This document shows, in pieces, positions 1 through 64,000 of a stretch of DNA of 64,000 nucleotides (its first letter is position 1; each line of letters opens with the position of its first letter). A program made the position numbers and the translations under genes. The stretch is from an uncultured Microbulbifer sp. GTDB lineage: Bacteria; Pseudomonadota; Gammaproteobacteria; Pseudomonadales; Cellvibrionaceae. The stretch is from NCBI RefSeq assembly GCF_947504145.1, contig NZ_CANNGQ010000002.1:806001-870000 (forward strand), read 5' to 3'. The notes under the pieces were generated by a model. That model was given only the letters and a program-made list of their open reading frames with translations. It searched no databases and was not told the DNA's origin.

Positions 1-48
1 AGTAATCACTGCTGAAAACCTGAAACCGGATTATTGGTTTCAAAACAG

Positions 49-74
49 AAAAGGGCCGCGATAGCGGCCCTTTT
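49..74. terminator. Bidirectional intrinsic terminator
   Basis: An 11-bp perfect stem (AAAAGGGCCGC at 49-59, GCGGCCCTTTT at 64-74) with a four-base loop. A and T runs flank it on both sides, so it can end the minus-strand DUF885 transcript and any plus-strand transcript entering from the left. A second small hairpin (TGAAACC 21-27, GGTTTCA 36-42) precedes it. No gene is visible in bases 1-48. Confidence 0.85.
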
Positions 75-99
75 CTTATTTTCAGGTGGAGCGAATTTA

Positions 100-1983
100 T
101 TAATTCAGCGCCGCCTGCCCACCGGCATCACTCATCGGTTGTGCGCGACTGATTTCACCGCCCTGGGATGCAATCCAGTCGTTCATGCGGCTTTCCAGTA
201 CATTCAGTGGCAGGGCACCAGCGCCCAGCAGGGCGTCGTGGAACTGGCGGATATCAAAGTTATTTCCCAGTGCTTCTTCGGCGCGTGCGCGAATCTCTTT
301 GATTTTCAGCTGCCCCACCTTGTAGGCCAGTGCCTGACCTGGCCACACCAGATAGCGGTCGATTTCCACTACCACATCGTGCTCCGGCTTCGCGCTGTTA
401 TTCATGAAATACTGGATAGCTTCATCCCGGCTCCAGCCCAGCTGGTGCATACCGGTATCTACCACCAATCGCACCGCGCGCCACATATCGTAAGTCAGCG
501 CACCAAACTCGTTGTACGGATCTTTGTACAGACCGAGGTCGTAGCCGAGGCTTTCGGAGTAGAGCCCCCAGCCTTCTACAAAACCGGTGTAAAACTTGTT
601 GCGGCGCAGCGGGTGAATATCTTTCTGTTCCTGTGCCAGCGCGATCTGCAGGTGGTGCCCGGGCATGGCTTCGTGCACCGTCAGCGCTTCCATTTCCCAG
701 GTCGGGCGGCTTTTCAGATTATAGGTGTTGGCAAAGAAAACCCCTGCGCGGCCGGCCTCGTAGGAACCCGGCTGGTAATAGGCTGTGGTCTGCGATTTTT
801 CCGAGTAGCTTGGGATCGGCTTCACCCCATAGGGCAGGCGTGGCAGCGTGCCGAACAGTGCCGGAAGCTCACCGTCGATTCGCTTGGCAATATCCCGGTA
901 ATTTTTCAGCAGGTCTTCTTTGTTGTCGTAGTAGAACTGCGGATCGTTCCGCAGGAATTCAGTAAATACCTTGAAGTCCCCAGCGAAGCCCGTTTTAGCG
1001 ATGATAGCGTCCATCTCATCGCGAATACGGCGCACTTCTTCCAGTCCGATGCGGTGAATTTCCTCCGGACTCAGGTCGGTGGTGGTGGTTTCCCGTACCT
1101 TGTAGGCGTACCAGCGAATACCGTCTTCATTTTTAGTGAAGGCGGTATCCGTGGTGGCATTCGGGATATAGTCGCGCTCGACGTATTCGGCAAAGCGCTT
1201 CCAGTTCGGCACCAGGGTTTTTTGGTAGATATTCTGCGCGCGGGTGCGCAGGCGATTTTGATGCGCCGCAGAAATACTTGCGGGCATTTCATAGAAAGCT
1301 TTGAGCAGTGGGCTCTGCTTTGGGTCTGCTGGAATCAGTGCGCGGATCTGGCCGGGAAGGTCGCGCAGGGTGATTTGGGGTGGAGTCAGTTTCTGCTCCG
1401 CACCTTTTTCCATGAGAATTTTGGTCTGCTCGATGAGGCCGGGCAGTTTGTCGAGGCGCGCCAGAATATTTTCATAATCGGCAGTGGTGCGCTTGGGCAT
1501 CGCATTCAGTACGCCGGGTACACTGCGCTGGATGCCACTCATGTGATTGACGGGCAGCAGGTGCTCGGGGAACTGATAGCCGCGGACTTCAAGCAGCAGA
1601 TCCTGGTACAGCAACTGGTAGTCGAGTTTTTCGGCGCTGCTCAGTTTGTCTTCGTTGAGATGACGGCTGGCGGCGAGCAGCTTCCGGGTCTGGCCTTTGC
1701 GGCGCTCGATCCCTTTGACGGATTGATCGGTCCAGTTTTCCTCGAAACCGGGATAGCCGCGGTAGGTGGCGGTCTCGGGGTAACTTTCCATTATCCAGCG
1801 GTAGCGCAGGTCCTGCAGTGCCTGAAGTTTGTCACTGGCGCCACTCTTGGGCAGTGTGTCCATGGCTTTTTCAAAGGCTTTGTGGTCCATGGCCTGAACG
1901 TTCAGGCTGGCGGCCATGATGGCTGCAGATAATCCGAGAAGTTTGGCGTTCAGGATTTTTTTAATGGATTTGGAAAAGGACAT
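100..1983 (-). CDS. DUF885 family secreted protein
   Basis: A 627-residue protein with a typical signal peptide (about residues 1-31, ending near NVQA) and then the DUF885 domain over most of its length. The family hallmark HEAMPGHH lies near residues 435-442. It resembles the HExxH zinc-peptidase signature, and some DUF885 members are treated as peptidases, but the substrate here is unknown. The product should be periplasmic or outer-membrane associated. The ATG at 1983 directly begins the signal peptide and is the natural start. The gene is monocistronic in appearance: a strong terminator follows at 49-74, and dxs upstream is separated by about 200 bases. Confidence 0.88.
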   Translation of the reverse strand: MSFSKSIKKILNAKLLGLSAAIMAASLNVQAMDHKAFEKAMDTLPKSGASDKLQALQDLRYRWIMESYPETATYRGYPGFEENWTDQSVKGIERRKGQTRKLLAASRHLNEDKLSSAEKLDYQLLYQDLLLEVRGYQFPEHLLPVNHMSGIQRSVPGVLNAMPKRTTADYENILARLDKLPGLIEQTKILMEKGAEQKLTPPQITLRDLPGQIRALIPADPKQSPLLKAFYEMPASISAAHQNRLRTRAQNIYQKTLVPNWKRFAEYVERDYIPNATTDTAFTKNEDGIRWYAYKVRETTTTDLSPEEIHRIGLEEVRRIRDEMDAIIAKTGFAGDFKVFTEFLRNDPQFYYDNKEDLLKNYRDIAKRIDGELPALFGTLPRLPYGVKPIPSYSEKSQTTAYYQPGSYEAGRAGVFFANTYNLKSRPTWEMEALTVHEAMPGHHLQIALAQEQKDIHPLRRNKFYTGFVEGWGLYSESLGYDLGLYKDPYNEFGALTYDMWRAVRLVVDTGMHQLGWSRDEAIQYFMNNSAKPEHDVVVEIDRYLVWPGQALAYKVGQLKIKEIRARAEEALGNNFDIRQFHDALLGAGALPLNVLESRMNDWIASQGGEISRAQPMSDAGGQAALN

Positions 1984-2085
1984 CGTACTTCCTGTCTCTG
2001 AATTATATGTTGTGTGTTTGCTTTGCTGGCGACAAGGTGCAAGGCCAAAATTTAAGGCGGGTCACAGGGGGAAGCTTTTCGGAAC

Positions 2086-2111
2086 CGTCGGCGACGTCCC
2101 TGTCGCCGACG
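2086..2111. other. Hairpin downstream of dxs
   Basis: A 10-bp GC-rich perfect inverted repeat (CGTCGGCGAC at 2086-2095 and GTCGCCGACG at 2102-2111, six-base loop) in the gap between dxs and the DUF885 gene. On the minus strand, the dxs direction, it is not followed by a T run, so it may protect the mRNA 3' end or act as a weak terminator. On the plus strand it is followed by CTTTTG. Confidence 0.5.
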
Positions 2112-2182
2112 CTTTTGAAAACGAATCCCCGGCACTTGGCCTTCGATTCGAGTTTTGTGTTTTTTATCGACTTTGTTTTACG

Positions 2183-4099
2183 TTATATCGCTGCAGCCTG
2201 ACCGTTTGACTGCGCCTGATGCATTTGTGTCTGGCGTTTGCGAATCTGTTCTTCGATACCTTTGGCATCAAGGCCGATTTCGGCGAGCAGTTTGGGGTGC
2301 TTGCCGTGTTCGATGGTTTTATCCGGCAAGCCCAGTTGCAACAGTGGTACTGGAACGATGCGCTGGTTCAGGTACTCCGATACCGCGCTGCCAGCACCGC
2401 CGGCGACGGTGTTTTCTTCCAGCGTCACCAGCAGCTCGTGGCTGTCCGCGAGCTGGTTGATCAGCGCTTCATCCAATGGCTTGACCCAGCGCATATCCAC
2501 CAGGGTCGCACCGAGTCTTTCCGCCGCTTCGCGGGCCGGAGCCAGCAAGGTGCCGAAGCTCATGATGGCCACGTTACTGCCTTCCTGAATCACACGGCCT
2601 TTGCCGATGGGCAGCTCGGTCATGTCTTTTTCGATGGTGACACCCGGGCCGGTGCCGCGGGGGTAGCGCACCGCGGAGGGGCCATCGTACTGGTACGCGG
2701 TGTAGAGCAGCTGGCGGCACTCGTTCTCGTCGCTGGGTGCGGCAATAACGATATGTGGCAGGCAGCGCATAAAGGTCAGGTCGAAACTGCCCGCATGGGT
2801 GGGGCCGTCTTCACCGACGAGGCCGGCGCGGTCGATGGCAAAGGTGACATCCAGATTCTGGATGGCCACATCGTGCACCAGCTGGTCATAGCCGCGCTGC
2901 AGGAAGGTGGAGTAAATCGCTACCACCGGTTTCTGATCTTCGCAGGCGAGTCCGGCGGCGAGGGTGACCGCGTGTTGTTCGGCAATGGCCACATCGTGGT
3001 AGCGCTCCGGGAAGCGCTCGGCAAACTCCACCATACCGGAGCCTTCGCACATCGCGGGGGTGATGCCGATGAGCTTTTCATCCTGCTCGGCGGTGTCACA
3101 CAGCCACTGGCCAAAAATATCCTGGTATTTCGGGCCTTTCTTTTTTGTTTCAGCCGCTGCCACTTGAACCTTGGGTTTCGGCTCCAGCTTATTCAGCGCG
3201 TGGTAGCCCACCGGGTCTTCTTCCGCGGGGCCGAAGCCCTTGCCCTTGGTGGTGACGATATGCAGCAGCTGCGGGCCGCGCTGATTGCGCAGGTTGCGCA
3301 GGGTGTGCACCAGATCCTGCATGTTATGGCCGTCCAGTGGGCCCACATAGTTGAAACCCAGTTCCTCGAACAGGGTGCCGGGGGTAATCATGCCCTTGAC
3401 GTGTTCTTCGGTGCGGCGTGCCAGCTGCCAGGCCTTGGGGATGGCCGACAGGATCTTGCGGCTGCCCTCGCGCATGTTCAGGTACGTCTTGCTGGCCAGA
3501 ATCCGCGCGAAGTAGGTGGCGAGGCCGCCCACGTTCTTGGAGATGGACATGCGGTTGTCATTGAGTACCACCAGCATGTCTTTGCCGGTATGAGCGGCGT
3601 GGTTGAGCGCCTCGAAGGCCATGCCCGCGGTCATGGCGCCGTCGCCGATCACCGCAACCACCTTGCGCTCGTCCGGGGAACCCAGGGCCATACCCAGGGC
3701 GGCACTGATAGAGGTGCTGGAGTGACCGACGCCGAAGGTGTCGTAGGGGCTCTCGGAGCGCTTGGGGAAACCGGACAGGCCACCCTGCTGGCGCATGGTA
3801 AGCATCTGCTCACGACGGCCGGTGAGGATCTTGTGCGGGTAGGTCTGGTGGCCCACATCCCACACCAGGCGGTCTTCCGGGGTGTTGTAGATGTAGTGCA
3901 GGGCGATGGTGAGCTCTACGACGCCCAAGCCGGCACCGAAGTGGCCGCCGGTCTGGCCTACGCAGTAGAGCAGGTATTCACGCAGCTCCGTTGCCAGCTC
4001 TGGCAACTGTTTTTCCGACAGGGCGCGCAGTTGGGCCGGGTCGTCGATCTGGTCGAGAAGCGGCGTTGACGGGCGCTGGCGGGGTATCTCGTCGAACAT
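2183..4099 (-). CDS. dxs: 1-Deoxy-D-xylulose-5-phosphate synthase
   Basis: A 638-residue, full-length DXS, the thiamine-diphosphate enzyme that condenses pyruvate and glyceraldehyde 3-phosphate in the first step of the MEP isoprenoid pathway. The N-terminal ThDP domain shows [14 protein letters not shown] (about residue 123 on) and the [15 protein letters not shown] metal/ThDP motif. The central transketolase-like domain carries the catalytic glutamate in [12 protein letters not shown]. The ATG at 4099 has AGGA about 10 bases upstream. In many gammaproteobacteria it follows xseB-ispA directly; here those genes sit more than 8 kb upstream, behind the Mrp operon. Confidence 0.98.
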
Positions 4100-4270
4100 C
4101 TAGGGTCCTGAATTCGGGCGTTCGGGCCCGCTTTCGGGTGCCGCTTTCGGTGAAAAGTGGCGTCGGGCCCAAGGTATCAATTGCAACTGATAGTAGAAGC
4201 GAATTGTATGCCCACCGCGGGGAGATTGCATCCTGCGCGGTATCTGGGTTTCCGGTCATGTTTTCACCGG

Positions 4271-5977
4271 TTACAGCCACCCGAGTATCAGGTAAATCCC
4301 CAGCAGCAGTACTACACCGGCCACCATGCTGCCGGTGAGCCAGTTGCGGGCCATGATGCCGTCGGCGCGGTGGTGCACCGTCACGCCTTCCACCAGCCGT
4401 GCAACACCGCCCACGGCCGCGGTGCGCAAGCGCTGGTCGAGGGCGAACAGGCGGTTGAACAGGGTGCGCAGGACGTCCGGCACCAGGCGGCGGTAGATCC
4501 ACTCCACATCCAGATTTACCGATGGCAGCTCTGGCGGGTACAGGTGGCGCAGGTTCAGCCATACGAAGGCCAGGGCGGAGAAGAACAGCAGCTGCAGCTG
4601 AGTCAGCACGTGGGTCACATCGTAAGGCGTGTAGGCCACCTCGTGGGGTAGCAGGCTGTACAGGGCCTGTGGATAGATACCCACAGTCAGACACAGGGCG
4701 GCGGCGATGCTCATGGCGATCAGCATATTCACCGGCGGCTCCCGCGCTGGCAGCTTGGCGTCGTGGGCGAAGAAGGCGAAGTAGGGAATCTTGATGCCCG
4801 CATGGTGGAACACCCCGGCGGAGGCGAACAGCAGGATCAGCCATACCCAATCGTGCCCGTTCTTGATGGCCGCGCTCATCACCATGGACTTACTGACAAA
4901 GCCGCTGAACAGGGGGAAGGCGGAAATGGACGCGGCGCCGATAATACACAGCACCGTGGTCTTGGGCATTTTCTTGTACAGGCCGCCGAGCTCTGAGCCG
5001 TTGATCTTGCCGGTCACATGTAGCACCGCCCCCATGGACATAAACAGCAGGCCCTTGAAAATCACATCGTTAAAGGCGTGGGCCACGGCGCCGTTGATAG
5101 CCAGCGAGGTGCCGATGCCGATACCTACTACCATAAAGCCCAGCTGGTTAATCAGGCTGTAGGCCAGTACCCGGCGCAGGTCGTTTTCGATCACCGCAAA
5201 GAAGATCGGGAAGCAGGCCATGGTGGCGCCGATGTATACCAGCAGCTCGGTGCCCGGGTAGGCCCGCGCCAGTGCGTAGATGGCTACCTTGGTGGTGAAG
5301 GCGCTCAGGAATACGGTGCCCGTGGGTGTGGACTCCGGGTAGGCGTCGGTGAGCCAGTTGTGGAAAAAGGGGAAGGCGCACTTGATGCCGAAGGCGAGGA
5401 AGATCATCCAGCTGTAGGCGCTCTCATTCAACCCGATCTGGCCAAATTCCAGGGAACCGTGGGTCTGGCTATAGATGATGATTCCGCCCAGCAGCAACAG
5501 CCCGGAGAGGATATGCAGGGTGAAGTAGCGCAGCCCGGCCATATAGGCGCGGCCACTGCGCCGCGCCCACACCAGGAATACCGAGGTCAGTGCCAGCAGT
5601 TCCCAGAAGATAAACAGAGTCAGCAGGTCGCCGGCAAACACCGCACCCAGGGCACTGCCCGCGTACAGCATGCTCGCTACCTGTTGCAAAGTATCGCGCA
5701 CGTGCAGGGCATAAATGACCGCGATCAGGGCTGCGATATGGAACAGGTAGCCAAACAGCAGGCTGAGTTTATCCGTCTTGAACAGCAGTAAATTAAAATC
5801 GAGAACGGTGTAGTGGCCGAACTCCACGCCCGCGTCGGCACCGGCACCCAGCTGCCACAGATTGATAAGGCCGAGAATCGGTACCGCGATAAACAGCAGC
5901 GCCCGCGCCCAACCGCGCAGGAAAAGTCCTAAAGCCGCGGCAATAAAAAACGGAATAAACGGAGCAATTTCAAGCAT
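4271..5977 (-). CDS. Mrp/Mbh-type antiporter subunit D-like protein (third copy)
   Basis: A 568-residue polytopic membrane protein of the proton-conducting NuoL/M/N-MrpA/D family. The conserved core is visible, for example the region around LLTLFIFWELLALTS, whose glutamate matches the TM5 Glu of the family, and KCAFPFFHNWLTDAYPEST, the family K-x-(6-8)-H-x-WL signature. It is the last gene of the operon and overlaps the preceding small gene by 8 bases. It is longer than the other two D-like subunits, having a hydrophilic stretch near residues 470-530 followed by a final helix. Presumed role: proton or cation channel half in a multi-subunit antiporter. Confidence 0.9.
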   Translation of the reverse strand: MLEIAPFIPFFIAAALGLFLRGWARALLFIAVPILGLINLWQLGAGADAGVEFGHYTVLDFNLLLFKTDKLSLLFGYLFHIAALIAVIYALHVRDTLQQVASMLYAGSALGAVFAGDLLTLFIFWELLALTSVFLVWARRSGRAYMAGLRYFTLHILSGLLLLGGIIIYSQTHGSLEFGQIGLNESAYSWMIFLAFGIKCAFPFFHNWLTDAYPESTPTGTVFLSAFTTKVAIYALARAYPGTELLVYIGATMACFPIFFAVIENDLRRVLAYSLINQLGFMVVGIGIGTSLAINGAVAHAFNDVIFKGLLFMSMGAVLHVTGKINGSELGGLYKKMPKTTVLCIIGAASISAFPLFSGFVSKSMVMSAAIKNGHDWVWLILLFASAGVFHHAGIKIPYFAFFAHDAKLPAREPPVNMLIAMSIAAALCLTVGIYPQALYSLLPHEVAYTPYDVTHVLTQLQLLFFSALAFVWLNLRHLYPPELPSVNLDVEWIYRRLVPDVLRTLFNRLFALDQRLRTAAVGGVARLVEGVTVHHRADGIMARNWLTGSMVAGVVLLLGIYLILGWL

Positions 5978-6308
5978 GATCGCGCCCTCCGCCCAGGTGG
6001 ATGGTGGGGGGCACGTCTACCGATGCAATATCGTCTGGCTCGTCATCGTCTGCCAGTTCCCGCTTGTCGTAATAGTCTTCCGGGCGCATCAGGAAGGTGC
6101 GCATCCACTTGGCCACAACCACCAGCGCGACACAGCCCACAAAACCATAAACGGGATAGAAGCCCGGCAGTCCTTCCCAGCGGTATTCCGTGTGGCGGTG
6201 AATCACAAAGTCCAACGCAAACAGAACAAAGCAGGTGGCGTAAAACACCCGCAGGACTTTGCGGATATTGTCCGGATTGTCGAAGAAATAGGTTTTTTCG
6301 CTGTTCAT
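5970..6308 (-). CDS. Small membrane protein of the Mrp operon
   Basis: A 112-residue protein with two predicted membrane helices (about residues 18-35 and 52-68), a charged linker and an acidic tail containing DDDEPDD. It lies between two antiporter D-like genes, 7 bases after the upstream one and overlapping the downstream one by 8, so it is almost certainly translated as part of the operon. I do not recognise its family. Position and topology suggest an accessory subunit that packs between the two large antiporter-like subunits. Confidence 0.8.
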   Translation of the reverse strand: MNSEKTYFFDNPDNIRKVLRVFYATCFVLFALDFVIHRHTEYRWEGLPGFYPVYGFVGCVALVVVAKWMRTFLMRPEDYYDKRELADDDEPDDIASVDVPPTIHLGGGRDHA

Positions 6309-6315
6309 AGACTGG

Positions 6316-7785
6316 TCAGATTCCCGCGGCGATCAATCGGTAAAAAATATCCGGGTACAGCAACAGATAAACACAGGCCGAGGCGGTTACGGTCAGCGCA
6401 ATCACTGAAGGCAGAGGCGCTTCCTTGAGTACCACCGCGGTGCCAGCTTCAATCTCCAGTGGCTTTTTGCCACCAAAGAACGCCTGCAGCGGAATCGGCA
6501 ACAGATAGGCAATACTCAGCAGGGAGCTGATCATCAGCAGTGCCATCAGGATCCATTGCTCCGCCTCAAAAGTGCCGAGCATCAGATACCACTTGCTCCA
6601 GGTGCCGCCGGTGGGCGGAATGCCGATAATGCACAAGCTGGCCACAAAAAACGCCGTCATTGTCACCGGCATCTGTCGGCCCAGGCCGCGCAGCTCGTTC
6701 ACTTCGGTTTTGTGTGCGGCGACCAGAATGGCGCCCGCGCAGAAGAACAGGGTGATCTTGCCAAACGCGTGCATCACAATATGCAGCGCACTGCCGGTCA
6801 TGCCCGCGCTGGTGGCGAGCAGGGCGCCGAGGGTGATGTACCCCAGCTGGCTGACAGTGGAATAGGCCAGGCGTTTTTTCAGGTTTTGTTGACGCAAGGC
6901 GATGATGGACGCAAACAGAATCGAAACGCCCGCCAGGTACAGCAGCCACTCGGTGGCGGGAATGCTCTTCAGGGTGTCGATGCCAAAAATCAGTAGGCAG
7001 ATTTTCAGCAGTACAAACACGCCCGCTTTAACCACCGCCACCGCGTGCAGCAGTGCACTCACCGGTGTGGGCGCCACCATGGCGGCGGGCAGCCAGCGAT
7101 GGAACGGCATGATCGCCGCCTTGCCCACACCGAATACAAACAGCCCCAGTAATACTGAGAGCAGCGCCACCGAGGTGCCCGGTGAAAAGATCCCGCCTTG
7201 CTTGAACGACAGGGTGCCAGCCAGAAGCCAGGTGGCAATAATCGCGAGCAGGAAAAACCCTACCGAGGTGCCCAGCAGTATCCCCAGGTATGTCCGCCCA
7301 CCCTGGCGCGCCTTGTCAGTACCCGCGTGGGTCACCAGCGGGTAGGTGCACAGGGTCAGCAGTTCGTAAAAGATAAACAGGGTAAACAGGTTTTCTGCAA
7401 AGGCGATGCCCATCACCGCGCCGATGGACACCGCAAACAGGCTGTAAAACCGTGTCTGGTTTTGCTCGCCGTGGCCGCGCATATAGCCGATGGCGTAGAG
7501 GGTGGTGATGATCCACAGGAAGCTCGCTACCAACGCAAACATCAGACCCAGCGGCTCGACGCGGAAGGCGAGGGCCAGTCCCGGCAATATATCCAGCCAG
7601 TGCACGGCAATGGTCTGCCCATTCAGCAAGGGAAGATAAAGCTGGGCGACGGTGGCGAACAGGGCGCTGGCGGCGATTAGCGAAACAGCTTCACGCACAT
7701 TTTCCCGGCGGGCTGTCAACTGAATGCCAACCACCGCCAGCAGCGGGATCACCAGGGAGAGTTGTAACAGGCTGGCTGAATTCAT
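6316..7785 (-). CDS. Mrp-type antiporter subunit D-like protein (second copy)
   Basis: A 489-residue polytopic protein of the proton-conducting MrpD/NuoM-N family. It shows LFTLFIFYELLTLCTYPLV (conserved TM5 Glu region), KAAIMPFHRWLPAAMVAPTP (family lysine/WLP signature) and PTPVSALLHAVAVVKAG (TM7-8 His/Lys region), which fit ion translocation. Its start overlaps the upstream D-like gene by 4 bases (ATGA-type overlap), indicating translational coupling. Confidence 0.93.
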   Translation of the reverse strand: MNSASLLQLSLVIPLLAVVGIQLTARRENVREAVSLIAASALFATVAQLYLPLLNGQTIAVHWLDILPGLALAFRVEPLGLMFALVASFLWIITTLYAIGYMRGHGEQNQTRFYSLFAVSIGAVMGIAFAENLFTLFIFYELLTLCTYPLVTHAGTDKARQGGRTYLGILLGTSVGFFLLAIIATWLLAGTLSFKQGGIFSPGTSVALLSVLLGLFVFGVGKAAIMPFHRWLPAAMVAPTPVSALLHAVAVVKAGVFVLLKICLLIFGIDTLKSIPATEWLLYLAGVSILFASIIALRQQNLKKRLAYSTVSQLGYITLGALLATSAGMTGSALHIVMHAFGKITLFFCAGAILVAAHKTEVNELRGLGRQMPVTMTAFFVASLCIIGIPPTGGTWSKWYLMLGTFEAEQWILMALLMISSLLSIAYLLPIPLQAFFGGKKPLEIEAGTAVVLKEAPLPSVIALTVTASACVYLLLYPDIFYRLIAAGI

Positions 7786-9257
7786 TGCGCAGCGCCTCCG
7801 AGCAGGAATTGCGAGGCTGCGGAAGTAACTTCTACCGGCAGGCGGGTGTCGATGCCAAAATAAATATTCGCGGCGATCAGCAGCCAGGTGGGTAGCAGAA
7901 TACCCAGTGGTGCTTCCTTCACAGCGTCAACCTCCGGCGCCTGGAAATAGGCCGCTTCCACGAGCTTCCAGATATACGCCACCGCCAGCAGCGAGCCCAG
8001 TACCACAAGCACCGCTACCCACCACAACTGTTGCTCAATAGCTGCGGCAATCAGATACCACTTGCTGACAAAGCCTACGGTCAGCGGCATGCCGATCAGG
8101 CTGATACCGCCGACCACGATGGCTGCCATGGTCCAGGGCATGGTGCGGCCGAGGCCGCGGAACTGTTCGATGCGGCAAGCGCCCAGTTGGTACACCAGCC
8201 CCGCCAGTGCCAGAAACAGCCCGCCCTTCATCAGCGCGTGGTTGAACATGTGCAATAGAGTGGCCTGCAGTGCCGTGGCGGTGCCAATACCGATTCCCAC
8301 AACCATATAACCAATCTGCGCCACGCTGGAAAATGCCAGCATGCGTTTGATATTGGCCTGATAGATGGCAACGATGGAGGCGGCAAATACGCCCACCAGG
8401 CCGAGCCCTACCAGCAGGATATCCAGCGGCAGGTGCGACAGGGAGAAATCCACTCCGAATACGGTAAAGGTAAAGCGCAGTAACAGATACAACGCGACCT
8501 TGGTGGCGGTAGCGGCGAGAAAGGCAGTTACGATTGAGGGCGCGCAGCTGTAGGCGTTGGGTAGCCATAGGTGCAGAGGGAACAGGGCGAGTTTGAGACA
8601 GATACCCAGAAAAATAAATGCAAAGGCGGCGAGCACCGTGGTGGACTCACTGAGCGGCGGAATGCGCGCAGCCAAGTCCGCCATATTCAGGGTACCGGTC
8701 ATCATGTACAGAAAGCCGATACCGATCAGAATAAAGGTCGCGCCGATGGTGCCCATAATCAGGTACTGGAACGCCGCCCACAGCGCGCGCCGGTCTTTGC
8801 CCAGGGCAATCAGCGCGTAGGTAGACAGGGACGAAATTTCCAGAAAAACGAATACGTTGAAGGCATCGCCGGTGGCGACGATGCCCAGAAGCCCGGCGAA
8901 GCACAACAAATAGAGGGTGTAAAATACCGTCTGCCGATTGGGTTCCAGCTCTTTTTGGACACTGGTATGTGCGGCGGTCAACACCACGGTGCTCAGGGCC
9001 GTGACGATAAACAGCACCCAGGCGTTGAGCAGGTCGATGCGATATTCAATACCCCAGGGCGCCTGCCAGCCACCCAGGGTGTAACTGATCGGGCCAGTAG
9101 CGTACACCTGCTGCAACAGCAGTACGCTGACAATCAGCGCGGCGAAGCTGACTGCCAGGGTAAACAGCCACACCAGATTGGCTTTGCGAATCAGCAGGCA
9201 GGAGGGCGCCGCCATCAGCGGCAGGATTACTTGCAGGATTGGAAGATGTGCCAGCAT
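7782..9257 (-). CDS. Mrp-type antiporter subunit D (first copy)
   Basis: A 491-residue proton-conducting antiporter subunit, the one most like classical MrpD. It has FNVFVFLEISSLSTYALIAL (TM5 Glu), KLALFPLHLWLPNAYSCAPS (Lys and WLPNAY signature) and multiple conserved Lys/His residues in helices. It follows the MrpC gene after 3 bases, the usual C-D order of Mrp operons. With two further D-like genes it supplies three antiporter-like channels to one complex. It should sit in the inner membrane and exchange Na+ or K+ for protons. Confidence 0.95.
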   Translation of the reverse strand: MLAHLPILQVILPLMAAPSCLLIRKANLVWLFTLAVSFAALIVSVLLLQQVYATGPISYTLGGWQAPWGIEYRIDLLNAWVLFIVTALSTVVLTAAHTSVQKELEPNRQTVFYTLYLLCFAGLLGIVATGDAFNVFVFLEISSLSTYALIALGKDRRALWAAFQYLIMGTIGATFILIGIGFLYMMTGTLNMADLAARIPPLSESTTVLAAFAFIFLGICLKLALFPLHLWLPNAYSCAPSIVTAFLAATATKVALYLLLRFTFTVFGVDFSLSHLPLDILLVGLGLVGVFAASIVAIYQANIKRMLAFSSVAQIGYMVVGIGIGTATALQATLLHMFNHALMKGGLFLALAGLVYQLGACRIEQFRGLGRTMPWTMAAIVVGGISLIGMPLTVGFVSKWYLIAAAIEQQLWWVAVLVVLGSLLAVAYIWKLVEAAYFQAPEVDAVKEAPLGILLPTWLLIAANIYFGIDTRLPVEVTSAASQFLLGGAAQ

Positions 9258-9260
9258 CGT

Positions 9261-9659
9261 TTATTGCTCCTTGCCGGCAGAAACCCGGGCATGATGGGCG
9301 CTGCGTTCCTGCATTTCTTCCGCTGCCTGAATGTCGCGCTCCTCAATGGAGCCGTAGGCGCGCTTTATCCGGATGATCAGTGCCAGTGCCAGTGCGGTCG
9401 TGGCAATGCCCACCACAATGGCAGTGAGAATGAGTACGTGGGGCAGAGGGTTGGAATACAGAACTTCCCCTTCGTTCAGGATGGGCGCGCCGCCGCCGTC
9501 CACTTTTCCCACACTGATATAAAAAATAAAAACCGAGGTCTGGAAAATATTCAGGCCAATGATTTTTTTCACCAGGTTACCCTGGGCGATAACCATATAC
9601 AGGCCGATCATCATCAATGCGATAACGATCCAGTAGTTGTAGTGTGATGCGAGTAACAT
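9261..9659 (-). CDS. Mrp-type antiporter subunit C (NuoK-like)
   Basis: A 132-residue NuoK/MrpC-like protein with three hydrophobic helices, including the helix IVIALMMIGLYMVIAQ and the segment PHVLILTAIVVGIATTALAL, typical of MrpC. The frame is open farther upstream to 9725, but that extension overlaps the MrpAB gene and reads as non-membrane sequence. The ATG at 9659, one base after the upstream stop (TAA-G-ATG), gives the normal MrpC length. The C-terminal tail is hydrophilic and slightly longer than usual. Confidence 0.93.
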   Translation of the reverse strand: MLLASHYNYWIVIALMMIGLYMVIAQGNLVKKIIGLNIFQTSVFIFYISVGKVDGGGAPILNEGEVLYSNPLPHVLILTAIVVGIATTALALALIIRIKRAYGSIEERDIQAAEEMQERSAHHARVSAGKEQ

Positions 9660-9660
9660 C

Positions 9661-10737
9661 TTAACCAGCTCCCTGTTCCAGCGGCTGCTTGGGGGCGGCA
9701 GGATTCGAATCCCCGCGTGGATCATTTTTGTTCCCGATCGACAGCACCGCTTCGCGGTCGCGCAATTGTGCGGAGAACAGATAGGAAATCATGATCATCA
9801 CCGAGGCGACGGTTATGCCAACGCCCAGCTCAATCACGATAATACCGATGTGCTGGCCGGTGACCGGGTCACCGGCCAGGGCGCTGTAGTCGAGAAAGTT
9901 TTTGCCGCTGGCAAAACTCAGCAGGCCAGTGCAGCCAAAGATCAATACCCCTACCGCTGACAGCAACTGGACCAGCCCGTGACTGGCCACCTTGTGCACC
10001 GCATCCAGGCCAAACACCAAGCTGTAGAGAATAAAGCCCACGGCAAAAATAACCCCTGCCTGAAAGCCGCCGCCGGGGCCGTACTCACCGTGGAACTGTA
10101 CGTAGAGTGCATACAGCATGATCGGAGCAATAAGTACCTTGGCGACCACGCGCAGAACAATATCGCGGGATTGTTGCTGTACCGGTGATTGTTCACGCAG
10201 AACCTGTGACTGGGAGGCGTTCGCCATCAGCAGTGACAACACTCCGAGTCCGGCGGTAAAGATCACCACTACCTCACCAAAGGTATCGAAGCCGCGGTAA
10301 CTGGCCAGAACCGAGGTGACAATATTGGGGATACCGATCTCTGCCATGGACTCCTGGATGTAGTGCGGCGCTACATGTGTCTGGGCCGGCGCGTCGGGAT
10401 CGCCAAACGACGGCATATCCACGGTGGCGGTGACCAGCAGTGCGCCAACGGTAGCCACCAGAATCATTGCCAGGCGCGCGCGATTGCGATCAGCGCGCTG
10501 GTAGCGGCCGCAAAGGGCGAGCGTTAACAGAATCAGCAGCGGGGAAATTCCGGCACCCACCGCGGCCTCGGTAAAGGCCACGTCCACGGCGCCCATGGTC
10601 ATGAAAAAGCCCGCAGAAAGCAGCCCGTAAATGCCGGCCAGCATGGCCGCGGCAAACAGGTCTTTGATCCAGGCAATTGAAACGGCAGTAACAAGCAATA
10701 GTGCCAGTAGTGCGATATCCAGCAACAGGTCCATCAA
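9661..10737 (-). CDS. Fused MrpA C-terminal (MbhD/MbhE) and MrpB subunit
   Basis: A 358-residue membrane protein joining modules that are separate or differently fused in classical Mrp systems. Residues about 1-85 match the DUF4040/MbhD part of the MrpA C-terminus (GVGxGISPLLI-like helix with FTEAAVGAGIS). A middle helix region resembles MbhE. From about residue 190 it is MrpB/MnhB-like, with the YGPGGGFQAGVIFAVG signature. No MrpA N-terminal antiporter module is attached; the D-like copies elsewhere in the operon probably replace it. The gene lies 53 bases after mrpG. Confidence 0.92.
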   Translation of the reverse strand: MMDLLLDIALLALLLVTAVSIAWIKDLFAAAMLAGIYGLLSAGFFMTMGAVDVAFTEAAVGAGISPLLILLTLALCGRYQRADRNRARLAMILVATVGALLVTATVDMPSFGDPDAPAQTHVAPHYIQESMAEIGIPNIVTSVLASYRGFDTFGEVVVIFTAGLGVLSLLMANASQSQVLREQSPVQQQSRDIVLRVVAKVLIAPIMLYALYVQFHGEYGPGGGFQAGVIFAVGFILYSLVFGLDAVHKVASHGLVQLLSAVGVLIFGCTGLLSFASGKNFLDYSALAGDPVTGQHIGIIVIELGVGITVASVMIMISYLFSAQLRDREAVLSIGNKNDPRGDSNPAAPKQPLEQGAG

Positions 10738-10790
10738 TCACATTCCCAATTTCTTTGTTTTGATTTCATAGCCGTTGCTCTTGTCAGCAC

Positions 10791-11201
10791 TCAGGTGCGT
10801 GTATCAACCGCCGTTTCAGGTTCAGGGCCCGCTGTATTGCTTTCGGAAGTCGCCATTGTGCGCGTACGCTTGTTGTTTTTGTGGGTGGCTTCCGCTGGCA
10901 TATGGGGCAGCCGTAGGGCGCTGAGCTGGGCCGAGCGCGCCAGTGCATGGCTGGCGGTAGGGCTGGTAAAGAAAATAAACAGCATAATCAGGCCGAGTTT
11001 GAACAGCGCCAGGCTCCAGCCCGCTGCCAGCATCAGCCCGCTAATTATCAGGAAGGTGGCCAGGGTGTCGGTAATACCCGCTGCGTGCATACGCGAATAA
11101 TAATCCGGGAACCGCAACAGGCCTATTGCACCGGTCAGCATAAAAAAGCAGCCCAGTAACAACAGCAGGCCACTGGCGTAACTCAGCAGAGTGTCAATCA
11201 C
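10791..11201 (-). CDS. Mrp-type antiporter subunit G
   Basis: A 136-residue MrpG/PhaG-like protein with three helices at the N-terminal two-thirds: LLLLGCFFMLTGAIGLLRFPDYYSRMHAAG carries the family RFPD-YxRxHAAG signature. A hydrophilic Thr/Lys-rich tail follows. Its start overlaps the end of the MrpF gene by 8 bases. The subunit is structural in the Mrp complex. Confidence 0.93.
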   Translation of the reverse strand: MIDTLLSYASGLLLLLGCFFMLTGAIGLLRFPDYYSRMHAAGITDTLATFLIISGLMLAAGWSLALFKLGLIMLFIFFTSPTASHALARSAQLSALRLPHMPAEATHKNNKRTRTMATSESNTAGPEPETAVDTRT

Positions 11202-11478
11202 GGGTGGCCTCCGGTGTGGAGTCGGCGTTGCTGTTGCGGAATTCGAAATAGCGCAGCACGCCGATCACACTGACGAAGTTGATCAGGGCGTAGACCAGGG
11301 CGATATCCAGGTATTCCGGCTCACCCAGAGTGAAGCAGATAACCGCAATCAACAGGACCGTTTTGGTTCCAAACATGTTCACGGCCAGAATGCGGTCGTG
11401 AATGGTCGGGCCGAGTACGGCGCGAGTCAGAGCCAGCGCCATTACCACCAGCAGCGCGATCAGGGTTGCGTTCAACAT
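11194..11478 (-). CDS. Mrp-type antiporter subunit F
   Basis: A 94-residue MrpF/PhaF-like protein with three helices and the family pattern RAVLGPTIHDRILAVN, then ALVYALINFVSVIGVLRYFE. It shares one base with the end of MrpE and overlaps MrpG by 8 bases, as expected for a coupled Mrp operon. Confidence 0.94.
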   Translation of the reverse strand: MLNATLIALLVVMALALTRAVLGPTIHDRILAVNMFGTKTVLLIAVICFTLGEPEYLDIALVYALINFVSVIGVLRYFEFRNSNADSTPEATRD

Positions 11479-12008
11479 CAGTTCTTCTGCTCTGCGGGTC
11501 GATGGGACCTGGGCCTGTTTTCTGTCAGCGCGGCAATGCGCTTCTCCATTTCTCCCTGCTTTACTTCCTCCAGCCCGTTGCGGGTCAGAGCGTGAACCAG
11601 CACCGAATTGTTGTCGATATCGATGGCGACGGTACCCGGGGTAAGGGTGATGGAGTTGGCGTACAGTACTCTGCCGAGATCGGAATGCAGGTTGGTGTGA
11701 ATGCGTTCGCTGCAGGGGGATATGGCTGTGGTGGCGTGTTTGCCTGACAGTAGCCCTTTCCAGACACAGGCCGCGACTTCCAGATTGCTGGAAATGATTT
11801 TACGCAGTAACCAGAGGTAATACCCCGGCAGGGTCGACCACAATTCCAGGGGAAGGGATTCCCCGTCCACCACTTTCATACGGCGGGCAATCAAGATGAC
11901 GAACAGAATGGAGGCCAGCCCGAACGCAAGAATCAACGGCGTGTAGTGGCCGGAGTTTGTCAGCCAGATAAAAGCGAGTACTGCGAAAAGACAAAATGTG
12001 TAACGCAT
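11478..12008 (-). CDS. Mrp-type antiporter subunit E
   Basis: A 176-residue MrpE/PhaE-like protein, the first gene of the operon. Two N-terminal helices are followed by the characteristic soluble part with LLRKIISSNLEVA and the SITLTPGTVAID motif. The ATG at 12008 follows a 100-base gap from the next gene, which is the likeliest place for the operon promoter. Confidence 0.93.
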   Translation of the reverse strand: MRYTFCLFAVLAFIWLTNSGHYTPLILAFGLASILFVILIARRMKVVDGESLPLELWSTLPGYYLWLLRKIISSNLEVAACVWKGLLSGKHATTAISPCSERIHTNLHSDLGRVLYANSITLTPGTVAIDIDNNSVLVHALTRNGLEEVKQGEMEKRIAALTENRPRSHRPAEQKN

Positions 12009-12110
12009 GAAAGTTCCACAAATTCAGGCCACAGAAAAAGTTTACACGCGGCCGTTAGGTGTTCGGTGGGTATGCATTTTCTTACCCCGATGGTTTGCTC
12101 GGGTTACTTA

Positions 12111-12563
12111 TTAGGATGTCGACTCGCACTGGTAGTGGCGGTCAAACACACTCAACAAAGCGGACTTCGCCGTGGCAGTTTCGGTAAACGGCTGGGAAAT
12201 TTCTGCCACTCGGACAATCAGCGTATCGATGGTTGCACTCGCCGGCAGGCAGTAGCGGCTGCTGAGACGTTGCCTGGCGTCGTCGGAAAGGCGGGCAGCC
12301 CGGGTTCGGATGGCGCGGGCTACAAAGCCGGAGGGACGCTCGTCAACCGCAACAATATCGTTACTCGCGGACAGATAGCCCTGAATGAATGCCTGGCAAC
12401 TGGAAGAGCCGGGCTGCTGCTCTGCCTGGTGGTTCTTGCACGCCTCTACCAGCTTCGTTGCAGTGAGAGGTTCAGCTAGTACACCGGGTGTCAGGCCAAT
12501 TGTCAATGCGGCGACGGCCATAGGGGCAATCACTGCGCGCAGTTGTCGCTTCATACTCATCAC
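12111..12563 (-). CDS. Small exported protein, Rap1a/Tai-like
   Basis: A 150-residue protein with a signal peptide (cleavage near VLAEP, about residue 30) and four cysteines in the mature part in the pattern C-x(n)-C...YCLP...QC. This arrangement, with an SSCQAFIQGYLSA-type helix, resembles the Rap1a/Tai family; members next to type VI effectors act as immunity proteins, while many stand alone. No effector gene is visible here, so the role is open. It lies alone between ispA and the Mrp operon. Confidence 0.7.
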   Translation of the reverse strand: MMSMKRQLRAVIAPMAVAALTIGLTPGVLAEPLTATKLVEACKNHQAEQQPGSSSCQAFIQGYLSASNDIVAVDERPSGFVARAIRTRAARLSDDARQRLSSRYCLPASATIDTLIVRVAEISQPFTETATAKSALLSVFDRHYQCESTS

Positions 12564-12849
12564 CTTTTTATTCTTATTTGTATTTTTAGTGCTGCACTGG
12601 CCTGGGCACCCTCCATTTTGTTTTGCTTTCGCGAGGTGTGCGTGGCTTGAAAACTGTGCAAGCTGTAGTAAATCTTGCAGAGTTTTGGGTGTTCGTCAAA
12701 TTTGTTCGGGTACCAGAAGGAAGGTTTTTTCTGGTTTTATTTGTCGCTTGTGACGGCAATTGAAGGGATTACGTTATTTCAGGAAAGAGTGGTGCACAAT
12801 ATTTCACAAGTTTTGGCAAAATTTGCTGTGCGTATTGTTGTGTGGGGGG

Positions 12850-13779
12850 TCAATGGTCCCGCTTAACGATGTAATCGGCCAGTTGCTGGAGAATCCTGGT
12901 GTTGACGCTTTCTGTGTTGCTTGAGATTTCGAGTAACGCCTGGCTCGCCTCTTCGTGGAGTTCTCTCGCCTTGGCCTGGGCGCCGTCCAGCCCCAGCAGC
13001 GACACATAGGTGGGCTTGTTGCGCGCAACATCGGCGCCCTGGGTCTTGCCCAGTACCTCGGTATCCGCTGTCACATCCAGAATATCGTCCTGTACCTGGA
13101 ATGCCAGGCCAACGGTCTCCGCGTAGCGGGTGATGGCATTGAGTTGTATGTCGTTGGCACCGCCGATCATGGCGCCGATTCGAGCGCTGGCGACGATCAG
13201 TGCGCCAGTTTTCAGCCGGTGCATTTCCTTTAACTGCTCGAGCGCAAGGGTGTGATCCACCGCGGCGAGGTCGATCGCCTGACCGGCGACCATACCGCGC
13301 GCGCCGGAGGCGCGGGCCAGCTCGGCGATTACCCGGACCTTCAGTTCGGCCGGCAATGGCGAGCCTGAGAGCAGTTCAAATGCCTGGCACTGCAGTGCGT
13401 CTCCGGCGAGGATCGCGGTGGCCTCGTCAAACTGGATATGGCAGGTGGGTCGGCCGCGGCGGAGGTTATCGTCATCCATGGCGGGAAGGTCATCGTGCAC
13501 CAGTGAGTATGCGTGCACACATTCCAGCGCGGCGGCGGCTTCATGGCTTTGGTTGACGGCTCCCTCACCCCCCACTGCGCGGGCGGCGGCATACACCAGT
13601 GCGGGGCGAAGGCGCTTGCCGGGGCCCAGGGCGGCGTACTGCATGGCGGCGAAAAGATCGGCGGCCGTGGACTGGTCGGCGAGGACGGCATTCAGGGTCT
13701 GTTCGACCCGGTGGGCAGAGGTCTGCAGGAATGCCTTGAGCCCCGAGGACATGGCTGCAGCGGTTGTAGAAGCGCTCAC
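12850..13779 (-). CDS. ispA: Farnesyl diphosphate (geranyltranstransferase) synthase
   Basis: A 309-residue short-chain trans-prenyl diphosphate synthase making FPP from IPP and DMAPP/GPP. It has GKRLRPALVY, the first Asp-rich motif in DDLPAMDDDNLRRG, and the second in FQVQDDILDVTAD. The start taken is the GTG right after the xseB stop (TAAGTG), with GGAG just upstream. An ATG nine codons later (13752) would give 300 residues, the usual length, and is an equal alternative. Directly downstream of xseB; dxs is not adjacent. Confidence 0.96.
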   Translation of the reverse strand: MSASTTAAAMSSGLKAFLQTSAHRVEQTLNAVLADQSTAADLFAAMQYAALGPGKRLRPALVYAAARAVGGEGAVNQSHEAAAALECVHAYSLVHDDLPAMDDDNLRRGRPTCHIQFDEATAILAGDALQCQAFELLSGSPLPAELKVRVIAELARASGARGMVAGQAIDLAAVDHTLALEQLKEMHRLKTGALIVASARIGAMIGGANDIQLNAITRYAETVGLAFQVQDDILDVTADTEVLGKTQGADVARNKPTYVSLLGLDGAQAKARELHEEASQALLEISSNTESVNTRILQQLADYIVKRDH

Positions 13780-14073
13780 TTACTCCGCGTCTCCGGCGAA
13801 GTCATCGGCGGCATCAAAGGGCAGCTCCTGGACCTGGCCGTTCTCTTCCATCAGCACCTTGACCTTCTGTTCGGCGCTGGCCAGCTTCTTCTGGCATTCA
13901 CGGGTGAGTTTCACCCCGCGCTCGAAGTCTGATAGCGCTTCATCCAGTGGCAGGTCACCACTTTCCAGTCGTTCTACCAGCTGCTCCAGTTCTTCCAGTG
14001 CGCTTTCAAAGGAAGCGGCTTTCTTTTTGGCGGCCATGGGGAAATCTCTGCAATACCGTTCAATTGCGGGCAA
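13780..14073 (-). CDS. xseB: Exodeoxyribonuclease VII small subunit
   Basis: A 97-residue XseB with the family core [41 protein letters not shown] compressed into two helices (motif parts such as [14 protein letters not shown] are diagnostic). It pairs with XseA, encoded elsewhere, in single-strand DNA degradation. Its stop abuts the ispA start, giving the common xseB-ispA order. The acidic tail is a little longer than in E. coli. Confidence 0.95.
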
Positions 14074-14242
14074 CCTTAGCGGCTGGCGCCAGGGTGGTCA
14101 ATTGGCGCGTCCGGACGCCACTTTAGCGGACCGCTGTCGCACCCCCTGCGACAATATGGCGCACTTGTGCGAGGGGCATTTTCGGTAGCATTTGCACGTC
14201 GACTTATAACGCTACGAAAGAACACCACACAAGGAAGACGCT

Positions 14243-16363
14243 GTGTCTCGCTCCGCCCCCTTTTTACGGCGACCGCTCGCGCTGGTCGCCCTGCTCCCGG
14301 CCGCGCTCGCCGGTGCCGAAACCCCGCACCATCCGGACAATGCCCTGGAACAGGTGATTGTCACCGCCACCCGCGAGGCCAAGACCCGATCGGAGCTGGC
14401 GGAATCTGTCGGCGTGATCAGTGAAGAGCAGCTGGAGCACATTGCGCCTGCGCATCCGGCAGACGCGCTGAACCGGGTCGCGGGGGTGCATGTGAACAAC
14501 CTGGGCGGGGAGGGACATATGACCTCCATCCGCCAGCCTATCTCCACCGCCGGGGTCTACCTGTTTCTGGAAGACGGCGTTCCCACCCGGCCCACGGGGT
14601 TCTTCAACCACAATGGGCTGTACGAGATCAACGTCCCCCAGAGCGCCCAACTGGAAGTCACCAAGGGTCCGGCATCCGCGCTCTACGGCAGTGACGCGAT
14701 CGGCGGGGTGATCAATGCAGTCACCAAGGCCGCACCGGAATCGGCGGAAGTGAGCCTGAACGGCGAGGTGGGTGCCGACGGTTGGCAGCGTGCGCTGATC
14801 TCCGGCGGCAACCGCATCGGCCAAAGCACCGCCTTCCGTTTGGACCTGAACAGCACCGCTAGTGAGGGATTCCGCAAGGACGCGGATTACACCCGCACCT
14901 CCATGAGTGGACGTCTGGACAGCCAGTTTGCCGAGGGCTGGGACAGCAAGACGGTGCTGTCCTACTCAACCATCGACCAGAGCGGTGTCTCCGGTCTGGA
15001 GGAGGACGACTACCGCAACAATGTCGAGAACAACCTGTACCGGGGGGATATCGGCAACCGGGAAGTGGAGGCCTTCCGCCTCTCATCCGAGCTGGCCTAT
15101 ACCCCCAGCGAAACCAGTCTGATCACTGCCACCCCGTTTATACGTCACAACACCATGGCAATGATGCCCAGCTGGATGGTGACCTACGACCCGAATATCC
15201 GCGATACCGAATTCAGCTCCTACGGCCTGCTGCTGAAGTACCGCCGGGATTTCGACCGCGGTGAAGTGATTGTCGGTGTGGATGCGGACTACACCCCGTC
15301 CGAATACCGCGAGGAGCGCATCGAGGTTACCCGGGACGGCGAGTACTTTGTGGATTACGCGCGCACCGGTGAGCTGACCTATCACTTTGAAGCGGAGCAG
15401 ACATCGGTCTCCCCCTACGTGCACGCGGAGTTTGCCCCCAGCGCAAACTGGCGGCTGTCTGCAGGGCTACGCTACGACGTATTCGAGGTGGACTACGAGG
15501 ACCAGATGGGTACCCCGAACACCGATGCCTCCCACTTCCGTCCAGCGTCCCAGTCTCGGGACTATGACAACCTGAGTCCCAAACTGGGCGCGGTGTACAA
15601 GCTCACCGATAACCACCAGCTCTACGCCAGCTATCGCCACGCCTTTCGTGCACCCACCGTGGGCACGCTGTTCCGCCCAGGCTCCTCCACCGGCACCACA
15701 GAGCTGGACCCTGTCACCAGTGTCAGCCAGGAAATTGGCCTGCGCGGTATCGTCGGTGAGCGGGTGAACTATGAGGTGGCGGCGTACGACATGACCACCG
15801 AAAACGATATCGTCAGCTACATCGAGGGCAATGATCGCAAGACCACCAACGCCGGTGAGACCAGCCACAAAGGTGTGGAAGTCTCGCTGCAGGCGCCGCT
15901 GGGGCAGGCGTGGGAACTGGGCATTTCCTACGCGGCCATGCGCCAGAAATACGAAGATTTTTCCTATATCTACGGCCATTTTGATCCGAGCTGCCCCTGT
16001 TATGTGCAGGAAAATCTGAATTTCGCCGGCAACGACATCAGCCGCGCGCCGGAAGCCCTCGCCAACGTCACTCTGGCCTACACCCCCGAATGGCTCAGCG
16101 GCCTGCGTATGGAGCTGGAGTGGTCCCACATGGGCAGCTACTACACCGACGAGACCAACACCCAGAGCTACGCCGGCCACGAGCTGTTTAACCTGCGCGC
16201 CACCCACGACCTCCGCGAAGACCTGTCTGTGTACGCGCGCCTGTCCAACGTCACCGATGAGCGCTACTCCACCTATACCTCCAACCAGGTGGGCGACGAG
16301 GACCTGAGCTACCGCCCGGGTCTGCCGCGCTCCCTGTTTGCCGGTGTGCGCTACCGCTTCTGA
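14243..16363 (+). CDS. TonB-dependent outer-membrane receptor
   Basis: A 706-residue receptor. It has a GTG start with a signal peptide ending near LAGA and a TonB-box-like EQVIVTATR at about residues 31-39. The plug domain shows DALNRVAGVHVNN and KGPASALYGSDAIGGVINAV, and the beta-barrel ends in the canonical aromatic terminus (VRYRF). The receptor opens a four-gene plus-strand run with a PepSY protein and a RegBA-like pair. That context suggests uptake of a metal, heme or metal chelate linked to redox sensing; the substrate cannot be read from sequence. A CPC motif lies in an extracellular-type loop near residue 590. Confidence 0.95.
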   Translation: MSRSAPFLRRPLALVALLPAALAGAETPHHPDNALEQVIVTATREAKTRSELAESVGVISEEQLEHIAPAHPADALNRVAGVHVNNLGGEGHMTSIRQPISTAGVYLFLEDGVPTRPTGFFNHNGLYEINVPQSAQLEVTKGPASALYGSDAIGGVINAVTKAAPESAEVSLNGEVGADGWQRALISGGNRIGQSTAFRLDLNSTASEGFRKDADYTRTSMSGRLDSQFAEGWDSKTVLSYSTIDQSGVSGLEEDDYRNNVENNLYRGDIGNREVEAFRLSSELAYTPSETSLITATPFIRHNTMAMMPSWMVTYDPNIRDTEFSSYGLLLKYRRDFDRGEVIVGVDADYTPSEYREERIEVTRDGEYFVDYARTGELTYHFEAEQTSVSPYVHAEFAPSANWRLSAGLRYDVFEVDYEDQMGTPNTDASHFRPASQSRDYDNLSPKLGAVYKLTDNHQLYASYRHAFRAPTVGTLFRPGSSTGTTELDPVTSVSQEIGLRGIVGERVNYEVAAYDMTTENDIVSYIEGNDRKTTNAGETSHKGVEVSLQAPLGQAWELGISYAAMRQKYEDFSYIYGHFDPSCPCYVQENLNFAGNDISRAPEALANVTLAYTPEWLSGLRMELEWSHMGSYYTDETNTQSYAGHELFNLRATHDLREDLSVYARLSNVTDERYSTYTSNQVGDEDLSYRPGLPRSLFAGVRYRF

Positions 16364-16386
16364 GACTCTGTTAGGAAAAGAAAAAA

Positions 16387-17922
16387 ATGAACCTGAAAAA
16401 GCAGTGGCTCGATTGGCACAACAAGCTGGGCTGGTACGCACTGGCGGGAATACTGGTGTGGGCCGTCTCCGGTATCAGTCACCCGATGATGGCCTGGTTT
16501 GGCCCCAAGGCGGCCAGCTTTTTTCCGCCCTCGGTAAGTGTGAGCGCGAACCAGCTGAATGGCTTGCCACAGTTGCTGGCGGAGCCCAGCCATGTGCGCG
16601 ACGCGAAAGTGGTGAAAGTAGTGCCCTCAGCCAGTGGCCCACTGTTGCAGGTGACCAGAAGTGAAATCGCGCCGCGCGATTACTACCGGCTCTCCGATGG
16701 CAGCGCAGTGGCCGAGGGCGACCAGCAACAGGCGCGTTGGCTGGCGGGTTATTACAGCGGCCGCAGTGAAGACCAGATACAAACCATCCGCCTGCAGACC
16801 AGCTTCGACAACGCCTACCCCTCGGTCAATCGCCTGCTGCCCGTGTACCGGGTGGAATACGCCGGCGACGACGGTCTGACCCTGTTTGTGCACACCGAGA
16901 CGGCAGCCCTGGCGTCCATCACCGACAGCCGCAAAGCCACCATGCAGGGCATCTTCCGACAGCTGCACACCTTCGCCTGGTTGGACGGACTGGAGTACGG
17001 CCGCCTGATCCTGATCGGCCTGCTGATGCTGACCTTGTTTGCGTTTGCCGCTACCGGCCTCGCGCTGGTAATTGCTTTGCGCCCCGCCAACGGGAAACAA
17101 AGAAAGATCAAAGACGGCAAACGCCGCTACCACCGTCTGCTCGGCTATGTCCTGTGGCTGCCACTACTGGGCTGGTCTGCCAGCGGTTTCTACCACTTGC
17201 TGCAATCATCCCTGGTGGAACCGGCACAGGGCCTGCGCCTGGGGCAAACCGCCGAGATTCAAAACCTGAGCGCGGATTTCCGCTGGATGGATACGCTCGC
17301 GGGCCGCGCCATCAACAGCCTGTCCCTGATCAGCGGGCCTGACGGCGCCCCCCTGTACCGCGCGGGGTTTGCCCCGGACAAATCCAGCGCGCCCGGCAGC
17401 CGCGACCAGCGTTTTGACGGCCGCCCCTCGGAAGCGGGTGCTCTGTTTGTGGATGCGCGCAGCGGTGCAGTGCTGGACAGTTTCGGCGATCGCGAACAGG
17501 CCCAGTTACTCACCATGCGCCATACCGGTATTGCCGAGAGTGAGATTGCCAACCTGCAGCTGGTGACCCGCTACGGGCCCGGATACGACTTCCGCAACAA
17601 GCGCCTGCCGGTGTGGCAGATCGACGTGGCGGATGACAGCAAACGCATGCTGTTTGTGGACCCGGTAACCGGGGTGTTGGTGGACCAGTCCCGGCGTGTC
17701 GATCGCGCCGAGCGCCTGTCATTCTCCCTGCTACACAAATGGAGCCACCTCACGCCCCTCACCGGCCGTCAGGTGCGCGACGGTATGATCGTGTTTACTC
17801 TGCTGCTGATATTGGCCAGCAGTGTTATTGGCGGGATCATGTTGGCCGGACGCCGCAAGAAGCGCGCGCGGAAATCCAGCCCAGCGAGCGCTGGCCCAAT
17901 CCCGGCCCCGGCGACACAATAG
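16387..17922 (+). CDS. PepSY-domain membrane protein
   Basis: A 511-residue inner-membrane protein of the PepSY-associated TM family. It has an N-terminal helix (WYALAGILVWAVSGISHP), a large periplasmic region, helices near residues 200-230 and 245-275, another periplasmic domain with a PepSY-like repeat (VWQIDVADDSKRMLFVDPVTG), and a final helix near 465-490 ending in a basic tail. Proteins of this type are often encoded beside TonB-dependent receptors and some are implicated in iron-chelate reduction. It starts 23 bases after the receptor and ends 30 bases before the histidine kinase. Confidence 0.85.
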   Translation: MNLKKQWLDWHNKLGWYALAGILVWAVSGISHPMMAWFGPKAASFFPPSVSVSANQLNGLPQLLAEPSHVRDAKVVKVVPSASGPLLQVTRSEIAPRDYYRLSDGSAVAEGDQQQARWLAGYYSGRSEDQIQTIRLQTSFDNAYPSVNRLLPVYRVEYAGDDGLTLFVHTETAALASITDSRKATMQGIFRQLHTFAWLDGLEYGRLILIGLLMLTLFAFAATGLALVIALRPANGKQRKIKDGKRRYHRLLGYVLWLPLLGWSASGFYHLLQSSLVEPAQGLRLGQTAEIQNLSADFRWMDTLAGRAINSLSLISGPDGAPLYRAGFAPDKSSAPGSRDQRFDGRPSEAGALFVDARSGAVLDSFGDREQAQLLTMRHTGIAESEIANLQLVTRYGPGYDFRNKRLPVWQIDVADDSKRMLFVDPVTGVLVDQSRRVDRAERLSFSLLHKWSHLTPLTGRQVRDGMIVFTLLLILASSVIGGIMLAGRRKKRARKSSPASAGPIPAPATQ

Positions 17923-17952
17923 AGGCCTGAATTTCTGCGAGAGTCGGTCTCA

Positions 17953-19266
17953 GTGTCATCGGAAACGGCAAAGCCCCCGGTTGCGGGGGATAAAACCATC
18001 ATCACCAACTTGCGGCGCCTTACCGCGCTGCGAGCCATCGCCCTGTCTGCGTATATCGGCGTCAGCCTGTGGCTGGCGGATTCCCTCAGTGGTGGCGCCC
18101 TGGCGTTTGTACTGCTGGGGGTGATCACCACCCTGATCAGCGGCTGGCGCGCCCGCGGCAGCGTCGCGGTGGGGCGCCCCGAGTTTTTCGGCCATCTGTT
18201 GATGGACTGGCTGTGGCTGCCACCGCTACTAGCGTTCAGTGGCGGCGCCGCCAATCCGTTTGTGACCTATCTGCTGGTGCCGCTCACCATCGCTGCCGCC
18301 ACCCAGCCGCGGGTCTACGCCTGGCTGATGGCGGGCATCAGTATTGCCATCTATACCGGGCTTATGGCGTTCTTTCCGGGCGTTGACGCTGGCCACAGTT
18401 CCCATGCCGGACACGGTATGGGGCATGACATGGGGCAGGGTAGTGGCGGCGATTTTTATCGCCATCTCATCGGCATGTGGGCCACCTTCACGTTTTCTGC
18501 ACTGTTGATCGCCGGGTTCGTCAACAGCATGGCGGAAGCCCTGCGCAGTCGCGATCGTCATCTGCACCAGTTGCGTCAGGAACAGGCACGGCGGGATCAG
18601 GTGCTCGCTCTCGGCACCCTCGCTGCGGGTACGGCCCACGAACTGGCCTCACCGTTGCAGACCATCGGCCTGTTGGTGGAAGAGCTACAGGCGCAGCTCG
18701 GGGAAAACGCCCCGGGAATGCGTGAGGATCTGGCGCTGTTGCAGCAGCAGGTGCGCCTGTGCAAGCAGGCGCTGGAGCAGCTGAAAAGCCGCGCGCGGGA
18801 CCCGGAGGGCAGTGATGAACCACAGCCGGTGGCAAAATTTATCGACCGCAGCCTGGAGCGCTGGCAGCTGCTGCGCCCGGAGGCCCGTTTTGCGCTGACC
18901 CGACAGGGGCCGCCGGCGCTCACGGCGCGCCTGCCACTTACTTTGGAGCAGACCCTGATCAATGTATTAAACAACGCCATGGACGCCACCTTGGCGGCGG
19001 GCAGTCAAAACCCGGTGGCGATCTCCGCGCACTGGAGCGCGCACAAATTGCGTATGGAGATTGCCGACAACGGGCGCGGAATGAATGCTGAGGGTGAATC
19101 CGGCGGTTTTGGCATCGGCCTGCTGCTGAGTAAAACGGCACTGGCGCAGCTGGGTGGGCAGCTCACCCTGGCAGCAGGGGACGATCACACCGGTACCGTT
19201 GCCACCATCGAGCTGCCGCTGGATACCGAAACCGAGACGGAGCGGAACGAGGGCATGCTGTCGTGA
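17953..19266 (+). CDS. RegB/PrrB-like redox sensor histidine kinase
   Basis: A 437-residue kinase with six predicted helices (about residues 28-190), a GTG start, the H-box HELASPLQTIGLLVEEL (His229) and an ATPase domain with ADNGRGM and GFGIGL. Residues 97-103 read GGAANPF, matching the GGxxNPF quinone-binding heptapeptide of the RegB/PrrB family. Cys270 (VRLCKQA) sits where RegB has its redox-active cysteine. An unusual His/Met/Gly-rich loop at about residues 147-160 (GHSSHAGHGMGHDMG) could bind copper or another soft metal on the periplasmic side. It overlaps the regulator gene by 4 bases. Confidence 0.9.
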   Translation: MSSETAKPPVAGDKTIITNLRRLTALRAIALSAYIGVSLWLADSLSGGALAFVLLGVITTLISGWRARGSVAVGRPEFFGHLLMDWLWLPPLLAFSGGAANPFVTYLLVPLTIAAATQPRVYAWLMAGISIAIYTGLMAFFPGVDAGHSSHAGHGMGHDMGQGSGGDFYRHLIGMWATFTFSALLIAGFVNSMAEALRSRDRHLHQLRQEQARRDQVLALGTLAAGTAHELASPLQTIGLLVEELQAQLGENAPGMREDLALLQQQVRLCKQALEQLKSRARDPEGSDEPQPVAKFIDRSLERWQLLRPEARFALTRQGPPALTARLPLTLEQTLINVLNNAMDATLAAGSQNPVAISAHWSAHKLRMEIADNGRGMNAEGESGGFGIGLLLSKTALAQLGGQLTLAAGDDHTGTVATIELPLDTETETERNEGMLS

Positions 19267-19817
19267 GCGAACATCGGCTGCGCCTGTTAATCGTCGATGA
19301 CGAGCAGAGCACCCGCGATATGCTCGATCGGGCCATGACCCGCCGCGGGTTCGACACCCGTGTTGCGGAGTCTGTGGATGAGGCACAGGGGCTGATCGCG
19401 CGGGAAAAGTTCGACTGTGCCCTGCTGGATCTGAAAATCCACCACGACAGTGGCCTGGAGCTGATCGCTCCCCTGCGCTCCGCCAACCCGCGTGCGCGGA
19501 TTATTCTGCTCACCGGCTACTCGAGTATTCCCACCGCCGTGGCGGCGATCAAACTGGGGGCGGACGACTACCTGTGCAAGCCCGCGGGGGGGGAGCAGCT
19601 GGTAGCGGCTTTGATCGGTGAGCAGGGGAGTGCCGTTGAGGAATCGGAGCTACCGGAAATATCCAGCGCCCCTCCTTCGGTAAACCGCCTGGCGTGGGAA
19701 CACATCCAGCGGGTGCTCGCCGAAAACGATGGCAACATTTCCGCAACCGCCCGCGCACTGGGTATGCACCGGCGAACGCTGCAGCGAAAATTACAGAAGC
19801 GGCCCAAAGGGCAGTGA
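19263..19817 (+). CDS. RegA/PrrA-like response regulator with Fis-type HTH
   Basis: A 184-residue regulator. The receiver domain has the acidic pair in VDDEQ, phospho-acceptor Asp56 (CALLDLK), a Thr in LLTGYSS and Lys in CKPA. A short linker leads to a Fis-type helix-turn-helix (NISATARALGMHRRTLQRK) at the C-terminus. Length and order match the RegA/PrrA/ActR family, partners of RegB kinases that control redox-responsive genes. The GTG start overlaps the kinase stop (GTGA). Confidence 0.93.
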   Translation: MSEHRLRLLIVDDEQSTRDMLDRAMTRRGFDTRVAESVDEAQGLIAREKFDCALLDLKIHHDSGLELIAPLRSANPRARIILLTGYSSIPTAVAAIKLGADDYLCKPAGGEQLVAALIGEQGSAVEESELPEISSAPPSVNRLAWEHIQRVLAENDGNISATARALGMHRRTLQRKLQKRPKGQ

Positions 19818-19850
19818 GCGCCTGCCAAAAAGTTCAGGCAAAAGCCGTAC

Positions 19851-21404
19851 TCAGGGCAAAAAGTTTTCCAACTGCCGCCCGCCACCCTGGATCTCCCGCT
19901 CCATCAGAAAATGCGCAAGCGCGCGCTTCTGGCTGTCGCTGAACGCGTAATTGGGCATCGGCGGCGTCGGCGTATCAAAATAGTCCGCCAGCTGCTTGAG
20001 CGTGTATTTGCGGCTCAAATCTCGGAGTGGAATCTGCTGGTGGCAGCGCACGCAATTGCGGCGCTCGTAAATCTGCGCCCCCTGGCGTGCCGCACCGCCG
20101 TCAATGGCGAGAGGTTTTTTCGGGGCGCTGATAGGGGGGCGATTGGCGACTGGCGCATCCCTATCGTTCTGGTGGGCTTCACCGGGCTGAACCCGATAGA
20201 CCGCACCGGCGTAATCATCGGAAATATAAATATTGCCGCGCACATCCTCAGCGATATCCACCGGGCGGCCGTACACCGTGGTTTTGTCTTCCCCGAGAAA
20301 GCCCCACATAAAGTCTTCTGAGTGGATGCTGCCATCTTCCCTCCAGTGCAGCGCCACCACCTTGTAGCCATCCTTCACATCTCGGTTCCAGGAACCGTGC
20401 AGGGCGACCAGTGCGGCTTCGTGGTAGCTATCAGGCTGCTCCGGGCTGCGCAGGAAGTGCATGCCCAGCGGCGCATTGTGCGCGCGAAATTCGAATACAG
20501 GAGGAACGGACGATGCGATTGTCTGCTGAACCTCGCCGTCCATTATTTTGCCATCCTTACCCACACCAAAATCCGGGTCGGGAATCCGGTTGCCATTGGC
20601 AAAGGGCCAGCCGTAGAAATTTCCCTGTTCAATCCGGTTCAGTTCACAGGGTGGAAAGTCATTGCCAAGCCAGTCGCGGCCGTTGTCGGTTGCATAGAGC
20701 GCCCCATCTTTTGGCGACCAGTCAAACCCCACACTGTTGCGCAGGCCGGTGGCGTAAATCTGAAAATGGCTGCCATCCGGGCGGAAACGCATGATCGTTG
20801 CGCGCTGTGCGTCTTCTTCGATACATACATTGCAGGTAGAGCCGCTGGAAAGATACATCCAGCCATCTGGGCCCATACCCAGAGTCTTGGTCCAGTGGTT
20901 GCCGGTATCGGCGAGGCCGGTGACGACTTTCTGGTAGCTGCCCGCGATGCGGCCGTCGGAATGATCAAAGGGCACGCGTCCCACGCCGTTGCTTTCCGCG
21001 ATATACAGCCAGTCTTCAAACAGCACCAGGCCGTGGGGGCGCTGCAGGCCGTCAATCAGTACACGCTGTCCGTCAGTTTCACCATCACCATTGCGGTCGG
21101 TGAGCAGCAGGCTCACCTGGCCGAGCTTTGGCTGCGACACCAGCAGATCGCCGCGACGGGTCACCGCCATAAAGCGTGCGTTGGGCACATCGTCACTAAA
21201 CAGGTGCAGACGGTAGCCGGGCGCGAGCTGCAAATGGCGTTCAACGGTTTCTTCGTCTGTACTTGCGCCCAGCAATTGTCCCCACGGCACATTGATGCCG
21301 GGTACAAGCCCCGCCAAAACAGCTGTAATCAGAAGAATGACGCCAATGGCAGTAAAAGCCACCACACGGTAAAAAGTTAGCGCCTTTTTCGACGGAGTTC
21401 TCAC
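19851..21404 (-). CDS. PQQ-type sugar dehydrogenase with C-terminal cytochrome c
   Basis: A membrane-anchored glucose/sorbosone dehydrogenase-like beta-propeller (LQRPHGLVLFEDWLYIAE, GLRNSVGFDWSPKDGALYATDNGRDWLG) followed by a c-type cytochrome. The heme site is CVRCHQ and the distal Met is probably in PPMPNYAFS. The frame is open to 21491 (546 residues), but the GTG at 21404 places a single N-terminal anchor helix at residues 14-35 and gives 517 residues; I prefer it, though no strong ribosome site decides. It should oxidise a sugar or aldose outside the inner membrane and pass electrons to the respiratory chain. The CRP-like site lies upstream at 21515-21530. Confidence 0.88.
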   Translation of the reverse strand: MRTPSKKALTFYRVVAFTAIGVILLITAVLAGLVPGINVPWGQLLGASTDEETVERHLQLAPGYRLHLFSDDVPNARFMAVTRRGDLLVSQPKLGQVSLLLTDRNGDGETDGQRVLIDGLQRPHGLVLFEDWLYIAESNGVGRVPFDHSDGRIAGSYQKVVTGLADTGNHWTKTLGMGPDGWMYLSSGSTCNVCIEEDAQRATIMRFRPDGSHFQIYATGLRNSVGFDWSPKDGALYATDNGRDWLGNDFPPCELNRIEQGNFYGWPFANGNRIPDPDFGVGKDGKIMDGEVQQTIASSVPPVFEFRAHNAPLGMHFLRSPEQPDSYHEAALVALHGSWNRDVKDGYKVVALHWREDGSIHSEDFMWGFLGEDKTTVYGRPVDIAEDVRGNIYISDDYAGAVYRVQPGEAHQNDRDAPVANRPPISAPKKPLAIDGGAARQGAQIYERRNCVRCHQQIPLRDLSRKYTLKQLADYFDTPTPPMPNYAFSDSQKRALAHFLMEREIQGGGRQLENFLP

Positions 21405-21514
21405 GATTGTCTTGATCTCGTAACAGAAGTAACTATAGTAAGCCGCTGAATGTCGCACAGACGTACCAGTTGCGATACGCGCCAGCCGCATCCAAAAGAC
21501 CTGTTCAGGTTAAA

Positions 21515-21530
21515 TGTGACGCCCGTCACA
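21515..21530. promoter_or_regulatory. CRP/Vfr-like operator
   Basis: The sequence is a perfect match to the CRP consensus TGTGA-N6-TCACA and is fully palindromic (N6 is CGCCCG). Its centre (21522.5) is 21 bp, two helical turns, upstream of the centre of the GacA-box palindrome. It could serve the sRNA gene to the right, the sugar dehydrogenase to the left (start at 21404), or both. Confidence 0.6.
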
Positions 21531-21534
21531 TGCT

Positions 21535-21552
21535 TGTAAGACATCTCTTACA
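21535..21552. promoter_or_regulatory. GacA-type upstream activating sequence
   Basis: TGTAAG at 21535-21540 and CTTACA at 21547-21552, separated by six bases, exactly match the TGTAAG-N6-CTTACA box known upstream of rsmX, rsmY and rsmZ in Pseudomonas. The palindrome extends one more base on each side. Its centre lies about 65 bases before the predicted sRNA start, the spacing seen for known GacA-controlled sRNAs. Confidence 0.85.
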
Positions 21553-21595
21553 ACAAGTTCAGCACTTTCCCACTACCTTAACTTTCTCTTTCGAC

Positions 21596-21601
21596 CATAA
21601 T
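21596..21601 (+). promoter_or_regulatory. -10 element of the sRNA promoter
   Basis: CATAAT differs from the sigma-70 -10 consensus at one base. There is no recognisable -35 hexamer 17 bases upstream (near 21573-21578), which fits an activator-dependent promoter driven by GacA bound at 21535-21552. Confidence 0.6.
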
Positions 21602-21607
21602 GTATTT

Positions 21608-21745
21608 GCAAGGACGGAGAACGGATTGCAACGGCGGCAAGGACAGGTTCCCAAGGAATGGAGACCGCGCTGCCAAGCTCGAAAGGATTCGGGCACCATC
21701 CTGTGAGACGCACCGCTTGGGCCGGATTGCCTAAGCGGTGTTTTA
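21608..21745 (+). ncRNA. Rsm/Csr-type small regulatory RNA (candidate)
   Basis: About 138 bases between a GacA-box promoter and a strong terminator, with no credible protein frame. It contains eight GGA triplets (at 21612, 21616, 21623, 21641, 21655, 21660, 21685, 21724), four in ARGGA context (CAAGGAC twice, CAAGGAAT, AAAGGAT), the core CsrA/RsmA recognition element. About two would be expected by chance. Length matches RsmX/Y/Z (roughly 110-140 nt). Inferred role: titration of a CsrA/RsmA protein under GacS/GacA control. The 5' end is inferred from the -10 element and may be off by several bases. Confidence 0.8.
21711..21744 (+). terminator. Terminator of the Rsm-like sRNA
   Basis: A 12-bp stem (CACCGCTTGGGC at 21711-21722 and GCCTAAGCGGTG at 21729-21740, one G-T pair) with loop CGGATT, followed by TTTT and a further TTTT a few bases on. 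The last GGA of the sRNA lies in the loop. Confidence 0.88.
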
Positions 21746-22225
21746 CGTTTTGGGGTAGCGAAAAAGTCATTGTGATTTTTTACGCGGCTCCGGATGTCTA
21801 TACAAGTGTTGCCAAAACACGTCATTGCTCTCGCGCCCATCACCTCATGCCACTTATCCGTGCTTTCCAAGCTTGCCGTTTTTTGTGATTTTTCACCATA
21901 ACGGGCAAAGTGTCTGGAAATCGTAACAAACCTCCGCTTTAATCAGGACAGGACGGTCCAACATCGTGACCGCGGAGGATGACGCATTCAGTAACTTAGT
22001 GCTGTTAAGGCTTCTTACGCAACCACCTTTTCTCCATTGGTGGGCAAGCCTTCATCGGCTCCAGATTTCGCTGTATTCCTCCAGCTCCACTCGCTTTCCC
22101 AAATTCTTCCCCGACTTCTCCCAACGCATCCCCAATATTGTTCTGTCGTATTACTTACAAAGCCTCGCAGGATCGTCCGCGGGGCTTTGTGCATTTTGCC
22201 GTTCGCAACATTCGGAGGTGGACTC
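21745..22225 (+). other. Structured non-coding leader upstream of the HNH gene
   Basis: No convincing protein frame. It holds two notable inverted repeats. CCTCCGC at 21931-21937 pairs with GCGGAGG at 21972-21978, enclosing a nested GGTC/GACC. CAAAGCCTCGC at 22158-22168 pairs with GCGGGGCTTTG at 22179-22189, an 11-bp stem with one G-T pair, followed by GTGCATTTT. The second hairpin ends 36 bases before the HNH start and could be an attenuator or a stabilising leader structure. Confidence 0.5.
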
Positions 22226-22813
22226 GTGCAAGCACAAATCCTGAGGTTGAATCTCGCCGGGCAGCCACTGGAATGGCTGAGCTGGGAAGAGGCCGCCTGC
22301 CTGTATGTGCGGGAACTGGTCACCTGGACACTGGGCGGTGTCGTACAGACCGTACACGGCGGCATCAATCGCCTGGGCGAACGCTCCACCCTCGATCTCG
22401 CCGCCATCATCGCCTGCGGCGGTGACCGCATGGCCCGCCCCCGCACCCGCCCACCGCTCAACAACCGCGCCCTGTTCGCCCGCGACCAGCACACCTGCCT
22501 CTACTGCGGCAACGGATTCACCATCCGCGAACTCACTCGCGACCACATCCACCCCGTGTCCAAAGGCGGCCGCGACATCTGGCAAAACGTCGTCACCGCC
22601 TGCCGGCGCTGCAACCAGCACAAGGGCAACCGGTTGCTGGAACATATCGATATGGAATTACTGGCGCTGCCGTTTGTGCCAAATGCTGCGGAATATCTGG
22701 CGCTGACCAACAGCGCGCGGATTCGTGGGGATCAGATGGAGTTTTTGCGAGGGCAGTTTTCGCGGAAAAGGCAGGACGGGTGGTTGTCAGAAGTAATGCC
22801 TCAAGCAATTTAG
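22226..22813 (+). CDS. HNH endonuclease
   Basis: A 195-residue HNH nuclease. The GTG at 22226 is chosen because a perfect GGAGGT ribosome site lies at 22214-22219 with a six-base spacer; the frame is open farther upstream without one. The core has CLYCGNGF, RDHIHPVSKGG and NVVTACRRCNQHKGNR, that is two CxxC zinc pairs and the H-N-H triad. An N-terminal region (about 80 residues) precedes the domain. Standalone relatives occur widely in gammaproteobacterial chromosomes without an assigned role. No phage or intron context is seen. Confidence 0.9.
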   Translation: MQAQILRLNLAGQPLEWLSWEEAACLYVRELVTWTLGGVVQTVHGGINRLGERSTLDLAAIIACGGDRMARPRTRPPLNNRALFARDQHTCLYCGNGFTIRELTRDHIHPVSKGGRDIWQNVVTACRRCNQHKGNRLLEHIDMELLALPFVPNAAEYLALTNSARIRGDQMEFLRGQFSRKRQDGWLSEVMPQAI

Positions 22814-22880
22814 TAATCGCCGAGGCAGCATTAGAAACTTGGGGTGAAGGCTTTACCTGGTCGCGGCGCCGCCACGGCGC

Positions 22881-23912
22881 TCAAGAGACCGCTGCGTGGA
22901 TTAAAGCACCGAGGTAAGAAGAAAAATCATGCCCCTGATTCTGCAGCATCTTGGGGAACATGGAGATAGGCGTCATACCCGGAAAGGTATTCACCTCATT
23001 CAGATAAATCTCCCCATCATCCGTCAGAAAGAAATCAATCCGCGAAAGATCCTTTAACTGTAAACCCACAAACGCCCGCTTTGACGCTTCGTGAATCCAG
23101 CCCAACTGCGCATCCGACAAACCTTCCGCCACTACATGGGTCTGCGCGCGGCTCGCCTCTGCGTATTTTTCCTCGTAGCTGTAAAAGGTGTCCTCCGGCG
23201 CACACACCTCACCGGGGGGCGTTACCACCAGCTTGCCTTCGTAAGTGTACGCCGCCACCTCCAGCTCCCGCACCTTCAGGCACTTTTCTACCAGCACATA
23301 GGGGGAAAACTTGAAGGCCTCTCGCAAGGCTGCATCCAGCGCATCCGCATCACTCACCTTGTAACAGCCCACGGAAGAGCCCTGGTTTGAGGCCTTCACA
23401 AACACCGAGCCCCACTGCGCCAGTGCATCCTGCGCCTTTGCCGCCTCCTCTGCGTTATCTGCACACAGGAACTGGTAGGGCGTGTTGTCGATACCCAGCG
23501 CCGTCAGCCAAAGTTTGGTGGTGATCTTGTTAAAGCAGGTCTTGCTCGCCTCCGGCCCGCAGCCGAAATAGGGCAGGCCGAGGATTTCCAGTTGGGATTG
23601 CAGATCCCCGGTTTCGCCGGGGTAGCCGTGAATGGAGGGGATGACATAATCCACCGGCTGCGCACTGCCGGAGTTGCCGCCGGAGGCGCTGTACAGCAGT
23701 TTGTCTGAGCGCAGTTCGCGCACCTGCCCGGTTGTATCCACAAAGCGGCCATGCTCATCCATGGTCACCCGGGTCAGTTCAAACTCCGGGGATTTTGCCA
23801 GCTCCCGCTGGATAAAATCTGCCGTGCGCAGGGACACATCGTGCTCACTGCCGCCACCGCCGCAAATCAGTAAAACGTGGATCGTCTTCGGTTTTTGGGC
23901 CTGGTTACTCAT
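22881..23912 (-). CDS. ddl: D-alanine--D-alanine ligase
   Basis: A 343-residue ATP-grasp ligase that joins two D-Ala for peptidoglycan. It shows LICGGGGSEHDVSLRTA at the N-terminus, VIPSIHGYPGETG, the glycine-rich VKASNQGSSVGCYKV loop, and the metal site in YLNEVNTFPGMTPISMFPKM. It lies 10 bases after the mepA stop region on the same strand order and may be co-transcribed with cell-wall neighbours. It is the standalone form, not part of the mur-fts cluster. Confidence 0.95.
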   Translation of the reverse strand: MSNQAQKPKTIHVLLICGGGGSEHDVSLRTADFIQRELAKSPEFELTRVTMDEHGRFVDTTGQVRELRSDKLLYSASGGNSGSAQPVDYVIPSIHGYPGETGDLQSQLEILGLPYFGCGPEASKTCFNKITTKLWLTALGIDNTPYQFLCADNAEEAAKAQDALAQWGSVFVKASNQGSSVGCYKVSDADALDAALREAFKFSPYVLVEKCLKVRELEVAAYTYEGKLVVTPPGEVCAPEDTFYSYEEKYAEASRAQTHVVAEGLSDAQLGWIHEASKRAFVGLQLKDLSRIDFFLTDDGEIYLNEVNTFPGMTPISMFPKMLQNQGHDFSSYLGALIHAAVS

Positions 23913-23922
23913 CGGGCTCTCA

Positions 23923-24843
23923 TCAATTTGTTGTCGCTCGCCCGCTGTTGGGCTCTGCCGGTGCGGCCAATACCTGGGCGCACTGGGCGGGCATTTCCGG
24001 TTTTTTGGGTGGCTTGTCCGGCTTGGGTTTGACCGGCGCCGTGCCGTTCAGGATGGCGTAAAACTCATCACTAAACCACCAGTCCAGACCGCCGCCGCAG
24101 GGATTGCCGCGCACCTTGGCTTGCGGCTTGCAGTGCTTGTCGCCCGGTGGGCAATTCAGGCGCACATGAAAATGGTAGTTGTGCCCCCACCAGGGCCGCA
24201 CCTTGCGCAGCCACTCGTTATCGTCCCCTGAAATATCGCACATTTTGCGCTTGACGGTGGGGTGTACAAAGATGCGCGCGACACGGGGGTCTTCCGAGGC
24301 AATACGCAGGATGTTGGGAATACGCGGATCCCAGTTTTTCTCCAGCAGAATATGCTTGCGCTCATCCGCCATGGGGATCGCGGAGATATTGTCGCGCTCC
24401 CAGGACGTCAGTGGGCGCTCACCGGCGCGCTTGTCCTGGGAAAACCAGATGTCTGCATCCAGCCCCTGCTGGTGGCTGCGGTGGCCGCTGGTAAAGGGGC
24501 CGCCCCGGGCCATGGACATATCGCCGATCTGCAATCGTCCGAGGTCGTTCTCTTCTACGGCGTTGGAAAAGTCTTTCAGAAACTCCACCAGATACGGATT
24601 GCCGTAATGCCGGTCGCGCCCGGTGCGCACCAGCTGGAAGCCTTCACCGCGCAGCGGCATCTGTTCTGCGCCGCTCAGGCAGCCGTTGCTGTAGCCGCCG
24701 ATACTTTCCGGCAGCTGGTTGGAGGGCTTTTTGACCGCTTCCCAGGGGTTTCCGGCGGCAGCCTGGGACGATAGCCCGATGGAGAGACCGACCGCGAGCG
24801 CGGTCACGGCGATACGAAGAAATGATTTTGAGAAAGGCGACAT
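23923..24843 (-). CDS. mepA: Penicillin-insensitive murein endopeptidase
   Basis: A periplasmic LAS-type metallopeptidase cutting D-Ala-mDAP cross-links. Zinc-site motifs are visible: GHRSHQQGLDADIWF (H-x6-D) and WGHNYHFHVRL (H-x-H). The start at 24843 puts the signal peptide (residues 1-30, ending SQAAAG) at the N-terminus; the frame is open to 24921 but adds 26 residues ahead of it. Cysteines near the C-terminus match the disulfides of the family. The C-terminus has a Lys/Pro-rich tail (VKPKPDKPPKKPEMP). Confidence 0.93.
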   Translation of the reverse strand: MSPFSKSFLRIAVTALAVGLSIGLSSQAAAGNPWEAVKKPSNQLPESIGGYSNGCLSGAEQMPLRGEGFQLVRTGRDRHYGNPYLVEFLKDFSNAVEENDLGRLQIGDMSMARGGPFTSGHRSHQQGLDADIWFSQDKRAGERPLTSWERDNISAIPMADERKHILLEKNWDPRIPNILRIASEDPRVARIFVHPTVKRKMCDISGDDNEWLRKVRPWWGHNYHFHVRLNCPPGDKHCKPQAKVRGNPCGGGLDWWFSDEFYAILNGTAPVKPKPDKPPKKPEMPAQCAQVLAAPAEPNSGRATTN

Positions 24844-24945
24844 GATTACTGCGATTGCGTCGATTAGGGGTTTAGTGGTCGGGAAATTATAGAGGTTCCC
24901 TGAGGAACCTCGCCGAATCACCTCTCGAATTCCCCGAGGAGCGGT

Positions 24946-26040
24946 CTACAAAATTTCCCGACAGGCCGCCACCAGCGCACCCATTTCTTCATCGGTGCCA
25001 ATACTGATGCGCAAGTACTCACTAATCCGCGGTTTGTTGAAGTAGCGCACGATGATGTTGCGCTCGCGCAGCGCCAGGAACAGCGCCTCGGCGGAAACCT
25101 TTGGTGGCTTGGCAAAAATAAAGTTGGCGGTGGAGGGGACGATATCAAAGCCGAGTTCGGCCAGCTCGGCGCAGGTCCACTCGCGGGTGGCGATCACTTT
25201 GGCGCAGTTGTCTGCCAGCCATTCCCGGTCCGCAATCGCCGCCGTCGCCACCTTCTGTGCGATGCCGTCGATAGGGTAGGAATTGAAGGAGTTCTTCGCC
25301 CGGTTCAGCGCCTCGATGAGGTGCGCCTGGCCCATCGCATACCCCAGGCGGAGACCTGCCAGCGCATGGGATTTGGACAGGGTGTGGGTCACCAGCAGAT
25401 TCGGGTAGCGGTTGATCAGCGCCACCGCACTCTCGCCACCAAAATCGATATACGCCTCGTCTATCACCACCACCCGCGACGGGTGCAGCCGCAGCAGCTT
25501 TTCGATATCGGCCAGTGGCAGATAGCGACCGGTGGGCGCATTGGGGTTGGGCAGAATCACGCCGCCGGCACCTTCAATCGCGAAGTCTTCCACCTCAATG
25601 GAGAAGTCGTTCCGCAGGGGCAGGGTGCGAGCCTCGATCTCGTAAAACTGACAATACACCGGGTAAAAGCTGTAGGTGATATCCGGGAACAGCAGCGGCT
25701 CGGGGCGCTTGAAGAAACTGTAAAACGCGTGTGCCAGCACCTCGTCGGAACCGTTGCCCACAAACACCTGTTCGGGCTTCAGGTCGAACTGCGCGGCGAT
25801 GGTCGCGCACAGTTCGGTGGATTCCGGATCCGGATACAGGCGCAGGTGGCGGGCCAGGCCGTCTTGTGTCAGAACCGCCTGAGCCTTGGGTGAAGGCGGG
25901 TAGGGGCTCTCGTTGGTGTTGAGCTTGATCAGCCGCGCTGTCGTCTTGGGCTGCTCGCCCGGTACGTAGGGGTGGAGCTGCGCGACTGCGGGGCTCCAGA
26001 ACGGATTGTTTCGGGGCTGATCACTCATTGGATCGCTCAT
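24946..26040 (-). CDS. hisC: Histidinol-phosphate aminotransferase
   Basis: A 364-residue fold-type I PLP aminotransferase. It has LNTNESPYPPSP, GNGSDEVLAHAF, PNPNAPTGRYLP, VVIDEAYIDF, the Schiff-base lysine in HTLSKSHALAGLRLGYAMG and the substrate Arg in RISIGTDEEMGAL. It catalyses step 7 of histidine synthesis. It is not in a his operon here. A second Met (26028) is possible as start; the difference is four residues. Confidence 0.94.
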   Translation of the reverse strand: MSDPMSDQPRNNPFWSPAVAQLHPYVPGEQPKTTARLIKLNTNESPYPPSPKAQAVLTQDGLARHLRLYPDPESTELCATIAAQFDLKPEQVFVGNGSDEVLAHAFYSFFKRPEPLLFPDITYSFYPVYCQFYEIEARTLPLRNDFSIEVEDFAIEGAGGVILPNPNAPTGRYLPLADIEKLLRLHPSRVVVIDEAYIDFGGESAVALINRYPNLLVTHTLSKSHALAGLRLGYAMGQAHLIEALNRAKNSFNSYPIDGIAQKVATAAIADREWLADNCAKVIATREWTCAELAELGFDIVPSTANFIFAKPPKVSAEALFLALRERNIIVRYFNKPRISEYLRISIGTDEEMGALVAACREIL

Positions 26041-26139
26041 GCTGTCACTCCTTCGCTGGGCACTGGGTGTGGGCGCTCGGTATTCGTATGGGGCCCAGCG
26101 GGCGGAGATTTTAAGCGTTGCGGGCGCAGACTTCGACGG

Positions 26140-27180
26140 CTATTCGCCCTGAATCTCCAGATCACCGTCAGAAACTTTCTTGCTGGTGGCCTTCGCGCGC
26201 TTTTCTTTGCTTTCCTCGATGGAAATATCAAACAGCGCCGGAGTGCTGGCGAGGAAATCGTTCAGCGGCTCTGGCTTGCGCCACAGGAAGTCCTTGGATT
26301 TCAGTTCCTTGGAAACCTCCGGCGCACCGCTGAACTCGTGCATCTTGCCGATCTCCACCGCCGCGGCAAACCCGAGGAAGCTCCAGGGCAGCAGGATGGA
26401 CGCGACAAGCCGCCAGTGCGGTGCGACATTGAGCGCGAGAAACGTAGCGCACCACAGCATCACCGGTAACAGGATTGCCAGCGCGAGAATATTCAGCAAT
26501 GGCATGATCTGGTGCAGGGAGAAATTGAAATTGAGCAGGGTACCAAACCATTGCCAGCCGGCGTAGATAAGCGCCGCCGATGCCGCAATGGAGAGGTGCG
26601 CGAGGAAATGCGCCTCGTGTTTCACCACCTTGCCGATAAACGCCCAGGCTGCCGCGTAAATCAGCAGGCCGATCACCGCGTCTGTCAGCACCTCGATGGC
26701 GCCGGTCCACTCGAACTCACCGGTGTTGCCCAGGTACGCCATCCACAGGCTGAGCGCGCCCACCACAACGCACAGGGCGATGGCCACAAACGGCGTTGCC
26801 AGGCGGTCAAACAGCGTTTCTGCCGAGTGCATGGGGATTGCCGGCGGTACACTCATATCCGTGTCGATAAAGCGCAGGCAGCTCTTGCCGATCTGCACCT
26901 CATCACCACTTTCAATCAGATGTTCGCGGATATTCGTGGGTTTGACTGACTTGTCGCGGAAATTACGCAGCAGGCGCATGCCGTTCAGGCTGTCCAGATC
27001 CCGTAATACGTAGCAGCCGTCTTCGTCGCGCACTACTTCCGCGTGCACCGCACAGGCGTGGGGGTCTTCCACCATCACCGCGTTGTCGTAGCAGCGGCCA
27101 ATAGTGGCGCGCTCTCCGTCCATGCGGTAGCGGTTACCCACCCGGTGGGCACGATTGATTTCTTCGATAATCAGTGCCAT
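26140..27180 (-). CDS. FHA-domain membrane protein
   Basis: A 346-residue protein. An FHA-like phosphothreonine-reading domain lies at about residues 20-100 (TIGRCYDNAVMVEDPHACAVHAEV, then LRDLDSLNGMRLLRN; the usual GR..N.I.L....S..HA pattern is partly degenerate). Five or six membrane helices follow at about 130-290, then a hydrophilic tail. Its start overlaps the end of the upstream protease gene by 10 bases, so the two are coupled. It probably docks phosphorylated partners of the nearby Ser/Thr kinases at the membrane. Confidence 0.82.
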   Translation of the reverse strand: MALIIEEINRAHRVGNRYRMDGERATIGRCYDNAVMVEDPHACAVHAEVVRDEDGCYVLRDLDSLNGMRLLRNFRDKSVKPTNIREHLIESGDEVQIGKSCLRFIDTDMSVPPAIPMHSAETLFDRLATPFVAIALCVVVGALSLWMAYLGNTGEFEWTGAIEVLTDAVIGLLIYAAAWAFIGKVVKHEAHFLAHLSIAASAALIYAGWQWFGTLLNFNFSLHQIMPLLNILALAILLPVMLWCATFLALNVAPHWRLVASILLPWSFLGFAAAVEIGKMHEFSGAPEVSKELKSKDFLWRKPEPLNDFLASTPALFDISIEESKEKRAKATSKKVSDGDLEIQGE

Positions 27181-28553
27181 TCGATCTCGCTCGCAAACTT
27201 CTGGGTAAACGCGATGGCGGATTCCTGAGTGAATCCGGACAGGGTGAAGTGGCTTACCAGGGCGCGGTTATTCTGGTCCACGGTGAGGCTGACGTAAAAC
27301 ACATCAAACAGGTCCGGGTAATCCTTGTAGCGGCGCACGCAGTAGGATGTGCGCGCGATTACCGGATCGCGGGAGCCGTTGGCCCTGGGGGGTTTCTGTT
27401 CTTCACCACCTTCAGCCTCCGTAGATTCTTCACCGCTATCCTCCGCCTTTGTAGCGCCGTTGCCGTTGCGCGGATGGCTGGTGAATTGCTGCTTGCAGTT
27501 GAAATCGGTCACATCGTCTTCTCCGGCGCTGTTACCGGGAAAGAAACCGCTCATGTTTTCTTCGTAGGCGCTGTAAAAGCGCGAGGAGCGAAGGCCGTCA
27601 TCTGCCTCCAGCCAGAAGAACTCATATTCCACCCGGCCAGTATCAAAATCTTCCGACAAATAGACGATATCCTGCCCGGTGCAGCCTTTCGCCACCTGGG
27701 TGATGGGCTCATCGTCATCTTCATCGGTGGAGTTGCCCCAGCACTGGACCGAGGGCACGATTTCACCCACCACCAGTGCATCGCCCAGCGGGCGCAATTG
27801 CCAGTCCGCGGCGAGTATCTGGTCGATGATGCGCTGTTGATTCTTGTGTAACTGACGGTTGATCACCGGCTGTAGTTCCAGCGCGCCGTTGTCGGCGGAG
27901 GATTCTTTTTTGTAATCCAGCAGCAGCGCCACCAGCTTGTTCACCGGTACCAGAAAGCTGATCTGATTGCCGGCGGTGGCCACGTTGATGCCCACTACCT
28001 TGCCGCTGCGGTTGATCACCGGGCCGCCGCTCATGCCGGGATTGATGGAGCCCGAGAAGTGGATGCGGTCGTAAAAGCTGCCGCTGGCAATACCGTTATA
28101 GGTGCCAGGCACAATGGTCATTCCGAGATCCATGGGGTTGCCCATGGAGACAATCGTCTCCCCCTTGCTGGGAGATTTTGACGCCAGGCGCAGAAAGTCG
28201 CGGCCCGGCTCCCCCTTCTGGCGCAGGATGGCGAGATCGTTGATCACATCCACGTCCAGTAGCTCCAGCTCGCCCTCCTTGCCGTCTACGGAAAGATATT
28301 TGAGCGTGTACTTGTCTGGATCGTGCACCGCCTCGGAGACCACGTGGTAATTGGTGGCGATCAATCCGTCGGTGGAAATCTGGAAGCCGGAGCCCAACCC
28401 CGCTTTGGAATTGGAGGACTGCTCGATCAGGCGGATCTGGTACAGGCTGCCGCGGTAATCGCTGTACAGCTGCTCATAACTCTGGGACAGGGCAACGCTG
28501 GCGCAGCAGGACAACAACAGCAGGGCGATCAGGCCCGTAAAAGGTTTCAACAT
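27171..28553 (-). CDS. Trypsin-like serine protease, exported
   Basis: A chymotrypsin-fold protease related to the S1C/HtrA group but with no PDZ domain visible. The triad is His in TNYHVVSE, Asp in VINDLAILR and Ser in PGMSGGPVIN. The start at 28553 places a signal peptide with a Cys-containing h-region end (LLLLSCCASVALS) at the N-terminus; the frame continues to 28625. The C-terminal half (about 220 residues) has an acidic, Glu/Asp-rich stretch and several cysteines and matches nothing I recognise. Coupled to the FHA membrane protein. Confidence 0.85.
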   Translation of the reverse strand: MLKPFTGLIALLLLSCCASVALSQSYEQLYSDYRGSLYQIRLIEQSSNSKAGLGSGFQISTDGLIATNYHVVSEAVHDPDKYTLKYLSVDGKEGELELLDVDVINDLAILRQKGEPGRDFLRLASKSPSKGETIVSMGNPMDLGMTIVPGTYNGIASGSFYDRIHFSGSINPGMSGGPVINRSGKVVGINVATAGNQISFLVPVNKLVALLLDYKKESSADNGALELQPVINRQLHKNQQRIIDQILAADWQLRPLGDALVVGEIVPSVQCWGNSTDEDDDEPITQVAKGCTGQDIVYLSEDFDTGRVEYEFFWLEADDGLRSSRFYSAYEENMSGFFPGNSAGEDDVTDFNCKQQFTSHPRNGNGATKAEDSGEESTEAEGGEEQKPPRANGSRDPVIARTSYCVRRYKDYPDLFDVFYVSLTVDQNNRALVSHFTLSGFTQESAIAFTQKFASEIEWH

Positions 28554-28770
28554 CGTGTAGTTGGCACTGATTAAATTGTGGGCGAAAAGACGCCTGATGT
28601 TACGGGATACCCATTGCGGCAACAACTAGAGGCAGCAACAGGAGCGACAGTCGGGGGCAACCCCGGAATCACCGCGGGGCAATAAACCGGCCGCACAGGC
28701 ATCCGGACAATAATAGAAAGCCCGATGGCTAAGTGTAGTGAAGCCTTGCGCCCCCGTTCACAGGGTGTGG

Positions 28771-28810
28771 CGTGTAATTGCGTGTAATGGCGTGTGATCG
28801 ACCTGTAATG
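28771..28810. repeat. Four 10-bp phased direct repeats
   Basis: Successive decamers CGTGTAATTG, CGTGTAATGG, CGTGTGATCG and ACCTGTAATG follow each other without gaps. The preceding decamer ends GTGTGG and is a weaker copy. The 10-bp period puts each copy on the same helix face, as in a multi-site operator. They lie just upstream of the GGA-rich RNA candidate. Confidence 0.6.
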
Positions 28811-28844
28811 GCGAAATCCGTAAATTGCACTACAAGGTTGAAGG

Positions 28845-29238
28845 GGACGCGATGCCCAGCCGTCACAGGAGTTGCGGCAAGGTGGATTGCAGACACCCCG
28901 GAACCGGTGACCATCACGGAAGGTGGAACAAGGAAGGCGACGGATCTGCTTTCCGCACCGGAACCGGTACAGCGCCCTTCGACCATATTTACCAATGGAT
29001 TGGTAGTTATCCATCGCCGCAGAGCCTAGGAGGTGGGTAGCAATTCAGGAAGACTTCGGCGCAAGCCGAACCGTCAGGCCGGCCCGGTAACCACAGAGCC
29101 TAGGAAGCCGGGATTGTGGAAGGGTCTGACAGAGGCACGGATGCCTCATTTCGCTCTTGATAGTGTTGTTGTAACCGTAGATGGCTGGGACCATCTGTTT
29201 ATCACCGGCAGTAAGCTTGCTTACTGCCGGTTTTTTTT
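28845..29238 (+). ncRNA. GGA-rich structured RNA, CsrB-like candidate
   Basis: No credible protein frame, yet it ends in a textbook terminator. Between 28845 and 29190 there are 17 GGA triplets, about three times chance. Local hairpins present GGA in the loop: GAGGCA-CGGA-TGCCTC (29132-29147) and AGATGG-CTGGGA-CCATCT (29179-29196). A GNRA-capped hairpin TTCGGC-GCAA-GCCGAA lies at 29055-29070. Size and motif density resemble CsrB/CsrC-class RNAs, which sequester CsrA. The 5' end is a guess. RNase P, tmRNA and 6S signatures were looked for and are absent. Confidence 0.6.
29204..29238 (+). terminator. Strong rho-independent terminator
   Basis: A 12-bp perfect stem (ACCGGCAGTAAG at 29204-29215, CTTACTGCCGGT at 29220-29231), loop CTTG, and eight consecutive T at 29231-29238. 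It works only in the plus direction and so proves a plus-strand transcript upstream, where there is no protein gene. Confidence 0.93.
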
Positions 29239-29408
29239 CATCAAAATTCTATGGAATTTTGTTGAGCGGTTGCAGTAAGCTGTGTGACGCAGTTCTCGTT
29301 CTGAGTCTGTGTTTGATTTCAAAAACTTTTCAAGACCATTGAGTGCCCTGGGCGGTTTGCAGGGAAGGTGAGTAAATGCTCACCGCATATAACTATAGGG
29401 ATGACAAC

Positions 29409-29906
29409 ATGAACAAAGCAGAAGTGGATAATTATTGCGATACCTTGCCAGTGCTGGACATACAGGTGCCCGCAGAAGGTGTCGAGATCGATATGATGCT
29501 GCGCCCGGTAGAGCCGGAAGATGGCGTTGCCCAGTACTGGCCTTTTTATGAAGCCTGCAACCCGAATGAGCTGTTCGGCAATATGGACTTCCACTTTGGT
29601 GGCCGTGGGGGCAAGGTGAAAATCAAGCTGACCCTGGATCTGTCCGCCGTGCCGGAACGGGATCTGGAGTTTGCGCTGAGTACTGGCCGTAAACTGGATG
29701 GGTTGTTGGCGCTAAGCCCGGACTTTAAACACCAGTTTAAAGCAAACGCAAAGCGGGTGGATGGACGCTATACACAGCTGAATATCACCGTTAAAGATCA
29801 AGACGATAAGCCGGATAACTTTTCCTTCTACTGGCTGTGTGAATCTGTAGACGGTGGAATGCACTTTGTTTCGGGTGATCCCAATGCGAAGATTGATCCG
29901 CTATAA
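29409..29906 (+). CDS. Hypothetical acidic protein
   Basis: A 165-residue soluble, acidic protein (start at 29409 after TATAGGGATGAC; an upstream ATG at 29376 with GGAAGG before it would add 11 residues). No signal peptide, membrane helix or known motif. The C-terminal half alternates beta-strand-like segments (KVKIKLTLDLS, RYTQLNITVKD, FSFYWLCESVDGG). It is the only plus-strand gene inside the kinase-FHA island and meets the kinase gene tail to tail with no gap. An 8-bp inverted repeat (29242-29261) lies in its upstream region. Confidence 0.75.
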   Translation: MNKAEVDNYCDTLPVLDIQVPAEGVEIDMMLRPVEPEDGVAQYWPFYEACNPNELFGNMDFHFGGRGGKVKIKLTLDLSAVPERDLEFALSTGRKLDGLLALSPDFKHQFKANAKRVDGRYTQLNITVKDQDDKPDNFSFYWLCESVDGGMHFVSGDPNAKIDPL

Positions 29907-32507
29907 TCACTCGCAGATAGAGATTTTTAGTCTTTCTGAAGCCTGAGGTTGGGCGCAGAGCTGCTGGAACACCGGCATGCTAAACCACTCTGCGCTCATG
30001 CCTTGATCTAATAGTTGTTCAATATAATAGTTGGCTGAACTCCACTCGCCGGCTAATGCATAAATTTGACCGGCGCTATATCTTACATCAGTATCATTTG
30101 GTGCAGAACTTATTAGCTCGTTTATTAGAGCGATAGATTCTGAAGTGTCTCCCACGTTCGCGTTTGCAAGGGCACGGTAAATTTTCGACTCCAAGGTGTT
30201 CTGTTGGTGAGTAAGAGATAAGATTTTTTCATACTCTTTTTGGGCTAAACTTTCCTCACCTAATACTATATAGGTGGCTGCAATTTCTTCGATTGTTTCT
30301 ACGCTGTTCGGCGTTGCCTCTAGTACACTTTTTTGTATCTCTAGAGCCTTTAAATATTTTTTCTGTAAAAAATAAATAACCCCCAAGTTCGATTTGGTGC
30401 GCCAGCTTCGCAGGTTTTCAGGTATTGTAATAATGGCGGCTTCGGCAGAGGGAAAATTCCCGCTTTCCAGCTCAATAACACCAAGCAGCGAATAAGATGA
30501 CCAGTGTTCGTGATATTTATTGGTGACTGTTTTTAGTGTTAAGCGAGCATCGTCGTAGTTTCCACTTGCTGTCTGGTTTATCGCGACCAAATAAAGGTTA
30601 TCGGCAGACGGATTTAATGTGGCGGCTTCTTTCGCGTAATTTAACCCGGCTTTATAGTCTCCACTCCTATAAGATTGGCGAGAACGCTCAGCTAATATTT
30701 CCGCAATAGGGAAGTCCGATTGTTCTAGTTGCTCAACAATCTTCTGGTGTTGTTGAGGGCGGTCTCCTAGCCCGTAAATAAATAGTTTGAGGCGGGTTGT
30801 TAGGTGTTCGCTGATATTGAAATTTTCAGCTTTTTCAATCGCGCGCAAAGCTACTTCTAAGTGGTCGTTGTTATCATCGAGGACGAAAAGTCTAGCCGCT
30901 ACATCGGCTATCCCTTGATAGATATAAATATTGTGAGGGTACCTGTCACTCATCGATGTAAGTGTTCGAAGGTCACTTTCATCGAATTCTTTAGATTCCA
31001 ACCGGCTTAGGATATCGAGGTACAAGTCATAGTCGATATCAGACATGACATCCAATTCAAGTTTAGTATTCTGATAAGAATTGGCGAATAATCTGGCAGT
31101 GGTTTTGAACGTTCGATCTTGAGCTTCTTGGTTTTTATGGGTGAGAAAAGAAAAGCCCTCTTGCATTACAATTTGACTATTCGTTGGACTTAGTCGCTGA
31201 AGCTCAATTTCACACCGAACTTTCGCACACTCCAGTCGTGCAAACAGTGCATCGGTTACACCTCTGTCTTTTAATTTTTGCAACTGCTCCTCAAAACCCA
31301 TCCCCTCCTTCGGCTCAAAACTCACCAACGCACTCGCCTTCAATTGCGAAACCGAGTTCATCAGCGCCTGTCGCACCATAGTCCGCGTCAGCGCCTTGGC
31401 ATTCTCCTCGCCACGAATCTCCCCATTAATCTCCACCGGCATCACCGCAATATACTGCGGCTCCAGCCGGGTAATTTCCTTCCAGCCCCAGTAGCTTCCC
31501 ACACCCAGCACAAAGGCGGCGGCAACACCGGCCAGCGCCCGCTGCCAGCGGCGGCGGTTTTTCACTTTGTGGTGGGTAAACAGGTCGGTCAGTGTTGCGG
31601 TGTAATCGTCGGTATCGGATTCCAGCCCCTGTTTGTACAGCAGCTCAAAACCCTGGTACACGATCTGTGCGCTCTCGGGGCGCTGGGCCGGGTCTTTGGC
31701 GAGGAGTTTGTCCAGCAGTACCGCCAGCGGCTCGGGGATACCGGGCCAGGCTGTTTTTGGCGGGATGTGGGGTTCGCTGGTGATGCGGTGGGCCATGGCG
31801 AGTGCGCCGGCCTCGTGCTTTGCAAACGGGCGGCTGCCGCACAGCAATTCAAACGCAATGGTGCCGAGGCTGAACAGGTCGCTGCGGGCATCCAGGGTTT
31901 TACCCAGTACCTGTTCCGGCGACATGGCGGTGATGGTGCCGGCCAACTGGTTTTCGGCGGTCAGGGTTTCTTCGTCTAGCGCCTGGGATTTGGCGATGCC
32001 GAAATCGGTGATTTTCGCGGTGGGCTGGCCCTTGGCGTTTTCGGCAATGAGGATATTGTCGGGCTTCAGGTCCCGGTGAATGATGCCGAGGTCGTGGGCC
32101 TGCTGCAGGCCCTGGCAGATCTGCATCAGCAGGCTGAGTTTCTGTTGCAGGTTGGGTGTGCGCTCGCGCATCCAGGCGCGCAGGGTCGCGCCCTCGATAT
32201 ATTCCATCACCAGCGCCACGCTGCCGCCTACTTCCAGCACATCGTGCAGGGCGACGATATTGGGGTGGTTTAGCTTGGCGAGCAGGCGGGCTTCCTGCTG
32301 GATGCGGTCGCGGGCGTTCTGGCTGGCGGCGTCGTCCTTGAGCTTTTTGATCGCCACCTGGCGGTGCAGTTTCAGGTCTTCGGCCAGGTACACAATGCCC
32401 ATGCCGCCGGCACCCAGTGTGCTGTGGACGCGGTAGCGGTCGCTGCCAATAAAAACAGGAGTGGCGGTGCGGGGCTGCTGTTCAACCTCGGGGTCTGCAA
32501 TGTCCAT
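29907..32507 (-). CDS. Transmembrane Ser/Thr protein kinase with TPR-like C-terminus
   Basis: An 866-residue Hanks-type kinase. The glycine loop and Lys are in LGAGGMGIVYLAED...VAIKKL, the catalytic loop in IIHRDLKPDNILI, the DFG in ITDFGIA and APE-equivalent in AMSPEQVLG. One membrane helix lies near residues 322-342, followed by a periplasmic TolB/FlgO-like segment (QYIAVMPVEINGE) and helical TPR-like repeats to the end. From about base 31,290 downstream the DNA turns AT-rich (sample lines near 40% GC against about 60% for the kinase half), unlike its sister gene. It probably senses envelope signals. Confidence 0.93.
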   Translation of the reverse strand: MDIADPEVEQQPRTATPVFIGSDRYRVHSTLGAGGMGIVYLAEDLKLHRQVAIKKLKDDAASQNARDRIQQEARLLAKLNHPNIVALHDVLEVGGSVALVMEYIEGATLRAWMRERTPNLQQKLSLLMQICQGLQQAHDLGIIHRDLKPDNILIAENAKGQPTAKITDFGIAKSQALDEETLTAENQLAGTITAMSPEQVLGKTLDARSDLFSLGTIAFELLCGSRPFAKHEAGALAMAHRITSEPHIPPKTAWPGIPEPLAVLLDKLLAKDPAQRPESAQIVYQGFELLYKQGLESDTDDYTATLTDLFTHHKVKNRRRWQRALAGVAAAFVLGVGSYWGWKEITRLEPQYIAVMPVEINGEIRGEENAKALTRTMVRQALMNSVSQLKASALVSFEPKEGMGFEEQLQKLKDRGVTDALFARLECAKVRCEIELQRLSPTNSQIVMQEGFSFLTHKNQEAQDRTFKTTARLFANSYQNTKLELDVMSDIDYDLYLDILSRLESKEFDESDLRTLTSMSDRYPHNIYIYQGIADVAARLFVLDDNNDHLEVALRAIEKAENFNISEHLTTRLKLFIYGLGDRPQQHQKIVEQLEQSDFPIAEILAERSRQSYRSGDYKAGLNYAKEAATLNPSADNLYLVAINQTASGNYDDARLTLKTVTNKYHEHWSSYSLLGVIELESGNFPSAEAAIITIPENLRSWRTKSNLGVIYFLQKKYLKALEIQKSVLEATPNSVETIEEIAATYIVLGEESLAQKEYEKILSLTHQQNTLESKIYRALANANVGDTSESIALINELISSAPNDTDVRYSAGQIYALAGEWSSANYYIEQLLDQGMSAEWFSMPVFQQLCAQPQASERLKISICE

Positions 32508-32528
32508 CTGCGTGTGTTCTTTTTGTTA

Positions 32529-32552
32529 GAGCCTAAGAGCCTAAGAGCCTAA
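32529..32552. repeat. Three tandem 8-bp repeats
   Basis: GAGCCTAA occurs three times head to tail in the 114-base gap between the two kinase genes, just upstream of the start of the second one. The same heptamer GAGCCTA recurs twice in the GGA-rich RNA (near 29023 and 29097). Likely a slippage repeat in the leader of the kinase gene; it could vary in copy number. Confidence 0.7.
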
Positions 32553-32621
32553 AAAGTGTACCCAAGCGCTACCCCTGCCCGGGTGTTTGGCGAGCCTACT
32601 GCACGCTGGCGGGGCCGCCGC

Positions 32622-35270
32622 TCAGAGCTTGGTGCTGGTCTCGTCACCGCGGGCAATCTGGGAATCGCCCGCATTGTTGTGTGCCGCACCGCCACAGAGC
32701 CCCGGGTATTGTTGCCGCAGGTCGTTGAAGGCGGGCAGATTGCAGATTTTGACAAACCGCGCGGTGCAATACCAGATGGGTGAGATCCCCTGTTCCAATG
32801 TTTTGCGAATATGCGCCTTGGCGGAGAGCAGGTCGCCGGTGGTGATATACACCTGGGCGCGGGCGTAATTGGTATAGAGATCGTCGGGGGCGGCGCGGCG
32901 GATCTTGAGCAGGTTTTCCACCGCTTTCTCCCCTTCACCCAGTTCCGCGTAGGCGCGGGCCTGCATCAGCAGCCCTTCCCAGTCGGTGCGCTGGCGGGTC
33001 AGTGCCAGTGCCTGTTCGGCAAAGTCTTCGGCGCGTTCGGGCTGCTGCTGTTCGCGGGCGATCTCGGCGCGGTATAGCAGCGGGTCGGCGTCTTTGGGGG
33101 CGAGGTCGGATACCCGTTTAAAACAGGTTTGCGACTGCTCAAACTGATTCTCGATGTAGTAGGCCAGGCACAGGTTGTAGGTGTCCATGGGGCCGATGCG
33201 GTCGAGGCCGGCTTTGGTGAGCAGGCGGATGGTCTCCTTGGCGTTGCCGGTATCGAGCATATTGGCAGCGAGCAGAGAGATGGCCTGGATGGCTTCACTG
33301 TTGAGGGCGATGGCTTCCTTGAGTACTTCGTTCGCGGCGTCCATGTTGCCGCCGAGGGTGAGGTTCAAGGCCTTCTGGTCGAGGTAGGCGTAACTGGTAC
33401 GCAGGGCGAGGGCGCGGTTGATGCTGTCCAGCGCACGGTCGTAGTCGCCACGCGTCTGGTAATAGGCGGCGCTCAGCTGGTGGTACCTGGCTTTGTCTGG
33501 CAGGGTCAGCTTCAGTTTTTCCAGTAGGGCTTCTGCGCGGCCGGGATCACCGAGCATCATCGCCAGGTACAGCTCGCTAATCAGCAGTTCCGGGGTTCCA
33601 TGCAGTCGTGCGGGGGCTTTTTCCAGCAGTTCTGCCAGGCGGTCGTCGGCCTCGGCGGCGCGGGTATTGAAGTCGTGGTCAATGACCATTTCCCCGTACA
33701 GTTCATACAGTGGGGCGAACCCGGGGGCCCGTTGCTGCAGGTCATTGAGCTGGTCGAGGAGTTGCCCCAGATGCAGACGGTCTGAGCGGCGCTCGTAAAT
33801 TTCCAGATAGGTGAGATAGTCTTCGGCGCTGATCTGGGCGGCCCCTGTGGTGGCCTGCGCGGGGTATTCGGCGAGCAGGCTATCGACCTGGTGCAGGGTG
33901 CGTGCGCGGCTCTCCAGTCCCTCGTCGATGACGAGCCGGGTGCTCTGGCTGCCGATAACGGCGAGGGTTTCGCTCTCCAGTAATTCCAGAGACAGTTCGC
34001 AGCTGTGCTTCTGGCATTCCACATCGGGTATCAGCAACAGGTCGGCGTTGAGGGATTTTGCCTGGCTGGCCAATGTCTGCCCTGCCAGTTTGCGGGATTC
34101 AGAATAGGAAATCAGATGCAGCTCACGCCGCCCAGACAGCCCTTGCTTGAGTGCGGTCTGTACGTTGCTGATCAGCAGGCGCTGGTCGCGGGACAGTGTG
34201 CTTTCCTGCCCGCGGACGCTGGGCTCCAGTACCGCGATATAGCGCCCTTTCTGAGATTCTGCGGGTGGTGAATACAGTGAGATACCGAGCACCAGGGCGG
34301 TGCCGACCGCGCAAGCGGCGAGCGCGCCGATTGCTGTGCGGAGATACTTGCGGCGGGGTCTGTAGGGCTGGTGAAAATAGCCTTCGGAGGTCACCGTGGC
34401 GGTGACGCTATGGGTGCGGGTAAAACTGGTGCCACTGCCGCGAATCTGTTGCAGTAGGGACTCCAGCTCCCCGGCCACTTCGGCGGCATTGAGCGGGCGC
34501 TGATCGGGCTGCTTGGCCAGCAGCCGATCCAGCAGGTGGCTCACCGCGGGTGGTAACTCGGGGGCCAGTTTGGAGGCCGGCGGGTGGGGGCTTTTGACGA
34601 TGCGATCGACGATCACATAGGGGCTGTTGTTGTCCCCGAACGGATTCTGCCCGCACAGCAGGCGGTAGGCGACCACGCCCAGGGCGAACAGGTCGCTGCG
34701 ATTGTCGAGCGGTTTGCCCTGAGCCTGTTCCGGTGACATGGCGCCCCAGCTGCCCGCCACATGCTGTTCGCGGGTGAGATCGCTGTCTTCGTGCCAGTTT
34801 TTGGCGATGCCGAAGTCGGTGATCTTGATGGTGCCATCGCTGTCCACCAGGATGTTTTCTGCTTTCAGGTCCCGGTGGATGATGCCGGCACTGTGGGCGC
34901 GGGCCAGGCCGGCGCAGATCTGTTTGAGCAGTTGCAGCTTTTGCGGCAGGTCCAGGGTGCGCTCCCGCTGCCAGCGGTCGAGGCTACTGCCGTCCACATA
35001 TTCCATGACCAGTGCAATACCGCTGTCATCCTCCACCACGTCGTAGAGCTGTACGATATTGCTGTGATTGAGTTGTGCAAGTAGCAGTGCTTCGCGGCGG
35101 ATGCGCTCGCTGGCGTTACTGCTGTTGGGATTGCGCAGCAGTTTTTTGATCGCCACCTGGCGATTGAGGCGCTCGTCGAGGGCCAGATACACCACGCCCA
35201 TGCCGCCGGAGCCGAGCCGGGCTGTGGCGTGGTAGCGGCCGATGTAAAAAGGTAGCTGCTCTGATTGCAT
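32622..35270 (-). CDS. Transmembrane Ser/Thr protein kinase with TPR repeats
   Basis: An 882-residue kinase with the same plan as its neighbour. The N-terminal kinase domain has LGSGGMGVVYLALDE, VAIKKL, IIHRDLKAENILV, ITDFGIAKN and AMSPEQAQG. One membrane helix lies near residues 314-336, then a TolB-like domain (GRYIAVLEPSVRGQE) and a long TPR array (for example YHQLSAAYYQTRGDYDRALDSI, AYAELGEGEKAVENL). GC content is uniform and high. The two kinases look like a duplication that has diverged. It lies downstream of the FHA/winged-helix gene on the same strand. Confidence 0.95.
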   Translation of the reverse strand: MQSEQLPFYIGRYHATARLGSGGMGVVYLALDERLNRQVAIKKLLRNPNSSNASERIRREALLLAQLNHSNIVQLYDVVEDDSGIALVMEYVDGSSLDRWQRERTLDLPQKLQLLKQICAGLARAHSAGIIHRDLKAENILVDSDGTIKITDFGIAKNWHEDSDLTREQHVAGSWGAMSPEQAQGKPLDNRSDLFALGVVAYRLLCGQNPFGDNNSPYVIVDRIVKSPHPPASKLAPELPPAVSHLLDRLLAKQPDQRPLNAAEVAGELESLLQQIRGSGTSFTRTHSVTATVTSEGYFHQPYRPRRKYLRTAIGALAACAVGTALVLGISLYSPPAESQKGRYIAVLEPSVRGQESTLSRDQRLLISNVQTALKQGLSGRRELHLISYSESRKLAGQTLASQAKSLNADLLLIPDVECQKHSCELSLELLESETLAVIGSQSTRLVIDEGLESRARTLHQVDSLLAEYPAQATTGAAQISAEDYLTYLEIYERRSDRLHLGQLLDQLNDLQQRAPGFAPLYELYGEMVIDHDFNTRAAEADDRLAELLEKAPARLHGTPELLISELYLAMMLGDPGRAEALLEKLKLTLPDKARYHQLSAAYYQTRGDYDRALDSINRALALRTSYAYLDQKALNLTLGGNMDAANEVLKEAIALNSEAIQAISLLAANMLDTGNAKETIRLLTKAGLDRIGPMDTYNLCLAYYIENQFEQSQTCFKRVSDLAPKDADPLLYRAEIAREQQQPERAEDFAEQALALTRQRTDWEGLLMQARAYAELGEGEKAVENLLKIRRAAPDDLYTNYARAQVYITTGDLLSAKAHIRKTLEQGISPIWYCTARFVKICNLPAFNDLRQQYPGLCGGAAHNNAGDSQIARGDETSTKL

Positions 35271-35423
35271 GGTATTGACTGCGGTAATAAATCTACGGGT
35301 AAACCGCCGTCCGTGGATTGTGATGCCCGCTGCGGGCGGGCCTGGCGTTACATCGCGGGTTCCGTGCGAATGTGTGTTCGCTGATGCCTACTTGTCTGTT
35401 GCCTGTTTTTTGCTGATCAGGGG

Positions 35424-36422
35424 TCAGGCCGGTTCCGGCGATACCTGAAACTCGCCGGTGCTGGCTTCCAGCTTTTCTTTCTGCGAGCCCTTGAATATAT
35501 CCAGCATGTAGGCGCCCAGGCGCATTTCGTAAGCCCGGCGCTCCACCAGTCGCGAAGTGTCGATGGCGTCTGGCAGGCTGTCGGCGATCTGCTTGCGGGC
35601 GCGGAAAATTTGCGTATTCAGGTGGTTTACGTTGATGCCCAATTCGCGGGTGGCGAGATCAATGGCCACCCAGCCCTGGTCGGGGGCATCGACTTTGCGT
35701 TGAATATCGCGGATGCGGGCGCGCGCCAGATACAGCAGTAAATAATTGTGGGTGCGTGCGGCCAGGTCGAGGCGCATATCGTCTTTGGTCAGCTGCAGCT
35801 GAATATGCTCTTCGTGGTGGCTTACCGTAAAACGCAGGCGGAAATCAGAAACACACAGGCTTCTGAGTGAAAGCTCTGTCGTGGTGCTCTGGCTGGCAGC
35901 GAGGAACAGTTGCCAGCTGGTGTGGCCGCAATCGATACGGCTGCCGTGGTTGACCACCTTGGCGCTCTCGGCGTGTTCGGGGCTTTCCAGCAGCTCGTAG
36001 ATCCACACACCGTTTACCGGGTTGAAGTGCAGGCTGGCGATGGGGTCGTGCTCATCCGGCAGCAAATGATAGGACTCAAGAATCTGGCTCTCGCCGCTGT
36101 GAATATCAATCAGCAGGTTTTCCGGCGCGTCGAGGTTTTCCACCTTCCACACGGGATTGGCGTCGCGGCCAAAGGCGAGCTTGTCGCCCAGCTGCAATTG
36201 CTGGTTTTTAGCGGGGATTAGTTGCTGCCCATTCACCCAGGTGCCGTTGCGGCTTAGGTCGCGAATGATCCAGTGGCTTCCAGTCCACTGAATGGCGGCG
36301 TGAATGCCGGAAATTTCCGGCAGTGTAATACGTGTATCGGCAACCCCCTGGCGGCGGCCGATGGTGTGGTGCGCCATCAGGTAGACCGGTTGATCCCGAT
36401 CCGGATGCTGCAAGCTGGCCAT
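35424..36422 (-). CDS. FHA-domain protein with winged-helix-like C-terminus
   Basis: A 332-residue soluble protein. Residues about 17-80 form a good FHA domain: TIGRRQGVADTRITLPEISGIHA and IRDLSRNGTWVNGQQL carry the GR, S..HA and NGT/N phosphothreonine-binding residues. The C-terminal part (about 215-310; ARARIRDIQRKVDAPDQGWV, then LNTQIFRARKQIADSLPDA) looks like an OmpR-type winged helix without a receiver domain. It is a plausible phosphorylation-gated transcription factor for the kinases encoded just downstream. Confidence 0.85.
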   Translation of the reverse strand: MASLQHPDRDQPVYLMAHHTIGRRQGVADTRITLPEISGIHAAIQWTGSHWIIRDLSRNGTWVNGQQLIPAKNQQLQLGDKLAFGRDANPVWKVENLDAPENLLIDIHSGESQILESYHLLPDEHDPIASLHFNPVNGVWIYELLESPEHAESAKVVNHGSRIDCGHTSWQLFLAASQSTTTELSLRSLCVSDFRLRFTVSHHEEHIQLQLTKDDMRLDLAARTHNYLLLYLARARIRDIQRKVDAPDQGWVAIDLATRELGINVNHLNTQIFRARKQIADSLPDAIDTSRLVERRAYEMRLGAYMLDIFKGSQKEKLEASTGEFQVSPEPA

Positions 36423-36892
36423 GAATAGTCCCTTCCCAATAAAGCTGCAGCCTGGTGCCGGACCTTGTTACTCAGGTTGCCGGTGATTGCCCGTGTTGGG
36501 CTGGCGTGCAGAAATTATCAAGACAGGGCGACCGGAGTGGTTCTCGCCATGCACGGCCATGTGCGTAGCGGATGCGTCGATTGCCCTACCAGAAGTAAGG
36601 GCGGGCAGCACGACCAATTCTTTTCGCCGGGGCGCAGATGCGGCTTTGAGTGGTACACCATTCGCCGGGTATGACGATGTGATCCACTTCTCGTTTTGGT
36701 GCCGCAGCAGAGCTTTTCGCCACTGTCTTGAGTCAGTGACCGCTAACCCAAAGGGCGAGCGTCCACTTTAGTGTTGTCGCACCATTTATACCGGACTGCG
36801 GCCTGAATGCAATGATTGGATGCGAATTGTTACCAAATAGAACATTCCTTGCGCTGGCGCCTCAGTCAACCCGGAGGCGCTGGCCCTGAGAA
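36423..36892. other. Intergenic region between the FHA gene and ectR
   Basis: About 470 bases with no credible gene. It must hold the promoter of the FHA-kinase genes (near the 36422 end) and the 3' end of ectR, where an inverted repeat GCGCCTC/GAGGCGC (36857-36880) forms a hairpin without a T run on the ectR strand. I see no other structure. Confidence 0.5.
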
Positions 36893-37720
36893 TCAGTTTC
36901 CGCCGTGGCTTTCCTGGTCTTTTTTGTCGTATTGAGAGGGAAGGTTGCGGCTGTCTTTGCGGTCCAGGTCGCCCACATCCAGTACCGGGGAGGCGTCGAT
37001 ATGCTCGGCGTCCATCATCAGGGCGACGCGCTGTAGCGAGGAGATGATCATAGACTGCTCCCACTCGCGCAGATCGCGGAACTGCTTGACGAAGTGCTCC
37101 TGCAGTGGGGTGGGGGCGTCGCGGATGATGTCGGCGCCCTTGTCGGTGAGGTGGGCGTGCACCTTGCGTTTGTCTTCCAGTGAGCGCTCACGATACACCA
37201 GCCCGCGCTTTTCCAGGCGGTCTAGAATGGTGGTGACGGTGGCCTGGCTGAGGCTGATTTCTTTCGCCAGAGCGCCGATGGTGACCTGGCCCTGTTCGCG
37301 GATGGCTTGCAGCAGCAAAAGCTGGGGCGCGGTCAGGCCCGCGGTCTTGACCAGCTGCTTGGAGTGCAGGTCAGTGGCGCGGATCAGGCGGCGCAGGGTA
37401 ATCAATACTTCTTCAATCTTGTCCATCAGCAGCAGGCTCTCAAAATCAGGGTGGCGGGCGCGGCGGCTTATTTGCCCACGGCCGATTTTGGGTTCTGAGT
37501 GGTTTTTGTCAATTCCTACGTCGGGTTGTTCTGCCTTCTGGGTGCTTTTTGAACCATTAGTCGGTTTCTGGGTGGTGTTTGGTGCCACCTTTTTCGGGGG
37601 CTCCGCGGGTGCGTTCCGGCGCCCGTCGATGGTGCGCGCGCCCCGTAACTGCGAGGGTTCCGCCCGATTCTGGGGCTCTTCACTGGCGCCGTAATTGGTC
37701 GCGTTCTGATCAAATTGCAT
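36893..37720 (-). CDS. ectR: MarR-family regulator of ectoine genes, N-terminally extended
   Basis: Divergent from ectA. Residues about 99-275 form a MarR protein (MDKIEEVLITLRRLIRATDL, winged helix VTIGALAKEISLSQATVTTILDRLEKRGLV, then the RSLEDKRKVHAHLT wing) of EctR type, a repressor of ectoine genes. Ahead of it lie about 98 residues of low-complexity Pro/Lys/Gln/Asn-rich sequence in an open frame from the ATG at 37720. Either this is a real extension or translation begins at Met99 (37426) after a 300-base leader. The operator-like sites lie just upstream of the 37720 start. Confidence 0.88.
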   Translation of the reverse strand: MQFDQNATNYGASEEPQNRAEPSQLRGARTIDGRRNAPAEPPKKVAPNTTQKPTNGSKSTQKAEQPDVGIDKNHSEPKIGRGQISRRARHPDFESLLLMDKIEEVLITLRRLIRATDLHSKQLVKTAGLTAPQLLLLQAIREQGQVTIGALAKEISLSQATVTTILDRLEKRGLVYRERSLEDKRKVHAHLTDKGADIIRDAPTPLQEHFVKQFRDLREWEQSMIISSLQRVALMMDAEHIDASPVLDVGDLDRKDSRNLPSQYDKKDQESHGGN

Positions 37721-37746
37721 GAGGCTTGGCCTTGCACCCTCGATAA

Positions 37747-37788
37747 TCTTTAGAGTACTATGGATTTAAATATTTAGAGCAGTAAATA
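37747..37788. promoter_or_regulatory. Two EctR-like operator palindromes
   Basis: Two 18-bp pseudo-palindromes resemble the published EctR1 site of Methylomicrobium (two 8-bp half-sites, TATTTAGT and ACTATATA, spaced by 2 bp). Site 1 is at 37747-37764 (TCTTTAGA-GT-ACTATGGA) and site 2 at 37771-37788 (TATTTAGA-GC-AGTAAATA). By hand each matches at about 13-14 of 18 positions. Their centres are 24 bp apart in the AT-rich gap between divergent ectR and ectA. Confidence 0.65.
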
Positions 37789-37928
37789 ACTTTTTGCGAG
37801 AAAGGTCAAATTTCAAGCGGAATTCAGTCGAAACGACCGGGTTCCGCGCTTCATGTGCGGAGTGTTACAGAAGTTTGATACTGTTCTAACAATTTGATGA
37901 CTAAAGATTGAAATCGAAAGGTATAGGT

Positions 37929-38519
37929 TTGAGCGCGACAAGCGAATTGAAAGAAGACGACTCGATTGACGACAAGGTAAAGCTGGCGCAGCAAGTGGAA
38001 GCTCCTAAGGCCGGCGAGGCCGACTCGAAGAGTGCCCAGGTTCTGCTGCGCCGCCCGGTCAGTGAAGACGGTGCGGATGTGCATCAGCTGATCGGGAATT
38101 GCCCACCCCTGGATACCAACTCCCTCTATTGCAACCTGCTGCAGGCCAGCCACTTCTCTGCCACCAGTGTGAGCGCAGAGCTCGATGGCGAGCTGGTAGG
38201 TTTCATCTCCGGCTACATCGTTCCCGACCGCCCCGAGACCCTGTTTGTCTGGCAGGTGGCTGTGGCTGAAAACGGCCGCGGAATGGGACTCGCTGGCCGC
38301 ATGCTGCGCGAGATTCTCGCGCGCCCTGCCTGCAGTGCGGTAAGCCATCTCGAAACCACGATTACGCCAGACAACGACGCCTCCTGGGCATTGTTCCGCA
38401 GTCTTGCGCGCAAGCTCGACGCGGAGCTGGCTGAATCGGTGATGTTCGACCGCGAGCGCCACTTCAAAGGCCAGCACGACAGCGAAATGCTGCTGCGCAT
38501 CGGTCCGTTTGCCCGTTGA
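37929..38519 (+). CDS. ectA: L-2,4-diaminobutyrate N-acetyltransferase
   Basis: A GNAT acetyltransferase making N-gamma-acetyl-diaminobutyrate in ectoine synthesis. Motifs LLRRPVSEDGADVHQLI, DTNSLYCNLL, FVWQVAVAENGRGMGLAGRM and HLETTITPDNDASWALF are typical EctA. There is no early ATG; the TTG at 37929 is chosen because AAAGG lies at 37917-37921, seven bases before it (an earlier TTG at 37908 lacks one). About 40 non-conserved residues precede the catalytic domain. Confidence 0.93.
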   Translation: MSATSELKEDDSIDDKVKLAQQVEAPKAGEADSKSAQVLLRRPVSEDGADVHQLIGNCPPLDTNSLYCNLLQASHFSATSVSAELDGELVGFISGYIVPDRPETLFVWQVAVAENGRGMGLAGRMLREILARPACSAVSHLETTITPDNDASWALFRSLARKLDAELAESVMFDRERHFKGQHDSEMLLRIGPFAR

Positions 38520-38603
38520 GCGGCGATACCGCTCCAGAGCACGTGATCAAGTTCCAAGTTTCCGTTTTTGTATTTAACCAACCACTAGAAAAGGGTTGTC
38601 ACA

Positions 38604-39932
38604 ATGAAAGTATTTGACGAAATTGAATCAGAAGTAATGAGCTACGCCCGCGCTTTCCCGCGGGTTTTTAACAAGGCCCAGGGCGAGTACCTGTACGACG
38701 AGGAAGGCAACCAGTACCTGGATTTCCTCGCCGGCGCCGGCACCCTGAACTACGGCCACAACAACCCGATCTTCAAAGAAGCGCTGCTGGAATACATTCA
38801 GCAAGACGGCATCACCCACGGTCTGGATCTGCACACCAAGGCCAAGCGTGAATTCCTGGAAGCGTTCTACGAGAACATCCTGAAGCCGCGCGACATGAGC
38901 TACGTCATGCAGTTCACCGGCCCAACCGGCACCAATGCGGTAGAAGCGGCGCTGAAGATTGCGCGTAAATATAAAGGCCGCGAGAACATCATCTCCTTTA
39001 CCAATGGCTTCCACGGCTGCAGCCTGGGTGCACTGGCCGCTACCGGTAACTCCCACCACCGCGGTGCTTCCGGCGTGAGCATGAGCAGTGTTGCGCGCAT
39101 GCCGTATGACGGCTACCTGGGTGACGAGTTCGACACCACAGCGTACCTGGATAAGGTACTGAGCGATTCCTCCAGTGGTGTCGACCACCCGGCCGCGGTA
39201 CTGGTGGAAACCGTACAGGGCGAGGGCGGTATCAATGCGGCGAGCGTTGAGTGGCTGCGCAACCTGCAGGACGTGTGTAAAAAGCACGACGTGCTGCTGA
39301 TTGTCGATGACATTCAGGCCGGCTGTGGCCGTACTGGTAGCTACTTCAGCTTTGAAGAAGCGGGTATCGACCCGGATATCGTTACCCTGTCCAAATCCCT
39401 GAGTGGCTACGGTCTGCCGTTCGCCGTGGTGCTGATGAAGCCGGAGCTGGACCAGTGGAAGCCGGGCGAGCACAACGGCACTTTCCGTGGCAACAACCTG
39501 GCATTTGTTACCGCCACCGCAGCGATCAAGCACTTCTGGAGCGATGACAAGTTCGCCAAAGAAGTACTGCGCAAGGGCGAGTACATCGAGAAGCGTCTGC
39601 AGACCATTGTCGACAAGTATGGCGATGGCAACATGACCACCCGCGGTCGCGGTATGTTCCGCGGTCTGAACTGCGTAAGCGGTGAGCTGGCAGACAAGAT
39701 TACCAGCGAAGCCTTCCGCAAGGGCCTGGTGATCGAGACCAGTGGTGCCGACGACCACGTTGTGAAAACCCTGTGCCCGCTGACCATCAGCGACGAAAAC
39801 CTGACCAAGGCGCTGGATATCGTGGAAGCGGCGGTTGCCAAGGTATTGAAAGGCGAAGACGTGCCGGTAGAGCACGACTTTTTTGCCGATGAAACCGAGC
39901 AGGAAGGTGGCAGCCTGGCCGGCGCAGCCTGA
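38604..39932 (+). CDS. ectB: Diaminobutyrate--2-oxoglutarate transaminase
   Basis: A 442-residue class III PLP aminotransferase converting aspartate semialdehyde to diaminobutyrate. It has the N-terminal [46 protein letters not shown] and the Schiff-base lysine in [15 protein letters not shown]. It follows ectA by 84 bases. Downstream, before ectC, there is an intrinsic-terminator-like hairpin. Confidence 0.97.
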
Positions 39933-39956
39933 TACAGAGCGCCGCGCACTGAAATG

Positions 39957-39985
39957 AAATGCGGCCTGCTATAGGCCGCATTTTT
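39957..39985 (+). terminator. Intrinsic terminator between ectB and ectC
   Basis: A 10-bp perfect stem (AAATGCGGCC at 39957-39966, GGCCGCATTT at 39974-39983) with a seven-base loop and a run of eight T ending at 39985. It sits inside what is normally one ectABC operon, 41 bases before ectC. Confidence 0.8.
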
Positions 39986-40026
39986 CCAAGACCTGATTTA
40001 AGAACTGATTGTAGATAGAGCTAGTA

Positions 40027-40431
40027 ATGATCGTACGAAAACTGCAAGAAGCTGAACAAACCAACCGTCGCATTGTTTCAGAAGGTTGGGAGAGCACCCG
40101 TCTGTTGCTGAAGAACGACAACATGGGCTTCTCATTCCATATCACCACCATCTATGAAGGCGCCGACCTGCACCTGCATTACCAGAACCACCTGGAGTCT
40201 GTGTACTGCATCTCCGGTGAAGGTTCTGTGATGGCGGAGGATGACGGTGTGGTGCACGAGATCACTCCGGGCACCATTTATATTCTGGATAAGAACGACA
40301 AGCACGTACTGAAGGCCAAATCAGAAATGAAAATGGCCTGTGTATTCAACCCACCTCTGCACGGTAAAGAAGTGCACAACGCTGAAGGCGCCTATGAGCT
40401 GGATGCGGAAGAGGTAAAGGACGAAAAATAA
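40027..40431 (+). CDS. ectC: L-ectoine synthase
   Basis: A 134-residue cupin that cyclises N-gamma-acetyl-diaminobutyrate to ectoine. It starts [16 protein letters not shown], and shows [19 protein letters not shown] (metal-binding cupin region), [17 protein letters not shown] and the C-terminal [13 protein letters not shown] motif of the family. The ribosome site is weak. A terminator lies upstream, so expression may depend on read-through or a local promoter. Confidence 0.98.
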
Positions 40432-40531
40432 GCCGGTTGTGAGCAACATAGCAGCGGAGTTTTGGGGCACTACCCGCAAATATTTTGGTGTCCCTCTCGA
40501 GAACCCCGAAATCGGTCAAAAAAAGGATCCC

Positions 40532-41977
40532 ATGAAAACACATACGGTTGAAAAAATTGGCGGCACGTCCATGAGTGACTACCGCGCAGTACGTGACAAC
40601 ATCATTCTGAAAAACGGCAAAGCGAAAACGGAAGGACTGTATCAACGTGTTTTCGTGGTGTCTGCTTACGGCGGCATTACCGATATGCTGCTGGAGCACA
40701 AAAAATCCGGCCGCCCGGGTGTTTTTGCCCTGTTTGCCGGTGCCGACGACGAGCGCGAATGGTCCGACGCTGTGGAAGGTCTGCGCACGCGCATGGAAGA
40801 GATCAACGCGACCCTGTTTGACGACGATGTGACCCTGGCCAAAGCCAACGGTTTTATCGGCGAACGTCTGGACGACGCCGCTAATTGTCTGGCGGACCTG
40901 GAGCGGGTGTGTCAGCACGGTCACTTTGCTCTGGAAGGCCACCTGGATGTGGTTAGCGAAATGTTGGCCAGCCTCGGTGAAGTTCACAGCGCCTGGAATA
41001 CCGTGCAGCTGCTCAAGCAGGAAGGTATCAATGCGCGCTTTATCGACCTTACCGGTTGGCGCGACGGCGAACACATGACCCTGGACGAGCGCATTGAGCG
41101 GGCCTTTGCCGATGTGGATTTCGACAAAGAGCTGCCGATCGCCACCGGTTATGCCCATACCGCCGATGGTCTGATGAAGACGTTTGCGCGTGGTTACAGT
41201 GAAATGACCTTCAGTCGCATCGCGGTAAAAACCGGTGCCAAGGAAGCCATTATTCACAAGGAATATCACCTGAGCAGCGCTGACCCGCGTCTGGTCGGCG
41301 AAGAGCAAGCGGTGCCTATCGGTCGTACCAACTACGATGTGGCGGACCAGCTCGCCAACCTGGGTATGGAAGCGATTCACCCCCGTGCCGCCAAAGGCCT
41401 GCGCCAGCAGGAGATCCCGCTGCGTGTAATGAACACCTTTGAGCCCGAGCACCGCGGTACTCTGGTAACCGGCGACTATGTAAGCGACACGCCGCAGGTG
41501 GAAATCATCGCGGGGCGTAAAAACATCTATGCTGTTGAATGTTTCGATCAGGATATGATGGGCAGCATGACCAGTTACGACCGGGCAATCAACGAGATTA
41601 TCGCGCGCTTCAAGGGCAGCGTGGTGACCAAGGATACCAACGCCAACACCATTACCCACTACCTGGGTAACAACCTGAAAACCGTTAAGCGGATCAAGAA
41701 AGCCATTGGCGAACTGTTTCCGGATTGCGATATTCAGGTGCGCAAGGTGGCGGTGGTTTCCGCTATTGGCAGCGACATGAAAATCTCTGGCATGTTGTCC
41801 CGTGCGGTGAGTGCGCTGGCCAAGTCCACCATCAGTATCCTTGCGGTGCACCAGTCCATGCGACAGGTGGACATGCAGTTCGTGATCGACGAAACCGATT
41901 ACGAAAAAGCGGTGAAAAGCCTGCACGCCGCCCTCGTGGAAGTGCACGAACACGGCGACGCAATATGCGCAGCCTGA
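40532..41977 (+). CDS. ask_ect: Ectoine-cluster aspartate kinase
   Basis: An aspartokinase of the specialised Ask_Ect type that feeds aspartyl phosphate to ectoine synthesis. It has HTVEKIGGTSMSDYRAV at the N-terminus, ATGYAHTADG, the middle FSRIAVKTGAKEAIIHKEYHLSSADPR region and two ACT-type segments at the C-terminus (VSAIGSDMKISGMLSRAVSAL). The ATG at 40532 follows AAGGA at a good distance; the frame opens at 40439, but that start would add 31 unconserved residues. The next gene overlaps its end by 13 bases. Confidence 0.95.
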   Translation: MKTHTVEKIGGTSMSDYRAVRDNIILKNGKAKTEGLYQRVFVVSAYGGITDMLLEHKKSGRPGVFALFAGADDEREWSDAVEGLRTRMEEINATLFDDDVTLAKANGFIGERLDDAANCLADLERVCQHGHFALEGHLDVVSEMLASLGEVHSAWNTVQLLKQEGINARFIDLTGWRDGEHMTLDERIERAFADVDFDKELPIATGYAHTADGLMKTFARGYSEMTFSRIAVKTGAKEAIIHKEYHLSSADPRLVGEEQAVPIGRTNYDVADQLANLGMEAIHPRAAKGLRQQEIPLRVMNTFEPEHRGTLVTGDYVSDTPQVEIIAGRKNIYAVECFDQDMMGSMTSYDRAINEIIARFKGSVVTKDTNANTITHYLGNNLKTVKRIKKAIGELFPDCDIQVRKVAVVSAIGSDMKISGMLSRAVSALAKSTISILAVHQSMRQVDMQFVIDETDYEKAVKSLHAALVEVHEHGDAICAA

Positions 41978-42987
41978 TTCTGGCTCTCACGCATCGACTG
42001 CCGCCACATTTGTTGGCGGCAGTATTCGTTGTGGCCTGGGTAATTTTGCCCTTCGGTGAATCTGCCTGGGCACAGGATGCCACTGCGCCAGATGTGCCGG
42101 TGGTGACCGCGGCAGAGCAGGCCGCTAACCAGAAAAAGCTCGAAGAACTGGACCGCGTGGCTGAGGCCGCCGCCGACCTGGACAAGCCGCTCTACACACC
42201 CTTTATCGAGCGCTACGTGCTGGATGAGCTGAAACAACTGCGGGTGGATCTGGCGGCGCAAAAGGTCTCTCTCACGGAGAACATTGTCGACCGCCAGTTG
42301 AGTGCGGCAGACAAAGCCATCACTTATGCCACCGATACCATTACCTATTTCTTCTATCTCATTGCCGGCTTCAGTTCCCTGCTGGTGATTATGGGCTGGA
42401 CCTCCATTCGCGATGTGAAGGAAAAGGTACATACCCTCGCCAACCAGGAGATTTCCAGCCTGGTGGAGGAATACGAGGGGCGTTTGCGCAGTATCGAAGA
42501 GCAGTTGTCTGAAAAGACCCAGCATATCGAAAGCAACCGGGATGAGATCGAGCTGACCCAGGAAGTGCACTCCCTGTGGCTGCGCGCCGGACGCGAACAG
42601 ACGCCTACCGGCAAGATTGCGGTTTACGACCAGATTCTGAATCTGCGCAAGGACGACGGCGAAGCGCTTACCTACAAAGCCGACGCAGTGCTCGAACTGG
42701 ATGAGCCCCAATGGGCCATCAATCTGTGCCTGCAGGCCCTGCAGATCGACAGTGAAAATGGCAATGCCTACTACCAGTTGGCTTGTGCCTACGCGTACCT
42801 GGAACAGTGGGAAGAGTCCATCAGCTACCTGCAGAAAGCACTGGATATTTCGCCGGCCTACCGCGACGAGGCGCTGGAAGACTCCGCCTTTAACGGTTTG
42901 TATGACTCGGAAGAGTTTGCTGCACTCATGGGTATTCAGCAGGAAAATAAAGGCGCTGATTCTAGAGGCCCGGAAGCAGGCCTCTGA
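41965..42987 (+). CDS. Membrane-anchored TPR protein of the ectoine cluster
   Basis: A 340-residue protein overlapping the end of ask_ect by 13 bases. It has an N-terminal signal-like segment (about residues 10-37, ending AWAQ), an Asp/Ala/Glu-rich region and a membrane helix near residues 120-140 (FFYLIAGFSSLLVIMGW). A coiled-coil-like stretch (about 150-195) and two or three TPR units follow to the end (GNAYYQLACAYAYLEQWEESISYLQKALDIS). I do not know a function. Translational coupling suggests it works with osmolyte synthesis, perhaps as a membrane scaffold. Confidence 0.85.
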   Translation: MRSLILALTHRLPPHLLAAVFVVAWVILPFGESAWAQDATAPDVPVVTAAEQAANQKKLEELDRVAEAAADLDKPLYTPFIERYVLDELKQLRVDLAAQKVSLTENIVDRQLSAADKAITYATDTITYFFYLIAGFSSLLVIMGWTSIRDVKEKVHTLANQEISSLVEEYEGRLRSIEEQLSEKTQHIESNRDEIELTQEVHSLWLRAGREQTPTGKIAVYDQILNLRKDDGEALTYKADAVLELDEPQWAINLCLQALQIDSENGNAYYQLACAYAYLEQWEESISYLQKALDISPAYRDEALEDSAFNGLYDSEEFAALMGIQQENKGADSRGPEAGL

Positions 42988-43067
42988 TCAGCCGTAGACA
43001 CAGAATAAGAATAACGGCCGTAGCTTCTTATTAAATAATCAATAAATACCGAAACTGCTTTAGGGGA

Positions 43068-44492
43068 ATGGACGTGCTCATCAGTTTTCTATTTTTTCTG
43101 TCACTTTTTGCCGCAGTGGGTATCAGTTCCTACCGCAAAAGCCGCGGCACCAAAAAAGACTATTACCTCGCAAGCCAGGACGTCTCACCCATGTTGGTGG
43201 GGCTCTCTGCCGTGGCCACCAACAACAGTGGCTATATGTTTATCGGTGTGATCGGCTACACCTACGCCACCGGCCTCGCGTCCATCTGGTTGATGCTTGG
43301 CTGGATTCTCGGTGATTTTCTCGGTTCCCTGTGGATGCACAAAAACCTGCGTGAGGCGGCAAAGCGCAGTGGTGAATCCAGCTACGCAGGCGTGCTGGCC
43401 TGCTGGCAGGGCACCCGCTTTGGCACCTGGCAGAAACTCGCCGGTGTTCTCTCCCTTTTATTTCTTCTCGCCTACGCCAGCGCGCAGCTGGTGGCCGGTA
43501 GTAAAGCGCTGTACGTGGTACTGGAACTGCCGATCTGGAGTGGCGCGGTCATTGGCGGTGTGATTGTTGCGGCCTACTGCCTGGCCGGTGGTATTCGCGC
43601 ATCCATCTGGACCGACGCGGCCCAGTCGCTGGTAATGGTGGTGGCTATGGCGCTGCTGTTGTATGTGGCGATCCAATCTGTTGGCGGTATCGGCGCGGCC
43701 TGGCAGCAGATGGGCCAGGTGGAAGGCTTCCTCAACTGGTACCCGCAGGACCTGTTATTGCCGGGTATTGCCGGTGGTGTGCTGTTTGCCCTGAGCTGGT
43801 TATTCGCCGGTATTTCCGTGGTGGGGCAGCCCCACGTCATGGTGCGTTTTATGGCGCTGGATGATGCCGGGCGCATGCTGCAGGCGCGCTGCTGGTATTA
43901 CCTGTGGTTCACGATCTTCTACTTTATGGCGACCGGCGTGGGCATGTTGTCGCGTATTCTGCTGAGCGACCCGGGTTCGTTTGACGCGGAACTGGCGCTG
44001 CCAATGATGGCGATGGAGTTGCTCTCGCCGGTGTTTGTCGGGTTGATTCTCGCGGGTATTTTTGCGGCGACCATGTCCACAGCGGATTCTCTGGTACTGA
44101 GCTGTTCCGCGGCACTGACCCACGACATCCTGCCGCAACGCACTGAGAATACTCGTCTGTTGAAGCTCGCTACCCTGGGGATCACTGCGGCGGCGGTGGT
44201 GTGGGCGCTGGTGAACAAGCAGACGGTGTTCAGCCTGGTGGTAATGAGCTGGTCTGCCCTGGCCTCTGCATTTGCACCGTTGTTGATGGTGCTTGCTGCT
44301 GGCGGCAAGCCGTCGCAGAAACTGGCCATTGTGATGAGTGTGCTGGGACTTGCCACCGCACTGATCTGGCGCTGGCTGGGCTGGCACGCGCATATTTATG
44401 AGGGAATGCCGGGTATTCTGATGGGGCTGGTGGTGTTCGCGGTGGGTCAGCTTGTCTCTAGGGAGTCTGTAAGCCGCGCGGTTAACGCGTAG
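43068..44492 (+). CDS. Sodium/solute symporter (SSS family)
   Basis: A 474-residue SSS-family transporter with 12-13 helices, related to PutP. Conserved segments include KDYYLASQDVSPMLVGLSAVATNNSGYMFIG (substrate/Na+ site) and IFAATMSTADSLVLSCSAALTHDI. The location after the ectoine genes suggests Na+-driven uptake of a compatible solute such as proline, betaine or ectoine; the substrate cannot be told from the sequence. A terminator follows at 44533-44565. Confidence 0.92.
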   Translation: MDVLISFLFFLSLFAAVGISSYRKSRGTKKDYYLASQDVSPMLVGLSAVATNNSGYMFIGVIGYTYATGLASIWLMLGWILGDFLGSLWMHKNLREAAKRSGESSYAGVLACWQGTRFGTWQKLAGVLSLLFLLAYASAQLVAGSKALYVVLELPIWSGAVIGGVIVAAYCLAGGIRASIWTDAAQSLVMVVAMALLLYVAIQSVGGIGAAWQQMGQVEGFLNWYPQDLLLPGIAGGVLFALSWLFAGISVVGQPHVMVRFMALDDAGRMLQARCWYYLWFTIFYFMATGVGMLSRILLSDPGSFDAELALPMMAMELLSPVFVGLILAGIFAATMSTADSLVLSCSAALTHDILPQRTENTRLLKLATLGITAAAVVWALVNKQTVFSLVVMSWSALASAFAPLLMVLAAGGKPSQKLAIVMSVLGLATALIWRWLGWHAHIYEGMPGILMGLVVFAVGQLVSRESVSRAVNA

Positions 44493-44532
44493 CCTCCACC
44501 ATCATCCCTCGTTAATCCTTTCCCCCAGATAC

Positions 44533-44565
44533 AAGAAACCCGGCACTGAGGCCGGGTTTCTTTTT
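44533..44565. terminator. Terminator after the symporter gene
   Basis: A 12-bp stem (AAGAAACCCGGC at 44533-44544, GCCGGGTTTCTT at 44551-44562) with loop ACTGAG and a T run on the plus strand. It ends the ectoine/symporter transcript. Confidence 0.9.
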
Positions 44566-44601
44566 ATCCTGCGAGTCCATCCTGCGAGTCCATCCTGCGA
44601 G
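44566..44601. repeat. 13-bp tandem repeat, 2.8 copies
   Basis: ATCCTGCGAGTCC occurs twice in full and once as ATCCTGCGAG, immediately after the terminator and just before the yceI stop codon (minus strand). Non-coding; likely a slippage repeat. Confidence 0.8.
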
Positions 44602-44616
44602 ACGGAAATCAAACGA

Positions 44617-45183
44617 TTACTGGCGGATACCTTCCACATCCAGAATCATTTCGACAGTCTGGGAAGCCGGGCCCAGATCGTAGTCGATACCGAAGTCTTT
44701 CAGTTTGAATTCGGTAGTGCCGGTGAAACCCTGACGGTAGCCGCCCCAGGGATCTTTACCACCGCCAATCTCTTCAACGTCGATAGTGATCGGCTTGGTG
44801 ACGCCGTGCAGGGTCAGGTCGCCTTTCAGCAGTGCTTTGCCATCGCCCTTGGGCTCAAACGCGGTGCTCTTGAAAGTCGCGGTCGGAAACTTGTCTACAT
44901 TCAGGAAGTCTTTGCCGCGCAGGTGCTTGTCGCGCTCTGCATGGTTGCTGTTCAGGCTGGTGGTGTCCACGGTCACCTGAACGGAAGCGTCTTCCGGCTT
45001 GGCTTCATCGTACACAAAGCTGCCATCGAATTTGTCGAAGCGGCCGTACAGCCAGCTGTAGCCCAGGTGCTTGATGCGGAACTGCACAAACGCGTGAGCT
45101 CCTTTGGTGTCGAACTGGTACTCGGCCGCCTGGGCTGAGGCGCCGATCAGGGTGGCAAACAGCAGAACTGCAAGTTTCTTCAT
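44617..45183 (-). CDS. YceI-family periplasmic protein
   Basis: A 188-residue lipocalin-like YceI protein with signal peptide (residues 1-19, ASAQA). The family pattern is clear: YQFDTKGAHAFVQFRIKHLGYSWLYGRFDKFDG, DASVQVTVDTTSLNSNHAERDKHLRGKDFLN, LTLHGVTKPITIDVE. Members bind isoprenoid lipids such as polyprenyl quinones. It pairs with the cytochrome b561 gene 56 bases upstream, a common partnership. Confidence 0.95.
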   Translation of the reverse strand: MKKLAVLLFATLIGASAQAAEYQFDTKGAHAFVQFRIKHLGYSWLYGRFDKFDGSFVYDEAKPEDASVQVTVDTTSLNSNHAERDKHLRGKDFLNVDKFPTATFKSTAFEPKGDGKALLKGDLTLHGVTKPITIDVEEIGGGKDPWGGYRQGFTGTTEFKLKDFGIDYDLGPASQTVEMILDVEGIRQ

Positions 45184-45239
45184 GAGAGAGTTTCCTTTTG
45201 GTGTCGTTAGGTCGTATGTCGGTCTGTTGAGCTGAACGG

Positions 45240-45794
45240 TTATTCGTGCGGCGCCCGCCCAAGCATTTTTTTCAGGGTTCTGTCTTTATTGACGAAGTGG
45301 TGCTTGAAGGCCGCAAGGCCGTGTATCACCACCAGGCCCATCAGGATCCATGCCAACCACTCGTGGATTACCCCGGCAATATCTTCCTGGTTCTCCAGCC
45401 CCTGCAGGGTTGCGGGCACACTGAACCAGTTGAAGACATCAATAGCGCGGCCGTCCGCAGTGCTGATCAGGTAACCGGATAGGAAAATCGCCAGCAACAG
45501 GCCATACATCAGCCAGTGCGCGGCGCCGGCGACGCGCTGCTGCCAGCGGGGTGCTGGCTCCGGTGCTGGCTCTACATTGATCCAGCGCCACAGCAACCGC
45601 GCAACCAGTAATGCAAACAGCAGTATACCCACCGACTTGTGGATATCCGGGCCCTGCCGGTACCAGGGGTCGTAGTAGGAGAGTCCCACCATCCACCAGC
45701 CAAGGGCAAACATGCCGATGATGGCCGGCGCCATCAGCCAGTGAAAAAGTACGGCTACCCAGCCGTATTGGGTTTTGCTGTTGCGGGTCTGCAC
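45240..45794 (-). CDS. Cytochrome b561 (CybB-like)
   Basis: A four-helix diheme b561 with histidines in VLFHWLMAPAI, DIHKSVGILLFALLVARLLWR, GAAHWLMYGLL and VIHEWLAWILMGLVVIHGLAAFKHH. The GTG at 45794 is taken as the start: GGAG lies just upstream and it gives 184 residues, the family norm, while the open frame to 45902 adds 36 residues of non-homologous sequence. Probably a superoxide:quinone or quinol oxidoreductase acting with YceI. Confidence 0.92.
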   Translation of the reverse strand: MQTRNSKTQYGWVAVLFHWLMAPAIIGMFALGWWMVGLSYYDPWYRQGPDIHKSVGILLFALLVARLLWRWINVEPAPEPAPRWQQRVAGAAHWLMYGLLLAIFLSGYLISTADGRAIDVFNWFSVPATLQGLENQEDIAGVIHEWLAWILMGLVVIHGLAAFKHHFVNKDRTLKKMLGRAPHE

Positions 45795-45976
45795 CGGGTG
45801 CTCCGTCAGTCTTTTCAGGGTGGAGGCATTATAAAAATTTTGCGGCGGGGGAATAGCGCAAAAAGCCGGAACTATTTTTCGAAAAAATCGCACGGGGTCC
45901 AATAGCAGTTTGCTATCGAGCGCGATTGACGGCTTCTATGGCAAGCACCTGAACGGCGGAGGGGGCTGTCCTGGTT

Positions 45977-46714
45977 TCAGAGGTGTGTAGCGTGTTGGCG
46001 CTCGGCGGCGTGCAGGATTTTGCCCAGCAGGCTCGGGTCCAGTTTGGTGCGGTCGCTGAGCTGGTGGGTGAGCCAGTCGAGGTTGTGGGGCGTGTCAGGT
46101 TTCCCCTTAAGGTCGTGCTGCTGTTGTTCCTGTCCGGTTTTCTCGCCAGTTTCCATGGCCATCTGTTCCAGTTCCCAGATTACGTCCAGCAATAGCTGAG
46201 GTTCCAGTGCGGCTTCGTCATCCGCGGAAAATAGGTGGCTTTCCAGGCGGTCCAGGTCCCGGCGTCGTACCACCAGTTCGGCATAATTGGGATACCAGCG
46301 GCTGCTGAAGGGCTCCGGGCGACGGCTGAAGTCGAAGGTAATCTGCAGACGGTTGCCTTTGCTGTCCTGCATCGTCGGGGTATCGTTTTCCTCCGCGGGC
46401 AGGGCGGGCCGCTGTCGCAGTACGCCGACGATGGCGCGCCAATCACTGCTGTATTGCGGGCACAGGCGCAGAGGTTCGGTGAGTTCGGTTTTGGGTTTGC
46501 CGGGGCGGTCGATGTAGCTGAGCTGTTGACCGGGGCGGTACCAGTAGAGATCCAGGGTGTGGTCTTCGGCGAGCCGGGCGAGGTCGTCGCTGGTGAGTGG
46601 GTCTTCGGAGAGGGCGCTCAGGTGGTCGACAGCCTGTTGCACGCTGAGCCAGCGCCGCATATGAAAAGGCTTGTTTGTGGATTTCTCTGCCCCGTTACCG
46701 CCCGCCGTTGCCAT
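45977..46714 (-). CDS. Conserved-looking hypothetical protein
   Basis: A 245-residue soluble protein I do not recognise. The N-terminal part (about 20-70: WLSVQQAVDHLSALSEDPLTSDDLARLAEDHTL pattern) reads like a helical domain that could bind DNA or another protein. A middle part carries FDFSRRPEPFSSRWYPNYAELVVRRRDL. A Gln/Lys-rich linker (EKTGQEQQQHDLKGK) leads to a short helical tail. Met19 is an alternative start. No operon partner is obvious. Confidence 0.7.
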   Translation of the reverse strand: MATAGGNGAEKSTNKPFHMRRWLSVQQAVDHLSALSEDPLTSDDLARLAEDHTLDLYWYRPGQQLSYIDRPGKPKTELTEPLRLCPQYSSDWRAIVGVLRQRPALPAEENDTPTMQDSKGNRLQITFDFSRRPEPFSSRWYPNYAELVVRRRDLDRLESHLFSADDEAALEPQLLLDVIWELEQMAMETGEKTGQEQQQHDLKGKPDTPHNLDWLTHQLSDRTKLDPSLLGKILHAAERQHATHL

Positions 46715-46843
46715 TATATCCCTGCTTCCCTGAAGTACTTTTGAACCTTTAAAGGTTAGCAGTTGGCGGCGGTATTGGTGGGGCAGTCAGGTTTCTTCAG
46801 GTGCAGTGGCGGCGACGCTACCCGGCATCGCCCCGTTTGTGGT

Positions 46844-47797
46844 TTATAGCCACCCTTTCTTTTTGAAGTACAAATACGGCGCCATTCCCGCCATCAGCAT
46901 CAACAGTAATGCCCAGGGGTAGCCGAGCAGCCACTCCAGCTCCGGCATGTGTTCAAAGTTCATACCGTAGATACTGGCGACCATGGTGGGGGGGAGGAAG
47001 ACCACGGCAGCGATGGAGAAGATTTTGATGATCTTGTTCTGTTCGATGCTGATAAAGCCCTGGGTGGAGTCCATCAGGAAGTTGATCTTTTCGAACAGGA
47101 AGGTGGTGTGGGACATGAGGGTGTCAATGTCGCGCAGGATGCCCCAGCAGCTTTCGCGCAGTTCCGGGTCGTCTTTCAGGTGCCGTTGCAGAAAGGCGAT
47201 GGAGCGTTGGGTGTCCATCAGGCACAGGCGGATTTTGCCGTTGGAGTCCTCAAGTTTGGCGAGGTGGTCGATGGCTTCTTCCAGGTCTGCTTCTTCGTCT
47301 TCCAGGACCAGGTGGCTGACTTCGCCCAGGGTCAGGTAGTTGTCTTCGAGGGCGTCGGCGAGATTTTCCACTTTCTGTTCGAACAGCAGGATCAGCAATT
47401 CCTGGGCGTTGTGGGCCTCTACCTGATTGCGGCGGGCACGCATGCGCAGCAGGCGGAAGTCCGCCAGTTCCGTATCGCGCACGGTAATCAGGCGTTGGGG
47501 CTGGAGGATAAATGCCGCGGTGGAGGTGTCGTGGCGGCCCTCGCTCTGGGTGAGGTAGAGGGAGTGCACATGGATGCCCGCGGAGTCGACAAAGAACCGG
47601 GCGGAGGATTCGATTTCATCCACATCGTCGGATTCCGGCAGCTCTGTGCGCAGTAGTTGTTCCAGCAGGTCCCGCTCGTCTTCCTGTGGGTCCTGCAGGT
47701 CAATCCACGCGGCGTCGGACAGGGGTTGGCTGTGGTAATCACTGCCGGCGTAGGTCTCTTTGATCTTGCCGCGTTGGATCTGGAACAGTCTCAGCAT
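46844..47797 (-). CDS. corA: Magnesium/cobalt transporter CorA
   Basis: A 317-residue 2-TM-GxN channel. A long cytoplasmic domain with helical stalk is followed by two helices with the selectivity motif YGMNFEHMPEL between them and a basic C-terminal KKKGW. The ATG at 47797 (MLRLFQIQRGK) is preferred; the frame opens at 47827. The leader contains a hairpin ACGAGC/GCTCGT at 47826-47841. Confidence 0.93.
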   Translation of the reverse strand: MLRLFQIQRGKIKETYAGSDYHSQPLSDAAWIDLQDPQEDERDLLEQLLRTELPESDDVDEIESSARFFVDSAGIHVHSLYLTQSEGRHDTSTAAFILQPQRLITVRDTELADFRLLRMRARRNQVEAHNAQELLILLFEQKVENLADALEDNYLTLGEVSHLVLEDEEADLEEAIDHLAKLEDSNGKIRLCLMDTQRSIAFLQRHLKDDPELRESCWGILRDIDTLMSHTTFLFEKINFLMDSTQGFISIEQNKIIKIFSIAAVVFLPPTMVASIYGMNFEHMPELEWLLGYPWALLLMLMAGMAPYLYFKKKGWL

Positions 47798-47885
47798 ACC
47801 CGCTTCCTTGAACGTCAGTTTTACCACGAGCAGGTGCTCGTCAGATTATCTGGGGAATGGTGTCAGGCTGCCGGTGACAAATCAA

Positions 47886-47909
47886 TTGCCGCCACAAAAG
47901 TGGCGGCAA
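47886..47909 (-). terminator. Terminator-like hairpin between the HAP gene and corA
   Basis: A 10-bp perfect stem (TTGCCGCCAC and GTGGCGGCAA) with an AAAA loop. On the minus strand it is followed by TTGATTTG, a weak T-rich tail, so it probably ends the host-attachment-protein transcript. Confidence 0.65.
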
Positions 47910-47951
47910 GGACGGTGGCTTTTAAGTAAGCATCCCAGTGGTTTTGGCGGG

Positions 47952-48395
47952 TTAGAGCCACATGGGCAACTGCGCGCGGATCTGCTCGCTGTCGCAGGTG
48001 GCGAGATTTTTACGCGATTCACCGGCGATGGTGGCGAGGCAGGGCGAGCTCATGGACAGGCGCAGGCTGCCTGCCATGGACGGTTCCGCGACGATATAGA
48101 GGCGGTCGAAGCGCCCTTCCTGGCGGCCCTTTTCGAGCGTGTGTGCAATATCGCGAGCGAACTTCTGTGCCCCCTGCTTGCGCAGGCTGGTGGGTTCCGC
48201 CATTGCGTGACGACCCGCCCCGTGACTGTCAAAGGTGCGCCCGGGCGCGTCGGTGAGTAATTCTTGCCCCTTCATGCGCCCTTCCGGGTAAACCATTGAT
48301 TCTATTTCGTTGAGTGTGCCCGCACGTTTTTCCGCTTCAAATACGCGGGCGTGAGTATGGTTGGCTACCAGAACCCAGGCTTTTGACATGGCCAT
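47952..48395 (-). CDS. Host attachment protein family
   Basis: A 147-residue protein of the 'required for attachment to host cells' family (named from Agrobacterium). Typical features are the N-terminal WVLVANHTHARVFEA, the middle GRTFDSHGAGRHAM and FDRLYIVAEPSMAGSLR. The true function in non-plant bacteria is unclear. The second Met (48389) may be the start. Monocistronic in appearance. Confidence 0.88.
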   Translation of the reverse strand: MAMSKAWVLVANHTHARVFEAEKRAGTLNEIESMVYPEGRMKGQELLTDAPGRTFDSHGAGRHAMAEPTSLRKQGAQKFARDIAHTLEKGRQEGRFDRLYIVAEPSMAGSLRLSMSSPCLATIAGESRKNLATCDSEQIRAQLPMWL

Positions 48396-48839
48396 TTACC
48401 TCTGTTTTTACCGAGTCTTTCGACAAATGGTAGGGCGGGGCCGGCCGGGTTCCTATTGTTCTGCGGGCAATTCTCCTGAATTAAATTTGAGCAAAAAAGT
48501 GCGTCCCTGCACTCACAACGCCAGCCGGTGGGCGTATAACACCGGCTTGCCCCTGGATTTCTAGATGCGGATAAATCCCGGGGGCAGTGCTTCCCTGCAC
48601 TGCGTGTCTGAAGCGCGTTGGTGGGCCCGCCTGTGAAATCGGTCCCATGCGCAACAAAACTCTTGCGACTGCTCAGTCTTACAAGGTCCGGGGAGTGTAT
48701 TCGCTACCTTATTGAAAATCAATGCTAATCGTTATCATTTGCATGTGGTGTGTTTGGTTTGCGCTGCAGGTCATCGGTTTGTCACAAAAAATACATAAGA
48801 TGCGGGTGTTTTCTGGATTCTTCTTACTACCGGCCACTA
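48396..48839. other. Intergenic region with hairpins and Fur-like box
   Basis: No credible gene. Two hairpins occur: AGCCGGTG/CACCGGCT (48523-48530, 48540-48547) and GCAGTGC/GCACTGC (48584-48590, 48597-48603). The 3' part is AT-rich and holds the Fur-like box and the promoter of the plus-strand genes. Confidence 0.55.
48723..48737. promoter_or_regulatory. Fur-like box
   Basis: TGCTAATCGTTATCA matches the core Fur consensus TGATAATCATTATCA at 13 of 15 positions and lies 103 bases before the first gene of the binding protein-regulator-receptor set. It suggests iron-dependent repression of that set. Confidence 0.6.
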
Positions 48840-49706
48840 ATGACCCAGCTGATTCTTTCCGGCAAAAAAGCCTATTGGGTAGTGATGACTCTGCTTGCAG
48901 CCAGCGGCCTGTGTTTGAGCCTGTTGCTGTCCACCCAGGCAATCGAAGTACCACCTCTGGCGGACTACCACCTTTACCGGTGCGATACCGGCGAGGGGGA
49001 AAGGGCTGGAGCTGCCAGTAATGCTCCGGTGTACCGGATACTGCTGGTTTCTTCCACCGGTGCCCGTGCCATTGCCGATCGGTTGTGCAGTGAACCGGGC
49101 ATACAGCAACACTACCGTGGAATTGAAGTCTCCTGGCGCCCGCGCGGCCAGCTCAGCGCGGAACAAATACTCAGCGAAGATTACGACCTGATCTGGAGCC
49201 GCGATCACACCATGGCCGGTGTAGTACCCGAGTACGGGGACTATTACGAACCCCTGCTGCGCTACGATCACTACCGGGTGTACTGGTTCAGCCGGGGCGC
49301 GCCACCGGAGGTGAGCCGCGAATACTTTCACGGTAAACGCATCGGCCTGCTCAACGATAAACAGAGCCATACCCTCTACCTGTTACCTCTGGCCTCGCTC
49401 AAGGAGGCCGGAATCGATTTCACATCGGAAAACCTGATTTATTTTGACGATGCGGCCAGCCTTTACCGCGCGTTTGCCCGCGACGAGCTGGATCTGGTGA
49501 GCGGCGGGGACTATCTCGATGAAGATATGGACGTGTCGTTTTCTCGCACCCTGATTTCCGGCGATGTCACCGCGGCAACCCTGTTTGTACGCAAGACACG
49601 GGTCACCGGGGTGGATTGCCTGGTGGCAGAAGCCTTTGACAGCTTTGCGGTGAAATACCTGCGCAGTCAGCGGGTCTTCAGGGAGGTGTCGCACTGTGCC
49701 TCGTGA
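48840..49706 (+). CDS. Periplasmic-binding-protein-like protein
   Basis: A 288-residue protein with an N-terminal hydrophobic segment (about residues 11-33) and a type-2 periplasmic binding fold-like body. GKRIGLLNDKQSHTLYLLPL and LKEAGIDFTSENLIYFDDAASLYRAFARDELDLVSGGDYL recall PhnD/SBP proteins. The ATG at 48840 sits at the start of the signal segment; the frame is open upstream without one. The next gene, a membrane protein with a regulator-like tail, overlaps it by 11 bases, so it may be the sensor partner rather than an ABC component (no permease is nearby). Confidence 0.78.
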   Translation: MTQLILSGKKAYWVVMTLLAASGLCLSLLLSTQAIEVPPLADYHLYRCDTGEGERAGAASNAPVYRILLVSSTGARAIADRLCSEPGIQQHYRGIEVSWRPRGQLSAEQILSEDYDLIWSRDHTMAGVVPEYGDYYEPLLRYDHYRVYWFSRGAPPEVSREYFHGKRIGLLNDKQSHTLYLLPLASLKEAGIDFTSENLIYFDDAASLYRAFARDELDLVSGGDYLDEDMDVSFSRTLISGDVTAATLFVRKTRVTGVDCLVAEAFDSFAVKYLRSQRVFREVSHCAS

Positions 49707-50787
49707 TCCATTTTCCGTGAAAACACTTTATGCCAGGGGTGTCGCCTGGGGCGCGGCCTGGGTGCTGCTCACTATCGTCTTTTGTATCGCCGCCGCATGG
49801 CAGGCAGAGCGCACACTGGCACAGGACCTGTCCCGCCAGCTAAATCAGAAATTACCGGAGAAGCTGACACTGGCGCTGCAGATGAGATTGTCGGGCGACG
49901 ATCTCGCCAGCTGGGTGGCCAGTCGGCTGGAGCAGGATCTGGCATCGCTGCCTGTTTCCGGTTCATTACCGCTGTTAAAGCGTTGCTCGGTGGGCGTTGT
50001 CCGGCTGGTTGATGACCCCGCGCTACCCGCCGCGGGCGCGGAAAACATTTTGGTGCGGTGGCAGATTGGCAGCGAGCAGCGCCGCAGCGCATTTTCCCTG
50101 AATTGCGAGGTCAGCTGGCCACCGTTGGTGGGGACTTGTGCGTTGCTGGCGCTACTGATCGCAGGCTTGATGGCGTTAATGCCGGCTCCACTTACGTCCG
50201 TGCAGCGGGCGCGCATTGCCGGGCTAGTGCAGAAAGGATTGCCGTTCTCCCGGGCGCGGCAGGCCGCGACAAACCTCGATGGGGAGCAACTGCAGTGGTT
50301 TGAGCAGGCGTTGCCACTGTGCCACGGAGACACGGATTCAGCGCTGGCCTGTGCCGAGATGAACGATCAGCTCGTGTTTGATTGCCAGCGTCTGGAAATA
50401 CGCGCGCGGGGTATTCCGATCAAACTTCCGAAAACGCCGTTCTTTTATTATCTCTGGTATGCACAGCGCCGGCAGCAAGGCGAAGGCTGGGTGCTCAACC
50501 CGCCGGTCAACCGACCGGACCGCGAGGGCGCGGTGTCATTGATCGCGCTGATGGCGGAAAACGGCGGCCACGCCCGCTCCATCAACGACCTGCGGGAAAA
50601 TGGCCTGCGGGCAAAAACCCTGGATCAGAACCGCAACAAAATACGCGATGAGCTGGTGTCGGCGTTGGGGGAAAACCTGGCCGCGCCCTATCTGTTCGAG
50701 TCTGAACGGGATCTCAAAAGCGGCCGTTACCGCTATCGCCTGGCCCTGGGGGCTGCATTTGTGAATATACAAATAACTGATTTGTAA
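49696..50787 (+). CDS. Membrane-anchored putative transcription regulator
   Basis: A 363-residue protein with two membrane helices (about 14-34 and 146-166), a periplasmic domain between them and a cytoplasmic C-terminal half. The GTG start at 49696 has GGAGG at 49682-49686. The C-terminus (FFYYLWYAQRRQQGEGWV, then AKTLDQNRNKIRDELVSALG and SGRYRYRLAL) looks like a winged-helix domain, here at the C-terminus, the reverse of ToxR/CadC. Inference: binding of a ligand by the upstream protein is relayed through this protein to the receptor gene downstream. Confidence 0.7.
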   Translation: MPRDPFSVKTLYARGVAWGAAWVLLTIVFCIAAAWQAERTLAQDLSRQLNQKLPEKLTLALQMRLSGDDLASWVASRLEQDLASLPVSGSLPLLKRCSVGVVRLVDDPALPAAGAENILVRWQIGSEQRRSAFSLNCEVSWPPLVGTCALLALLIAGLMALMPAPLTSVQRARIAGLVQKGLPFSRARQAATNLDGEQLQWFEQALPLCHGDTDSALACAEMNDQLVFDCQRLEIRARGIPIKLPKTPFFYYLWYAQRRQQGEGWVLNPPVNRPDREGAVSLIALMAENGGHARSINDLRENGLRAKTLDQNRNKIRDELVSALGENLAAPYLFESERDLKSGRYRYRLALGAAFVNIQITDL

Positions 50788-50877
50788 GAGTTTTTTCTTT
50801 TGGAGATATCTCTTTGCGCTGCTAAAGCGTCTTTTTAACCCGATTGTCACACGCAATTTCGATCATGCGCTCCGAGC

Positions 50878-50901
50878 GGCCCGGAATACACCGGGCCTTT
50901 T
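50878..50901 (+). terminator. Hairpin with T run ahead of the second TonB receptor
   Basis: GGCCCGG (50878-50884) and CCGGGCC (50891-50897) with a six-base loop and TTTT. It either terminates the regulator transcript or attenuates expression of the receptor gene that starts 49 bases later. Confidence 0.65.
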
Positions 50902-50949
50902 GCAAGACCGCATACGCAAAACCACCCGAACACATTTCGGAGCAGAGCA

Positions 50950-53466
50950 ATGATCGAATTCAAGCACAACAAACTGTCCTTATTGGTTTCACTTTCCCTG
51001 GCCGCTGCCGCAACATCCACACTGGCACAGAGCGTCGATGGTGAGGCTGTGGAAGAGGTCGTCGTCATGGCCTCACCGATCCGGGATAGCCAGAAAGCCG
51101 CTATCGATGCCAAACGCGATGCGGACAATAATGTGGACATCATTTCCGCTGACACTATCGGCCGCTTCCCCGACCAGAACCTGGCGGACTCCCTTGGCCG
51201 TGTGCCCGGTCTGGCCATCGAACGCGACCAGGGCCAGGCCCGCTATATCAACTTCCGCGGTGCGCCGTTTCGCTACACCGCTCTGGCCATCGATGGCCTG
51301 AGCATACCGGGTGCCGAGAACGGCCGGGTACCGCGCTTCGACAGTTTCCCCTCGGTCATTACCAGCCGCATCGATGCCAACAAAGCGATCATGGCGGATA
51401 TGCCGGGGGATGCCGTTTCCGGTTATATCAATATCGCCACCTTCGATCCCTTCGCGCAGTCTGGCTGGGCGGTGTCCACCGATGTGGGGTTTGGCAACCA
51501 GCAGCTGGGTGATGGGGATATCGAGAAACTGGCCCTGCGCACCTCCTGGTCCAACGACACCCTGGGTTTTTCCGTATTCGCTTCCGACAACAGCCGTGCC
51601 CAGACCACCGACAACCGCGAGTACAACCTGAGCCGTGACAACGGTGAGCTGCTTGTCAACGAGCTGGACTTTCGCAACTACAAAGTGACCCGGGAAGATC
51701 GCGCCTACGGCGGCCGTTTTGAATTTCGCGGTGAAGGTGCGCTCGACCGTGTGTTTGTCAGCACCCTGTACAACGAGTTTCAGGACTTTGAGGAGCGCAA
51801 TCAGTTCATCTTTGATTTTGCCGGGGGCTCAGGCCTGACCGGTGCCCCCCAGGCGACGGGCGAGAGTGGCGAAATGCAGTTTGCTGCCGTCTCGCGCATG
51901 CTTCAGTCCGGTCGCTATGACAGCTCTACCTTCACCAATACCCTCGGTGCGGACTTCCGCTTGGGTGAGTGGTTTGTGGAGGCGCGCGCAAACCTGACCG
52001 AAACCGAAAACAACACCTTCCTGCCCATTGCCCGCAGTATGTTCGGCATGGTGATGGCGGACTTCGATGTGTCCGACCTGCACGACCCGCTGGTGGATAG
52101 CCTGATTGATCCTGCAGCGGGTGCAGTCGGTATCAACGATATCAATTACGCCGTTGATCTCGGCATGATGGTCAGCAGCGCAATGGCTATCGATGCGACC
52201 AAGTTCAAGCTGGACGCCGAGCGCGACACGATGTTGTTCGGTCAGGATGTGGTGGTGAAAACCGGCTTCGAAATGGATGCGCGGGAGGCCGAAGGTCACG
52301 GCTTCGTGATCAACATGAGCATGTTCCCCAGTGAGATCAATATCGGTGATTTCGCCACGGACAAAGCCTGGGATACCGGTTTTACCAACAGTATCGGTGG
52401 TACCTATTACGACAACGAAAAACTGCGCGCAGCCTGGGAAACCGCCGCCGGTGGTCTCGAAGCGGAGCCCAATGACACTCAGAAAATCCGGTTGCAGGAA
52501 GATATTGCCCGCGCCTATGCCATGGTTACGACCGACTACAGCTGGGGCAACCTGGTACTGGGTGCCCGCGTAGAAAACACCGATTACGTGAGCGAGGGCC
52601 CGCAAGCCGAGTTTGAGGATTCCTTTACCCATTTCCTGCCCAGCGCGCACCTGAATGTGGACCTCACCGACGATGTCAAATTGCGGGTTTCCGCCACCTC
52701 CGGCGTCAGCCGTCCGACTTATGTAGAGTGGCGCGGCTCTGATGTGGTGGATGTGATTTCTGCCGCAGTATCCGCCGGTAACCCGGAGCTGGAAGCGGAA
52801 GAATCCCTGGGGGCAGATATCGCTCTGGAATGGTACGCCGGCGATGCCAGCCTGATGTCTGCGGGCCTGTTTACCCGCAGCATCGACAAGGTTATCTACG
52901 CCCAGACCCGGGAAATTACCGGTAGCGAATACCGCCCGGAACTGGAAATGGACTCGTGGGATTACACCGAATACTTCAACGGCAAAAACGGCCTGCTGCG
53001 CGGTGCCGAGTTTAACGTCATCGCCCAGGCCGCGGACTTTTTGCCGGCGCTGGATGGCTTCGGTGTGAGTGCCAACCTGACCCTGCTGGACAGCGAGTTT
53101 GAGTCTCTTGCTGGCAACACCTACAGCTTGCCGGGCACCTCGGAAACCATCTTCAACACCTCCGTGTTCTATGAGATGGAAGGCTTTTCCATCCGACTGA
53201 ATCACCAGTACCGTGACGACTGGCTCTCCACCACCGAGAGCAGCAATCTGGACGCGGCGGAATACTGGGCCGAGCAGAAACGTGTCGACCTTTCCGTAAG
53301 CTATGAGCTACCCCAGGACGTTTTCGGCAGCAGTGTTTCCCTGTATGCCAATGCCAACAACCTGACCGACGAACAGGACGTGCGTTATGTCGGCGATGCG
53401 AGTACGCCCAACCAGGTAGAGGGCTACGGTCGCCGCTATCTCGCCGGCTTCCGCGTCAACTTCTGA
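50950..53466 (+). CDS. TonB-dependent receptor
   Basis: An 838-residue receptor with signal peptide (to about residue 26, TLAQ), TonB-box-like EEVVVMASP and plug features ISADTIGRFPDQNLADSLGRVPG and ARYINFRGAP. The latter resemble the large Caulobacter/Xanthomonas-type receptor family often linked to carbohydrates or other organic ligands. The barrel ends in FRVNF. It is preceded by a sensor-regulator pair and followed by a lipoprotein phosphatase, suggesting a phosphorylated or iron-phosphoester ligand. Confidence 0.95.
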   Translation: MIEFKHNKLSLLVSLSLAAAATSTLAQSVDGEAVEEVVVMASPIRDSQKAAIDAKRDADNNVDIISADTIGRFPDQNLADSLGRVPGLAIERDQGQARYINFRGAPFRYTALAIDGLSIPGAENGRVPRFDSFPSVITSRIDANKAIMADMPGDAVSGYINIATFDPFAQSGWAVSTDVGFGNQQLGDGDIEKLALRTSWSNDTLGFSVFASDNSRAQTTDNREYNLSRDNGELLVNELDFRNYKVTREDRAYGGRFEFRGEGALDRVFVSTLYNEFQDFEERNQFIFDFAGGSGLTGAPQATGESGEMQFAAVSRMLQSGRYDSSTFTNTLGADFRLGEWFVEARANLTETENNTFLPIARSMFGMVMADFDVSDLHDPLVDSLIDPAAGAVGINDINYAVDLGMMVSSAMAIDATKFKLDAERDTMLFGQDVVVKTGFEMDAREAEGHGFVINMSMFPSEINIGDFATDKAWDTGFTNSIGGTYYDNEKLRAAWETAAGGLEAEPNDTQKIRLQEDIARAYAMVTTDYSWGNLVLGARVENTDYVSEGPQAEFEDSFTHFLPSAHLNVDLTDDVKLRVSATSGVSRPTYVEWRGSDVVDVISAAVSAGNPELEAEESLGADIALEWYAGDASLMSAGLFTRSIDKVIYAQTREITGSEYRPELEMDSWDYTEYFNGKNGLLRGAEFNVIAQAADFLPALDGFGVSANLTLLDSEFESLAGNTYSLPGTSETIFNTSVFYEMEGFSIRLNHQYRDDWLSTTESSNLDAAEYWAEQKRVDLSVSYELPQDVFGSSVSLYANANNLTDEQDVRYVGDASTPNQVEGYGRRYLAGFRVNF

Positions 53467-53482
53467 TTCGATTTTCCGAACA

Positions 53483-53509
53483 CCCGCTGTGCCGATGGCG
53501 CACAGCGGG
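53483..53509. other. Hairpin between receptor and phosphatase genes
   Basis: CCCGCTGTGC (53483-53492) and GCACAGCGGG (53500-53509), 10 bp, loop seven bases, no T run. Likely a processing or stability element separating the two reading frames on one mRNA. Confidence 0.55.
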
Positions 53510-53544
53510 CGCCAACTCTTTGACAATGATTTTCGAGGTGTGAA

Positions 53545-54453
53545 ATGCAAAATAAATTTGTAAATGGAATGCTGGCGGCTGCCGTTGCCATCTCTCTGGG
53601 TGCCTGCAGTGCGACTGCACCGGTTGCTGAAAAAAATCAGGCCGCTGCGGTTAAATCCGACGTAGAGCAAACCCGCCTGCTGCCCCTGGAAGGCGGCCGC
53701 AATTTCCGCGATCTCGGCGGTTACCAGACTGCCAATGGCAAAACCGTGAAGTGGGGAAAAATGTACCGCTCCGGTGTGCTCGCCAACCTGACCGCCGACG
53801 ACTACGACTACTTGCGCAATCGAGACATCGCCACCATCGTCGATTTCCGCTCCACGAAAGAGCGGGCCGGCGAGCCGACCAACTGGCAGGCCGGCAGCGT
53901 GATGGAATTGAAGTGGGACTACGACATGGGCAACTGGGAGCAGGAGTTTGCCAAGGTATTGTCTAACCCCGATTTTGATAAGGAAGACCTGGTCAAGATG
54001 ATGGACAAGGGGTACGTGGGCCTTGTGCACCAGCAGACTCCGGCCTACCGGGCCATGTTCCAGAAACTGATCGAAAGCGACGATCCGCTGCTGTTCCATT
54101 GTTCCGCTGGCAAAGATCGCACCGGCATCGGCGCTGCGCTGATTTTGACCGCGCTGGGTGTCGACCGCGAGACGGTGAGGCAAGACTACATGCTCTCGAA
54201 CGAGACTCTGAAAGGTTCCAATATGCTGGAACTGCCGGAAGATGCCAGCGAGAAACAGAAGCGCATGTTTGCCTTTTTCTCCCAGCTTCCCCAGGACGTT
54301 CGTCAGGTACTGGCAGGGGTCGAGATCTCCTGGCTGGAAGCCGCATTCGCTGAGATGGAGCGCCAACACGGTTCGGTGGAAGCCTATATCGAGACGGAGC
54401 TTGACGTCGATCAGACGGAACTGGCGCTGCTGCGTTCGCGCCTGCTTCAGTAA
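53545..54453 (+). CDS. Lipoprotein tyrosine/dual-specificity phosphatase
   Basis: A 302-residue lipoprotein (lipobox LGAC, Cys at about residue 20) with an IphP-type phosphatase domain: GGRNFRDLGGY near residue 53 and the P-loop HCSAGKDRTG. The family dephosphorylates phosphotyrosine, and some members act on inositol phosphates or phosphoinositides. Being outside the cytoplasm and next to a TonB receptor, it probably removes phosphate from an incoming ligand. A GTP-like or kinase partner is not visible. Confidence 0.92.
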   Translation: MQNKFVNGMLAAAVAISLGACSATAPVAEKNQAAAVKSDVEQTRLLPLEGGRNFRDLGGYQTANGKTVKWGKMYRSGVLANLTADDYDYLRNRDIATIVDFRSTKERAGEPTNWQAGSVMELKWDYDMGNWEQEFAKVLSNPDFDKEDLVKMMDKGYVGLVHQQTPAYRAMFQKLIESDDPLLFHCSAGKDRTGIGAALILTALGVDRETVRQDYMLSNETLKGSNMLELPEDASEKQKRMFAFFSQLPQDVRQVLAGVEISWLEAAFAEMERQHGSVEAYIETELDVDQTELALLRSRLLQ

Positions 54454-54575
54454 TCATTGCGGTATGTTCGCCTGTCAGGTTTGCCTGTGAGGGCAGCTTG
54501 CCAGGTGAACCGCGTGAACAAAGCCGGAAAGGACTGGTCTGCGCGCAACGACTGCCGGTAGTGGTCAACTCGCCA

Positions 54576-54632
54576 GCAGGTTGCGAGTTAGCCTGCAGGT
54601 TGCAAATTGGCCCGCAGGTTGCAAGAGTTACG
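54576..54632. repeat. Three 19-bp tandem repeats
   Basis: GCAGGTTGC starts at 54576, 54595 and 54614, each the head of a 19-bp unit with diverging tails. They lie in the non-coding stretch before the 54711 gene. There is no spacer structure, so it is not a CRISPR. Confidence 0.7.
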
Positions 54633-54710
54633 GGATTAAAGGTTATTGCGATATCGGCAAGTCCCACACGGCATGCCGCTTCGTTAACCTGTTACCCCGG
54701 AGCGAAAACC

Positions 54711-55427
54711 ATGTCCCCAACTAAAGCATTCCGTTCATACCTTCCCTCCACCGTGCTTGTTCTGAGCTTTGCTACCTCTGTGTTCGCGCCACTGCAGGCT
54801 TCAGCCAAAGTCAGTGACAGCTGGCTGGGCGCTGGTAGTGAGGACCCGCTTATCCGGCTGGCAGTAACGCCGGTGAATATTCGTATTGAGGCGCCTACTC
54901 CACTCACCGGCAATAATCTGGAGCTGCTGCTTGCTCTGTCGGCTACTAACGGTGGGCTGGGTGAGTTGCGGAAACAGGCAAGTCGCGAATTCAGTCAGCA
55001 TCTGGACCAGCAGGTGCAGAATCGATTTGGTGAGTTCTTCGACGATGAACGGGTGCATCTGGTGGATAGCCGCGCGCCACTGACCCTGCGCACTGATTTT
55101 GATGTTGTTATCCGGCAGACCATTGTCGATATTTTCAGTGGGAAAGATTACGACCTGGAAAAGGGCACCATGACGGCCTATGGAAAGTTTCACTACCGCT
55201 TACAGGGAGGGGCTGATGGGCCGGTATTGCGTGAAGCGACAGTGGATATCGCCGACCTTGACCTGCGCGCCCGCTATGCCACACGCGCCCCGAAAGACGG
55301 TGGTCTAGTAGAGGACACCACCCGCGAGGCCACCGAGCGTCTACTCGCAGAGATCGCTGAAGAGGTGCTGGATCGTATTGAGGATGATCTGGAAGCGGAT
55401 GAATTACTGAAGCTGGCCCGAAAATAA
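54711..55427 (+). CDS. Hypothetical periplasmic protein
   Basis: A 238-residue protein with signal peptide (about residues 1-32, ending LQASAK). The mature part has a helical start and beta-rich middle (LTLRTDFDVVIRQTIVDIFSGKDYDL) and an acidic helical C-terminus (EIAEEVLDRIEDDLEADELLK). The ATG at 54711 follows GGAG at 54699-54702 with an eight-base spacer; longer frames exist but lose the signal peptide position. I do not recognise a family. It appears to be single. Confidence 0.82.
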   Translation: MSPTKAFRSYLPSTVLVLSFATSVFAPLQASAKVSDSWLGAGSEDPLIRLAVTPVNIRIEAPTPLTGNNLELLLALSATNGGLGELRKQASREFSQHLDQQVQNRFGEFFDDERVHLVDSRAPLTLRTDFDVVIRQTIVDIFSGKDYDLEKGTMTAYGKFHYRLQGGADGPVLREATVDIADLDLRARYATRAPKDGGLVEDTTREATERLLAEIAEEVLDRIEDDLEADELLKLARK

Positions 55428-55462
55428 CCTCGACGGGCCTGTCCACCAGCGATACTGTCCAG

Positions 55463-55843
55463 TCAGTTGAGAATCGGCAGCCCGCGATACATTTTCAGTG
55501 GAAGGTTGGGCGCACCGCGGCCGTCGTGTAATGCCAGTTCGTCCCCGTAAATCATTTCATAAATATCCTTTTTTCCCGTTTTTTGCATAATTTTTTGGCC
55601 CCGGTAAAGGCGCTCGGGCGGCTCTTGGCCGGTGAGAAATGGGCTGCCTTTCAGGATTTCCAGTCGGGAAATCAATGCGAGGGATTCCGTGTCTTTGCTG
55701 CGGTGCTTGAGGTCGGCAAGTTGGATTTCAAAGTCGAAATCGGAGAAGCGCAGATTGATGCCGAATTCGGCCTGTATCCGTTTGCGGAGTTTGCGCAGGG
55801 TATTGAGAGCCTGGGAGGTCATCAACCATTGGTGATCGGTCAT
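55463..55843 (-). CDS. Small hypothetical protein
   Basis: A 126-residue soluble protein (start MTDHQWLMTSQAL at 55843). The long frame continuing to 56500 overlaps frmA and its promoter and is not credible. The N-terminal half is helical and basic (ALNTLRKLRKRIQAEFG), and the rest has short motifs such as PERLYRGQKIM and LPLKMYRGLPIL. No known family. The gene is divergent from frmA. Confidence 0.7.
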   Translation of the reverse strand: MTDHQWLMTSQALNTLRKLRKRIQAEFGINLRFSDFDFEIQLADLKHRSKDTESLALISRLEILKGSPFLTGQEPPERLYRGQKIMQKTGKKDIYEMIYGDELALHDGRGAPNLPLKMYRGLPILN

Positions 55844-56056
55844 CGTTATTGAGCCCTTGTCAGTGTGTACCTGTCTTTTTTGCTTTTGTCTCAATAGGGA
55901 GCAAAGACCACGCCAACTTTCCCGAACACACCGCGTCCCGGATCCACCGGCTGGCACCAGCGAAGTGCGCTCTGGCGATAGTGGCGCAATCCATGCCCGC
56001 CCGCGGGGCGCTGGTGGCCTGCGATCTGTTAAGCTGTGGCACGAGTCCGGCGTTAG

Positions 56057-57211
<1,155 letters not shown>

Positions 57212-57223
57212 GGTGGCCCGAGC

Positions 57224-58066
57224 ATGGTAGAACTTGTCAGTAAAACCCAGAGCTTTGACGGCAGCCAGTGTCAGTACAGGCATCGCTCGGACGTGCTCGA
57301 TTGCGAAATGCAGTTTTCTGTTTTTCTGCCGTCAATGGCGGAAAAAGACCAGCGCTTCCCGGTGTTGTACTGGCTGTCTGGCCTGACCTGCACCGATGAA
57401 AATTTTTCGCAGAAGGCCGGTGCACAGCGCATGGCAGCGGAGCTGGGTATTGCGCTGGTGATTCCAGATACCAGCCCCCGCGGTGATGATGTGGCCGACG
57501 AAGAAGGCTATGACCTGGGGAAAGGTGCCGGCTTTTACGTGAATGCCACGCAAGCACCGTGGAAGGCGCACTACCGCATGTACGATTATGTGGTAGAAGA
57601 ATTGCCCAAGCTGATTGAGGCGAATTTCCCGGTGAGTGATCGTCGCGCCATCAGTGGCCACTCCATGGGTGGCCACGGTGCGCTGACGATTGCCCTGAAA
57701 AATCCGCAGCGCTACACCTCGGTGTCTGCATTTAGCCCCATCTGTAATCCCATGGCCTGCCCCTGGGGTGAAAAGGCCCTGGCGGCCTACCTGGGGCAGG
57801 ACAGATCCCTGTGGGAAGCGTACGATGCGACGGCGTTGCTCAGCCAGGCGACAGTGCAGTTGCCGATGCTGATTTCTCAGGGAGAAGAGGATCAGTTTCT
57901 GCAAGAACAGCTGAAACCCAATGCACTCAAGGCGGCCGCACGAGCCGCGGGGTACCCGCTGAAACTGGAGTTCCACGCGGGCTACGACCACAGCTATTAC
58001 TTTATCGCCACGTTTATCGAGCAGCATCTGCGGTTCCACGCAGATTACCTGCTGCATATTGACTGA
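57224..58066 (+). CDS. fghA: S-formylglutathione hydrolase
   Basis: A 280-residue esterase D-type alpha/beta hydrolase: nucleophile Ser in [13 protein letters not shown], catalytic His in [10 protein letters not shown], acid in the GEEDQFL region. It hydrolyses S-formylglutathione to formate and glutathione, the step after FrmA. Start ATG at 57224, just after the frmA stop. A palindrome follows at 58096-58115, overlapping the stop of the convergent next gene. Confidence 0.96.
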
Positions 58067-58102
58067 GCGTTTCGTTCGTTCGCTGCGCCCATTGACTGGG
58101 GA

Positions 58103-58714
58103 TTAATATCCCCAGGGAGTGGGCGGCGTGGCGACGGGCTTGGTCAGATCAAACTGCACACGAAATTCCCGCCCGTTGGGCCTGGTCAGTTCATAGATAA
58201 AATACTTGTCCGGGTGAATCTCCATCGCCCAGGTGTTCGTCAGCGACGCATTCAACCCTTCACGGTTGAAGGTGTCGATGGACTCCTGGTCAACGGGGAA
58301 CTCCTGTCTGTTTTCAGTCCCTTCGCTTGCTGTATTCCCCCCATACATGGTTACCGCATCCTCACTGCCGTCTTGGTGACGGTGGTCGTGTTTGAGCCGC
58401 AATCCTTTATCGGTACGGGTGAGTATCCAGGTGCGGGAGTGGTCATCCCCCACATGAAATGGAATGCGTAGCTCTTCGCTGGGGTTGTCGCAGCCGCGCA
58501 CATGCATCACCAGCGTTTTACCCTCGAACGCATCCGGCTCGTTGGAGCGCGGTTCATTGGCGGTAATCTCACCGGCGAAGGCTTTACCGCAATAAGCCGC
58601 AATATTGGTCAGGAACTGATCCTGTGGTTGCGGTGATTCTGTGTTGGCACCACACCCCCCCATGAATAGCGCGCCGAGAAGAAGCGAGACAGTAATATTG
58701 GCCTGACTGTGCAT
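58103..58714 (-). CDS. Hypothetical lipoprotein
   Basis: A 203-residue predicted lipoprotein (lipobox MGGC, Cys at about residue 21). The body has YCGKAFAGEI, TLVMHVRGCDNPSEELRIPFHVGDDHSRTW and GLRLKHDHRHQDGSED segments. I have no family name for it. The two body cysteines may form a disulfide. Confidence 0.82.
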   Translation of the reverse strand: MHSQANITVSLLLGALFMGGCGANTESPQPQDQFLTNIAAYCGKAFAGEITANEPRSNEPDAFEGKTLVMHVRGCDNPSEELRIPFHVGDDHSRTWILTRTDKGLRLKHDHRHQDGSEDAVTMYGGNTASEGTENRQEFPVDQESIDTFNREGLNASLTNTWAMEIHPDKYFIYELTRPNGREFRVQFDLTKPVATPPTPWGY

Positions 58715-58791
58715 ACGTGGATTCCGTTTACTGATGTAAGGGCAGTTCAGGCCAGTGTAAATGATTCGGTAACCGAGCGTTATGGTGCTGT

Positions 58792-59232
58792 TTATCGCGC
58801 CCTACATTCTCCGCGTATTTCAACTTCGCCTTGTGTCGCAACCTGTTCAATAACAAACCAGCCGTTGGGGCAGTAGCCGGTGTCAGCCAGCACTATGTCC
58901 AGCCTTTCTTGTGCCGCTTTTTCCGGGTTTTCGCGCATTTTCGACGGCATGCTTCCGCCGCCACCTGCGCCGCGCATCCCACCTTCTTTACCACCTCCAT
59001 GCCTGCCGCCGGCGCCCCCTTTGCCCCGGCCACCGCCGCGGTTGCTGCTGCGTCCTTCGCTGTGGTTTTCCCGGGTCACATTTGCGGTATAGGTAAACAG
59101 ATGATTCCCCTGGGGAGTGATATTCGTGATGAAGGATTCTGAAAATACCGGTGGCGCCTTCGGTGCACTGGCGCAGGCGGCAAGGATTGATGAGGCCGCC
59201 ACCAAAAGTGCCAGCGTTTTCGTGTTTTGCAT
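58792..59232 (-). CDS. Glycine-rich hypothetical lipoprotein
   Basis: A 146-residue predicted lipoprotein (lipobox LAAC near residue 18; start at 59232 preferred over the frame opening at 59289). The middle, about residues 55-95, is almost wholly Gly/Arg/Lys/Ser low complexity (GGGRGKGGAGGRHGGGKEGG). The flanks are ordinary and include FITNITPQGNHLFTYTANV and a C-terminal part with two cysteines (GYCPNGWF, GECRAR). Confidence 0.75.
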   Translation of the reverse strand: MQNTKTLALLVAASSILAACASAPKAPPVFSESFITNITPQGNHLFTYTANVTRENHSEGRSSNRGGGRGKGGAGGRHGGGKEGGMRGAGGGGSMPSKMRENPEKAAQERLDIVLADTGYCPNGWFVIEQVATQGEVEIRGECRAR

Positions 59233-59437
59233 GATTAAACTCTTGGGATAAAAACAACAAGTGGAAATAGGAACGGGAAATAAGACCACAAGCGCGACAC
59301 CGGGTTTATCGGGTTGAGGTAAAGATGGGTTAACGAGTGTTAAGGCGCCAGCAGACGGGCAACCCTGAAGAATTGCTTTTCCAAAAGAATAAAAAATGGG
59401 CGGGGGAGAGCGAAAGAGAGAGACCCGGGGCGATCTC

Positions 59438-60091
59438 TCAGGTGGCGGATTCGGTCAGCTGCTGAAGTTGCTGCTCAAAGACGCTGACTTCCTGCGCGCC
59501 GCTGATCGCGTGCTCGTGATTGAACATAAACAGGGGCACACCGCGGATACCCTGTACCAGAAGTTGCTCTTCGCGGGCCAGTGTCTGGCGGGTGATGGCC
59601 GTATCCTGCAGCGCATTCGAGGCCGCTTCCCGCTCCAACCCCGCAGCTTCTGCCGCGTCCAGCAGTACGCTCTCGTGGTTGAGGTTTTTACCTCGGGTGA
59701 AGTATTCCTCAAACAGGCGCATCTGCAGATCGGTCTGGTGGCCGGTGGGTTCGGCCCAGTGCAGAAGCCGATGTGCCTGGTTGGTGTTGTATATACGCAT
59801 CTCGTCGGAGAAATTGAACTCGAAACCCAGTTGGCGGCCGATTTCCGTCAGCTGCTTTCGGTTCTCTGCACTCTCCTGGTCGGAGATGCGGTATTTGCGG
59901 GTGATATGTTCACGCAGGTTTTCCCCGGCTTCCGGCATTTGTGGATTCAGCTCGAAAGGGTGCCATACGATGTTGAGGTCAAAGTGATCGGGAAATCGGG
60001 CGAGAGCCTGTTGCAGGCGTTTGAAGCCGATGACGCACCACGGGCAGACCACATCAGAGACGATATCGATTCTCAGGTAGGGCTTTGCCAT
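59438..60091 (-). CDS. DsbA-family (FrnE-like) oxidoreductase
   Basis: A 217-residue thioredoxin-fold protein with CPWC at about residues 15-18, of the FrnE/DsbA-like group, and no signal peptide; the action is cytoplasmic. The ATG at 60091 begins MAKPYLRIDIVSDVVCPWC; the frame open to 60196 adds 35 residues not in the family. Core features are HPFELNPQMPEAGE and RGVPLFMFNHEHAISGAQ. Members may act as disulfide isomerases or GST-kappa-like enzymes. Confidence 0.9.
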   Translation of the reverse strand: MAKPYLRIDIVSDVVCPWCVIGFKRLQQALARFPDHFDLNIVWHPFELNPQMPEAGENLREHITRKYRISDQESAENRKQLTEIGRQLGFEFNFSDEMRIYNTNQAHRLLHWAEPTGHQTDLQMRLFEEYFTRGKNLNHESVLLDAAEAAGLEREAASNALQDTAITRQTLAREEQLLVQGIRGVPLFMFNHEHAISGAQEVSVFEQQLQQLTESAT

Positions 60092-60766
60092 CGTGATCTG
60101 CCTTCTTTCTTCATTATGTTTTCGTGTGTCCCTACATAATGACCGGGGATTTTTGGCGTGTAAATATCCATTTGTCCCAGGTTCCGGTTGTTCCACCCCG
60201 GTCTCAGTTACGCTTCATTTGCCACTCCTCTCGCCATTCCATGCTCCATTTCACCCTGACTTGGAGGGAGTTTGTGAGCGCTTGCCAATGGCCCGAAAGA
60301 GCTGGGGTGCGGTCTTTCCAGTGTATCCCACGCTGGCGGATTTGCAGGGCATGGGTGGTATGGAAGGGGGGTAATGTGCGCTGGTCGACATTCATTGGGT
60401 GGCGTCGACAGTGGTAATTAAGGGGTATTCACTCTTTTTTCGCTCTCTCCCCCTTTTATCCTGAAAGTTTCTAACATTTTATTTATTTTTTGTTGAAACT
60501 TATTTTCCTGGTTGGTATGTTTTCACCATGCGTAGGCATGTTTGTTCACCTTGTATCGCTCGCAGGCGGGGGTCTTCTTGCACTTAGCCCGTTACCCGCT
60601 CCCCGTTGGGATCGGTAACGGCGCATTGGCTGAGTGTAGTGGGGGTTCCTGGAGCGTCTTTTTCGCCACGGCTAGGCCTTATGCGGGGCTGTAGCCGGAG
60701 GCCAGATGGGCAACAAACGGCGCTGCGCTTTCCAATAAAAAAAACACACACCACCGAGGGTTTGCC
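60092..60766. other. Intergenic region before the third TonB receptor
   Basis: No credible gene. An 8-bp inverted repeat TCATTATG/CATAATGA (60111-60118, 60135-60142) lies just upstream of the DsbA-like gene start. The stretch around 60430-60560 is AT-rich (T tracts, GTTTC/GAAAC inverted repeats at about 60467-60500) and probably holds the promoter of the receptor gene. The rest shows nothing I recognise. Confidence 0.55.
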
Positions 60767-63700
60767 ATGACAAGGAAATTCAATAAGAAATTGCTCAGTG
60801 TCGCCGTATACGGTGCGATCGCCGGCCTTTTGCCCGGCAAGCTCGCCGCCCAGGAAGCAGAGCGAATCGACGATGCACTGGTAGAAGAGGTTGTGGTCTA
60901 CGGTGATATGCGCAGCAACTTGCAGTCTGCTCAGGATCTGAAACGGGATGCAGACACCGTAAAAGATGTTATTACCGCGTCGGACATTGGCGCGCTGCCG
61001 GATAAGTCCGTGACCGAGGCGCTGCAACGGGTGTCCGGCGTAACGATCGAACGTTTCGCGGCTTCCGACGACCCCAACCACTACGCCGATGAGGGTACCG
61101 GTGTACTGGTGCGCGGCCTCGACCGTGTGCGCAGTGAGATCAACGGTCGCGATGCCTTCAGTGCCAACCCCTGGGGTGGTTTGAACTACGAAGATATCTC
61201 CCCGGAACTGCTGGGCGCGGTAGAAGTGGTGAAGAACCAGACCGCAGACCTGACCGCGGGCGGTATCGCCGGCACGGTGAACCTGATTACCCGCAAACCG
61301 CTGGACTCCGATGAACAGGTTCTCGCTTTCACCGCGAAAGCGAATTACGGCGATTTTCGTGAAGAGGCCACGCCGTCTTTTTCCGGACTGTTTTCCGATT
61401 CCTGGGAAACCGACATCGGTAAGATCGGCTTCCTGGTGGCAGGGTCCGGTTCCGAATACAAAACCCGCGGCGATGGCGTAGGGGTAGCCAACTACTATTC
61501 CCGCGGCGACGCGTTTATTGGCGTGGAGCAATGGGGTGCTTACGTCCGTCCAGCCGAGAACTCACCGCTGGAAGGCCCGGTGATTCCCGGCCAGGAACCC
61601 GGCAGTGTGGTGTATGCACCCGGCCAGTTCTCCCTGCGCACCGCGGAAAATGACCGCACCCGCGAAGGCTTTGCCACCTCTCTGCAATGGCAGAGTAACG
61701 ATGAAAAGATCACCGCTACTCTGGAACACATCAATTCCAAAGCTGAACTGGAGTGGGAAGAGCGTGTGATCGGTACCCAAGGGCAGGGCTTCCATCCCAC
61801 CACCTGGTTTGCCGCACATTGGTTGGAGGACGAAGCGCATCCCATCACCTTTGACGATGGTTATCTCACCAGCGGTATCATCCGCGCCGATGCTGAACTG
61901 CCAATGCTGGCCTCCTCCCGTTACAATCAGAATATCAACTCGGTGGAAGACACCTCCCTCAATGTCACCTTCCGGCCGACGGATCGCATGACGGTATCTC
62001 TGGATTACCAGCGCGTCGAATCCGAGGAGATCGTGCACAACTACGGGATCAACGCCCGTGTTGCCCCGGGCTCCAATGCATCGGACGTATTCCTGGACTT
62101 GAGAGGTTCACTACCCACCGTCGAGTTCCTGAACCCCACCTGGAACAATCCGGGTTACTGGTCAAACTGGGCCGGTGAAAACCAGACCCACTACATTGCC
62201 ACCGCGCTGGACCACGAGGTCAACTCCGACGCCGAGGGCGACAGCTTCCGCCTTGATCTCGATTACGAGCTGGATGGCCTGTTCAATAAAATTCACACCG
62301 GCATGTACTACTCCGATAAAGAGTTGACCATGCGCAACACCGAGTATGCCAACTGGGGCTTTGTGAATGAAGGCTGGGTGAAAACTCAGGTGGATAAAGC
62401 CGGGCCAGACGTCGCACCGGAAGCCTGGGAAACCGTCGACTTCAGCGATTTTTACGGCGGTCAGGTGCTGCAGGGTGATATCACCAGTAACTTCTATTTC
62501 CCACGCATGAGCCTGGTGCGGAATTTCAGTGAAGCTATGCGCAGTGGCTGCGGCACCTGGAACAATGCGCCCTTCGGCTCCGCCGGGCAGCCCAATGCGG
62601 AGTGTTACTCTGGCTCCATGGATCTTGCCGACCGCGTCAATGGGCCGTTCGCCGCCCACGATATTTCCAACACCGGGGAAGAGCGCCTTGAGGCATATAT
62701 CCGCGCTGATTTTGCTATAGATGACAGCGTTGTCCCGGTGCGCGGTAATGTGGGCTTGCGCTATGTCAGCTACCAGCTGGATTCCGACGGCTATGTGGTA
62801 CTGCCCCCGGCCATTTCCGGCAGTGACAGCCTGGTCAGCGTGTTCCAGGAAACCTATCCCGACCTCTACGCATTTGCCGATGGCACCGGCTCTGTGCAGA
62901 GCGTTGAGGGCACCGATTACGATACCGTACTCCCCAGCCTGAACCTGGTGTTCAACCTGTCTGACGATGTGTTGTTGCGCTTCGGTGCCTCCCGCGGACT
63001 GTATTTCCCGACATTGGATCAGGCCCGCAGCACAAAAACTCTCGGCATCAGCTACACCGCGGTACGTGAGAACCCGGGTTCCAGCGATACCGACGACACC
63101 ACCAACCCGGTGGTCGGCGTGACCGACGTCAACCTGTTCGGTACCTCGCTGAACCCGAACCTGGAACCGGAAAAAGCCGACAACTTCGATCTGACAACGG
63201 AGTGGTATTTCTCCGACGCAGGCTCGGTGTCCATGGGGCTGTTCTATAAGAAAATGCACGACATTATCCGCAATCGCAGTTTCGTCGAAACCGTGACCAA
63301 CCCGGACAATGGCATTGCTCAGGAATTCAGCTTGACCGGCCCGGCGAATACCGGCTCCGGTTCCATTCAAGGTGTTGAGTTGTCGTACTCGCAATTCTAC
63401 GACTTCCTGCCCGGCGCTCTGAGCGGCCTGGGTATGCAGCTCAACTACACCTACATTGATCAGAATGGCTTGGCTGACCCAGAGAGTGGTTTAGGCGCGC
63501 AGCGATTTACTGCAGACGGGCAGCCCATCAGTGATCAGCGCGATACTTTCCGCAACTTCGCAGGGTTACCGCTTGAAGGGTATTCGGATCAGAACTACAA
63601 CATCGTGGGCATGTACGAATACGACGATTTCTCCATGCGTCTTGCCTACACTTGGCGCTCGGATTACCTGGTTACCCGCCGCGATTCCAATGAGTTTGCT

Positions 63701-63907
63701 CCTATCTACACGGAAGCTGCGGGTATGATGGATGCGAGCTTGTTCTACTCTCTGAGCGATAACTGGAGAGTGGGCTTGGAGATCGGCAACCTACTGGATC
63801 TTGAAACCAAGACCCTGGCGCAGGTGAGTGAAGATGGCACCACTAAGGAGTCTCTGAGCTTCAAGACCGACCGTCGTTATGGCCTGACGATCAGTGGTAA
63901 CTTCTGA
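60767..63907 (+). CDS. Large TonB-dependent receptor
   Basis: A 1046-residue receptor with signal peptide (about residues 1-29, KLAAQ), VEEVVVYGDMRSNLQSAQ as TonB-box region, plug features DIGALPDKSVTEALQRVSGVTIER and VVKNQTADLTAGGIAGTVNLIT, and barrel terminus SGNF. It belongs to the large TonB receptor type often tied to carbohydrate or peptide ligands. A ribosome site (GAGGG) precedes the ATG. It seems monocistronic, with a terminator 40 bases after the stop. Confidence 0.95.
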   Translation: MTRKFNKKLLSVAVYGAIAGLLPGKLAAQEAERIDDALVEEVVVYGDMRSNLQSAQDLKRDADTVKDVITASDIGALPDKSVTEALQRVSGVTIERFAASDDPNHYADEGTGVLVRGLDRVRSEINGRDAFSANPWGGLNYEDISPELLGAVEVVKNQTADLTAGGIAGTVNLITRKPLDSDEQVLAFTAKANYGDFREEATPSFSGLFSDSWETDIGKIGFLVAGSGSEYKTRGDGVGVANYYSRGDAFIGVEQWGAYVRPAENSPLEGPVIPGQEPGSVVYAPGQFSLRTAENDRTREGFATSLQWQSNDEKITATLEHINSKAELEWEERVIGTQGQGFHPTTWFAAHWLEDEAHPITFDDGYLTSGIIRADAELPMLASSRYNQNINSVEDTSLNVTFRPTDRMTVSLDYQRVESEEIVHNYGINARVAPGSNASDVFLDLRGSLPTVEFLNPTWNNPGYWSNWAGENQTHYIATALDHEVNSDAEGDSFRLDLDYELDGLFNKIHTGMYYSDKELTMRNTEYANWGFVNEGWVKTQVDKAGPDVAPEAWETVDFSDFYGGQVLQGDITSNFYFPRMSLVRNFSEAMRSGCGTWNNAPFGSAGQPNAECYSGSMDLADRVNGPFAAHDISNTGEERLEAYIRADFAIDDSVVPVRGNVGLRYVSYQLDSDGYVVLPPAISGSDSLVSVFQETYPDLYAFADGTGSVQSVEGTDYDTVLPSLNLVFNLSDDVLLRFGASRGLYFPTLDQARSTKTLGISYTAVRENPGSSDTDDTTNPVVGVTDVNLFGTSLNPNLEPEKADNFDLTTEWYFSDAGSVSMGLFYKKMHDIIRNRSFVETVTNPDNGIAQEFSLTGPANTGSGSIQGVELSYSQFYDFLPGALSGLGMQLNYTYIDQNGLADPESGLGAQRFTADGQPISDQRDTFRNFAGLPLEGYSDQNYNIVGMYEYDDFSMRLAYTWRSDYLVTRRDSNEFAPIYTEAAGMMDASLFYSLSDNWRVGLEIGNLLDLETKTLAQVSEDGTTKESLSFKTDRRYGLTISGNF

Positions 63908-63946
63908 TCACTCGCTGATTCGACATAGTTGTCATAAAAATTGAAG

Positions 63947-63978
63947 GGTGTGTCACGAAAGTGGCACGCCTTTTTTTT
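63947..63978 (+). terminator. Terminator after the third TonB receptor
   Basis: A 10-bp stem (GGTGTGTCAC at 63947-63956, GTGGCACGCC at 63961-63970, two G-T pairs) with a GAAA tetraloop and eight T. Confidence 0.9.
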
Positions 63979-64000
63979 GGGTTTCGTTTTTAGTTGCGCC

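Follow-up and report, generated by a model that had tools for sequence, protein, structure and literature searches.

A probable GacA-activated CsrA-sponge RNA gene of Microbulbifer with a conserved linker that may base-pair with csrA and mRNA 3'UTRs

The window analysed here, a stretch of 64,000 nucleotides, holds a previously unannotated candidate gene for a 138-nt sRNA of the Csr/Rsm type (21608-21745, forward strand), recognized by its GGA motifs, its predicted fold and its conservation. A GacA/UvrY box, TGTAAGACATCTCTTACA, lies upstream on the same strand (21535-21552) and is kept across the genus in this form or in forms like TGTGAGATATCTCGCACA. The sequence-only reading of this DNA had claimed a perfect GacA box, and the element is indeed an exact TGTAAG-N6-CTTACA palindrome, the sole exact match in the 4.36-Mb genome. 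The lone site with one mismatch falls within a LysR-family gene and was rejected as a second GacA box. A -10-like CATAAT (21596-21601, forward strand) begins 43 bases past the box end, and the transcript presumably starts near 21606-21608. The distance of 65 bases formerly given from the box to the -10 does not hold for these two elements, but it fits the span of about 64 bases from the box centre to the presumed start. The -10-like element is present in all extracted copies of the gene, the extraction pattern itself having demanded such a site. A promoter search of 21400-22300 found no consensus -35 for the sRNA, and its lone promoter-like match (21412-21439) is away from the sRNA start. Between the box and the -10, a stretch of the TCAGC-N5/6-CCC type is widely kept by eye, also in the long copies described below.

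Directly upstream of the GacA box, the alignment read by eye reveals a CRP/Vfr-like dyad, TGTGACGCCCGTCACA (21515-21530, forward strand), of the form TGTGA-N6-TCAC. In the clade nearest the window its half-sites are kept and its centre varies among 14 distinct sequences, and a degenerate dyad occupies this place in the remaining Microbulbifer (both by eye). We call the dyad CRP-like by the CRP consensus; the genome has three matches to Crp-type HTH proteins, and CRP might bind and control the gene at this site. Pfam identifies two further proteins close by, at 17953-19817: a histidine kinase-type ATPase and a short response regulator that carries a Fis-type HTH. By eye, the pair appears RegB/RegA-like.

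The unit itself is rich in CsrA-type motifs. The sequence-only reading had counted eight GGA, four of them as ARGGA, in a 138-base unit, and this count is correct for 21608-21745, with GGA at 21612, 21616, 21623, 21641, 21655, 21660, 21685 and 21724. At least eight GGA are reached with P 0.019 in dinucleotide shuffles and 0.016 in mononucleotide shuffles, and among 6,388 slices cut from the window at step 20 on both strands, 26 have as many (sRNA locus included). The segment 21606-21747 folds to -61.1 kcal/mol (z -3.8). In the predicted minimum-energy fold, hairpin 1 (21606-21631, forward strand) has a TTGCAA stem, missing in some relatives by eye, and presents a GGA in its loop. The predicted hairpin 2 (21633-21674, forward strand) carries AAGGA motifs on an inner stem that varies two-sidedly among species (GGTC/GACC, GATC/GATC and GATT/AATC, by eye). 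Hairpin 3 (21677-21694, forward strand), predicted by folding a 22-nt piece, forms with its loop GGA in all 39 aligned sequences through 16 distinct stems, such as GCCC/GGGC, GCCAA/TTGGC, GCCTAA/TTAGGC and GCTCA/TGAGC. A conserved intrinsic terminator with another GGA in its loop closes the unit (21710-21745, forward strand): its stem spans 21710-21741, a short T run comes next and ACG after it, and four of the stem pairs are changed on both sides yet kept. The terminator was rightly recognized before, although its stem has 13 pairs and not 12. Furthermore, RNAalifold yields 26 consensus pairs, and in seven of these both bases differ in at least one sequence without loss of the pair. The segment that separates hairpin 3 from the terminator is a near-invariant linker, CCATCCTGTGAGACG (21696-21710, forward strand), which we propose as a base-pairing strand in view of its conservation and its complements elsewhere.

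Rfam gave no gathering match in the window, and for 21400-22300 no Csr/Rsm family reached E<=10, so that the rsmX/rsmY/rsmZ models, once proposed as a check, came back empty. No Csr/Rsm family appeared at E<=1 either for three long-copy and three sister-genus loci, and phage records showed no match.

A DNA search of 58 genomes found the sRNA locus in its own genome and in 36 of 36 others of the genus, the weakest of these matches having E 6.5e-7. The 21 genomes from other families yielded no match below E 0.0099. Likewise, a 20-mer from the sRNA has 25 matching stretches in the genome collection, all labelled Microbulbifer. We extracted 42 distinct transcripts, 39 short and three long, with a pattern that took only copies with CATCCTGTGAGA and a -10 of set form and left out the one in G007, which was read separately. 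The short copies are 124-138 nt long (127-141 nt as extracted) with 6-8 GGA, and their length variation and gaps not in threes speak against the conservation of a reading frame. A second, enlarged tandem copy of about 290-375 nt (293-377 nt as extracted) is present in M. flavimaris, M. guangxiensis and G036, with 18, 18 and 24 GGA, most of which the predicted ensembles leave unpaired; in M. hainanensis there are two copies, both short. The enlarged copies have the 5' start and the 3' linker-terminator in common with the short copy, and the 3' end of the longest is uncertain because it shows no clear T run.

The proteins expected to act with such an RNA are encoded in the genome. The sequence-only reading had made its interpretation depend on gacA and csrA, and homologues of both are there. 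One CsrA gene scores above the NCBIfam cut-off. The UvrY homologue, 53% identical to that of E. coli and adjoining uvrC and a CDP-alcohol phosphatidyltransferase (pgsA-like) gene, reaches 276.6 bits, just below the cut-off of 280 for the UvrY/SirA/GacA NCBIfam model. The BarA homologue is the clear best match (369 bits vs 165 for the next kinase), and its 583 is well below the strict NCBIfam cut-off of 890. In three other Microbulbifer genomes (G010, G006 and G014), csrA-like genes are unusually expanded to 17, 9 and 6 at E<=1e-8. These genes are mostly about 50-68% identical to canonical CsrA, some of them with an internal stop, and canonical csrA is absent among these matches in G010 and G014.

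Collectively, the locus is very probably an unannotated GacA/UvrY-activated sRNA gene of the CsrB/RsmZ kind, with the upstream box, the GGAs in loops, the noncoding terminator-ended unit and the encoded CsrA, UvrY and BarA that mark this class. The earlier claim of a GacA-controlled, CsrA-binding RNA gains computational support from the box, the GGA hairpins, the terminator, the paralogues and the partner genes, and from these sequence features we infer that the sRNA is transcribed, depends on GacA and binds CsrA.

The stretch CACCATCCTGTGAGACGCACCG between hairpin 3 and the terminator is nearly constant while the rest of the sRNA drifts, and the pre-terminator strand CCAUCCUGUGAGACG, which contains no GGA, is kept in 36 of 37 genus genomes. 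The exception is G007, a smaller, 80% complete genome in which the sRNA is present and the linker is missing. The linker motif CATCCTG is the reverse complement of CAGGATG; in E. coli csrB, CAGGATG occurs six times and CATCCTG not at all. A general pre-terminator motif was considered and rejected, as TCACAGGATG is found in the 60 nt before none of 58 predicted terminators, which come from the window and 25 loci around the sRNA (27 have CATCCTGTGA, those being the sRNA copies).

Versions of the linker are also found in sister genera. A covariance model of the genus, run with strict filters on 390 genomes of the order, matched 10 Microbulbifer genomes, among them the own one. Outside the genus it reached three genomes, a pair from one sister genus (E ~2e-5) and a single one from a second sister genus (E 0.07); the other 377 gave no match at E<=0.1. 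The three sister-genus RNAs (L090, L091 and L092, in two genera) are preceded by TGTACG-N6-CGTACA in place of TGTAAG-N6-CTTACA, possibly a shift of GacA specificity, and the pattern TGTAMG-N6-CKTACA has one site each in G092 and G242. In five more sister genomes, every site of a looser box was retrieved (43 in total), and four of the five yielded box-led RNAs that carry the linker ahead of a terminator (L149, L151, L162 and L182). These have 4-7 GGA in their best 120 nt, and L149 and L162 have only four, a count also reached at other box sites. The fifth genome, G153, yielded nothing but a long GGA-rich RNA that lacks the linker. A box-led RNA with a version of the linker before its terminator is found in seven of eight sister-genus genomes. 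The RNA of G125 sits before a gene that by eye resembles the HNH neighbour of the window's sRNA, itself assigned by Pfam. Box-led GGA-rich RNAs without linker were seen as L157 and L158 (G125) and as L179 and L183 (G282). Linker-bearing and linker-less Csr-type RNAs coexist in both genomes, and in G125 two linker-less ones are about 1.9 kb apart.

Complements of the linker, which the sequence-only reading had not described, occur elsewhere in the genome. Upstream of its start codon, the csrA leader of the own genome reads AAAUCACAGGAUGAUCAAGGAG. The linker complement UCACAGGAUG lies beside the Shine-Dalgarno sequence in all 17 canonical csrA leaders recovered from the 22 Microbulbifer genomes in which they were sought; of the other five, two gave divergent paralogues alone and three had no match at the cut-off. 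Genome-wide, UCACAGGAUG occurs 13 times in the own genome vs 0 for a reversed-pattern control and 41 times in five genomes vs 6 for the control (sRNA and csrA included in both). We do not use these counts as evidence because about eight per genome are expected from the length by our own arithmetic; the place and strand of the sites are used instead. With the csrA and sRNA copies left out, 9 of 11 sites in the own genome lie at most 70 nt past the stop of a same-strand frame of at least 200 codons, a placement shared by 4.4% of 6,000 control positions in the window, and none lies past a stop on the opposite strand. Five of the 11 are also before a terminator, vs 0.37% of controls. In four other genomes, 7 of 19 sites are past a stop on the same strand (4 of 19 also before a terminator) and 2 of 19 on the opposite strand. 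The nine genes of the own genome encode a GH18 chitinase, the ribonucleotide reductase small chain, two TonB receptors, an aldehyde dehydrogenase, a peroxidase (katG by eye), an EAL-HDOD protein, a GH97 enzyme and a carbon-nitrogen hydrolase. Exact UCACAGGAUG sites recur between genomes only at csrA and the peroxidase gene. Given the other 3'UTR sites, the csrA leader was rejected as the unique target of the linker.

Within the window, the best complement outside the sRNA is 15 nt long with one G-U (44590-44604, reverse strand), a maximum that only 1 of 30 shuffled linkers reaches. It belongs to three tandem complements of 15, 12 and 10 nt, every one with a single G-U; they lie in the 3'UTR that follows a YceI-family gene (Pfam), ahead of its terminator (44566-44604, reverse strand). 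In number, the window complements of at least 9 nt (29, sRNA included) are not above those of shuffled linkers (mean 38), nor are those of at least 10 nt. Among 20 pieces fetched from relatives, 16 held yceI, and the four without a yceI match were not counted. In these 16 genomes the perfect complement in the yceI 3'UTR is 15 nt long in four, 11-13 nt in seven, 9 nt and so within the shuffle range in one, and 4-6 nt in four, where the site is absent; shuffled yceI 3'UTRs reach at most 8-10 nt. The pieces were chosen for yceI, so their 12 terminator-linked sites are no independent evidence. In one relative (L226 of G029, 10042-12822), the yceI 3' end is partly duplicated together with the linker complement, and the yceI of one sister genus (G337) has no linker complement.

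A possible pairing site, CTCGCAGGAT (22164-22173, forward strand), is part of a hairpin that precedes the HNH endonuclease gene, and we regard it as weak because 10-nt matches in the window are not above shuffles. CAGGAT is on the loop side of the hairpin AAAGCCTCGCAGGATCGTCCGCGGGGCTTT (22160-22190), which is upstream of the same gene. In about 0.8 Mb of sister-genus DNA, the only 3'UTR site of this kind was one looser triple repeat past a stop codon. At L267 of G282 (about 4957-5010), a 515-codon frame is followed, shortly past its stop, by a triple TTC(A/G)CAGGAC that resembles the yceI triplet. Across seven genera, linkers matched the csrA leader of their own species better than swapped ones did by run length (P 0.026) but not significantly by duplex energy (P 0.25), and shuffling the flanks gave P ~0.001. 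The resulting covariation between linker and csrA leader is suggestive, not decisive; the match to csrA is partly broken in g26 and g23, and the sister-genus fit to csrA is partial.

Within Microbulbifer we thus find a conserved seed with conserved complementary sites in mRNAs. The strand and place of the complements argue for an element acting at the RNA level, and four genomes match the whole linker, GGA-free part included; on both grounds we think that the linker pairs. On these sequence comparisons, pairing of the pre-terminator linker with UCACAGGAUG, at the csrA leader as well as in the 3'UTRs of mRNAs, has, in our estimate, about an even chance of being real.

A tentative but serious alternative is that the RNA is a plain CsrA sponge, whose linker acts only inside the molecule as a long-range partner of the 5'-terminal GGA; the closing helix would guard the 5' end or an RNase E site before the terminator, and UCACAGGAUG elsewhere in the genome would represent ordinary CsrA binding sites. 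RNAalifold indeed pairs GC-AGGA of the 5' end with UCCUGU, and the partition function of the free RNA pairs the linker UCCU with the first GGA (21612-21614) at a probability of about 0.5-0.7, depending on the assumed start. The minimum-energy fold leaves this UCCU open. The first GGA is the best internal partner of the linker in 27 of 45 RNAs vs 7.7 expected, but it is not so in 12 of 39 short copies, the three long copies and three sister-genus RNAs, and the internal helix shows no two-sided change in RNAalifold. RNase E is described to cut CsrB just upstream of the terminator unless CsrA protects it, in the passages cited from PMC7652899, and this cut position corresponds to the place of the linker in the Microbulbifer sRNA. 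The six CAGGATG of E. coli csrB make UCACAGGAUG resemble a CsrA site, and in the csrA leader it can form a UCA[CAGGA]UGA hairpin by eye; the GGA contexts of the sRNA itself (CAAGGA, AAAGGA, CGGA and UGGA), however, differ from CACAGGAUG. Nor does a plain sponge predict a complement of 11-15 nt in the yceI 3'UTR, which includes the GGA-free CGUCUC part. An internal clamp as the sole reason for the linker is only partly supported by RNAalifold, the internal-partner test and the partition function, and the modelled pairing with the first GGA may be a rival function or a switch.

Two further explanations carry much less weight. The linker and its complements could be a double-stranded DNA element before terminators with no RNA pair, since the sRNA linker and many complements are just upstream of intrinsic terminators. 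This is very unlikely, for the orientation is biased towards the mRNA strand, both past stops (9 of 11 sites vs 0 of 11 on the other strand in the own genome; 7 of 19 vs 2 of 19 in the four others) and before terminators (10 of 30 vs 0 of 30), and the csrA site sits in a 5' leader beside the Shine-Dalgarno sequence. That box, GGAs and hairpin came together by chance, or that the locus codes for a protein, could be argued from the P of only about 0.02 for the GGA count by itself and from a 103-codon ORF that overlaps on the minus strand. Box, GGAs and fold are each modest singly, but their conservation in all 37 genus genomes rules out chance, and gaps not in threes speak against coding, so that we assign almost no probability to this explanation.

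Returning to the reading of the RNA as a sponge with a pairing strand, we propose that phosphorylated GacA would bind the box and switch on the noncoding RNA of about 138 nt, whose GGA hairpin loops would bind and titrate CsrA and free CsrA-repressed mRNAs. Because the UCACAGGAUG sites resemble CsrA sites, the sRNA would oppose CsrA in two ways, through titration of the protein and through masking of the sites it targets, and the pairing may compete with CsrA. One RNA molecule would then sequester CsrA and occupy or expose CsrA target sites. CsrA bound to the first GGA may free the linker, which would otherwise be partly paired internally. Another possibility is that the sRNA is itself sponged by tandem complements in 3'UTRs, the yceI triplet being an example. 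That the GacA-controlled sponge is also a base-pairing regulator of csrA and of a small 3'UTR regulon is a proposal whose odds we hold to be evenly balanced; the regulon would comprise yceI and the genes for the GH18 chitinase, the peroxidase, the ribonucleotide reductase small chain, the TonB receptors and the GH97 enzyme, among others.

Csr/Rsm sponges are generally described as protein decoys, and CsrB and CsrC of E. coli are controlled by UvrY. The Microbulbifer sRNA is like CsrB and CsrC in its many GGA hairpin loops and its terminator, and its enlarged tandem copies are of CsrB size (369 nt and 22 GGA for E. coli csrB); unlike them, it has no Rfam match, a short form with 6-8 GGA and an anti-GGA linker. 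RsmX, RsmY and RsmZ are of similar length, but the Microbulbifer sRNA differs from them by the lack of an Rfam match and by a conserved linker with genomic complements. In Pseudomonas, RsmX/RsmY/RsmZ have 6-10 GGA and an upstream sequence recognised by GacA, and the 110-nt rsmX-1 and rsmX-2 stem from tandem duplication (PMC7911923); in GGA number, GacA-type upstream sequence and tandem duplication, the Microbulbifer sRNA is like the Pseudomonas RNAs as portrayed in the parts of that source cited here. Other marine gammaproteobacterial examples belong to other genera: CsrB/CsrC homologues with a GacA box, detected by RNA-seq in Marinomonas mediterranea (PMC8523701), and Aln1a-c of Alteromonas, an A(N)GGA-rich triplet of RNA-seq-detected sRNAs of the CsrA-binding type (PMC5864184). 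The passages cited from these two reports mention no base-pairing strand. McaS of E. coli combines CsrA titration with mRNA base-pairing (PMC10729762), but it is a base-pairing sRNA with four GGA, whereas in Microbulbifer a GacA-box sponge would have gained a strand against CsrA-type sites. For the Csr sponges Pf1-3 of Pseudoalteromonas fuliginea, the cited part of PMC11882849 gives imperfect mRNA pairing predicted in silico; this pairing is a software prediction, while the Microbulbifer sRNA has a nearly invariant strand with conserved complements. A search of mainly open-access literature found no Csr sRNA of Microbulbifer and no GacA-controlled sponge with a conserved antisense strand or a shown pairing strand.

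In conclusion, the sponge itself would be a further member of a known sRNA class, to which it adds an RNA family without an Rfam match, and its short and long tandem pairs show how an RNA as small as RsmZ can become as large as CsrB. If it pairs, the linker sets this sRNA apart. The conserved complementary strand goes beyond the sequence-only reading; if the proposal is true, protein titration and antisense pairing would be joined in one GacA output, with a concrete list of targets in a marine genus that includes chitinase and other polysaccharide-related genes.
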